Assembly (NCBI GenBank): GCA_003650545.1
Contig: QMQO01000010.1
Span: forward strand, 1 to 37,789
Reading direction: 5' to 3'
DNA: 37,789 bases
Origin: Candidatus Woesearchaeota archaeon
GTDB lineage: Archaea > Nanobdellota > Nanobdellia > Woesearchaeales > B72-G16
Part shown: positions 1 to 37,789 of the stretch, one piece after another
How positions within the stretch are numbered: position 1 is the stretch's first letter
Layout of the letters: the number at the start of each line of letters is the position of its first letter
The notes under the pieces: model-generated
What the model was told of the DNA's origin: nothing
The model's input: only the letters and a program-made list of their open reading frames with translations
The model's database searches: none
Position numbers and translations under genes: made by a program

Positions 1-214
1 CGTCTATCGATTACAGATAATTCAACTAAAAACAGATTATAAAAATAGCCTTAAGTAGTTGAAAATAAGATAAAAGTAATCTTAGCATATACCAACTATA
101 CCAACTTTGTGGTCTAAAAAAAATCTTGGTGGTCTAAAGAAAGTTATCTATCAGAGAAACCAGAGATCTTATGATATTTTTTAAAATCGAGTAGATGCTA
201 CTAAAAATATTAAC

Positions 215-952
215 TTAATGTGCAAAAAATGAATATATCCTAAGGCCTAGTTTGGCAATAGCTATTTTTATTGATTTGAAAAACCCAACCCCCTTGTACG
301 TTATTTTGCCTGTTTCCATCGCTTCTGTAAAAGTCATCTCTCTTCGGATAATATTTTCGATTGTTTCCATGTCAGTATAAACATTTACTGTCGGATTTTC
401 CAGTTCTCCTTTTGTGACTGTGATCATCTTTCCGTCTTTTGTCACAAACGAGATGCTTGCCTTTTTAATTTTTTCAATATAAAGGTTTACTCTCTCGTTT
501 TTGAAAAATTTCGCAACAGCAGGAGCTTTCTCAACATTTGAGTTATACATTTCCATCAATTGCTCCAAACTCTCATTGCTAAAATAATCCACCAGATAAA
601 ACTGCACAATGCTTTTCTGTATGTCTTTTCCAGTGACCAAAATGTCCCTTACACCAATCTGCGTTCCATCAGCTAGGACATCTGTTTCCCCATCAGCCAA
701 TTCATCAGTCATCTCTCCGTTTATACTGAACATTACTAACCTATCATCAGAGATATTGATAACCTTTACCTCGTAATCTTTGCCACCAACAACATAGGCT
801 CCCATATCACCTTCACTAAGAATACCAACTATGGTTTCTACTCCTATATTCAGACCATTGTTGCCATTATTTTTCAGAAGTTGCGCGTTTACAATGTACA
901 CCAACAAAAAAACGAATAGTATAAAACAAGTAAGTTTCCTTAGTTTCCTCAT
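215..952 (-). CDS. Secreted or membrane-anchored protein with SCP2-like C-terminal domain
   Basis: The 245-residue protein opens with a basic stretch and a hydrophobic segment (about residues 8-23) ending near Ala-Gln, which reads as a signal peptide or N-terminal anchor. Residues 40-125 form a beta-rich domain containing INGEMTDELADGET and DGTQIGVRDILV, a pattern I associate with small extracellular domains of DPANN archaea. Residues 145-240 resemble an SCP2 sterol-carrier fold: a strand pair (ISFVTKDGKMITVTKG), then a helix and the ending ITYKGVGFFKSIKIAIAKLG. SCP2 domains bind lipids, so a role at the outer face of the membrane is possible, but no ligand can be inferred. A TATA box (TTTTATAAA near 977-985) lies about 25 nt before the ATG, so the transcript is probably leaderless. 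The gene stands alone. Confidence 0.7.
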   Translation of the reverse strand: MRKLRKLTCFILFVFLLVYIVNAQLLKNNGNNGLNIGVETIVGILSEGDMGAYVVGGKDYEVKVINISDDRLVMFSINGEMTDELADGETDVLADGTQIGVRDILVTGKDIQKSIVQFYLVDYFSNESLEQLMEMYNSNVEKAPAVAKFFKNERVNLYIEKIKKASISFVTKDGKMITVTKGELENPTVNVYTDMETIENIIRREMTFTEAMETGKITYKGVGFFKSIKIAIAKLGLRIYSFFAH

Positions 953-1117
953 TATAAAGCAGAATAATCTATTGTTTTATAAAACTTTTTATAAATACAT
1001 CAGATAAATATGTTAAGTCAACTTTGAGGTTGAGACTGTTCTGTTTTAGTCTTTTTTTTTCTTTAGGTGTTTCGCCTGAACCAAAATTTTATAAATCCAA
1101 AAATAAAGCTATTTATT

Positions 1118-2335
1118 ATGGGTAACCTAAAAGAGTATGAAAAAATAGTTGGAAAAGATGTGTTAGCTGAAATACAGACTAAAGTTAAAAAGCTTAGACA
1201 TAAGCATATAGTAAGCATCTCTTCAACATATCAAGGCGGAGGCGTAGCAGAGATTCTCAACAGTATTGTAATCTTATTTAATAGAGCTGGTCTTGATTTT
1301 GGTTGGAGAATCCTACATGGTTCTCACGATTTTTTTAAAATCACAAAAAAGTTTCATAATGCATTACAAGGTCAGAAAATACATCTGACTCAAAAAAAGA
1401 AAAACATCTATTATGAAACAAACAAACGTTTCTCAGAGTTCACTCACATAGGAACCTATCATGATTTGGTTGTTGTTCATGATCCTCAGCCATTACCAAT
1501 GATAGATTTCTATAAGAAAAAACAACCTTGGATCTTTCGTTGCCACATAGACCTATCTCAACCAAATCTTGAGGTGTGGAACTACCTTAAAAAATTCATA
1601 AAAAAATACGACCACTTCATAGTTACCAAAGAAAACTACAAGAAAAAATTAAGAATTCCTCAGCTAGTTATGCGGCCAGCAATCGATCCTCTCTCAATAA
1701 AGAACAGACAGGTGTCAGACAGGACCATCACGAAATATCTTAGCGGGCACGATATAAAGCAAGATAAACCAATCATCTCACAAATCTCAAGGTTCGACAG
1801 ATGGAAAGATCATACAGGAACAATACGCATTTTTGAGTCTGTCAGAAAAAAAGTAAACTGCCAGTTGGTGTTGCTTGGCTCTTTTGCCTCTGACGATCCA
1901 GAGGGTCAGAAAATATATGGTCAAATTAAAAAGAAAGTAGAAAAAAGTAATTACAAAAAAGACATAAAACTATTGCTATTGCATAGCGATATTTTGGTTA
2001 ATTGTTTACAGCGCGCTTCGGCTGTTGTTTTCCAGAAGTCTCTAAAAGAAGGTTTTGGATTAACAGTTTCAGAAGCCCTGTATAAAGGGACACCGGTAGT
2101 AGCATCTAATGTTGGCGGGATCCCTCTGCAAATTATTAACGGCATGAATGGTTTTATTCATGAGCCAAAAGACTTTAAGGGTTTTGTAGCTAGCACGATA
2201 AAACTCTTAAAAGATGAAAATCTAAGAACCCAGCTTGGCAAGAGAGGCAAAGAATATGTTAGGGATAATTTCTTGATTACAAGACTGATGTTAGACTGGC
2301 TTAATCTGTTCGGGGTTTACTTAGCAAAAAAATAA
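1118..2335 (+). CDS. GT4 glycosyltransferase, trehalose synthase (TreT)-like
   Basis: This is a GT-B fold, family GT4 glycosyltransferase of about 405 residues. The N-terminal YEKIVGKDVLAEI and STYQGGGVAEILNSIV are characteristic of TreT, which makes trehalose from an NDP-glucose and glucose. The C-terminal domain has the retaining-GT4 signature EGFGLTVSEALYKGTPVV followed by NVGGI, where the glutamates contact the donor sugar nucleotide. I chose the ATG at 1118, not the in-frame ATG at 1067, because a TATA box (TTTATAAA, about 1088-1095) sits 25 nt before 1118 and inside the longer reading frame. The protein is then leaderless and begins MGNLKEYEK. It is cytoplasmic. The exact acceptor is uncertain, since TreT relatives can use other acceptors. 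No trehalose genes flank it. Confidence 0.8.
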   Translation: MGNLKEYEKIVGKDVLAEIQTKVKKLRHKHIVSISSTYQGGGVAEILNSIVILFNRAGLDFGWRILHGSHDFFKITKKFHNALQGQKIHLTQKKKNIYYETNKRFSEFTHIGTYHDLVVVHDPQPLPMIDFYKKKQPWIFRCHIDLSQPNLEVWNYLKKFIKKYDHFIVTKENYKKKLRIPQLVMRPAIDPLSIKNRQVSDRTITKYLSGHDIKQDKPIISQISRFDRWKDHTGTIRIFESVRKKVNCQLVLLGSFASDDPEGQKIYGQIKKKVEKSNYKKDIKLLLLHSDILVNCLQRASAVVFQKSLKEGFGLTVSEALYKGTPVVASNVGGIPLQIINGMNGFIHEPKDFKGFVASTIKLLKDENLRTQLGKRGKEYVRDNFLITRLMLDWLNLFGVYLAKK

Positions 2336-2356
2336 TTATTTTTTGTACAAAAGATA

Positions 2357-2439
2357 TGCCACTTAAAGGTATATCATATATCACTCTTATGATATATCAC
2401 ATTTAATCTAAATCATTTAAGCTAAATATTAAAGTGGCA
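2357..2439. repeat. Nested inverted repeats downstream of the glycosyltransferase
   Basis: TGCCACTT at 2357-2364 is the exact inverse of AAGTGGCA at 2432-2439. Inside it, TATATCATA (2370-2378) pairs with TATGATATA (2388-2396) around a 9-nt loop. ATATATCAC also occurs twice as a direct repeat (2376-2384 and 2392-2400). This could be a 3'-end or terminator structure for the gene ending at 2335, or a small RNA. There is no coding sequence here. Confidence 0.4.
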
Positions 2440-2582
2440 GAGTAACTATTTACAACCAAAATATTTAAAAAAATCAAAATAAAGAATCATAAAATAAAAA
2501 AAATAGACAAAATAAAAAATAGCTTTTGAAATAAATTGAAATAAAACTTACATAAAACTTACAACTTCTTGCAGCTTTTTCA

Positions 2583-2918
2583 TCAGCCCCACTTTTTTTT
2601 CTTCATGTGTGTTTCTAACTCAGCCAAAATTGACTGATAGTTTTCATGACTGTCTTTTACGATTCTATTAAAAATAGATACACAAGCTGGATCTAGATTT
2701 TCGTGTATGCCAGCTTCTGCATATTTTCTTATTTTCACTAGAAATCTTGTGAGTTTCATGTGTAAATAATTCGTTTTCCTTGCTTTTGTAATCAAAGCAG
2801 CTTCTTCATCTGAAACTCTTGAAAACTTTTCTTTTGGGGCGCCGCATTTAGGACATTTATCTGGAGCATCATCTCCGTCATGTAGATATCCGCAAACACC
2901 ACATCTCCACAATGTCAT
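2583..2918 (-). CDS. Small rubredoxin-like domain protein
   Basis: This protein of about 111 residues begins with a rubredoxin-type iron-binding knuckle pair, CGVCGY and CPKCGAP, of the short kind found at the C-terminus of rubrerythrins. A helical tail of about 70 residues follows (KLTRFLVKIRKYAEAGIHEN onward) and does not match the ferritin-like diiron domain of rubrerythrin; I see no ExxH pairs. It probably acts in electron transfer or redox sensing in the cytoplasm. Two ATGs compete (2924 and 2918). The strong ribosome binding site GGAGGG directly abuts the first, but is 6-7 nt from the second, so I prefer 2918. The gene is monocistronic. The domain call is firm and the function open. Confidence 0.75.
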   Translation of the reverse strand: MTLWRCGVCGYLHDGDDAPDKCPKCGAPKEKFSRVSDEEAALITKARKTNYLHMKLTRFLVKIRKYAEAGIHENLDPACVSIFNRIVKDSHENYQSILAELETHMKKKKWG

Positions 2919-3401
2919 ATCCATCCCTCCTATTAAGTTCTAAACTTTCAAAATTCTCACACCTGCTATTACCGTAAGTTATTATGTTTACAGTTATTTA
3001 TGTTTACAGGCTTATGTTTGCAAGCAGGCAGGTTTGGTCTTTGTTTAATATTTTTATGTATATAAAAAACTTGTCTTTGTTTTTTTCTTTCTATGGCTAA
3101 GAAAATGGGAAAAAAGATTTTTATTCTTTCTTGCTAAGCCTGTTTTTTTAGTTAAATTAATTAAATATTTCCTAATTATAAATAAAAAGACTATTTTATT
3201 TTGTCTATGAGGTATAGATATCAGATGTAATTAGATGATCATGATAATTTTTTACATGATTTTTTACTACTTTTCAAAGAATCTATATAAACCACAATTG
3301 TACATGAACTATATAAACATATATTTTATATATTTCCATTTATATATAAAAAACAAAAACTATATATACTTTGATGAGAAATATATACCTTAGGTGGTAG
3401 A
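2919..3401. other. Intergenic region with promoters and short repeats
   Basis: These 480 nt between divergent genes are very A+T rich. Near 2982-3025 an element of the form TTATGTTTACAG recurs (two good copies and a weaker third, CTTATGTTTGCAAG). The segment TATATATAAAAAAC and later TATATATACTTT (about 3340-3372) are candidate TATA boxes for the regulator starting at 3402, whose ribosome binding site is GGTGG. A 14-codon open frame after a TATA box at 3093 is too short to call. Confidence 0.4.
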
Positions 3402-4304
3402 ATGACTAAGAGAAAACTAGTGGCATTGGGTGGATCAACCCTGATGGTCAGTTTGCCAAGTAGATTTGTCCAAAGCTATGGCCTTAAAAAAGGTGACGAA
3501 GTAACTGTTACTGAACAACAACACAGTATTGTAATCTCAACTGATAAAGACTATCAAGCAAACAACATCCAACTTGATGTATCTGGCATCAAAAACATCT
3601 TAGGAAGGATTGTTGGTGCATTGTACAAAGCAGGCTATGATGACATAGAACTCAGATTTAAGTCAACAGAAGAGCTAGCATTAATACAAAAAGAATTACA
3701 GCGTACTTGTCTCGGCTTTGAGGTAATGGAGCAAGGCAAAAACCACATAGTTATTAAAAATGTCTCTAAATTGGATGATGATGAATTCAAAAACATCTTA
3801 AGAAGAGCATTTCTTTTTTTGTTGGATTTTTCTAGAGACACTCTAGATGCACTTAAGACAGGAGATAAAGATTATCTGGAACGGGTTGCACTGCGTGACA
3901 TCCAGATCAATAAATATATGGATTTCTGCAGAAGAACCCTTAATAAACGGGGAGCTGCTATCATGAAGATGGTTGCACCAATGTACTACATTCTTGAGCA
4001 AATAGAACGTATTGGCGACATCTACAAATATATCTGTACTGAAAATGCAAAGAACCCAATCAAAATAGACTCGCATCTGCAAGATCTCTTTGAGGATGTG
4101 AATGAAATAGTCTACAACTTTTATCAGTTATTTTATAAGTTCAATTTAAAAAGCTTGGATGAACTAGCAACAAAAAAAACAGCATTGCAAAGCAAACTAA
4201 ATAGTCTGAAAAATAAAGACCACAATGAACTGGTTTTTAGACTGAATCAGATTGTTAACAACATCTATGATATGAATGGCGCATTGATGATGTTAAACTT
4301 ATAA
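3402..4304 (+). CDS. AbrB/SpoVT-domain plus PhoU-domain regulator
   Basis: The 300-residue protein has an N-terminal swapped-hairpin AbrB/SpoVT DNA-binding domain (residues 1-47: KLVALGGSTLMVSLPSRFV, then GLKKGDEVTV). About residues 110-300 are helical and PhoU-like, with acidic/aromatic helices such as FSRDTLDAL and the second-repeat segment YYILEQIERIGDIYKYI. This fusion is widespread in archaea and is annotated as a phosphate uptake regulator: PhoU binds metal clusters and communicates with Pst transporters, while the AbrB half suggests direct DNA binding. No phosphate transporter lies in this window, so the target is unknown. The ribosome binding site GGTGG is 7 nt before the ATG. Confidence 0.85.
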   Translation: MTKRKLVALGGSTLMVSLPSRFVQSYGLKKGDEVTVTEQQHSIVISTDKDYQANNIQLDVSGIKNILGRIVGALYKAGYDDIELRFKSTEELALIQKELQRTCLGFEVMEQGKNHIVIKNVSKLDDDEFKNILRRAFLFLLDFSRDTLDALKTGDKDYLERVALRDIQINKYMDFCRRTLNKRGAAIMKMVAPMYYILEQIERIGDIYKYICTENAKNPIKIDSHLQDLFEDVNEIVYNFYQLFYKFNLKSLDELATKKTALQSKLNSLKNKDHNELVFRLNQIVNNIYDMNGALMMLNL

Positions 4305-4392
4305 CAAATGCTCCTAGATACGATGAGGCAGTGCAACTTTTAATAGTATGATAGTCAAGTATAATCAGGCGAGATTAAACTAGCGTCTAAGA

Positions 4393-6420
4393 TTAAACTA
4401 GTAGTCTCTTAACATCCTCATTCTTTCCAGTTTTTATAATCTCTTCTAATTTAGATACACCATCTATTTCTGGAATCGCTCTAAGATTGGACCTTAATAC
4501 GCCGTAATTATGTAAAATCTCTTTATCCTTCTTTTGATTAATAAAACTTCCAAATAAACAAGCAGAGTTCAACAAAGAATAATAGAATAATTGAGCATTG
4601 TCTCTTTTTAATCTGTAAAAACTGAACCTATTGAATGTTTTATGATAGTGTTCAACTAGCTTGTCCTCTATTTTTAATTCAGCAACAACTGGGTGCAACA
4701 AGAAATGTGTCAATCCGTAATAAGGATGAGCAAAAACCTTTTTTTCATTATCAAACAAAACTCCTCCAACGAAGAAATTAGTTGCATAGGTATCGCCTGA
4801 ATCAAGACAATCGCCTTCTTTTAGTCTTGGTTTTAGATACTCTATTAAACTGGCTTCGAAGTCATCAACTAAACCAATGTCTGGTTGAATTATTTCCTTT
4901 ATTCTTGTGCTGAATCTTCTTGCTAATGTTGCTTGCCAATCTAGCTGATGAATCAGGATTTTCTCTTTTTTACCGTCTATTTTAATCATAATCGTACCAG
5001 TGCCTTTCTCTCTTCTTTTCCTTCTTATATCACGAGCCCCAAAAGAATGCATCATAGCTATGGTTTCAGTGGCTTCTTTTAATTGAAGTGTCTTCACATT
5101 GTCTGAAAAATCACTATACAATAATGCATCAAGCGTTAGATCTAATGTGTGTGGGGTTCTCATAGCATAAACCAAGCCGATTTTTTTTAGATTGACTAAA
5201 CCTAATGATTCTATAATTTTCTTAGGCTTTTTCGCGTATTTTTTAAAGGCGTTTCTTAAAAACACATTTGTTACGTATTCTTCTCTCAGCGATTTTGCAT
5301 CACTTTTTACGCCTTTGAAAACAAAAAGTCTTCTTGACGCAGGAATGATGGTAGTATAAATCGGTTTGTCTTGAACCTTCTGCATCAAGCTATCGATAAA
5401 TTCAACGTCATTTTCAAATAACGAAAGTAATTTGGAAATGCGATTTTTATCGTTGGTGTATTCCAGCAGAGGCAAAAGTGCAGCTATGTCTTCTACACAA
5501 GTAATATTTTTCTGAGATATTAGGTCTACAAAAAAATTAACTCCTATTTTCTGTATTAATGTTTCTATTAGAAATTTTGTATTTTCATTTGTTGGATTTG
5601 CGAATCTTGCTTTAGTTAGTGAGATCAATGCAGATAAATAATTTCCTCTTTGTAACTCAAATTGTCCTTCAACATAATGAACAAGATGATAATCAGGTCT
5701 AACACTTATGGCTCTATTCATGTATTTTAATGCATTATCTTCATCGCCTATGGCCAGGTAGAGCAATGCAAGATTCAATAAGGCGTCTAGATAATTCCCG
5801 TTTATTTGCAGAGTCATTTTATAGTATTTTTCTGCATTCTTTATGTCTCTTTTTAACATATAACAGGCTCCAATATTTGTTAATGCTGCTAGATTTTTTG
5901 GGTCAACCTCTAATACTTTTTTAGCATATTTTATTCCTTCATCCACGTTGTCTTTTTGAAGATAAAAAAGAGTGTATCCTGATAACATATCTCTACATTT
6001 TGGATTGATTTCGTAGGATATTTTCAGTAGCTTTTCTGCGCTGTCAAAATCACCTAAACGAACACATGCTATTGCAGTTACACCTAATAATCTATCTGTC
6101 GTTATTTTGAGCTTCTCAGCTTTATTATACAACCATAATACTTTCTTATAATCATTGAGATGCATATAACAATGCCCAAGAAAATGGAAAAAGACTTCTT
6201 TTTCTGTACCTAGTTCTATTGCTTTCTCTAACAAGGTGATGCCTTCGTATTCTTTTTTTGGATCTTCATTTGATTCCCCGAGTAGGATTAAAGCAGACAT
6301 GCCGATAGCATCTGCATCATTAGGATTCTGATCTAAAACTCTGTTAATAATCTTTCTTGCAGAAAGAAAATCGTTATTTCTGTAATACTCAAAAATCTTT
6401 TTATAGTCATCTTCCATCAT
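4393..6420 (-). CDS. TPR repeat protein with kinase-like C-terminal half
   Basis: The 675-residue cytoplasmic protein starts with about eight tetratricopeptide repeats (residues 5-275; several contain the NIGACY/NLALLYLAIGD type of helix A followed by ALKYMNRAI). The C-terminal part, about 360-675, is not TPR. In it I see an order of motifs resembling the protein-kinase/aminoglycoside-phosphotransferase fold: a strand with K369, glutamates E380-E381, a hinge-like segment LVYAMRTPHTLDLTL (417-431), MMHSFG (456-461) and a catalytic-loop-like GDTYATNFFVGG with D543 and N548. The metal-binding aspartate of the DFG position seems absent (FAHPYYG). A phosphotransferase or pseudokinase role is therefore an inference. 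It stands alone, convergent with the PhoU regulator. Confidence 0.65.
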   Translation of the reverse strand: MMEDDYKKIFEYYRNNDFLSARKIINRVLDQNPNDADAIGMSALILLGESNEDPKKEYEGITLLEKAIELGTEKEVFFHFLGHCYMHLNDYKKVLWLYNKAEKLKITTDRLLGVTAIACVRLGDFDSAEKLLKISYEINPKCRDMLSGYTLFYLQKDNVDEGIKYAKKVLEVDPKNLAALTNIGACYMLKRDIKNAEKYYKMTLQINGNYLDALLNLALLYLAIGDEDNALKYMNRAISVRPDYHLVHYVEGQFELQRGNYLSALISLTKARFANPTNENTKFLIETLIQKIGVNFFVDLISQKNITCVEDIAALLPLLEYTNDKNRISKLLSLFENDVEFIDSLMQKVQDKPIYTTIIPASRRLFVFKGVKSDAKSLREEYVTNVFLRNAFKKYAKKPKKIIESLGLVNLKKIGLVYAMRTPHTLDLTLDALLYSDFSDNVKTLQLKEATETIAMMHSFGARDIRRKRREKGTGTIMIKIDGKKEKILIHQLDWQATLARRFSTRIKEIIQPDIGLVDDFEASLIEYLKPRLKEGDCLDSGDTYATNFFVGGVLFDNEKKVFAHPYYGLTHFLLHPVVAELKIEDKLVEHYHKTFNRFSFYRLKRDNAQLFYYSLLNSACLFGSFINQKKDKEILHNYGVLRSNLRAIPEIDGVSKLEEIIKTGKNEDVKRLLV

Positions 6421-6532
6421 GATGATATATAAATATAATTCTAATTTTAAAAAGATTTGTTGTCAAAAGTCAGTTACAAAAAATAAGAACAAACTAAAAT
6501 CCTTGAGAATGATCTTTTTTATCATACCAAGG

Positions 6533-7894
6533 TTACATCCCAAAACCTTTTGGAACTTTTCCTTTCATCTTTTTTATCATTTTTTCCATATCGCGAGGGC
6601 TTCCACTTCCTTTAAACATCTTCACCATCTTTTTGCTCTGCTTATACTGTTTCAATAATTCGCGAACATCAGAAATCTCAACACCAGAACCACGTGCAAT
6701 CCTTTCTGCACGGGAGCCTGTAATTATCTCTGGATCCTCAAGCTCTTCCTTGGTCATTCCGTTCATTGCAAACCTCCATTTTTTTAACTTCTCTTCTTGC
6801 ACCTGAATTATATCCTTTGGTAACTTCAACTGCCCCAACCCAGGTATCATTTCCATTATTTTTCCAAGCGGGCCCATCTTACTCATTGCTTCCATCTGCT
6901 GATACAAATCTAGAAGATTGAATTCTCCTTTCAAGAACTTTTTTCCAAGATCCTGGGCTTCTTCTTCTGTTATAGCATCTTTTGCTTTCTCAAGCAACGC
7001 CTCGATGTCGCCCATTCCTAACAGTCTGCCTACAAAGTTTGGTGGGTTAAATTTTTCTAAGTCGTCTATTTTTTCACCTACACCAATGAACATAACAGGT
7101 GCTTTTGTAACAGAACATGCGATTAACGCGCCACCACCCTTAGCAGTTCCGTCTAATTTTGTGATTATCACGCCTGTTACATCGGTTGTTTCATGAAAAG
7201 CGCGAGCTTGCTTCTCAGCAGCTTGGCCAACATCTGCTGAAATAACAAGTATCCTTTCATCAGCTTTTACAGTTTTGTTGATCTCATTTAACTCTTCAAT
7301 CAGATCATCCGATAAAGCATCTCTTCCAGCAGTATCAATTATAACAATATCAAATTTCTTTAGCTCATCTTCAAACTCATTGTATATGCTTACGGGATCT
7401 TTCTTATTTGGATTACCGAATACAGGCACATTTATCTGCTTGCCTAGCTGCTGCAACTGTGTGAACGCAGCAGGTCTCCAAGTATCAGTTGACATCAATG
7501 CAATCTTATAGCCACGTTTCTGAAAAAACTTACCTAGCTTGGCTGCCGTAGTTGTTTTTCCGTTACCAAATAGACCAACAAGCAAAATCTTTGTTGGCCT
7601 TTTTTTAATCTCAATTTTTTTGGGTTCTTTTCCTAAGAAATTAGTTAACTCCTCATATACAATATTGATCAAGTGTTCCTTTTTTGTTAAGCCGGCAGGT
7701 TCTTTTTCTTTTAAAGCTCGCTCTTTAATTTTCTTTGTGAGATCAAACACGAGCTGCACGTTAACATCAGATTGCAATAGAGCACGTTGAATATCTTTTA
7801 CTAGCTCACTTATTAGTCTTTCATCTACAAAGACAGATTTTGCAATCTTACTTAGCGTATCCTTCAAGCTTGAACTTAGTGTTTCTAGTACCAT
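6533..7894 (-). CDS. srp54: Signal recognition particle 54 kDa protein (SRP54)
   Basis: This GTPase subunit of the signal recognition particle binds signal peptides and SRP RNA and docks with FtsY at the membrane. Its 453 residues match the family. The N domain spans 1-95. The G domain runs from about 100 to 300, with P-loop GLFGNGKT at 107-114 (usually GLQGSGKT), DTAGRD and the guanine-specificity TKLDGTAKGGG. The methionine-rich M domain follows, with RIARGSG and GSPRDMEKMIKKMKG for RNA and signal binding. A TATA box (GGTATATAAAGC, about 7911-7922) lies 25 nt before the ATG, so the transcript is leaderless. The two P-loop substitutions are unusual but keep the GKT core. Confidence 0.97.
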   Translation of the reverse strand: MVLETLSSSLKDTLSKIAKSVFVDERLISELVKDIQRALLQSDVNVQLVFDLTKKIKERALKEKEPAGLTKKEHLINIVYEELTNFLGKEPKKIEIKKRPTKILLVGLFGNGKTTTAAKLGKFFQKRGYKIALMSTDTWRPAAFTQLQQLGKQINVPVFGNPNKKDPVSIYNEFEDELKKFDIVIIDTAGRDALSDDLIEELNEINKTVKADERILVISADVGQAAEKQARAFHETTDVTGVIITKLDGTAKGGGALIACSVTKAPVMFIGVGEKIDDLEKFNPPNFVGRLLGMGDIEALLEKAKDAITEEEAQDLGKKFLKGEFNLLDLYQQMEAMSKMGPLGKIMEMIPGLGQLKLPKDIIQVQEEKLKKWRFAMNGMTKEELEDPEIITGSRAERIARGSGVEISDVRELLKQYKQSKKMVKMFKGSGSPRDMEKMIKKMKGKVPKGFGM

Positions 7895-7983
7895 TTCCCT
7901 ATCTATATGCTTTATATACCAAAGAATAGATTTTGCTTTATAAATGTTTAGGAATAGAATTGTTTGACAGATCTATATCCTAG

Positions 7984-9303
7984 CTATATCCTAGAAATTA
8001 TGCTTTCAATCTTTTTTCTAACCTCTTCTAACCTTTCCTTACTATTTGCTTCTATGTTCACCCTTAACATTGGTTCTGTATGGCTCTCCCTTACACTAAA
8101 CCAGAAATCTGGGTAATCAACCCTTAAACCATCAATAGTTGTTCTCTTACCATTTGGGAAAGCAGCTCTTATCTCTGTTATAGCTGATTTCCTGTCACCA
8201 ACTTTGAAATTAAGTTCTCCAGAATTAAAATATTTATCATAAATCTTTACAATGTCTGAAAACCTTTTCTTTGTGTTTGATAATATGTCGAAGATAATCA
8301 TCATGGTTATTAAACCAGAATCTGCATAATAATTATCTTGATAATAATAATGTCCGCTAAGCTCGCCACCAAACAATATACCAAGCTTTCTCATTGTCTT
8401 CTTGATGAATGAATGGCCTACACGAGATATAATGGGGATCCCATCGTGTGTTTTGATTACCTCAGACACAATTTTGCTGCTTCTGATGTCGAATAAAATT
8501 TTTCCACCCAAGTTTTCTTTTAGAAATTTCTCAGCAATAATGGCAGTTATCACATACGGTGGTACTTTGTTGCTTTTCTCGTCAATGAATATCACTCTGT
8601 CGCCATCATTATCAAAAGCAACACCTAGGTCTGCCTTTCTTTTCTTAACCTCTCTTTTCAAAGACACGAGATTTTCTTCTTTAGATGGATCTGGACCATG
8701 GTTAGGAAAGCGTCCATTCGGACTGAAGAATAACTTTGTTGCTTTAATATTCTTCAACATAGAAAACAGATGAGTTAATATCTTTCCAGTTGAACCATTG
8801 CCAGCATCAACAACAACCTTTAATCTCCTACTGACTTTCCCAAACTTAAGAACGTGGTTTAGATATTCATTTGTCAGATCTATCTTTGCATAGTGTCCAA
8901 GGCATTTTAACCTATATTTGCGATCCATTAATTTCTCTATTTTCTTTAGTTCTTTTCCACCGATAGGAATCGCCTCTTTTCTACAAAACTTCATGCCATT
9001 GTAGTCTTTTGGGTCGTGACTAGCAGTAACCATGATTCCTGCTTTAAAACCAAGATGGTTAATAGCGTAATAGAAGTATGGTGTACTACATAAACCAAGA
9101 TCGATAACACTGGCACCACTATGTCTTAAACCATTGGTTATAGCTTCTGAAAGTGATAACGAACTCGATCTGGCGTCCCTTCCAATCACAACAAGCTTTG
9201 CTTTTGTATAAGCAATAAAGGCCTGTGCAATCTTATAGGCAATGCGTTCATTGATTTCACGCGGGTAGATTCCGCGTACATCATAAGCATGGAAGATGCT
9301 CAT
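7984..9303 (-). CDS. manB: Phosphomannomutase/phosphoglucomutase
   Basis: This 439-residue alpha-D-phosphohexomutase interconverts hexose 1- and 6-phosphates, feeding GDP-mannose or UDP-glucose synthesis for glycans. The phosphoserine loop TASHDPKDYNG places the catalytic serine at about residue 95. The metal loop DNDGDR, the sugar-binding GELSGH and the C-terminal phosphate-binding SHTEPMLRVN are all present, so it looks fully active. Its ribosome binding site GAGGTGA overlaps the stop codon of the upstream RelE-like gene (AAGAGGTGAAAAATG), which implies co-transcription and translational coupling with the toxin-antitoxin pair. That is an odd pairing. Confidence 0.95.
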   Translation of the reverse strand: MSIFHAYDVRGIYPREINERIAYKIAQAFIAYTKAKLVVIGRDARSSSLSLSEAITNGLRHSGASVIDLGLCSTPYFYYAINHLGFKAGIMVTASHDPKDYNGMKFCRKEAIPIGGKELKKIEKLMDRKYRLKCLGHYAKIDLTNEYLNHVLKFGKVSRRLKVVVDAGNGSTGKILTHLFSMLKNIKATKLFFSPNGRFPNHGPDPSKEENLVSLKREVKKRKADLGVAFDNDGDRVIFIDEKSNKVPPYVITAIIAEKFLKENLGGKILFDIRSSKIVSEVIKTHDGIPIISRVGHSFIKKTMRKLGILFGGELSGHYYYQDNYYADSGLITMMIIFDILSNTKKRFSDIVKIYDKYFNSGELNFKVGDRKSAITEIRAAFPNGKRTTIDGLRVDYPDFWFSVRESHTEPMLRVNIEANSKERLEEVRKKIESIISRI

Positions 9304-9306
9304 TTT

Positions 9307-9588
9307 TCACCTCTTATATACTTTATCATGATGTACCAGTCTATCAAATAAAATAAACCTTTTATCTTTAAATACCTTAAAAATTAAAACAAAGCTTCTA
9401 TCGATATGAACGCGTTTATATTCTTTCAAACCGTATCTCAAGTTTTTATATTTCTCTATAGAACTAATATCACAAGAGATTATTTCTCTAATTTTTCTAT
9501 TTAAGATTAAAACCCTGGCCTTATCTTTTTTAGATAGTTTTCTGATAGCAATTTTCAGTTCGTCAGATATATTGAAGTCAAAAGTCAT
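9307..9588 (-). CDS. RelE/ParE-type toxin-like protein
   Basis: This basic protein of about 93 residues has the RelE/ParE-like order: helix pair (ISDELKIAIRKLSKKDKARV), then a C-terminal sheet (LRYGLKEYKRVHIDRSFVLI, DRLVHHDKVYKR). RelE-family toxins cleave mRNA on the ribosome. The LVHHDKVY ending resembles the YHHDKVY ending of archaeal RelE-like proteins. I place the start at the ATG overlapping the upstream stop codon (ATGA, 9588-9585) instead of the GTG 12 nt earlier. Pairing with the gene upstream supports the toxin reading. Its stop codon forms part of the manB ribosome binding site. Confidence 0.75.
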   Translation of the reverse strand: MTFDFNISDELKIAIRKLSKKDKARVLILNRKIREIISCDISSIEKYKNLRYGLKEYKRVHIDRSFVLIFKVFKDKRFILFDRLVHHDKVYKR

Positions 9589-9842
9589 TCTATTCCACAC
9601 AGCTTATCAAGTTCTTTTGAGTTCATTTTTCTAAAGCCATGTTTCTTGATATGCCTGTTACACGATTCTATTACTTCATTGACTATTTTTTCATCCACTT
9701 CTTTTTCAACAAATTCCTCACCAAAGAGATCGGCGAATTTATCCAGAGCTTCTGCTTTATCCTTTAGCCCGAATTTTTCTTTGATTACGCCTAAAACTCG
9801 ATTTGTGTAATCTTCAACTTTTATGTTTAATGAAGTGCTCAT
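9585..9842 (-). CDS. DUF2683-like antitoxin
   Basis: This 85-residue acidic, helical protein begins MSTSLNIKVEDYTNRVLGVI. A dimerising N-terminal strand-helix-helix (VIKEKFGLKDKAEALDKFADL) is followed by a charged C-terminal arm that would wrap the toxin. Small archaeal proteins of this form (DUF2683) commonly precede RelE-like toxins. A good ribosome binding site (AAGGTGAT) lies 7 nt before the ATG. The toxin start overlaps its stop by four bases, the usual arrangement for a type II pair. Such antitoxins usually repress their own promoter, which would lie in the A+T-rich region beyond 9842. Confidence 0.7.
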   Translation of the reverse strand: MSTSLNIKVEDYTNRVLGVIKEKFGLKDKAEALDKFADLFGEEFVEKEVDEKIVNEVIESCNRHIKKHGFRKMNSKELDKLCGIE

Positions 9843-10139
9843 ATAACATCACCTTAGTCATATATTATTTTTTAAATTAGTTTATTTTTTTATATTGTTA
9901 ATATTAGTTTTAGTTATTTTTCATATTAAGTAATATTAATTATTTTTTATATTTTTTAGTATTAGTTAATCTTAGTTTATATAATTTTATATAACATATT
10001 ATAAGTTAATCATATTTAAAGTTTTTTATTTTTTAGGCTATTGCCTCAAAAATTTTAGAAGAAATCCTTAGAATTTTTGATATGTATTCTATGTCCTTTT
10101 TATTTTTGTTTTCGTATGATGATTTGGAAAAAGCATAAA
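9843..10139. other. Very A+T-rich spacer between antitoxin and tRNA-Tyr
   Basis: The stretch holds runs such as TTAATATTAGTTTTAGTTA in several imperfect copies and no convincing gene. It must contain the promoter of the toxin-antitoxin-manB operon. On the minus strand just past the tRNA 3' end, an open frame without a start codon reads ENKNKKDIEYISKILRISSK and stops near 10037. It could be the tail of a lost gene, but I cannot identify it. Confidence 0.35.
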
Positions 10140-10294
10140 TCCCCGCCGCCGGAGTTTCCTGCTACGAATCTTAACCCGCAACATCTCGAACCAGCAACCT
10201 TTCGGTAACGGCTGGTTGCCTCTCATCACAGCTAAAATAGCCATTTCAAAACAACGTCTACAGCCGAATGCTCTACCAATTGAGCTAGGCGGGG
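10140..10294 (-). tRNA. tRNA-Tyr (GTA) with two introns, one in the T-loop
   Basis: Read on the minus strand, acceptor CCCCGCC (10294-10288) pairs exactly with GGCGGGG (10147-10141), followed by discriminator A at 10140. The D-arm is GCTC-AATTGGTA-GAGC. The anticodon stem TTCGG pairs with CCGAA, with anticodon GTA and G37. C1-G72 is the archaeal tyrosine identity pair. Intron 1 is about 51 nt (10257-10207, position 37/38). T-stem GCTGG (10195-10191) pairs with CCGGC (10152-10148), but 38 nt separate them where a T-loop has 7, so a second intron of 31 nt (10184-10154, position 59/60) is required. It fits a bulge-helix-bulge: TTCG against GGAA (3 of 4 pairs), bulges AGA and ACT, inner helix TGTTGC/GTAGCA. 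The mature length is 73 nt with no encoded CCA. The motif around intron 1 is less regular. Confidence 0.92.
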
Positions 10295-10329
10295 ATGTTC
10301 ATACAGTGTCATATAGTAGTAGATAACCC

Positions 10330-10337
10330 TTTATAAA
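10330..10337 (-). promoter_or_regulatory. TATA box for tRNA-Tyr
   Basis: TTTATAAA lies 36-43 nt upstream of the tRNA 5' end on the minus strand, as expected for a short 5' leader removed by RNase P. A separate TATA-like AATTTATAAAT about 10368-10378 serves the plus-strand gene at 10402. Confidence 0.55.
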
Positions 10338-10401
10338 TCTTTAGTTTTGATTGGGTTTTGATATATAAAAATTTATAAATCTTTAAGATAAAATTGATAT
10401 T

Positions 10402-11382
10402 ATGCCGACAAAATGCGCAGTATTCTGTCCTGAAAGCCTTGACGGAATAGCTGCAGCTAGCGTTCTCATCAGGATGTTCAAATTACGCAGATATAGCTAT
10501 AAGGTTGACTTCATTAGCTATGATAATGCTAATGAAAAATTCAATGAGATGACTAATCTTACAGCCACCATGATATTCGTACTAGACTTTTCACCAGAGG
10601 AACTGATTGACATAGAAAAAAAAATAAAAGCTCTTGAAAAGAACAACAACAAAATAGTTTATTGGAATTCTCATCATCCGATTTCCAAAGATAAATACGA
10701 ACTTCTCAGAAGGATGGTAAAGATTGTAGAATTCTCAGGAGAGATTAAAGGATTAAAGAAACCTAGTGAGAAATTATGTGCAACAGATCTTGTTGCTAAC
10801 CGTTTCATGAAGGCAGACTTTGTTAGTCAGACATTAAAGACTATTGCTCATGATAAAGAGTTTTGGTTAAGACAAGATGAACGTTCAAAAAAGTTAGCAG
10901 ATATAATTGCATCGGGCTATGATGTTAAAAAACTAATAGATTCTTTAAGCAGAGGTGTTTATTGGAGTGACAGTTTAGAAAAATTTAGAGATGAATATCT
11001 AATAAAAAAAGCTGAGAAACTTAAAAAAGTTGAGCAAACAGCCATTGTTAAAAGGTTCGGGAGCATAAGGATTGGTTTTGCATATGGTTCAAGTATATTA
11101 TCTAGTTCAGAAGCAGCTCAACTTGTTATTGATAGTAAAGCGGTCATGATTGCGGCTGTTATTGGCAGAGATGGAAAAATAAGTTTTAGAAGATCAGAGG
11201 ATTGTGTAGTTGATCTTGAGCAGCTGGCAAAGAAATTTGGTGGTGGGGGAAACCAATATGCTGCAGCAGGTAAAATCAATCTAAACCATATTTATCTTAA
11301 ATCAATCAATAGCCAGAAAAACTTTGAAAAATCTGTTTTCTATGCAGCTAACAAAATTGAAAACTTTTTGGCTAATCTGTAA
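10402..11382 (+). CDS. DHH-family phosphoesterase-like protein with altered motifs
   Basis: The 326-residue protein has the overall DHH/DHHA1 layout (RecJ, NrnA and related phosphodiesterases that use Mn2+). Motif I is CPESLDG instead of HxDxDG, keeping only the last aspartate (D14). VLDFSPEEL corresponds to motif II. Motif III is NSHHP instead of DHHxP. The DHHA1 glycine motif is GGGGNQYAAAG, with asparagine where histidine is usual. Several metal ligands are therefore missing, and the protein may bind rather than cleave oligonucleotides or cyclic dinucleotides, or be a divergent enzyme. The start is leaderless, with a TATA box 25 nt upstream. A second degenerate DHH-like protein lies at 21416. 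Confidence 0.75.
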   Translation: MPTKCAVFCPESLDGIAAASVLIRMFKLRRYSYKVDFISYDNANEKFNEMTNLTATMIFVLDFSPEELIDIEKKIKALEKNNNKIVYWNSHHPISKDKYELLRRMVKIVEFSGEIKGLKKPSEKLCATDLVANRFMKADFVSQTLKTIAHDKEFWLRQDERSKKLADIIASGYDVKKLIDSLSRGVYWSDSLEKFRDEYLIKKAEKLKKVEQTAIVKRFGSIRIGFAYGSSILSSSEAAQLVIDSKAVMIAAVIGRDGKISFRRSEDCVVDLEQLAKKFGGGGNQYAAAGKINLNHIYLKSINSQKNFEKSVFYAANKIENFLANL

Positions 11383-11498
11383 ACTAAACTAAGATTCGCG
11401 ATTTTTATAGAATAGATAGAGTTAAATATTCTTCTAGAATGCACAGATGGCACGGATAGTTATGTTATTGTAAAAATTATTAAAAGTTATAATTATTA

Positions 11499-14486
11499 TT
11501 ATCCCATCACAACGATTAGAGGTCTTAAGCGGACAACTCTTTTTGCTATACCGCTCTCGTGCATTATATCTACAACTTCATTAACATCTTTGTAGACTCC
11601 TGGCGCTTCCTCAGCTACACCTTTCAAAGAATGTCCCTTAACAATGATGCCTTGCTTTGCCATATCCCTTACAACATCAGAACCTCTGAATTGCCTCAAT
11701 GCTTGATGTCTGCTCATCACTCTTCCAGCACCATGGCAAGCAGAGCCAAATGTTTCATTCATCCCTTGTGCAGTACCATGTAATATATAACTATAAGTAC
11801 CCATTGTTCCACCGATTAGAACAGGTTGCCCTATCTTCATATATTTTTCAGGGATCTCCTCTCTTCCAGGACCAAATGCTCTTGTAGCACCTTTTCTCAT
11901 CACACATAGTTGCATTACATTGCCATTAACATCGTGTTTTTCTAGCTTTGCTGTGTTATGACCTATGTCATATAAAACTTCTATATCAGAATCCTTTAAC
12001 CCAAGCACAGGGCAGGTAGCTTGTCTAACTAGATGGGTTATAGCTTGTCTGTTTGAGAATGCCATGTTTATTCCACAATTCACTGCGGAAAAATACTTTT
12101 TGCCTTCTGGAGAGTTAAATGGTGCACAAACAAGTTCACGCTCTCTTATAGGTATTTTATATTTTTTAGATGCAGCATCGAGTTCTTTTAGATAATCTGT
12201 ACCAATCTGATGGCCATAGGCTCTACTGCCACAATGAATGCTTATTACTACTTGATCCTTCTTAAGATTGTAGGCTTTAGCTGCATCTTCATCGTATACT
12301 TCCTCAACATATTGCACCTCTAAGTAATGATTTCCGCTACCGAGAGTTCCTACTTGTTTTAGCTGTCTTTGTTTTGCTATATTACTTACGTTATCTGGAT
12401 TAGCACCAGCAACACAACCATGCTCTTCAGTATATTCAAGATCTTGTTTTAAGCCATAGCCAAGGTTTATGACATATTTTGCACCTTTCACAGCAACCTC
12501 ATCTAGCATGTCTGGATCCATCTTGATCTCACCCTTACTACCCAAACCTGCTGGTACTGTATTATATAGTGCATCTGTTAGCTGTTGTTGTATTTTTATT
12601 ACATCTTCTCTCATCAACGGTGTCCTCAATGTACGAACGCCACAATTTGATACTATTATATTATTTGCAATAAAGCTATGTGTTTTTGGTATGTTGAAAT
12701 CATAAACAAAACCATCATACCCCTCCTTCAAGATTACCTCAACCTTATCAAACAAGCAGCCAAATTCTTTAATTTCTCTTATTTTGGTTTTGACAAATTC
12801 ACTGAACGGCGGAAAGCTTAACGCTGTTTTTTGTTCAGCATTACGATGATAATGTCTTCTGATAAATCTTCTATTAATTATAGACGATCCTAATAACTTC
12901 TGAATCTCTTTAAGCGTTAATCCTTTTCTCTTTAAATCTTTGATTTTTAATGCAGCTTCTCTTCGTCTCTTGGTTAAAAGTTTTTTTTCTTTTATATACA
13001 ATATAGCTATTTGTGATAATAAGTTCTTCTTTTTGTTATAGCTAAAACCTATTCTTGACCACAATCGCAAAAGATTATCTTCATTTGAAGAGATTTTCAA
13101 TTTCAACCTATCGACAGGACCATGTTTATCGTGGTGATCTTTTCGTTGTAATAGTCTATGACAACCAACTCTAAATTCTTCCAATAGAGACATTAATTGT
13201 ATTACTATTTCTCGTCCAGAATTAACAACCTTTTTATTCTTGTCTATTGATATTGTAGGACAGGTTAAGCCAGTATTAGTATGAGCTATGGGAGACGAGA
13301 GCTCGGCTCCAAAGAATCCTGATAAAAACAATCTTTTTACCCATAGAGGACTTTCCATTATCCATTTTGGTATGGTATAAGGTGTTATAGTTTTTTCACC
13401 GCTAGGGAAACCTAATTTAAAAAAGAGCTTTACTAACAATTTAGAAGACACGCGCAACTCATGATTTTTTGTTGGTGATTCAACTTTGCTTTTAACTTTG
13501 CAATAATTATTAATTGTAACATCATGTTCTGTTGTACCAGTGTAGATCATCCCTGAAAAACCTAACCTGGTAAAATCACTTTGAATTTCTTTTAAATCAT
13601 CTTTTGGACCGCAAATGTTGAGATAACCATTTTGACTTGATATATAGACTCTTCTGGCACCAAATAAGTAACCAAATAACCTAATCAAAATAGGTAATTT
13701 AGGGTTCTTTAAGTTCAGTGGCAATAAGTTTCTTTTTTTTAATTCGTCTTTTTCTTGTTCCGTAAATGTATCTTCCCTAACAAGCACTCTGTCTTTGATA
13801 GTTTCTTGATATTCGCATCCTTCAAATGGATGAATTGCTATTTCTTGGCCTTTTCCCAAATCTCCAGATCGAACCATACCCATTTTTGTTAATATAGGAT
13901 GGTCTGCAGTGACATTAATAGTGTACCCCAATTTAGTTTTAATTTTCAGAATTGGTTCTGAATGCTTCCTCTTCATAATATAAAGAGCGTGTTTAGAAGA
14001 GAAACATTTCTGGTTAATATCAAATGAAACTAGTGACTGTATGTATTTCATTGATTTTAGGGTGTAGTCTGCATGAGCATTTTCAACTTCGATGAAGTCA
14101 GTCTCAAAATCTTTTATTTTCTTATAATAACCAAAGTCAGTAAGAATTCTAGAGTCCCCTGTCAAACAATTAATATCAAAGCCAACGCCTGCAACAGTTA
14201 TTATTCCATTCTCAATATCAAACGCACCAACACCACCAATTGGAAATCCATAGCCGGGATGTACATCAGGCATTGCTAAGCTTGCTTTCTGGATCCCTGG
14301 CAGCATAGCAACATTTCTTATTTGTGATAGAGCGTTCCATTGTTTACCAGCTTCAATATCTTTCTTCAGTTCATCAACAATATGGTCATTAGCATAGACC
14401 CGACCAGAAACTAACATTTCTCCCTCTTTAGGTATTTCATATACAAAATCTCTTATTTTTTTAATAGGAATTTTTTCTATACCCAT
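11499..14486 (-). CDS. rtcB: RNA-splicing ligase RtcB, intein-containing precursor
   Basis: RtcB joins 2',3'-cyclic phosphate and 5'-OH ends, including tRNA exons, using GTP and Mn2+. The 995-residue precursor contains a 508-residue intein (residues 107-614). Without it RtcB is 487 residues, normal for the family. The extein junction is GVGFDIN / CGVRTLRTPL, so the intein sits directly before the metal-binding cysteine. Downstream, GSGNHYLEV, SIHCGSRAYGHQIG and CHGAGRVMSR supply metal and GMP-binding residues. The ribosome binding site AAGGTGAT lies 32 nt after archease, forming a two-gene operon with its activator. The two tRNAs in this window need this ligase to mature. Confidence 0.97.
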   Translation of the reverse strand: MGIEKIPIKKIRDFVYEIPKEGEMLVSGRVYANDHIVDELKKDIEAGKQWNALSQIRNVAMLPGIQKASLAMPDVHPGYGFPIGGVGAFDIENGIITVAGVGFDINCLTGDSRILTDFGYYKKIKDFETDFIEVENAHADYTLKSMKYIQSLVSFDINQKCFSSKHALYIMKRKHSEPILKIKTKLGYTINVTADHPILTKMGMVRSGDLGKGQEIAIHPFEGCEYQETIKDRVLVREDTFTEQEKDELKKRNLLPLNLKNPKLPILIRLFGYLFGARRVYISSQNGYLNICGPKDDLKEIQSDFTRLGFSGMIYTGTTEHDVTINNYCKVKSKVESPTKNHELRVSSKLLVKLFFKLGFPSGEKTITPYTIPKWIMESPLWVKRLFLSGFFGAELSSPIAHTNTGLTCPTISIDKNKKVVNSGREIVIQLMSLLEEFRVGCHRLLQRKDHHDKHGPVDRLKLKISSNEDNLLRLWSRIGFSYNKKKNLLSQIAILYIKEKKLLTKRRREAALKIKDLKRKGLTLKEIQKLLGSSIINRRFIRRHYHRNAEQKTALSFPPFSEFVKTKIREIKEFGCLFDKVEVILKEGYDGFVYDFNIPKTHSFIANNIIVSNCGVRTLRTPLMREDVIKIQQQLTDALYNTVPAGLGSKGEIKMDPDMLDEVAVKGAKYVINLGYGLKQDLEYTEEHGCVAGANPDNVSNIAKQRQLKQVGTLGSGNHYLEVQYVEEVYDEDAAKAYNLKKDQVVISIHCGSRAYGHQIGTDYLKELDAASKKYKIPIRERELVCAPFNSPEGKKYFSAVNCGINMAFSNRQAITHLVRQATCPVLGLKDSDIEVLYDIGHNTAKLEKHDVNGNVMQLCVMRKGATRAFGPGREEIPEKYMKIGQPVLIGGTMGTYSYILHGTAQGMNETFGSACHGAGRVMSRHQALRQFRGSDVVRDMAKQGIIVKGHSLKGVAEEAPGVYKDVNEVVDIMHESGIAKRVVRLRPLIVVMG
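12645..14168 (-). mobile_element. Intein within RtcB
   Basis: This is a 508-residue in-frame protein intron. Block A is CLTGDSRILTDFGYY (Cys1 nucleophile). Block B contains VTADHPIL (TxxH). The C-terminal blocks are YDFNIPKTHSFIANN and IIVSN, followed by Cys+1 of the extein. The penultimate residue is Ser where His is usual. The central part resembles a LAGLIDADG homing endonuclease, with LFGYLFGARRVY and FLSGFFGAEL at the two motif positions. The first lacks its acidic residue and the second is altered, so the nuclease is probably dead while splicing must still work to give RtcB. The insertion site is at the conserved active-site cysteine, typical for inteins. Confidence 0.93.
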
Positions 14487-14518
14487 TATATCACCTTTTA
14501 AACTTCGATATGTTATTT

Positions 14519-14941
14519 TTAAACGTCAACTACACATTGAAGTATGTGCTTACCACTCTTCTCTTCGTACTTTAGCCCATAATAAGTTGCAGCTTTAACT
14601 TCTTCTTTGATATCATGTTTGTCTTGATCAATTGTTTCGCCATAGGCTTTTGCCCTCAAATAATATTTCTTATTTTTATATTTAATACTTACCTTAAACT
14701 CTTTAAAAAACATATCTTTGATATCTTTTTCACTTACCAATTTATTTAACCATTCCACATATAACGAAGGGATGTCATCAGCTTCACAACTAATATTAAT
14801 CTCTTGTAGTGTTTCAACTGTATCAAGTTCAACCATCACTCCAAACATAGCTTTTGCTCCTTCCTGGAAAGCTTCCTCAAGGGTATCCCCCATAGCTAAG
14901 ATTCCAATATCTGCTTCATGTTCTAAGTATTTATATGGCAT
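14519..14941 (-). CDS. Archease, RtcB activator
   Basis: Archease speeds RtcB guanylylation and lets it turn over many times. The 140-residue reading starts MPYKYLEHEADIGI, with the conserved H and D of the metal site, and includes the family's EAFQEGAKAMFGVM and the ending HILQCVVDV. I chose the ATG at 14941 over one 57 nt upstream because a TATA box (CTTTATAAAC, about 14963-14972) lies 25 nt before it, and because HEADIG normally falls within the first 12 residues. It is the first gene of the archease-rtcB operon. Confidence 0.93.
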   Translation of the reverse strand: MPYKYLEHEADIGILAMGDTLEEAFQEGAKAMFGVMVELDTVETLQEINISCEADDIPSLYVEWLNKLVSEKDIKDMFFKEFKVSIKYKNKKYYLRAKAYGETIDQDKHDIKEEVKAATYYGLKYEEKSGKHILQCVVDV

Positions 14942-15047
14942 AATATCAAGAAAAATATGTTGTTTATAAAGTATAACTAATAGTAGTAGTAACAACACAG
15001 TAGTAAAAAACCAAATGTTTAAATACCTATTTAACCATTATTGATGT

Positions 15048-15642
15048 ATGAATGATGTGATATCTGATTTAGAAGAAAGATTAAGATCTGGTAATTTAGA
15101 TGCTTTTTGTAGAAAACACAAAAAAATCTAGATATAAGAGTTCAAAATATTATAAAAGTATTATTTAGCTTCAATCTAAAAATAAATGAAGTAGATTAAC
15201 TAATCAATATATTACATGGAGGATATAGTGTTCTATTACATTTGATTCATTCGATTAGTCAAAATGTTCTCCCGAGATAGCGGGATTCTTACAACTTAGA
15301 TATTTACGGTAATGAAGAAATTATTAATAAAATCTATACATATTTTCAAGTAATAAGTGCTCATCGAAGTTGTAATATTAAAAATAAGAGAACAATTAAA
15401 ATTAAATTAAAAGACGATCCAGAGAAATATAAGCTTGATGTTAAAACTGAAAAATATGGGTGACACTGAAATAATAAATGTTTTTGGTATAGACTTTAAT
15501 GTGCCAATTAAACAGTTTATTAGCAGATAAATTAAATATTACTAGAAAAATTGAAAGAGATAAGCAAGATATAGCAAATCTATTAGGGGTGTTTTATTTT
15601 AAGGGTACTAATCCGAAGTATGTTGTTAAGAATCTAGTATAA
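15048..15642 (+). pseudogene. Decayed AbiEii-like nucleotidyltransferase
   Basis: A TATA box (GTTTAAATA, about 15018) precedes an ATG opening MNDVISDLEERLRSGNLDAF. After a frameshift near 15120 the frame continues through in-frame stops. Fragments read ILHGGYSVLLHLIHSI (the GG-S motif region), NLDIYGNEEIINKI (the D-x-D region), LKDDPEKYKLDVKTE, then after stops and a shift INVFGIDFNVP and LLADKLNITRKIERDKQDIA. This order matches the nucleotidyltransferase toxin of AbiE (type IV) toxin-antitoxin systems. At least two stops and two frameshifts make it non-functional. The family call rests on short motifs only. Confidence 0.55.
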
Positions 15643-16100
15643 AAAAAAGAAGAAAATTGTATGGCATTGTGAAAGACAAAAAAATTTATATCGACGATGT
15701 TCATATAGAAAGAAGTGAAATATTTGTCGTTTAACTACAATAAAAAGAATGTTGAAGACTTATTAGCTAATGCGCCCTGTACTTGGCTAGCTACTGGGAG
15801 CTATGGGATAGAATTAGTTTTAAAAGGGGAGTGCAAAAGTACCAGAAGCTATATATGTGTACGAGAAAGACTTAAACAAAAGGAATACCTGTCTTCCAAT
15901 GGAGCAACTTCTACTAATATATTGCCAAATCTAAGATTGATTGCTATTCGTGAGTTACCCAAAGCTTATCCTAAGAATAACAGAGTTGTTAATATCTCAT
16001 TTAATAAGAGATGGTAAAAAAAAAAGAATAGTTTCTAGATTTAGAGAAAACCAAAGAGACATTTTTTCTAGATCAGAAAGTTTAAAATATTGTTGAATGA
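15643..16100 (+). pseudogene. Decayed gene, possibly the AbiEi-like partner
   Basis: Broken reading frames give DKKIYIDDVHIERSEIFVV, then VEDLLANAPCTWLATGSYGI, VPEAIYVYEKDLNKRN and NLRLIAIRELPKAYPKNNRV in different frames. The last two recall the middle of AbiEi antitoxins, where a short acidic strand is followed by an arginine-rich one, and the location next to the nucleotidyltransferase remnant fits. A 100-codon open frame at 15715-16017 is only one piece of this. No complete product is possible. Confidence 0.4.
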
Positions 16101-16190
16101 TTAATTCTCTAATTATTCTCTAATGACTATCACTTAGTGACTATAAAAAACCTCAAAAAGCTTTTAAATCTTTCTATGTTTGTAGCTAAA

Positions 16191-17636
16191 ATGTGTGGTA
16201 TTGTTGGGGTTTTTAATAATGATGAAGCTGTAAAGATCGCCATTGACAGTTTTAAAATCATAAAGAACCGAGGTCAAGATGGCTATGGTGTTACAGACGG
16301 CAAAAAGATAACTCAAGACACAAAAATAATTTCTTTTCTTAAAAAACTTGAAAAACTGAAAACAAAAAATATTATGATGCATAATCTACATAAACTAGGT
16401 GACCGTGGTCTGCAGCCATTAAAAAGCAACAAAGGTCTCTTTATTTGTGATTGTGAAATTTATAACTGGCAGCATTTAACCAAAAAACACCAGATAAAAG
16501 CCAAGACAGATGCAGAACTATTAATGTTACTGTTCGAGAAATACTATCCAAATAATCTAGGGGACTTCTATGAAGATATTGATGGACCATTTGCTCTTGC
16601 TTACTGGACAGACGCAAAGGTTGTTGTTGCTCGTGACCTAATTGGTATGAAACCACTTTGCTATCGCTATGATAAAGACACATTTATGTTTGCATCAGAA
16701 AACAAAATCTTAGATAATAAAGGCAAAATGCTAGATCCCACTAAGGTTATAACCTACAATACAAAAACAAAAAAACTAACAGAGCAGGATATCAGATTTT
16801 ACTCAACTAAACCCACATTAAACCATTACAAAAAAACTTTGATTGATGAAGTTAAGGAAAAGATAACACTTGCAATTGAAAAACGAACTCGCGATGTCAA
16901 TAAATTCGGTATCCTTTTTTCGGGTGGGGTTGACTCAAGCATAATCACAACAATATGTAAGGATTTAAAAAAGAACTTTATCTGTTATAATGCAGTCTTC
17001 GAGCATAAAACAGTAAAGATGCCTCAAGATATAGAGTTTGCAAGAAAAATCGCCAAAGAGCTTAAAGTTCCATTCAAGATCATAAAAGTAGGTGTCAAAG
17101 CGACTGAAGAAGCGATAAAACAAGTTATCGATCTAATTGAAACAACTGAACCTGAGAAAGTTGGTGCAGCCCTTCCTTTATTCTTAGCCGCACGACAAGC
17201 TAGAAAAGACCGCATCAAAGTTCTCTTAACACCCCGTGGTACTGAGGAAATCTTTGCAGGCTATGAACATCATAGGCAAGCGTTGATACAAGGTGAAGAT
17301 GTTAATAGGGTTTGTGCAAACGACCTTAAAAAATTGTATTCAGAAGAGCTATACAAAGATAATATTGTTACTATGATTCACAATGTTGAGATACGTTCGC
17401 CTTATCTTGATCGTAATCTGGTTTCTTATGTTATCAAGATTCCACCAAAGTTTAAACTTGATGAGGAATACCAAAAGTTAATATTGAGAGAGGTTGCACA
17501 AGAACTTGGCTTAAGAAAAGATATTGCTTTCCATCGAAAGAGAACATTACTAGGAACTGACTTCTCAAAAAGCATTCAGACTATTGGTAAGAAGAAAGGC
17601 TTTAGAAAGCAAGAAGATTTCTTAGAGAGCTTGTAA
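16191..17636 (+). CDS. asnB: Asparagine synthase (AsnB)-like glutamine amidotransferase
   Basis: The 481-residue protein has an N-terminal class II glutamine amidotransferase domain, with Cys2 as nucleophile (MCGIVGVF), KNRGQDGYG and CDCEIYN. The C-terminal ATP-pyrophosphatase domain carries the PP-loop FSGGVDSS (about 243-250). I start at 16191 because Cys must follow the removed methionine and because a TATA-like CTTTTAAAT sits about 25 nt upstream. The GTG start 54 nt earlier would bury the nucleophile. The family's later GxGxDE-F-GY motif reads RGTEEIFAGYEHH, which is divergent. Asparagine or another amide may be the product. Its stop lies 1 nt from the stop of a converging small gene. 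Confidence 0.85.
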   Translation: MCGIVGVFNNDEAVKIAIDSFKIIKNRGQDGYGVTDGKKITQDTKIISFLKKLEKLKTKNIMMHNLHKLGDRGLQPLKSNKGLFICDCEIYNWQHLTKKHQIKAKTDAELLMLLFEKYYPNNLGDFYEDIDGPFALAYWTDAKVVVARDLIGMKPLCYRYDKDTFMFASENKILDNKGKMLDPTKVITYNTKTKKLTEQDIRFYSTKPTLNHYKKTLIDEVKEKITLAIEKRTRDVNKFGILFSGGVDSSIITTICKDLKKNFICYNAVFEHKTVKMPQDIEFARKIAKELKVPFKIIKVGVKATEEAIKQVIDLIETTEPEKVGAALPLFLAARQARKDRIKVLLTPRGTEEIFAGYEHHRQALIQGEDVNRVCANDLKKLYSEELYKDNIVTMIHNVEIRSPYLDRNLVSYVIKIPPKFKLDEEYQKLILREVAQELGLRKDIAFHRKRTLLGTDFSKSIQTIGKKKGFRKQEDFLESL

Positions 17637-17637
17637 C

Positions 17638-17868
17638 TTAAAAATCTGGAATTTCAGTTTGTACAGGTTTTCTCATATAGATATCCCTTACAAGCTCAGC
17701 AAATCCTATGATTTCTTCTTTAGTTAATAATTTTCCTTTTGTCCTTAATGTTTCAATTATCTTTTGATATAATTTGTCATTCCTATTCCCTATAGAATAA
17801 ATATCATCATCTTTAACAAAGTCTGTTTCTTCGCTCTTACCAGTTATATATTGCTGGAAGCCTATCAT
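17638..17868 (-). CDS. Small hypothetical protein
   Basis: This 76-residue soluble, acidic, mainly helical protein contains SIGNRNDKLYQKIIETLRTK and LTKEEIIGFAELVRDIYMRK. I do not recognise the family. It has no strong ribosome binding site and only a weak promoter, but the frame is open from start to stop and its end abuts asnB tail-to-tail with no wasted sequence, as real neighbours do here. Confidence 0.5.
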   Translation of the reverse strand: MIGFQQYITGKSEETDFVKDDDIYSIGNRNDKLYQKIIETLRTKGKLLTKEEIIGFAELVRDIYMRKPVQTEIPDF

Positions 17869-17954
17869 ATTAAAATCTGTTAGACCATTATGAGGATTTG
17901 TGGTGATATTTTTCCCCCTAAAATTTTATATATTTCAAGGTTGTAATAGTTTAT

Positions 17955-19079
17955 ATGACACTTGAAGCAGAACTCAGGCAACCAACAGCTTCACAGATTA
18001 TAGAACCTATACTTAAGAAACATAGAATAAGCAAAAATAGATTTGCCAAAAGTGTGTACTATAGTATTAGAAAGCTAACTAAAACTGACGATATTGTTAT
18101 ACCTGAGTTCTTTGATACTGCATTTAGCTATACTTTTATAAAAAGTGATAAGTCAGTTGAGGGTGATTTTCTGAGAAATAAGATCTCGGTAGGCTATACA
18201 AACATTGTTGAATCGATAGAACAACTAAAGCCAGGTCAGGTCTTGGTAATTCCTAAACATGTTAATCTTGTGCCAAATGAAGCAGGAAATATTAGCAATA
18301 ACCCTAAGAAAAAGTTCTCTAAGCATGGTGATGTTGTAAAGTTAAAGAGATACAATTCTATAGACGATGCAATTCAAGACAGAGCTCACCCTAAAAGACT
18401 TCTCAAAATAGCTGTCACAAACACAAAAATGTATAAGAACTATATTGGTTATGACTTCCAAGGTGTTGGAGATGGTCGCGGATCTATTTATAACAAGGTT
18501 ATGATCGAAGATATAATCGAGGCAAAAAAGATCTTCATGTATTGCAAGGATAATGGAGATGAAACATTGGAAGTAGTAAATTACTATAACGGCAATAGCT
18601 TTAATAATAAATCAGTAAAGGTCCGCGTTAGTTCGGTTGAGAAGAAAGAACGCGATATTTACGAATTTGACATTGATAATCTTCCACTTAGAAAAAAACA
18701 CTCTAGAGATTACTCGTGTTATGCAAATTGGACAAGGATCCACAGTTTACACGATTGTAAAGGAAGAATTGATTCTGGTTTACATAGAAGAACCCAGAGA
18801 GGTACATATAATGCATGCAAGCACATGATTGCTGGCTTTTGGGAGGTTATGATTGATATAAAAAAGAAAACAAAAGGACAGTATTATCTAATTAATCCAT
18901 TCCGCTGCCCAACAGAAGAGCTCGAAGAATACGCTAACAGGCTTAGAACGCAAGTATTGATTGAGTGTTATAATCCCTATAAAAGAAGAACAGAGCTAAG
19001 AAAACTAACAAAGATAGAGCGTGAAGTACTAGACTGGAAAAGGATTACATTATATGGATATAAAAGAAATTTTAATTAA
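17955..19079 (+). CDS. Unknown protein with Cys/His-rich, SWIM-like C-terminal segment
   Basis: The 374-residue protein is not recognised. The first 200 residues are mixed alpha/beta with KRLLKIAVTNTKMYKNYIGY and GVGDGRGSIYN. Around 270-320 a cluster DYSCYANWTRIHSLHDC then YNACKHMIAGFWEV has a Cys...Cys...CxH spacing reminiscent of a SWIM zinc finger. Late in the protein, NPFRCPTEELEEYANRLRTQ could be a binding helix. A TATA box (TTTATATA, about 17925) lies 25 nt before the ATG, so it is leaderless. It stands 53 nt before the Ku gene on the same strand, so a link to DNA repair is possible but unproven. Confidence 0.75.
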   Translation: MTLEAELRQPTASQIIEPILKKHRISKNRFAKSVYYSIRKLTKTDDIVIPEFFDTAFSYTFIKSDKSVEGDFLRNKISVGYTNIVESIEQLKPGQVLVIPKHVNLVPNEAGNISNNPKKKFSKHGDVVKLKRYNSIDDAIQDRAHPKRLLKIAVTNTKMYKNYIGYDFQGVGDGRGSIYNKVMIEDIIEAKKIFMYCKDNGDETLEVVNYYNGNSFNNKSVKVRVSSVEKKERDIYEFDIDNLPLRKKHSRDYSCYANWTRIHSLHDCKGRIDSGLHRRTQRGTYNACKHMIAGFWEVMIDIKKKTKGQYYLINPFRCPTEELEEYANRLRTQVLIECYNPYKRRTELRKLTKIEREVLDWKRITLYGYKRNFN

Positions 19080-19132
19080 TCTAAAAAGTAAGTTTAATAA
19101 AGAACTTCTCCTTTCTGACAGTGGGTGATAGT

Positions 19133-19900
19133 ATGAAAGCTGTCTGGAAAGGTTCTATTTCATTTGGCATGGTTAATATTCCTATAAAGTTATATACAGC
19201 TACCGAGCCACAAGCTCTCGGTTTCCGCTTACTTTGTACAAAATGTCATACCCCTCTTCACTACCGCCGTTTTTGTCCAAAATGCAAAAAAGAAATTGAA
19301 TGGGAAGATGTAGTCAAAGGTCTTGAAATAGCCAAGGGTAAATACTATGTTCTGACAAAGGAAAAGATCGAAAAACTAAAACCAGAAAAAAGTGATATAA
19401 TAGAAATAATAGAGTTTGTTGACATGAATCAGATTCACCCAATTTATTTTGATAAAAGTTATTATGTAGCTCCCATACAAAAAAAAGAAAAAGCATACTT
19501 CCTTTTTAAAGAGGTTCTACAAGATACTGCAAAGGTTGCAATCGGCCGTTTTATAATGCGAGAGAAAGAATATATCTGCGCAATAGAAAGCTACATCAAT
19601 GGTCTGCTTCTAACTACACTGAACTATGCTTATGAAATTCGTGATATTAAAAAAATAGAAGAACTAAAGAATCCTCCAAAGTTAAAAGAAGAAGAACTTA
19701 AACTGGCTCGACAATTAATCAACAAACTATACGAAAAAGAATTTGATGTATCTGAATTTAAAGATACATTTGCACAACAATTAAAAAGGTTAATTAAAAA
19801 AGGTATAAAAACAGAATTAATAGAAGAAATCAAGGCAACTAAGAAACATAAGAAAGAACCAACTTTGATGGAGGCACTTAAAGCCAGCATTAAAAAATGA
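19133..19900 (+). CDS. ku: Ku, DNA-end-binding protein of NHEJ
   Basis: This prokaryotic Ku homologue (255 residues from this start) forms a ring dimer on DNA double-strand ends and recruits ligase. It begins MKAVWKGSISFGMVNIPIKL, the classic Ku opening. CTKCHTPLHYRRFCPKC is the zinc-knuckle-like insert, and the helical C-terminal arm ends KEPTLMEALKASIKK. The ribosome binding site GGGTGAT overlaps a GTG that could start the frame 12 nt earlier, so I use the ATG at 19133. The stop overlaps the ligase start (ATGA). This is gene 1 of a repair operon. Ku is patchy in archaea and suggests horizontal acquisition. Confidence 0.96.
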   Translation: MKAVWKGSISFGMVNIPIKLYTATEPQALGFRLLCTKCHTPLHYRRFCPKCKKEIEWEDVVKGLEIAKGKYYVLTKEKIEKLKPEKSDIIEIIEFVDMNQIHPIYFDKSYYVAPIQKKEKAYFLFKEVLQDTAKVAIGRFIMREKEYICAIESYINGLLLTTLNYAYEIRDIKKIEELKNPPKLKEEELKLARQLINKLYEKEFDVSEFKDTFAQQLKRLIKKGIKTELIEEIKATKKHKKEPTLMEALKASIKK

Positions 19901-20829
19901 ATTCTATTGCACCTATGCTTACAAAGCTAGGAGAGAAAAGTGATCTGAATAAGAAAGGTTTTATTTCAGAACCTAAGCTAGATGGTACACGAGCTATTTT
20001 AATCAAAAAAGGCAAAAAAATCCAGCTGATCAACAGACGCTACAGAAATATAACTTATCGCTATCCGGAGTTCAAGTTTGACAAAAACATAAAAGCAAAT
20101 TTTTGCATCCTAGATGGAGAAATCGTCGTTTATAAAGATGGATTGCCAAATTTCAACCTGCTACAAAAACGTGACCAACTTGAAAATAAAACAATTATAG
20201 AACTAAGGTCAAAGTTGTACCCTGCAACATTTGTAGTGTTTGACATTCTTAAACTTGAAAGAAGAGATACAAAAAAGCTTCCTTTAATAGAAAGGAAAAA
20301 ATTATTGGAGAAAATAATAAAGCAAGATAAAACAATAGAAACAGTGTTATATACAGAAGACATAAAGGCCCTGTGGCGACATATCCAAAAGAAAAAGCTA
20401 GAAGGTATCGTGCTAAAAAAGAAATACAGTAAGTACTATCCAGGTAAACGCACACCACTCTGGCTAAAAATAAAAAACATTAAAACAATCGACGCTATTA
20501 TCGTTGGTTATACTAAGGAAAAACGTAAGATAAGTTCGCTTGTCACAGCGTTATACATAAAAGGTAAACTAACCTATATCGGCAGGGTTGGGACTGGCTT
20601 TACTGAAGCATTTATTGATGAATTTTATAAAAAACTAAAAAAGATCGAACTAAAGAAACCATTAATTAAGATCGAGACGAGTAAAAAGATTCATTATGTT
20701 AAGCCCATATTCATAGCAGAAATTCGTTTCTTAGAGTTCAGCAGAGAAAGCATAATGAGGGCGCCAGTATTTTTAAGACTGAGAACGGATAAATTGCCGA
20801 AGGATTGCACACTAGAGGATCAAGTATGA
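19897..20829 (+). CDS. ATP-dependent DNA ligase of the LigD ligase-domain type
   Basis: This 310-residue two-domain ligase matches the ligase module of bacterial LigD. Motif I is EPKLDGTRA (adenylated Lys27), motif III LDGEIVVY and motif IV EGIVLKK. Motif V is PLWLKIK, followed by an OB-fold domain ending APVFLRLRTDKLPKDC. It lacks polymerase and phosphoesterase domains, so repair here would be Ku plus a stand-alone ligase, as in archaeal split NHEJ systems. It is translationally coupled on both sides by ATGA overlaps. Confidence 0.95.
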   Translation: MNSIAPMLTKLGEKSDLNKKGFISEPKLDGTRAILIKKGKKIQLINRRYRNITYRYPEFKFDKNIKANFCILDGEIVVYKDGLPNFNLLQKRDQLENKTIIELRSKLYPATFVVFDILKLERRDTKKLPLIERKKLLEKIIKQDKTIETVLYTEDIKALWRHIQKKKLEGIVLKKKYSKYYPGKRTPLWLKIKNIKTIDAIIVGYTKEKRKISSLVTALYIKGKLTYIGRVGTGFTEAFIDEFYKKLKKIELKKPLIKIETSKKIHYVKPIFIAEIRFLEFSRESIMRAPVFLRLRTDKLPKDCTLEDQV

Positions 20830-21374
20830 TTTTAGAAAGTATAAATAAACGGATTCGTAACTGCAAACGCTGCCAACTTTATACACAAGGTAGAGCTGTA
20901 CCTGGCGAAGGACCTGATGACGCAGAAATTATGCTAGTCGGACAAGCACCAGGGAAAATAGAGAGCATTCGCGGAAAACCTTTTATTGGAAAAGCAGGGC
21001 GGTTTCTTGACGAATTGTTAGAAATAGCAGATCTCAAAAGAGAAAAAGTCTTTATCACGTCTGTTCTAAAACACTATCCACCAAAAAACCGTCCTCCAAG
21101 AAAAGATGAAATCCTTGCGTGTAAACCTTTTCTAGAGCAACAGATAGAAATAATAAAACCAAAAGTTATTGTTCTCATGGGAAATGTTGCTATCAAGAGT
21201 ATTCTAGATAACCAATCTTTGAAAGTGACAGAGATGCATGGAAAAAAAAGAGAAAAGTCTGGGAGAAGATATCTTCTAACATTTCATCCTGCTGCAGGGA
21301 TGAGATTTCCTAAAATAAAAAAACTAATCAAAAGTGATTTTAAAAAACTGAAAAATATAAAAAATAAGGTTTAA
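20826..21374 (+). CDS. Family 4-type uracil-DNA glycosylase
   Basis: The 182-residue protein removes uracil from DNA. The start at 20826 overlaps the ligase stop (ATGA). The active-site motif GQAPGKIES (usually GEAPG..E), KPFIGKAGRFLDELL, PPKNRPPRKDEILACKPFL and the second motif TFHPAAGMRFP place it in UDG family 4. The 4Fe-4S ligands expected at four cysteines read C13, C16, His83 and C99: the third cysteine is replaced by histidine. Membership in the Ku-ligase operon suggests uracil removal linked to end joining. Confidence 0.9.
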   Translation: MILESINKRIRNCKRCQLYTQGRAVPGEGPDDAEIMLVGQAPGKIESIRGKPFIGKAGRFLDELLEIADLKREKVFITSVLKHYPPKNRPPRKDEILACKPFLEQQIEIIKPKVIVLMGNVAIKSILDNQSLKVTEMHGKKREKSGRRYLLTFHPAAGMRFPKIKKLIKSDFKKLKNIKNKV

Positions 21375-21415
21375 AATAGATAAGGTTTAAAAACAGTTGC
21401 TTAATACATGTGAAA

Positions 21416-21985
21416 ATGGATAGAAAACCACACCTAATGGAATCACAAATAGAAGAGTCGATTGTAGTTCAACCAAACATAGATGGTCTAGTCTCAGCCA
21501 TGTTAATTGGAAAGAAAGAAGGAGTACCTGCTTCAGAAGTATATTTCGCCAAATCAGCAGACAATTATGAAAAGCCGGGAGCAATCATAGTCGGTCTTCC
21601 CTATAACCAGCAAGCTACTATGTGGTTTGATAACCGAAGACACCCAGACCATAGCGATGTTCGTGGCAAACGCACAGACGCTCCAAGCTGCGCAAGGGTG
21701 ATTTTTAATTATTACCGAGATAATGAAGAAATACAGAAATACTCTAAATTGGTTGATGAAACAGACAGAGTGATAAAAAGTGATTCGTTGGATATACTTT
21801 CTGGGTTAAGCATTTTATCGTTTGTAATTCATAATGATGTACACAACATTGTTTCTAGAAATTTTAACAGATTCGTGATTCATTGTCTGAGCATGGTCGA
21901 TTCAAACTTGAGTTTAAGTCTGCATGGAATTCTTAATTTTGAGGCTATCAGAGAACGAACAGCAAAATATTTTATACATTATTAA
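21416..21985 (+). CDS. DHH-like protein, degenerate
   Basis: This protein of about 189 residues keeps the outline of a DHH phosphoesterase N-terminal domain: SIVVQPNIDGLVSAMLIG at motif I (only the aspartate of DG remains), AIIVGLPYN, MWFDNRRHPDHSD in place of DHH, and DAPSCARVIFNYY, which in DHH proteins follows the metal site. It has no DHHA1 domain. Catalysis by the normal metal pair looks impossible. A TATA-like element (GGTTTAAAA, about 21383) is 27 nt before the ATG at 21416. It follows the UDG gene but has its own promoter. Confidence 0.65.
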   Translation: MDRKPHLMESQIEESIVVQPNIDGLVSAMLIGKKEGVPASEVYFAKSADNYEKPGAIIVGLPYNQQATMWFDNRRHPDHSDVRGKRTDAPSCARVIFNYYRDNEEIQKYSKLVDETDRVIKSDSLDILSGLSILSFVIHNDVHNIVSRNFNRFVIHCLSMVDSNLSLSLHGILNFEAIRERTAKYFIHY

Positions 21986-22030
21986 AAACTCATCATAAAG
22001 TATATAAGTGAGTAAGAACCAAACTAAAAT

Positions 22031-22735
22031 ATGAAGTACCTTGGTACATCTGGCTGGTATTATCAACATTGGGTTAAAAGATTTTATCCTAAAGACCTAT
22101 CGAAAGATAAATGGCTGGAATATTATGCAAGACATTTCAACACTGTAGAGATCAACTCAACATTTTATCATCTTCCCTATAAAAATGTACTAAAAAATTG
22201 GTATAACCAGACTCCAGAAAAATTCAGGTTCACTTTAAAAGCAAACAGACAAATAACTCATGTTAAAAAATTTAAGAATGTAAAAAAATCTGTCAAAACT
22301 TTCTATATGTTATCAGACATCATGCAAGAAAAGCTAGCAAATATACTCTGGCAGATTCCACCCACACTAAAATTTAATATGAAAAAATTAAATGAAATCA
22401 TCAAAGTCCTTAATCCAGATTATAAAAATGTAATAGAATTCCGTCACAAATCTTGGTTCACATTAGAAGTATATGAAAATCTTAAGGAAAATGACATTAT
22501 ATATTGCATCGTATCTGGTCCAAACTTACCTCTGGATTTTAAGCTAACAGCCAAAACAGGATATTTCAGGCTTCATGGAAGATCTTGGTATAACTATAAC
22601 TATGGTAAGAAAGAACTAACAGAGTTTGCAGGAAAAATCAAAAAATTAAAAGCAAAAGATTTTTATATATACTTTAATAACGATTATAATGCATATGCAA
22701 TAAAAAATTGTGAAATGTTAAAAGGTCTGATTTGA
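22031..22735 (+). CDS. DUF72 (YecE-like) protein
   Basis: The 234-residue TIM-barrel-like DUF72 protein shows LGTSGWYYQHW, then YPKDL, FNTVEINSTFYHLP, FRFTLKANRQITHVKK, VIEFRHKSW and GYFRLHGRSWYNYNY, all typical of the family. Its biochemical function is not established. A TATA box (AAAGTATATAAG, about 21996-22007) lies 25-30 nt upstream and there is no Shine-Dalgarno. A small gene with a GAGGTGAT ribosome binding site follows 10 nt after the stop. Confidence 0.93.
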   Translation: MKYLGTSGWYYQHWVKRFYPKDLSKDKWLEYYARHFNTVEINSTFYHLPYKNVLKNWYNQTPEKFRFTLKANRQITHVKKFKNVKKSVKTFYMLSDIMQEKLANILWQIPPTLKFNMKKLNEIIKVLNPDYKNVIEFRHKSWFTLEVYENLKENDIIYCIVSGPNLPLDFKLTAKTGYFRLHGRSWYNYNYGKKELTEFAGKIKKLKAKDFYIYFNNDYNAYAIKNCEMLKGLI

Positions 22736-22745
22736 GGTGATAGGC

Positions 22746-22907
22746 ATGGAAGTTGCTCCTGAAAAACTAAAAGAAATCGAGAATGAGGTTCGCGATATAA
22801 CGAACTGGATCTCTGTTTTTGAAACAGAGTATAATCTTCCAAAAGAAGTCGTAGAACAACTTAAGACAAGGTTGGAGAACATTAGTAAAAAAATTGCTGG
22901 ATTGTAA
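22746..22907 (+). CDS. Small helical protein, 53 residues
   Basis: The frame starts MEVAPEKLKEIENEVRDITN and ends ISKKIAGL. It is predicted to be two amphipathic helices with a turn at YNLPKEV. A strong ribosome binding site (GAGGTGAT) spans the end of the DUF72 gene, with 5-6 nt to the ATG, so it should be translated from the same mRNA. I recognise no family. Its heptad-like pattern suggests a helical-hairpin partner protein. Confidence 0.6.
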   Translation: MEVAPEKLKEIENEVRDITNWISVFETEYNLPKEVVEQLKTRLENISKKIAGL

Positions 22908-22927
22908 GCATGTAGATATGGCTGATT

Positions 22928-23045
22928 AAAAAAGCCTTCCAGTAAGCTTTCTCAGAGTTAAAAAAATTGTCTTTGTGAAACTGCAAGGTTGACAGAACAA
23001 CCGGAACAGCCGAAACTTAGGCAACTGCTAGGTCATAAAATATGC
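22928..23045 (-). ncRNA. Possible small RNA with terminator-like hairpin
   Basis: On the minus strand a TATA box (CTATATAAATA, 23071-23061) predicts initiation near 23040. The region contains GGTTG-TTCTGT-CAACC and ends with AAAGCTT-ACTGGA-AGGCTTT (22950-22931), followed by a run of T. No reading frame explains it. The alternative is that the hairpin simply terminates the CapK-like gene ending at 23082. I could not assign a family. Confidence 0.25.
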
Positions 23046-23081
23046 GAAATAAGTTTAAATTATTTATATAGTATAGATCAA

Positions 23082-24488
23082 TTATATTTTATAAATTTTA
23101 GAAATCTCTTCTTGCACCTTTCCTGTTTTTTTATCTCTATAAACCTTATCAACAAATAAAATATCTAATTGAATCTTTCTAGGATCTATGTTGTGCTTTT
23201 CAAATATCTTCTCAAATCCTTCGATAATCTTGTTCTTGATCTTTATTTTACTCGATCTTTCTTTTTTGATGACATTTACAATTAACCAATCTTCAGTCTC
23301 TTGAATGATCTGTTTCTGTACGATATCATGCATTAATTCGAGCATGGTGCTAAAAACAAAAGGATGGATGAGTATTTTTTCAGCTCTTTTATTTTTAAAA
23401 ACAAACATTGTACTTGTTCTTCCATCTTTTATGTCGATGACTTTCATATTAGAACCACATTTACATTTCTTTTTTTTAATCAAAATTCTATCATCGATCA
23501 TGTACCGTATTATAGGAAAAGTTTTACTATAAAAGTTTGTCAAAAGAATATAACAACCAACTTTATTTTCTTGAACGCTTTTAAGTTTTTTATCAACTAT
23601 TTCAACCAAACAAAAGTCTTCATTAATATGATGTTCTTGTTCTTTACACATGTTAGAAATAGGGTGAGCTTCTGTACAGCCATAAACATCATAAACCTTA
23701 GTTCTAAAAACATCTTCAATATATTCTCTTACTTTCTTGCTTAAGAATTCGCCTCCTGTCACAATATTTTCTGGCTTAATTCTTAATTTGTTTTTTTGTT
23801 TTATTTTTGCAAGATTGAATATAATTGAAGGAAAACCTGTCAGAAAATCGGGTTTAAACTTATTCAGATCGGCAACAATAGTATTAATATCTTGATGTAT
23901 CGGTACTATTCTCATTTTGAAAAAATGGATAACTCCCATGCTGAAAGACCTTGTTGAAAGGTGCATTGGATTACATGTAAATAACCCTACCGACTTATAC
24001 CCTTTTAGAATCATTTTCAGATAATTTATTTTTACGGGTGTTCTTGCTTTAGCAAACGCTGTCGTTGTGACCATATAATCACGATCCCATACAAACCAAC
24101 CATTATAACCAGATGTGCCTGCGGTAGCCAATAAGTAGTATTTGTCTTTGCATACTTTAAGATTTTCTTCTTGTTTTTCAATAATCTTTTTTATTTGATT
24201 TATATCAATATCTTTTACAGTTAGAACCCTATCAAAATTTTCCATTAGCATCTTTTTATTGATTATAGGTAGATCTTTCAATTTAAAGTTATTTATATCT
24301 ATGCCTGCCCTATCGTATAACTCTCTGTAGAATTCAGAATTGTAATAGGCAAATTTAACAATATCTCTTATTTTTCTATTCGCTGTTTTTTCTATATCTC
24401 TTCTGGATTTTTTAGGGTTATTTTCAATTTTTTTACTTATATAAAGCATCTTCATTAAATCAAAAATGCTATTTAGAGTTTTTATCAT
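23082..24488 (-). CDS. CapK/PaaK-like adenylate-forming enzyme
   Basis: The 468-residue protein belongs to the phenylacetate-CoA ligase/CapK/coenzyme F390 synthetase group, which adenylates carboxylates. It has the N-terminal KFAYYNSEFYRELYDRAGID signature and the phosphate loop ATAGTSGYNGWFVWDRDY. VYGCTEAHPISNMC corresponds to the YGxTE motif, and NFYSKTFPIIRYMIDDR precedes the hinge. The C-terminal subdomain has VFVFKN-like and GKVQEEIS segments. Cysteines near IKKKKCKCGSNMKVID form a small CxCG pair as in relatives. The substrate is unknown. CapK-like proteins often act in surface polysaccharide modification, but no such cluster is here. It is monocistronic. Confidence 0.85.
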   Translation of the reverse strand: MIKTLNSIFDLMKMLYISKKIENNPKKSRRDIEKTANRKIRDIVKFAYYNSEFYRELYDRAGIDINNFKLKDLPIINKKMLMENFDRVLTVKDIDINQIKKIIEKQEENLKVCKDKYYLLATAGTSGYNGWFVWDRDYMVTTTAFAKARTPVKINYLKMILKGYKSVGLFTCNPMHLSTRSFSMGVIHFFKMRIVPIHQDINTIVADLNKFKPDFLTGFPSIIFNLAKIKQKNKLRIKPENIVTGGEFLSKKVREYIEDVFRTKVYDVYGCTEAHPISNMCKEQEHHINEDFCLVEIVDKKLKSVQENKVGCYILLTNFYSKTFPIIRYMIDDRILIKKKKCKCGSNMKVIDIKDGRTSTMFVFKNKRAEKILIHPFVFSTMLELMHDIVQKQIIQETEDWLIVNVIKKERSSKIKIKNKIIEGFEKIFEKHNIDPRKIQLDILFVDKVYRDKKTGKVQEEISKIYKI

Positions 24489-24645
24489 TCATATCCCGGT
24501 TCTAGAAAAAAATAAACTTTTATAAATCTTTTTAACATTCTTTTTTATATAAAAACTTAGAAATATATAAAAACATGAAAAAAAAAGCAGAAAAAGGGCA
24601 ACTTGCTTTATGTTTCGCTAGCTTTTAATCAAAGAGGGGATTATT

Positions 24646-25260
24646 TTGAGACAAGAAAAAGAACTAATTGAGAGGTATGGTAAATTGTACTCCGAAGAAC
24701 TGGGAATAAATCTTAAAAAAGGAGAAAAAGAATGGTTTAAATGGCTCATTGCTTCTGTTCTATTTGGTGCAAGGATCTCTGAAACCATTGCAAAGAACAC
24801 ATATAGAGCATTAGTTAAACACAATCTCTTAACCCCACAAAGAATACTGCAAGCTGGCAGAGCATATTTAATAAGGCATATAATGAGCGAAGGCGGCTAT
24901 GTTCGGTATGATGGTATAACATCGAATTATCTTCAAAGTATATGTAAAAAATTGATAAAGGAATATGATGGTAAGATCGCAAATGTGCATAAAAAGGCTA
25001 AAGATCCAAAAGATTTAGAAAATAGACTACTCGATTTTAAGGGTATTGGCCCAGTAACAGTAAACATTTTTTTGAGAGAAATGAAGTGTGTTTGGAAAAA
25101 AGCAAAGCCAGAGTTATTACCATTTATTAAAGAATTAGCAAGAAAATATAATATAAGTTTAAATAAAATAAAAAGGAAAAGTGAAAAATCAATGAGGTTA
25201 GAAGCAGCTTTGGTTAGGTTAAGAAAGATTCCAAAACAGAAGACAGAACTTTCTGACTAA
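24646..25260 (+). CDS. HhH-GPD DNA glycosylase (endonuclease III-like)
   Basis: The 204-residue helical protein carries a helix-hairpin-helix LLDFKGIGPVTVNIFLREM (about 128-146), as in the endonuclease III/OGG superfamily that excises damaged bases. The catalytic lysine found right after the hairpin glycine in bifunctional enzymes is Val here (GIGPVT), which argues for a monofunctional or altered enzyme. No C-terminal FeS cysteines are present. The start is probably TTG at 24646, supported by the ribosome binding site AGGGGAT 4-5 nt upstream. Confidence 0.75.
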   Translation: MRQEKELIERYGKLYSEELGINLKKGEKEWFKWLIASVLFGARISETIAKNTYRALVKHNLLTPQRILQAGRAYLIRHIMSEGGYVRYDGITSNYLQSICKKLIKEYDGKIANVHKKAKDPKDLENRLLDFKGIGPVTVNIFLREMKCVWKKAKPELLPFIKELARKYNISLNKIKRKSEKSMRLEAALVRLRKIPKQKTELSD

Positions 25261-25617
25261 TAAATAGCTTTTTCTTTGATTAAAAAAATCTCTAAAAATT
25301 GGTATAGGTTTAATATGAGCTAATACAAATCAAGTTGGTTAGGTTGATGTAGCAGTAATAGAGAATAGATTCACAGAAACTTTAGAGGAGGTTATTCCAA
25401 AACTTGGAAAATCAAACTTTTTTTAGACATCAAGAGAGTGGTAGAATTTTTTAGGTGAAAATTCTTAATAGTTCCAAACACAAATCTTGACACAATCTTA
25501 TAGATGAATAAAATCTAGTAGATAAATATAAAAACAAAAGAGAATTATTCGTGCTTTAATAGAAAAATAGAAACACTTTGAAAATAAACAAGAAAATTTG
25601 GTAAAGAGGTGAGAAAA
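25261..25617. other. Intergenic region with a possible gene fragment
   Basis: In the plus frame from 25343, without a start codon, the translation VAVIENRFTETLEEVIPKLG continues for seven residues to a stop at 25424-25426; a shift of one base extends it to FLDIKRVVEFFR. It looks protein-like but too short to place. The rest is A+T rich, and the last 15 nt hold the GAGGTGA ribosome binding site of the next gene. Confidence 0.3.
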
Positions 25618-26046
25618 ATGGCAAGGAAAAATCCTCAGGATCGCGGCATGGGTGTGTTTCGCGATTGGGTAGATCATTTAAGAAATGCTTCGAAAGACAA
25701 GATCATTCTAGTGCAATACAAAACAGACAAAGATGAACTTGAACAACTTGGTATAAAAAACATTCTTTATTTGACAAAACCGGAATACAAAGTAATAGAA
25801 CAAATAGCATCTACAAGCAAAGAATGTATTCTTCTATTTAATGTGAATGATAAGAGTAACGAACTCTGCCAGAAAATAAGAGCAAAGTTAGAAGAAAATG
25901 GTGTAAAGGTTAATACACGATTTAGAAAACTAATGTTCACAACCGATATGAGGGAAATCCGTGGTTTAATAAAATACATCCGAAACAAAGCAACTTGGGA
26001 AGAAGGAAAAAGGGTTGCAATTGATATCTTTCCTGAAAAAAAATAA
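25618..26046 (+). CDS. TOPRIM-like protein with altered catalytic residues
   Basis: The 142-residue protein follows the small archaeal TOPRIM fold: KIILVQYKTDKDELEQLGI for strand 1 (usual VEGKxD with glutamate, here Gln), IKNILYLTKPEYKVIEQIA, ILLFNVNDKSNELCQKI at the DxD position (Asn-Val-Asn-Asp instead), and VKVNTRFRKLMF. Relatives include RNase M5-like proteins. Loss of the glutamate and first aspartate suggests a binding protein without nuclease activity. The ribosome binding site AGGTGA sits 6 nt before the ATG at 25618; the GTG inside it is not the start. Confidence 0.65.
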   Translation: MARKNPQDRGMGVFRDWVDHLRNASKDKIILVQYKTDKDELEQLGIKNILYLTKPEYKVIEQIASTSKECILLFNVNDKSNELCQKIRAKLEENGVKVNTRFRKLMFTTDMREIRGLIKYIRNKATWEEGKRVAIDIFPEKK

Positions 26047-26118
26047 AACACATTGTGATTTAATTACAATTAAAATTTTTAATTATGATTAGAATTATTA
26101 AATAGAAAAATTCATGGG

Positions 26119-26214
26119 AGCTGACGTCTAAGCTTAGACTGAACTTTTCTTTCGAAAAATTCTTTATCAATAATATTTCTATTATTGATTGGTGTCTAAG
26201 TAACTCCGTCAGCT
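26119..26214 (-). ncRNA. Novel structured RNA: three-way junction with two GAAA-capped hairpins
   Basis: On the minus strand the 96 nt parse completely. P1 AGCTGACG pairs with CGTCAGCT at the ends, with a 6x6 internal loop (GAGTTA/CTTAGA) that can form tandem G-A pairs. P2 is CTTAGAC/GTCTAAG. Inside, hairpin P3 is TCAATAATA-GAAA-TATTATTGA and hairpin P4 is GAATTTTTC-GAAA-GAAAAGTTC (one G-U). The minus strand is favoured because both loops are GNRA tetraloops there (TTTC on the plus strand) and the single irregular pair is G-U (it would be C-A on the plus strand). GTCTA-AGCT-TAGAC is an alternative hairpin using one P2 strand. A T-rich tail (AATTTTTCT) follows. No protein frame is present. The family is unknown to me. 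Confidence 0.7.
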
Positions 26215-26236
26215 AAAGTAAAGAAAGTTATACTAA

Positions 26237-26244
26237 TATTTAAA
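26237..26244 (-). promoter_or_regulatory. TATA box for the structured RNA
   Basis: TTTAAATA on the minus strand is centred 26 nt before the first base of P1 and is preceded by purine-rich AAAAGA (a BRE-like element). The spacing predicts transcription starting exactly at the 5' end of the structure. Confidence 0.55.
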
Positions 26245-26327
26245 TCTTTTTAATTAAATTTGATTTTTCTCAAACCTTTAATTTTTCATCCACAAGATAT
26301 ATAAACAAACACATCCTAACCAAAGAT

Positions 26328-27044
26328 ATGAACCAAATTCTGGTGGAAGCTGGATTAACAGACTCTGAAGCCAAAGTTTATCTTACTTTGTTGGACCTCG
26401 GCATGGATCTTGCAGGAACCATAGCTAGAAAATCTGGCATTCATAGACGGTCTGTTTATGATATCTTGGATAGACTTATTGAAAAAGGCTTAGTTAGTTA
26501 TATTGTAAAAAATAATCAACGCCATTACGAAGCAACAGACCCAATTAGATTAATAGAGTTGTTAAAGGAAAAAGAAAGAAAGATTCAAGAGGTGCTTCCT
26601 CGGCTACAATTAAAATACTCGATGACTCGCGAGAAACAAGAAACAAATTTCTACCGTGGTAAAAACGGACTAAAGACTGTGTTTGAAGATCAATTAAAAG
26701 AGGGAAAAGAAATCTTAATATTTGGGGCAAATGTTGATGTTAATGAGGTTATTAAGTTTTACTTCCCACATTTTGATAGAGCTCGCGTCCAGAAAAAGAT
26801 TAAGGTTAAGTTTATCTTTAGCGAAGATGCCAGAGACAATCCTGCCATAAAAAAGATTCCTCTAAAAGAAGTCAGGTATATTCCTAAAGGCTTTTCGAGC
26901 CCTGCAGCCACATACATTTACGGTAATAAGGTTGCGATTATTCTGTGGAGCGAAAATCCACTTGCAATTCTTATCAAACAGAAAGAAATAGCAGATAACT
27001 ATAAACAGTTCTTTAAATTTGTCTGGGATAGTGCTAAAAAATGA
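26328..27044 (+). CDS. TrmB-family transcriptional regulator
   Basis: The 238-residue protein has an N-terminal winged helix (LVEAGLTDSEAKVYLTLLDL, IARKSGIHRRSVYDILDRLI, EKGLVSYIVKNNQRHYEA) typical of TrmB. A linker coiled coil follows (LIELLKEKERKIQEVLPRL), then the phospholipase D-like effector fold with FYRGKNGLKTVFEDQLKEGK. TrmB proteins sense sugars or other small ligands and repress or activate transport and metabolic genes. The C-terminal sugar-binding domain of full TrmB is absent. The start is leaderless, with AAGATATATAAAC at about 26297. Confidence 0.93.
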   Translation: MNQILVEAGLTDSEAKVYLTLLDLGMDLAGTIARKSGIHRRSVYDILDRLIEKGLVSYIVKNNQRHYEATDPIRLIELLKEKERKIQEVLPRLQLKYSMTREKQETNFYRGKNGLKTVFEDQLKEGKEILIFGANVDVNEVIKFYFPHFDRARVQKKIKVKFIFSEDARDNPAIKKIPLKEVRYIPKGFSSPAATYIYGNKVAIILWSENPLAILIKQKEIADNYKQFFKFVWDSAKK

Positions 27045-27046
27045 TA

Positions 27047-27886
27047 TTAAAATATTTTTTTTATCTCATTCAACCTGGTGTTGTAATCTATTGAAGACCG
27101 AAACAGATTCCAAAAAACCTTCTGCAACCATGCGATCCAATCGGGATCATATATTTCATAAAAGATTCTTGTATTTTTGTGTAGTTCACCTTTTTTGTAG
27201 GTCTTTAATTGTTCTTCATTCTTGAATCTTGCAACCTTATCGTCTATTATAAAACCACGTAATGGTTGGTAGCAATGCTTGATCTCAACTAAGTCAGAGT
27301 ACTTTGCGGTGAGGCTAGTTAATTTATTTAGGTTACTAATAGAAGCAATATTCACCCTTGTCAATATCTTAAATCGAATTTTTCTTTTTAACAATTCTTC
27401 TATCACAGAGAAGATCTTTACATTGTTTTCTTCTATATTGATAAATGACAGATTCCCTGAAAAACAATACACCTGGTTAATTGCCTTCCTGAATAAAGAA
27501 ACAATCTGTTGGTTCTTGCTCACCTCTTCTTTATCATACTCTTCTAAAATCGCTTTCTTCTTATCTTCTTGCACATACTGAAAGATCTCCATAAAATCAA
27601 AATCTGTCTTAGCCCTGCTGTTCCTCAGTTGGTAGTATAAATTCTCTCTGACATCATCTGTTACCAGACTATCAGAATGATTATAGAACACAACTTTTAA
27701 AGCGCCCTGAGTGCCTTTTCTAAATGTCTTTACATCAACCAATCCTGTTAGATCCTTTATTTTCTTTACGTAACTGTCTGTTGTAACCCAGCTCTTTCCA
27801 ATAAGCCTTGAGACATCTTGAATGGTTCTTGGTTCTTTTTTAACATAGTCAGTAATCTGCTTAATAACTTCCTCTTTTAATGCCAT
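27047..27886 (-). CDS. Winged-helix protein with PLD-like effector domain
   Basis: The 279-residue protein opens with a winged helix (IQDVSRLIGKSWVTTDSYVK, then LTGLVDVKTFRKGTQGALKV). A helical linker follows, then about residues 135-275 resemble the effector half of TrmB-like regulators (CFSGNLSFINIEENNVKIFS, RIRFKILTRVNIASI and the ending WLQKVFWNLFRSSIDYN). It converges with the TrmB gene, separated by 2 nt. It is likely a transcription factor, with ligand and targets unknown. Confidence 0.75.
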   Translation of the reverse strand: MALKEEVIKQITDYVKKEPRTIQDVSRLIGKSWVTTDSYVKKIKDLTGLVDVKTFRKGTQGALKVVFYNHSDSLVTDDVRENLYYQLRNSRAKTDFDFMEIFQYVQEDKKKAILEEYDKEEVSKNQQIVSLFRKAINQVYCFSGNLSFINIEENNVKIFSVIEELLKRKIRFKILTRVNIASISNLNKLTSLTAKYSDLVEIKHCYQPLRGFIIDDKVARFKNEEQLKTYKKGELHKNTRIFYEIYDPDWIAWLQKVFWNLFRSSIDYNTRLNEIKKIF

Positions 27887-28003
27887 AGAAAAAGCTAATT
27901 CTCACTGATATTTAAAACACTATTATAAAAAATTAAAACAATATTTTATTTAAACTGAAACTCTTATATAATTTAATCACAACTAAAAGAGGAGGTGTAA
28001 AAG

Positions 28004-28207
28004 ATGGAAAAAATTGAATTTGTTTTTATTGGTGAGCATGGCTCGTTTGTTCTAGAGCTGGACACAACACTAGAAGCATTAAAACAAGACATTCTACATC
28101 TTGTAGAGAAATATGGAGATGTCACAGTGAGGAACGAACTTTATAGACACTGCAGAACACCACCATTTGTAATAGAAAATGGAAAAGAAATTGTAATGGT
28201 GTGCTGA
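28004..28207 (+). CDS. Small hypothetical protein
   Basis: This 67-residue protein with beta-alpha-beta character begins MEKIEFVFIGEHGSFVLELD and has a helix ALKQDILHLVEKYGD and a C-terminal strand EIVMVC. It could be a beta-grasp-like fold but lacks the C-terminal GG of ThiS/MoaD. A strong ribosome binding site AGGAGGTG precedes it, and CTTATATAA about 27962-27970 is the promoter. It is gene 1 of a two-gene operon. Confidence 0.65.
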   Translation: MEKIEFVFIGEHGSFVLELDTTLEALKQDILHLVEKYGDVTVRNELYRHCRTPPFVIENGKEIVMVC

Positions 28208-28219
28208 GAGGTGTAAAAG

Positions 28220-28999
28220 ATGAACACAAACCTACAGGCTTTAACTGGTAATGAAACAACACAGGTCATCCTTGACAAAGCATTAATTGATAAAATTGAT
28301 AAAACAGCGCCTTTGTTTCAAGAAGAGATTAATAAACGCAGAGAAGAGAAAAAAAAGAAATTGTTGAGCCTTCTTGAACAAACACTAAGGACAATTCCTT
28401 TCAAAGGTGAAGAAGCCAAAATCAAGAAAGATAGTAAAACATATGTTAATGAGTATCTTTCCTTGCTTATAAGAGAGAGGTATCCTCTTGTTCTGAAAGA
28501 CATATACGAATTAAAAAGGAAAGTTAAATTTGACTACAATGATAAGGAAGTCACTCTTGATTTGCCTGTATTTGCATGCGTGACACTTGGAAAAAGTACA
28601 CAGTGGGAAGAATGTTATGGTTGTAAAATAGGCTATAATACTCTAGAAGTGACGGTTTCAGCAAAGATGCCTCATCTAAGCGATTCTGTAAAAGAAGCAG
28701 GAAGAGAGGCTATTGCATATTGTTATGAGATGTATAGTAAGGCAATGAAAACACCTATTGTTGGTGAATTATTGTTCACAAATGTTATAGAATATAATCC
28801 AGGTACACCCAAACTCGATGTTGTTTGGAAACCAAGACGATCTGACTTTAATATAGAAATTGAAACCATCGAGGATCCTGACCCGATACTTCTCTTGAAT
28901 TGGGGTTCAAAACTATATAAAGTTGTAACATGGGAAGACAAACATGAAGAGGACTTTCAAACATTGTTGGACTATCTCATGGATAGTTCAAGTTTCTAA
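28220..28999 (+). CDS. Hypothetical protein, operon partner of the 67-residue protein
   Basis: This 259-residue soluble protein has a basic helical N-terminal third (EINKRREEKKKKLLSLLEQT). A beta-rich core follows, with DLPVFACVTLG, QWEECYGCKIGYNTLEVTVS and GELLFTNVIEYNPGTPKLDV, and an acidic tail. I recognise no family or catalytic motif; the CYGC pair could bind metal. It is translated from GAGAGGTG 12 nt after the preceding stop. Confidence 0.65.
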   Translation: MNTNLQALTGNETTQVILDKALIDKIDKTAPLFQEEINKRREEKKKKLLSLLEQTLRTIPFKGEEAKIKKDSKTYVNEYLSLLIRERYPLVLKDIYELKRKVKFDYNDKEVTLDLPVFACVTLGKSTQWEECYGCKIGYNTLEVTVSAKMPHLSDSVKEAGREAIAYCYEMYSKAMKTPIVGELLFTNVIEYNPGTPKLDVVWKPRRSDFNIEIETIEDPDPILLLNWGSKLYKVVTWEDKHEEDFQTLLDYLMDSSSF

Positions 29000-29117
29000 A
29001 ATGATAGTTCCAACAAATTAAACCTGCAAAGAGGAAATATAAGCAATACATCTAAACTATTAATTTTTTAAATTATTAATTTTTAAAACATATTTTAATT
29101 TATAACATAGAAAAAAG

Positions 29118-29222
29118 ATGAAAATGGCTTTTATATTTTTATTCTTTGATATTTTTTTATTTTTATGCTTAGCTTCTTTTATTAGCTTTGTTAGCTTTAT
29201 GCTAAACACTCTTATGGTTTAA
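29118..29222 (+). CDS. Possible hydrophobic micropeptide
   Basis: A 34-codon frame encodes one long hydrophobic stretch (MKMAFIFLFFDIFLFLCLAS and onward), which would be a single membrane helix. A TATA-like TTTAATTTATA lies about 20-25 nt upstream and there is no ribosome binding site. In A+T-rich DNA such frames arise by chance, so this is only a candidate. Confidence 0.25.
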   Translation: MKMAFIFLFFDIFLFLCLASFISFVSFMLNTLMV

Positions 29223-29235
29223 ATTCAGGAACTGA

Positions 29236-29281
29236 TTCTATAGACCAGGGACTTGTCATTCTATAGACATAAAACTTGTCA
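29236..29281. repeat. Tandem 23-bp repeat, two copies
   Basis: The unit is TTCTATAGAC, then 5 nt, then ACTTGTCA. Copies at 29236-29258 and 29259-29281 abut directly and match at 18 of 23 positions, with all differences in the 5-nt centre. TCTATAGA is a palindrome, so the pair could be binding sites for a dimeric regulator. Confidence 0.6.
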
Positions 29282-29401
29282 CGAATCACAATCCAAAACT
29301 TAATATAAAAAATGCTCATAAAAAATAGTAAACCATTTAAATAGGAGATATAATTATGTATTATATACATATAACAATACATATATGGGATGTACGTATA
29401 T

Positions 29402-29556
29402 GGGCCTATGGTGTAATGGATACTTGCGTTGCTTTATGCAAACTTATGCAAGCTATAGAGCACTCTTGGCTTCGGCTCTAATGAGAAGACACCAAGCAAT
29501 TCCGGTTCGAATGGGAATATGGGAATCCAGTTTTCACGGATGTCCGGATAGGCCCA
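29402..29556 (+). tRNA. tRNA-Arg (TCG) with three introns
   Basis: Acceptor GGGCCTA (29402-29408) pairs exactly with TAGGCCC (29549-29555), discriminator A. Exons are 29402-29421, 29459-29475, 29491-29511 and 29543-29556, giving a 72-nt mature tRNA: D-stem GTGT/GCAC, anticodon stem CTTGG/CCAAG, loop CTTCGGA (anticodon TCG), T-stem TCCGG/CCGGA. Each intron fits a bulge-helix-bulge. The D-loop intron (37 nt) has ATGG/CTAT, bulges ATA and AGA, and inner helix CTTGC/GCAAG. The anticodon intron (15 nt, 37/38) has CTTC/GAAG with bulges GGC and ACA. The T-loop intron (31 nt, 59/60) has TTCG/CGGA with bulges AAT and TGT. No CCA is encoded. Products depend on the splicing endonuclease and the RtcB/archease pair. 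Confidence 0.93.
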
Positions 29557-29760
29557 TTTCAAATTAATTGTTCTTAAACAGAATTAACCTTCTTTATGCA
29601 ATAAAGTGACAATAAAGTGAAAAGATTATTATAAAATAATCAGCATTATTTATAAAGCGTGATCTTAATTGATGAGTGTTCTTAATTGATGTTCTTAATC
29701 TTAATTTGGTTTTTTAAATGTAATTAAATCTTCAAAATATTTTGTCATTTTTTAGTAGCT

Positions 29761-29874
29761 ATATCCAGAAAACCACAATCTTTATAAACCAACCCCAATT
29801 CTACAATCAAAGAGAGAGAAGAAGACGCTGGGTAGGGAATCCACGTTTTCTGGATATTGATAGGAGAGATTCCC
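29761..29874 (+). promoter_or_regulatory. rnp2 promoter and structured leader
   Basis: A TATA box (CTTTATAAACC, about 29780) predicts a leader of roughly 65 nt. ATATCCAGAAAAC (29761-29773) and GTTTTCTGGATAT (29845-29857) are perfect inverted copies on either side of it. Inside the leader GGGAATC (29835-29841) pairs with GATTCCC (29868-29874), whose last base touches the start codon, and the ribosome binding site TAGGAG lies in the loop. ATCCA/TGGAT forms a nested stem. The leader could control Rnp2 translation. Confidence 0.5.
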
Positions 29875-30222
29875 ATGAGGGTTAAACCAATATTACCAAG
29901 TTTAAAAGAGAAAAAACGTTATCTTGCTTATGAAATTATAGCAGATAAAAGGATAGACGCACAATCTGCAGAAGATGTAATAACCAAAACTAGTTTAGAT
30001 TATCTAGGCGCTCTAGGATATGGAGAAGCAGGAATTCAAGTTTTGAAAGAGACTCATGATAATAACCGCGGTCTAATTAGAGTTGGCCACAAGCATGTCG
30101 ATAGACTCAAGGCAGCACTAATTTTTATCACAAAAATAAAAAACCAAAATGTAATTGTGCGCTCTCTTGGTGTGAGTGGCGTGATCAAGAAAGCAAAAGA
30201 AAAATACTTGGAGGCAAAATGA
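29875..30222 (+). CDS. rnp2: RNase P protein component 2 (Pop5/Rpp14 family)
   Basis: Rnp2 (archaeal Pop5) is a protein subunit of RNase P, which trims tRNA 5' leaders; it pairs with Rnp3 on the catalytic RNA. The 115-residue frame begins MRVKPILPSLKEKKRYLAYE, exactly the family's start, and includes YGEAGIQVLKETHDNNRGLI and RVGHKHVDRLKAALIFI. The ATG at 29875 is preferred over a TTG 18 nt earlier because of the family alignment and the GGAG ribosome binding site. Its stop overlaps the next start. It lies upstream of the psmA-SBDS-exosome genes, a conserved archaeal neighbourhood. Confidence 0.93.
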   Translation: MRVKPILPSLKEKKRYLAYEIIADKRIDAQSAEDVITKTSLDYLGALGYGEAGIQVLKETHDNNRGLIRVGHKHVDRLKAALIFITKIKNQNVIVRSLGVSGVIKKAKEKYLEAK

Positions 30223-30680
30223 AAGCTATAAAAAATGGGTGGTTGTTAGGATTTTTGTTTTTTCTGTTAACAAGTGCTTTAACAGCACTGTTTGCCTTTA
30301 TAGGCTTGTTGTTTAAATTACCAGTTAAATCTGCAGGATTTTTAATGGGAGTGCTTGGAGTGATTGGCATCTATCTTTCAATAGTTATTTTTGCGTTTTT
30401 ATACACAAGAAATTTTGGCGAATTTACTAAAAAACAGCGAACAAGCATCAGCCTAACATATTTCGTATTAAACTCATTTATAGGACTGATAGTTGGCATT
30501 GTATTTAAACCATATCCCTATGCGTTTATCTTAACGATAGCGGTTGTTGCTTTGATATTTGCTGCAATAATCTACTGGCTTCTCGCTGTAGAAGCAAGAC
30601 GGTATATCCTTACAATTAAAGGAATGAGAAGCGAACTCAAAACTAAAACAAAGAAAAAAATAAAGAAAAAAATAAAATAA
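30219..30680 (+). CDS. Small four-helix membrane protein
   Basis: This 153-residue protein has four hydrophobic segments (about 8-30, 38-62, 77-97 and 102-125) and a very basic cytoplasmic tail (TKTKKKIKKKIK). The start overlaps the rnp2 stop (ATGA), so it is translationally coupled. I recognise no family. It takes an unusual place inside an RNA-processing/proteasome operon and could link translation or secretion to the membrane, but that is speculation. Confidence 0.75.
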   Translation: MKAIKNGWLLGFLFFLLTSALTALFAFIGLLFKLPVKSAGFLMGVLGVIGIYLSIVIFAFLYTRNFGEFTKKQRTSISLTYFVLNSFIGLIVGIVFKPYPYAFILTIAVVALIFAAIIYWLLAVEARRYILTIKGMRSELKTKTKKKIKKKIK

Positions 30681-30714
30681 AAGAAGAGAAAAAAAAAGAT
30701 AAGGAGGGATATTT

Positions 30715-31437
30715 ATGCAACCATTACAACACCAAATGATGGGGTATGATCGAGCAATAACAATGTTCAGTCCAGATGGAAGACTGTTACAGGTAGAATA
30801 TGCAAGGAAAACGGTAAGACAGGGGAATACCGCAATAGGCTTGGTCTGTAAAGATGGTGTTTTGCTTGTAACAGACAAACGCGTACTTAACCCCTTGATG
30901 ATTACGGAAGCTGTTGAAAAGATGTGGCAAATTGACGATCATATTGGCGCAACAGCATCAGGCTTTTTATCCGACGCTCGCATACTAATTGAGCGTGCCC
31001 AAGTAAAAGCACAACAAAACAAGGTGACATACGATAGCCCTGTTGACATTCTAACCATTGTAAAGGACCTCTGTACATTAAAACAAACGACAACACAATA
31101 TGGCGGTCTAAGACCGTTTGGTGTTGCCTTGATTATTGCAGGAGTTGATGATGGAGTTCCTGTTGTATACGAAACAGATCCCATGGGCAACTACTTTCAG
31201 TATAAAGCAGCAGTTATAGGCGAAGCAGAAGAAGAAGTTGAAGCAATCCTTAACAAAGAATATAAAGAAACACTAACAATAGAAGAAGGCCTCAAACTTT
31301 TGATAAAGACGCTAAAGAAAGTACTTGGGGAGGAGTTTAGCTCAGAAAGAATAGACGCTGCTTATATAAAGGTTGATGAAGCGAAATTCACAAAAATTAA
31401 AAAATCAAAAATTGATAGAGTCGTAAAAGAAAAGTAA
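30715..31437 (+). CDS. psmA: Proteasome alpha subunit
   Basis: This 240-residue outer-ring subunit of the 20S proteasome gates substrate entry. The N-terminal YDRAITMFSPDGRLLQVEYA is the alpha signature and GNTAIGLVCKDGVLLVTDKR starts the conserved core. MQPLQHQMMG is the gating tail before it. It has an excellent ribosome binding site (AAGGAGGG, 6-7 nt). The beta subunit is elsewhere. Position before SBDS and the exosome genes follows a known archaeal superoperon. Confidence 0.98.
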   Translation: MQPLQHQMMGYDRAITMFSPDGRLLQVEYARKTVRQGNTAIGLVCKDGVLLVTDKRVLNPLMITEAVEKMWQIDDHIGATASGFLSDARILIERAQVKAQQNKVTYDSPVDILTIVKDLCTLKQTTTQYGGLRPFGVALIIAGVDDGVPVVYETDPMGNYFQYKAAVIGEAEEEVEAILNKEYKETLTIEEGLKLLIKTLKKVLGEEFSSERIDAAYIKVDEAKFTKIKKSKIDRVVKEK

Positions 31438-31438
31438 A

Positions 31439-32164
31439 ATGGTAAAAGGGCAAGGATTAATAGATCAAAGGCAGAATGTTTACCTTAATCTTGCTAGATT
31501 AAAAAAAGCAGGGGATGTTTTTGAAATAAGCATAGATCCAGATGCAGCCATCAAGTATAAAGAGAAAGGAGAAATAGATATTAGAGACATCTTAACAGCC
31601 CAGAAAATATTCTCTGATGCAAAACGCGGCATGCTTGCTTCGGAAAATAGATTAAAATCTGTTTTTGGCACAATCGATGTGCTTCAGGTAGCAAAAAAGA
31701 TTCTTGATGAAGGTGAGATTCAACTTACCGAAGAATATAGAAGAAGCTTAATCGAAAGAAAACGTAAACGTATCGTTGAGATCATTCATAGAAATGGTAT
31801 TGACCCAAAAACAAAACTCCCGCATCCAGTAAAAAGAATAGAGAATGCATTTGAGGAAGCCAAAATCAAGATTGATAATTACAAAACCGCAGAAGATCAG
31901 ATAAATGATATAATTAAAAAAATAAGACCCGTGTTGCCAATCAGCTTTGAACGGAAAAGATTTCGCGTGGTAATTCCTGCAGTCTATGCAGGAAAGGTTT
32001 ATCGCAATTTAAAACAATCAGGAGAACTTTCTGATGAAGACTGGAAGAATGATGGTTCTTTTGAATGCGTCATCGAGATGCCTGCTGGCCTTGTAGGAGA
32101 GTTCTTTGATAAAATAAATGATGCAACACATGGCGAATCATTGATTGAAGAAATAGAGGAGTGA
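31439..32164 (+). CDS. sdo1: SBDS-family ribosome maturation protein
   Basis: This 241-residue orthologue of SBDS/Sdo1, which helps release the anti-association factor from large ribosomal subunits, has the N-terminal FYSH domain (ARLKKAGDVFEISIDPDAAI onward). LTEEYRRSLIERKRKRIVEI and GIDPKTKLPHPVKRIENAFE are family landmarks, and the C-terminal RRM-like domain ends with VIEMPAGLVGEFFDKIN. It starts 1 nt after the psmA stop. Confidence 0.97.
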   Translation: MVKGQGLIDQRQNVYLNLARLKKAGDVFEISIDPDAAIKYKEKGEIDIRDILTAQKIFSDAKRGMLASENRLKSVFGTIDVLQVAKKILDEGEIQLTEEYRRSLIERKRKRIVEIIHRNGIDPKTKLPHPVKRIENAFEEAKIKIDNYKTAEDQINDIIKKIRPVLPISFERKRFRVVIPAVYAGKVYRNLKQSGELSDEDWKNDGSFECVIEMPAGLVGEFFDKINDATHGESLIEEIEE

Positions 32165-32169
32165 TCGAT

Positions 32170-32892
32170 ATGGCAGAAGAGAAAAGTAGTTTGTACATAA
32201 AAGATAAAGATGTGGTTGTTCCTGGCGAGATACTTGCAATAGGGCTTGATTATTTGCCAGGCTTTGGAACATATCGTTTAGAAAATAAAATAATTGCATC
32301 TAGACTAGGACTGATAAATGTCGATGGTAGAGCACTTAAAATAACACCGCTTTCAGGCAAATACTTGCCTAAGCGTAATGATGTTATAATCTGTAAGGTC
32401 ATCGATATAACCTTAAATGGTTGGCGATTAGACACAAACTCTGCTTTTCCAGCAATGCTCTCATTAAAAGATGCAACTTCTGAATATATTGAACGCGGTG
32501 CCGATCTTTCAAAAATATACAATATTGGAGAATACTTAATGGTTAAGATTGTTGCTGTAACATCTCAGATGTTGGTTGATGTCTCTTTGAAGGGCCCTGG
32601 GCTTAAAAAGCTGCCTCCCGGAAGAATAATAAAAGTAAATCCAATGAAAGTCCCACGAATTATCGGTAAACAGGGCAGCATGGTTTCTATGGTTAAGAAG
32701 GTGACGGGTTGTAGGATTTTAGTAGGACAGAATGGCGTAGTGTGGATTCAGGGCGACACAATAAATGAGAATCTTGCAATCGAAACAATCAAGAAGATTG
32801 AGCAGGAAGCGCATGTTCCCGGCTTAACTGAAAAAATAGAAATTTTCCTCAAAAAGAGGATGGAAAAAAAAGAAAAAAGTGATGAAAAATGA
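32170..32892 (+). CDS. rrp4: Exosome RNA-binding subunit Rrp4
   Basis: This 240-residue cap protein of the archaeal exosome has an N-terminal domain (DVVVPGEILA), an S1 domain (LPKRNDVIICKVIDITLNGW) and a KH domain with GxxG loop (RIIGKQGSMVSMVKKVTGC). I start at the ATG at 32170 because GAGGAG lies 8-10 nt upstream; the GTG at 32161 overlaps that site. The stop overlaps the rrp41 start. Confidence 0.96.
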   Translation: MAEEKSSLYIKDKDVVVPGEILAIGLDYLPGFGTYRLENKIIASRLGLINVDGRALKITPLSGKYLPKRNDVIICKVIDITLNGWRLDTNSAFPAMLSLKDATSEYIERGADLSKIYNIGEYLMVKIVAVTSQMLVDVSLKGPGLKKLPPGRIIKVNPMKVPRIIGKQGSMVSMVKKVTGCRILVGQNGVVWIQGDTINENLAIETIKKIEQEAHVPGLTEKIEIFLKKRMEKKEKSDEK

Positions 32893-33596
32893 CTTACGAT
32901 AAAAGACCAGAAGGACGGAAGTTTGATGAGCTAAGGCCAATAGTAGCAAAAGCAGGTGTAATTCCAAACGCAGAAGGTTCTGCCTATTTTAAGATTGGAA
33001 AAACTGTAGCTTATGCAGCAGTTTATGGTCCACGTGAACTGCATCCCAAATTTTTGCAAAATCCTGAAAAAGGTGTTTTAAGATGTCTCTACAATATGAT
33101 GCCTTTTGCTGGAATGGGAGACCGAGTACGCCCTGGACCAAATAGAAGAGCTAAGGAGATTTCTTTAGTCACTGAGAAAGCGATACTTCCTTTCATAAAT
33201 CTAGACAGATACCCAAATGCGGTTGTGGATGTTTTTATAGAGCTTACACAGACAGATGCGGGTAGCAGATGTGCTGGGATATGCGCAGCAGCAATTGCGC
33301 TTGCGGATGCAGGTATAGAAATGAGAGAGATGATCAGCGCTGTTGCTGTTGGCAAGGTTGCTGACAAGATCGTAGTTGATCTAGACTATTCTGAAGAGAT
33401 TTACGAAGACGGCCATGTTGCAGATATCCCTATAGCTATGGGCAATGTTTCACAGCAGATCACCTTGCTACAAGCTGATGGCTATATAACAAGAGAAGAC
33501 CTGAAGAAATGTCTCGAAATAGCCAAAAAGGCTTGCGCACAGATAAACGAGATCCAGAAGAAAGCACTCAAGCAGAAATACGAGGGTTCAAAATGA
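32889..33596 (+). CDS. rrp41: Exosome catalytic subunit Rrp41
   Basis: This 235-residue RNase PH-fold subunit carries the phosphorolytic active site that degrades or tails RNA 3' ends. It opens KRPEGRKFDELRPIVAKAGV and has TVAYAAVYGPRE, RPGPNRRAKE (phosphate/RNA-binding arginines) and the acidic catalytic motif HVADIPIAMGN. ATGA overlaps occur on both sides. It works as a hexamer of three Rrp41-Rrp42 dimers. Confidence 0.98.
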   Translation: MTYDKRPEGRKFDELRPIVAKAGVIPNAEGSAYFKIGKTVAYAAVYGPRELHPKFLQNPEKGVLRCLYNMMPFAGMGDRVRPGPNRRAKEISLVTEKAILPFINLDRYPNAVVDVFIELTQTDAGSRCAGICAAAIALADAGIEMREMISAVAVGKVADKIVVDLDYSEEIYEDGHVADIPIAMGNVSQQITLLQADGYITREDLKKCLEIAKKACAQINEIQKKALKQKYEGSK

Positions 33597-34357
33597 ACAA
33601 AAGAAAACAGATTTTGGATGCTCTGGATAAAAATGTTCGCTTTGACGGCAGGAAAAAAGACGAGTACAGAAAGATAGAAGTGATAAAGGGTGTTTCAGCA
33701 ACAGCTGAAGGAAGTGCGACTGTTAAGATTGGTGATACAGAAGTGATGGTCGGCGTAAAGCTTGGCATTGGCACACCATACCCAGATTCGCCAGATTCTG
33801 GCAATCTTATTGTTAGTGCAGAGTTTTTACCATTAGCCAGCCCAGAATATGAACCAGGTCCTCCAGACATAGATGCCATAGAACTAGCCAGAGTTGTTGA
33901 TCGTGGCATTAGGGAAGCTAAAGCAATCGACGTGAAAAAACTTTGCATTGAAAAAGGAGAAAAGATCTGGGAAGTGTCGGTTGATATCTGTACAATCAAT
34001 ACAGCCGGCAATCTGTTTGACGCGGCTACGTTAGCAACATTGGCTGCGCTCATGGATACAAAATTTCCAAAATACGAAAATGATGAAATAGATTATAAAG
34101 TTAAAACAGATCAAAGACTTCCTCTAGAAATTTTACCTGTCGCGATCACTGTGATTAAGATTGGTAATCATTTTCTGGTCGACCCATTGCCGGAAGAAGA
34201 AGAAGTTTTAGATGCAAGACTTACAGTTACATTAACGGAAGACGGTTCAGTGTGCGCATTACAGAAAGGGGGCGATCAACCTCTAACAGTTGAGCAGATA
34301 GATGAGATGATAGGTATAGCACTTGAAAAATCAAAAGAATTTAGGAAACTTTTATAA
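33593..34357 (+). CDS. rrp42: Exosome subunit Rrp42
   Basis: This non-catalytic RNase PH-fold partner of Rrp41 is 254 residues from the ATG at 33593, which overlaps the rrp41 stop. It shows NVRFDGRKKDEYRKIEVIKG, EGSATVKIGDTEVMVGVKLG, ELARVVDRGIREAKAID and LDARLTVTLTEDGSVCALQK, with the usual loss of Rrp41 catalytic acids. The longer frame upstream runs inside rrp41 and is not used. Confidence 0.97.
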   Translation: MNKRKQILDALDKNVRFDGRKKDEYRKIEVIKGVSATAEGSATVKIGDTEVMVGVKLGIGTPYPDSPDSGNLIVSAEFLPLASPEYEPGPPDIDAIELARVVDRGIREAKAIDVKKLCIEKGEKIWEVSVDICTINTAGNLFDAATLATLAALMDTKFPKYENDEIDYKVKTDQRLPLEILPVAITVIKIGNHFLVDPLPEEEEVLDARLTVTLTEDGSVCALQKGGDQPLTVEQIDEMIGIALEKSKEFRKLL

Positions 34358-34380
34358 ACAAGATATTTTTCGATGTAAAA

Positions 34381-34614
34381 ATGTCAAAGAAGAAAGTAGA
34401 ACAAGAAAAAGAGATCCATTACACAAAGTATGAGAAAGCTAGATTACTTGGAAGCAGAGCTTTACAGCTTGCTATGGGCGCTCCTTTTTTGTTAAAGATT
34501 TCTAAAGAGGAACTTGAAAGGATTAGATATAATCCAATGGAGATAGCAAAAAAAGAATTTGAAGCTGGAGTTATCCCAATAACAGTTAAAAGGCTTTTGC
34601 CTCATGAGAGATAG
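34381..34614 (+). CDS. rpoK: RNA polymerase subunit K (RpoK/omega)
   Basis: This 77-residue orthologue of bacterial omega and eukaryotic Rpb6 stabilises the largest polymerase subunit. TKYEKARLLGSRALQLAMGA and PMEIAKKEFEAGVIPITVKR are diagnostic. It follows rrp42 by 23 nt and ends the plus-strand operon; cbf5 converges from the other side. Confidence 0.96.
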   Translation: MSKKKVEQEKEIHYTKYEKARLLGSRALQLAMGAPFLLKISKEELERIRYNPMEIAKKEFEAGVIPITVKRLLPHER

Positions 34615-34641
34615 TACAGTAGTACAGTTTTTATGTTTTTA

Positions 34642-35664
34642 TTATTCTATCTTGGGATAAACACCAGGTTTCATAAATACCTTGTCAACTTTAAATGCTA
34701 GTCCTTTTTTTTCTTTAAGAATTTGCTTTGCAACCATTTCTGCTTTGCCTAGAGCAACAAGTTCACCTTTCAAAGTCATTATTGCAACAGTATCGCCAAT
34801 GTCAAACTCTTTATTCATGCTAACAACCCCTGGAACTTTTAAATTAGCACCATGGCACAATGTATCAACTGCACTATCCTGAATCCAAACCTTTGGAAGG
34901 TGGCTGACTGCAAACTCAACTGGCAAAATAATGTTATACAACATCTTATCGTTACCTTCTTCTTTGTAATAATAGAAAGCATCTTTTAGATCTTGCAGTG
35001 TAAAAGATTCTTCTTCCTTGAACGGTCCTGCTTTAGTCCTGCGAAGCTCTTGCATGTTAGCACCAACATCTAAACGCTCACCTACATCGTGTACGAGTTT
35101 TCTTATATAAGTTCCTGCTTGACAGCCAATTCTAAAAAGAACATCTTTATTATCTTCGCTGATCTCTATTATATCAATGTAATAAATTGTTCTATATCTT
35201 TGCTGTCTTTTGATTGCAGACTTAATTGGAGGTAATTGTTTAATTCTACCAACAAATTCATTTAGCATAACTTTTTTGACGATTGAAGCTTCAACTGGTT
35301 TATGCAGGTGCATTAAACAGACATACTCTTTCCCTGCAGGTAGCAGCGTTTGAACAATTCTTGTAGCTCTGCCTAGCGCAATAGGCAAAACACCAGTGAC
35401 TTTTGGGTCTAATGTTCCTGAGTGCCCTGCTTTTTTAATTCCCAAGATTTCTTTTACATAAGAGCTTACTTGATGACTCGTCGGGCCAGAAGGTTTGTCT
35501 AAGTTGACTATTCCATATTCAAGAAGTTCTTCTACTGACCGTTCATTTGGTTTACAGCCAAATCTATCACTGGTTTTAACATTATCTATTTTTACAACTA
35601 CAGCTTTGTTACGTTTTTCAAATGGCAACTTGTTTAGACCTGAGATTTTGCTTCCACTCCTCAT
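34642..35664 (-). CDS. cbf5: tRNA/rRNA pseudouridine synthase Cbf5 (dyskerin)
   Basis: This 340-residue catalytic subunit of H/ACA RNPs converts uridine to pseudouridine in rRNA and, alone, at tRNA position 55. YGIVNLDKPSGPTSHQVSSY and the catalytic loop HSGTLDPKVTGVLPIALGRA (Asp nucleophile) are intact, followed by GCQAGTYIRKLVHDVG. The C-terminal PUA domain starts near VSHLPKVWIQDSAVDTLCHG. A TATA-like element (AATTTAAAAAAT) lies 27-33 nt before the ATG. No H/ACA guide RNA was recognised with confidence in the window. Confidence 0.97.
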   Translation of the reverse strand: MRSGSKISGLNKLPFEKRNKAVVVKIDNVKTSDRFGCKPNERSVEELLEYGIVNLDKPSGPTSHQVSSYVKEILGIKKAGHSGTLDPKVTGVLPIALGRATRIVQTLLPAGKEYVCLMHLHKPVEASIVKKVMLNEFVGRIKQLPPIKSAIKRQQRYRTIYYIDIIEISEDNKDVLFRIGCQAGTYIRKLVHDVGERLDVGANMQELRRTKAGPFKEEESFTLQDLKDAFYYYKEEGNDKMLYNIILPVEFAVSHLPKVWIQDSAVDTLCHGANLKVPGVVSMNKEFDIGDTVAIMTLKGELVALGKAEMVAKQILKEKKGLAFKVDKVFMKPGVYPKIE

Positions 35665-35944
35665 TAGGTTAGAGAAATAAGAAGATTTTTTAAATTTTTA
35701 GGTTGTTTAATTTAAATTTTTAAATGTTTAACTTAGATCTTTTTTATCTGTTATGTGGTTTATATTTTTATTTTTTGTATGGTGAGTTGTAATTGACGAA
35801 ACATTTAATATTTCTTTTATTATTTTTATTGAAAATAACTAAAGAATATAACAACTTGATGTGATTAATGACAATATGACCAATCCTAACCAACTCTTTC
35901 CAAAACCTATTTAAATGACCTCTAAATTTAATCTATAAGAAAAA

Positions 35945-37669
35945 ATGGTTGATATTAACAGATTTGTCTGGAAGATTGGAGGTGAAGCTGGCTACGGTAT
36001 AAAGTCTGCGGGCTACATCTTTGCTAAATTCTGTATACGTCATGGTTTATTCGTCTTTTCAAAAACAGAATATCCTTCTTTGATTAGAGGAGGGCATAAT
36101 AGCTACACACTCAGAGTTGAAGAAAAACAAATTCATTCTTATATCTCAACAGTAGACATTCTAGTTGCATTAGATAAAAGAACATTAGACCTACACAAGG
36201 ATGAACTTACACAGAATGGCGTGATTATCCATGATGATACCTTTAAAGTTGATAACATTAGGCAGGATATTAAAGTGTACGCCCTGCCTCTATCAAAGAT
36301 TGCAGAGAAGCGTCTGGGCGAGAAAAAGATTATGATGAATACTGTTAGCATTGGTGCAACAATTGCTCTGCTAGATGCTGATTTAAACCATCTCACAAGC
36401 ATACTAGAAGAACGTTTTAAAACAAAACCAAAAAAGATTTTTGAAGATAATATCAAAGCTGCAAAAGCTGGCTATGACTTTGTCAAGGAGAACAATTTAA
36501 CTTGTGAAAAAAAGCTTGTGAAAAAAAGCGAAAACAAAAACATACTTGTTAATGGCAATGAAGCAATGACTCTTGGTGCAATCAAAGCAGGCTGTAAATT
36601 TGTTTCTATTTACCCAATGACACCCATAAACAGCATATTACACATGATGGCAAGATTTAGCCGTGATTATGGCATCGTCGTAAAGCAGCCTGAAGATGAG
36701 ATTTCTGCTATTAATATGGCTATTGGAGCCAGCTTTGCGGGAGCAAGAGCTTTAACAGCAACATCTGGAGGAGGTTTCTGTCTAATGACTGAGGGCGTTG
36801 GACTTGCAGGCGAAACAGAAACCCCGGTTGTGATAATAGAAGGTCAACGTTCAGCTCCATCGACAGGAATGCCTACTAATACAGAGCAAGGCGACTTAAA
36901 ATTTGTTATGAATGCTAGCCAGGGTGATTTTCCAAGAATCGTTATAGCGCCTGGCGATCAAGAAGAAGCATTTTATCTCACAGCAGAAGCGTTTAATATT
37001 GCCGAACATTATCAAACACCTGTTATAGTTCTAACAGACAAACACCTTGCTGAAAGCTATAAATCAGTAGAGCCATTTGACCAAGAAAAGATTAAGATCG
37101 ACCGTGGGCTCATTGCTACTAAAATTGAGGAAGTTCCGTTCAAACGCTACAGGTTTACAGATAATGGAATCTCTCCAAGATCCTTTCCAGGTCTGGAAAA
37201 TGGGATGCACAACGCTGCCTCAGATGAGCATGACGAGATTGGTCAGATTGACGAGAGTTCAGCTAATAGAAATAAGATGATGGAAAAACGTATGAAAAAG
37301 TTGGAGTTGGCTGAAAAAGAGCTACAAAAGCCAGAAATAATTGGAAAAAAGGACGCAGACTTCACAATTGTTAGCTGGGGTTCAACAAAAGGCGCGATCA
37401 TAGATGCTATCGATTTTCTTAAGGAAGAAAACATTACAGTTAATTTTTTGCAGATTAAATTTATAAATCCTTTGCATAAAGATATATCGCAGTTAATGAA
37501 AGCTGCAAAGAAAACAATTCTTGTTGAGAATAATTTCACAGGCCAGCTTGGTACTGTCATTAAAGAAAAAACAGGTTTAGATTTTGACTATCGCATCTTG
37601 AAGTATGACGGCAGAGCATTTTCCTCAAGTGAGCTCTGCGACAGAATTAAAAAAATAACCTACAGGTAA
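35945..37669 (+). CDS. korA: 2-oxoacid:ferredoxin oxidoreductase, fused gamma-alpha subunit
   Basis: This 574-residue protein oxidatively decarboxylates 2-oxoacids to acyl-CoA with ferredoxin, together with a TPP-binding beta subunit. Residues 1-185 are the gamma domain (KIGGEAGYGIKSAGYIFAKF, TEYPSLIRGGHNSYTLRV). Residues 200-574 are the alpha domain (GNEAMTLGAIKAGCKFVSIY, PMTPINSIL, QPEDEISAINMAIGASFAGA, TATSGGGFCLMTEGVGLAGE and QRSAPSTGMPTNTEQGDL). It is leaderless, with CTATTTAAATG about 30 nt upstream. The beta subunit is not in the remaining 120 nt and may lie further on or elsewhere. Confidence 0.95.
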   Translation: MVDINRFVWKIGGEAGYGIKSAGYIFAKFCIRHGLFVFSKTEYPSLIRGGHNSYTLRVEEKQIHSYISTVDILVALDKRTLDLHKDELTQNGVIIHDDTFKVDNIRQDIKVYALPLSKIAEKRLGEKKIMMNTVSIGATIALLDADLNHLTSILEERFKTKPKKIFEDNIKAAKAGYDFVKENNLTCEKKLVKKSENKNILVNGNEAMTLGAIKAGCKFVSIYPMTPINSILHMMARFSRDYGIVVKQPEDEISAINMAIGASFAGARALTATSGGGFCLMTEGVGLAGETETPVVIIEGQRSAPSTGMPTNTEQGDLKFVMNASQGDFPRIVIAPGDQEEAFYLTAEAFNIAEHYQTPVIVLTDKHLAESYKSVEPFDQEKIKIDRGLIATKIEEVPFKRYRFTDNGISPRSFPGLENGMHNAASDEHDEIGQIDESSANRNKMMEKRMKKLELAEKELQKPEIIGKKDADFTIVSWGSTKGAIIDAIDFLKEENITVNFLQIKFINPLHKDISQLMKAAKKTILVENNFTGQLGTVIKEKTGLDFDYRILKYDGRAFSSSELCDRIKKITYR

Positions 37670-37678
37670 AGTAAACAA

Positions 37679-37762
37679 CTGTGGGCTGAAGCCCACAGCA
37701 TTTCGCTTGGGTAGCGTGGCTATTCAAGCTTAGGCACAAAAACCTACCAATGATTTTTGTGC
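37679..37762. repeat. Array of hairpins at the window edge
   Basis: CTGTGGGCT-GA-AGCCCACAG (37679-37698) is a perfect 9-bp hairpin. GCTTG...CAAGC follows, then GCACAAAAA (37734-37742) pairs exactly with TTTTTGTGC (37754-37762). The G+C content is far above the surrounding DNA. This could be the end of an IS200/IS605-type element or MITE, a terminator for korA, or a structured RNA cut by the window end. Confidence 0.45.
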
Positions 37763-37789
37763 ACGCATACGCTGTTGCTTAAGTCGAGC

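Follow-up and report, generated by a model that had tools for sequence, protein, structure and literature searches.

Positions 26119–26214 of the window (the whole stretch of 37,789 nt of Woesearchaeota DNA that was analyzed) carry, on the minus strand, a member of a real and previously undescribed RNA family. On our reading, which we consider reasonably probable, this is a stand-alone noncoding RNA gene of a new Woesearchaeota family, in which a bulge-helix-bulge (BHB) motif releases a 73-nt RNA, possibly circular, as the working product.

An intergenic three-way junction with its own promoter

The 96-nt block is intergenic, lying between a plus-strand gene whose 145-aa product partially matches the PRK04017 family (25609–26046) and a plus-strand gene for a TrmB-type regulator (26328–27044). 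Folding of the minus strand from 26214 to 26119 gave one three-way junction over the whole block, as the preliminary description had proposed, with an MFE of −37.3 kcal/mol vs. −12.4 ± 2.9 for shuffled sequences (z −8.55; 0 of 200 shuffles as stable). The RNA, running from P1 to P1′, comprises an 8-bp P1 (5′ strand 26207–26214, 3′ strand 26119–26126), a 6×6 loop, a 7-bp P2 (5′ strand 26194–26199, 3′ strand 26134–26139), and the hairpins P3 (26166–26189) and P4 (26141–26162), all on the minus strand. Both hairpins are capped by GAAA, as described earlier; the 9 bp then assigned to each hold for P4, but P3 has 10 bp. The plus strand of the same block is also foldable (MFE −31.5 kcal/mol), and because it folds nearly as well, fold energy alone cannot pick the strand. 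The minus strand, which had been preferred from the outset, was retained on the basis of TATA box placement, loop identity, and bulge polarity: GNRA or UUCG loops in homologs sit on the minus-equivalent strand only, and both bulges of the core lie 3′ of the central helix only on the strand that carries the TATA box.

The TATA box itself, TTTAAATA, occupies 26237–26244 on the minus strand, 30 nt upstream of the RNA 5′ end. Across the homologous loci of the order, a TATA box (at least 7 of 8 matches) starts 26 to 34 nt before P1 in 12 of 13 cases, compared with 4.6% of control positions, and the thirteenth locus has a weaker one; five of these loci belong to one genus and are not independent, leaving nine independent groups. 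The suggestion that the RNA stands alone on the minus strand under its own promoter was thus borne out, as was the report of a T-run 3′ of the RNA end (26106–26110, minus strand), which is terminator-like and has counterparts in T-rich stretches downstream of the RNA at most loci. A riboswitch was dropped from consideration, since the RNA has its own promoter and no sense-oriented gene lies downstream.

In agreement with the earlier statement that the RNA fits no known class, Rfam 15 at the gathering threshold gave no match for the window RNA, its subthreshold matches being at chance level, and no gathering-score match among the five homologous loci tested; a literature search returned no description of such an RNA family. 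tRNA in its intron-containing, split, or permuted forms was rejected, as ARAGORN reported none and loop position 33 is A or G, not U33. SRP RNA was rejected given no RF01857 match in the window and a copy elsewhere in the genome (C6:34236–34509), and RNase P RNA (RF00373) given the genome's copy at C14:22145–22436. Separately, an ORF in the window (29857–30222, plus strand) encodes an RNase P protein component 2-like protein that scored under the curated cut-off.

Homologs and a covarying bulge-helix-bulge core

DNA similarity searches of the window's own genome and 60 relatives returned only AT-rich noise apart from the window copy. Covariance searches covered 353 genomes of the window's order, with only about 12 candidates scored per genome. 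A single-sequence model reached G018 (E 1.8e-7) and, within a single genus, five further genomes; a second model built on those seven sequences added G227, G243, G050, and G170, and G011 and another copy in G050 came from a third. The total for the order was 13 loci in 12 genomes and seven families, with E values from 1e-17 to 1e-4 (353 genomes, about 12 candidates scored in each). Weak matches from the first model (L036–L040) and the second (L045–L050) were dropped, their core pairs being broken or the matches absent from the third-model results. The three-way junction was kept at 13 of 13 loci. Flanking genes differed from family to family, and the RNA is therefore not bound to one neighbor gene. 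A GTDB-wide pattern scan gave eight matches in archaeal assemblies (five Woesearchaeota, two Nanoarchaeota, and one labelled Methanosarcinales), all on contigs already found in the searches of the order; five of the eight were submitted to a pairing test, and all five passed. Matches in Vibrio and Acetatifactor failed this test and were rejected. Scanning viral contigs for the long form produced no matches, and six short-form matches on such contigs were coding-sequence coincidences, four of them representing the same gene.

Every homolog has, in place of the 6×6 loop, the tetranucleotide pattern N-R-G-Y on the 5′ side and R-C-Y-N on the 3′ side, each with 3 nt after it. The two tetranucleotides base-pair: GAGU (26203–26206, minus strand) with GCUU (26130–26133, minus strand) in the window, UAGC/GCUA in G018, AAGC/GCUU in G243, AGGU/ACCU in G227, and GAGC/GCUC elsewhere. 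Among 15 distinct core sequences, 14 of 17 core pairs changed on both sides and 39 cells did so, with 0 of 500 shuffles reaching either value; the compensatory changes that the preliminary description had named as support for its fold were thus found in the family. Central and inner helices were 100% paired in these 15 sequences, three of four central pairs and all five tested P2 pairs changing on both sides, and P1 and P2, the helices either side of the motif, both covary. Sliding the partner strand by one to three columns lowered pairing from 92% to between 30 and 45%, and an alternative register (3 bp plus C15–G82) scored slightly below the 4-bp central helix. Some core sequences came from core models or patterns, which biases them toward pairing at a few fixed positions, not toward changes at variable ones. 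Both bulges are exactly 3 nt in 15 of 15 core sequences from two orders; in the window they are UAC on the 5′ side (26200–26202, minus strand), where AAC predominates in the family, and AGA on the 3′ side (26127–26129, minus strand).

Judged from sequence, the symmetric loop is therefore a canonical BHB, with 4 bp between two 3-nt bulges, and it has the flanking helices (P1 as outer helix h, P2 as inner helix h′) and the bulge polarity of a canonical hBHBh′ motif. The tandem G-A pairs once proposed for this loop give way to the covarying helix, and the statement that the RNA is not a simple guide RNA stands, although the BHB processing motif had been missed. An H/ACA guide was likewise rejected here, as CCCAUG follows P1′ and the would-be pocket is the paired BHB. 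Two further proposals did not survive comparison with the relatives. Tertiary docking through GNRA loops is at odds with the occurrence of UUCG on P4 or on both hairpins; P3 and P4 differ in length and sequence, P3 being capped by GCAA, GUAA, or UUCG as well as GAAA, and P4 by UUCG in most relatives. A conformational switch through GTCTA-AGCT-TAGAC is confined to the window copy, the corresponding stretch of relatives (e.g., CUAAGCUAUGU, CUAAGCUCGUA) being unable to form it.

We also asked what else could produce this pattern. The likeness to a BHB might be coincidental, the molecule being an ordinary structured RNA in which two asymmetric bulges lie opposed and which serves some other role, and a structural BHB scan of the whole G011 genome (532 kb) did return chance matches that scored as high as the true copy. 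Against this, 3-nt bulges, correct polarity, and a 4-bp helix covarying in 15 core sequences from two orders make coincidence improbable in our judgment. The 16S flanks of G011, examined for comparison, contained no BHB; in the same genome, a tRNA-Ala just 3′ of the 16S rRNA (L083, about 2200–2450) seemingly has two introns, in the anticodon loop and the T arm, as read by eye. That the block functions as DNA, i.e., as a MITE, an IS200/IS605-like hairpin end, a folded recombination site, or a simple palindrome, is hardly credible. Its ends are inverted repeats, and the layout of arm, unpaired spacer, and arm is like that of folded recombination sites, whereas the element is single copy in its own genome and usually so in relatives, has a promoter at a fixed distance, covaries, and lies between flanks without visible target duplication.

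Predicted processing and its product

In archaeal introns, each of the two bulges is found 3′ of the central helix on the strand concerned, and cleavage occurs after the second bulge nucleotide; the bulges of the window RNA match this polarity. The BHB substrate of the archaeal splicing endonuclease is defined as two 3-nt bulges separated by a 4-nt helix (PMC7714728, PMC6379350; see also PMC4731332). EndA was found in 11 of the 12 carriers in the order, the single miss being a draft genome. The window genome encodes a single-domain EndA of 176 aa that aligned end to end with M. jannaschii EndA (1a79) and carries the conserved Tyr, His, and Lys motifs; as the sole EndA match in the genome, it is probably a homotetramer. 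Only (αβ)2 and ε2 enzymes remove relaxed motifs efficiently (PMC6379350), and the probable homotetramer falls outside these two types; the motif here is canonical. RtcB was present in 14 of 14 carriers across both orders, and in the window is encoded 12 kb from the RNA gene (11499–14486, minus strand) as a 995-aa protein with an intein inside (Intein_splicing 134–614); RtcB of G536, a carrier in the other order, has an insertion similar to this intein. Since EndA and RtcB are found in nearly all archaea, their presence discriminates little.

Under the processing scheme that we propose, transcription would proceed from the RNA's own TATA box, starting at the 5′ end of P1. P1, the 4-bp helix bounded by the two 3-nt bulges, and P2 would present a canonical BHB, and EndA would cut each bulge after its second nucleotide, that is, by the BHB rule, between 26201 and 26200 and between 26128 and 26127. 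These cuts would free the inner P2-P3-P4 three-way junction of 73 nt (26128–26200, minus strand); RtcB would probably circularize it, and flanks of 14 and 9 nt would be left over. The gene would then amount to an intron with almost no exons, whose purpose is to produce a small structured RNA. With cuts at the same place, the predicted inner product is 62 to 75 nt in all relatives with the three-way junction. We infer cutting, circularity, and a working role of the inner RNA, which is favored as the product because the junction is kept throughout the order and the flanks are minimal for a BHB. Given a constant shape despite variable hairpin sequences, our likeliest guess for its role is a scaffold or protein binding.

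Alternatively, the RNA may remain uncut and use the double bulge to bind a protein, either EndA, as a decoy or regulator, or another protein. The 5′ bulge and its neighbors are conserved beyond the needs of pairing, which speaks for such a role. A canonical cleavable substrate has exactly this geometry, however, and a catalytic EndA is present; we regard an uncut RNA as quite unlikely.

A pattern search of 357 genomes of the class found two genomes of another order, G610 and G536, in which this core encloses a short UUCG hairpin, and when 103 genomes of that order were then searched, the same two carriers came up and no others; a match in G542 was rejected for having no inner helix. An intergenic stretch of G610 (L071, 1490–1840, minus strand) contains five BHB-like hairpins in tandem, the core being one of them; a strict 3-4-3 scan takes two of the five, and the other three were read from the fold and by eye. 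Hairpins 2 and 4 have an identical 49-nt inner sequence, which suggests duplication or movement of the inner part. In G536, the inner part is only a 33-nt short hairpin, and a second likely BHB hairpin of the GAAG...CUUC type (L051, about 330–400, minus strand) lies just upstream with a shared TATA box, as seen by eye. Both genomes keep the outer sequence GGUG-NAGCAA...ACACC and not the inner part; the outer part could matter, since it persists while the inner part is reduced to a short hairpin.

The outer part might even be the product, with EndA discarding the inner intron and the flanks joining as a hairpin with the 7-nt loop NAGCAAN, strung five in a row in G610. Conservation of the outer sequence across two orders, one with a three-way junction inside it and the other with no more than a simple hairpin, speaks for this, as do the five G610 hairpins in one transcript, two of them sharing their inner sequence. 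The size of the loop is no evidence, because any canonical BHB leaves one of 7 nt. In the window and most relatives, however, the joined flanks would amount to only about 23 nt plus a tail, and preservation of the three-way junction at every locus of the order is unexpected of a discarded intron; we therefore consider this alternative unlikely. Returning to the inner RNA as product, we tentatively extend the proposal, at somewhat less than even confidence, to DPANN "intron-only" RNA genes that stand singly in one order and form arrays of two to five in another, and through which the tRNA-splicing machinery would mass-produce small functional circular RNAs.

Comparison with known BHB substrates

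BHB splicing has so far been known from tRNA introns, pre-rRNA, permuted SRP RNA, and two mRNA cases. If our reading is correct, a free-standing, conserved, BHB-built RNA gene would constitute a new class of EndA substrate and would offer a simple origin, amenable to testing, for small circular RNAs in uncultured DPANN archaea. The natural variation of flanks, central helix, and bulges among relatives also makes the family well suited to probing EndA specificity.

The closest parallels differ in what is released and from where. The circular permuted SRP RNA of Thermoproteus is, like the window RNA, the product of a non-tRNA gene whose ends form a BHB behind a short leader (23 nt in Thermoproteus), and the circularization by EndA and RtcB proposed there resembles the scheme predicted here (PMC4731332); unlike it, the window RNA is a 96-nt three-way junction in a genome with a normal SRP RNA elsewhere. 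Introns of tRNA, of cbf5 mRNA, and of the HVO_1309 5′ UTR share the canonical 3-4-3 BHB, and their excised part is circularized by ligase (PMC7714728), yet these lie inside host RNAs, whereas the window gene is almost only intron and has its own promoter. In circular pre-16S and pre-23S rRNA intermediates, a BHB in a long-range processing stem frees the inner RNA (PMC7714728), as predicted for the window RNA, although its product would be about 73 nt and is not rRNA. Archaeal H/ACA and C/D guide RNAs are similarly small and stand-alone; in contrast to them, the window RNA has no Rfam match, no ACA after the stem, no C/D boxes, and no unpaired conserved guide stretch, and has instead the paired core of a canonical BHB.
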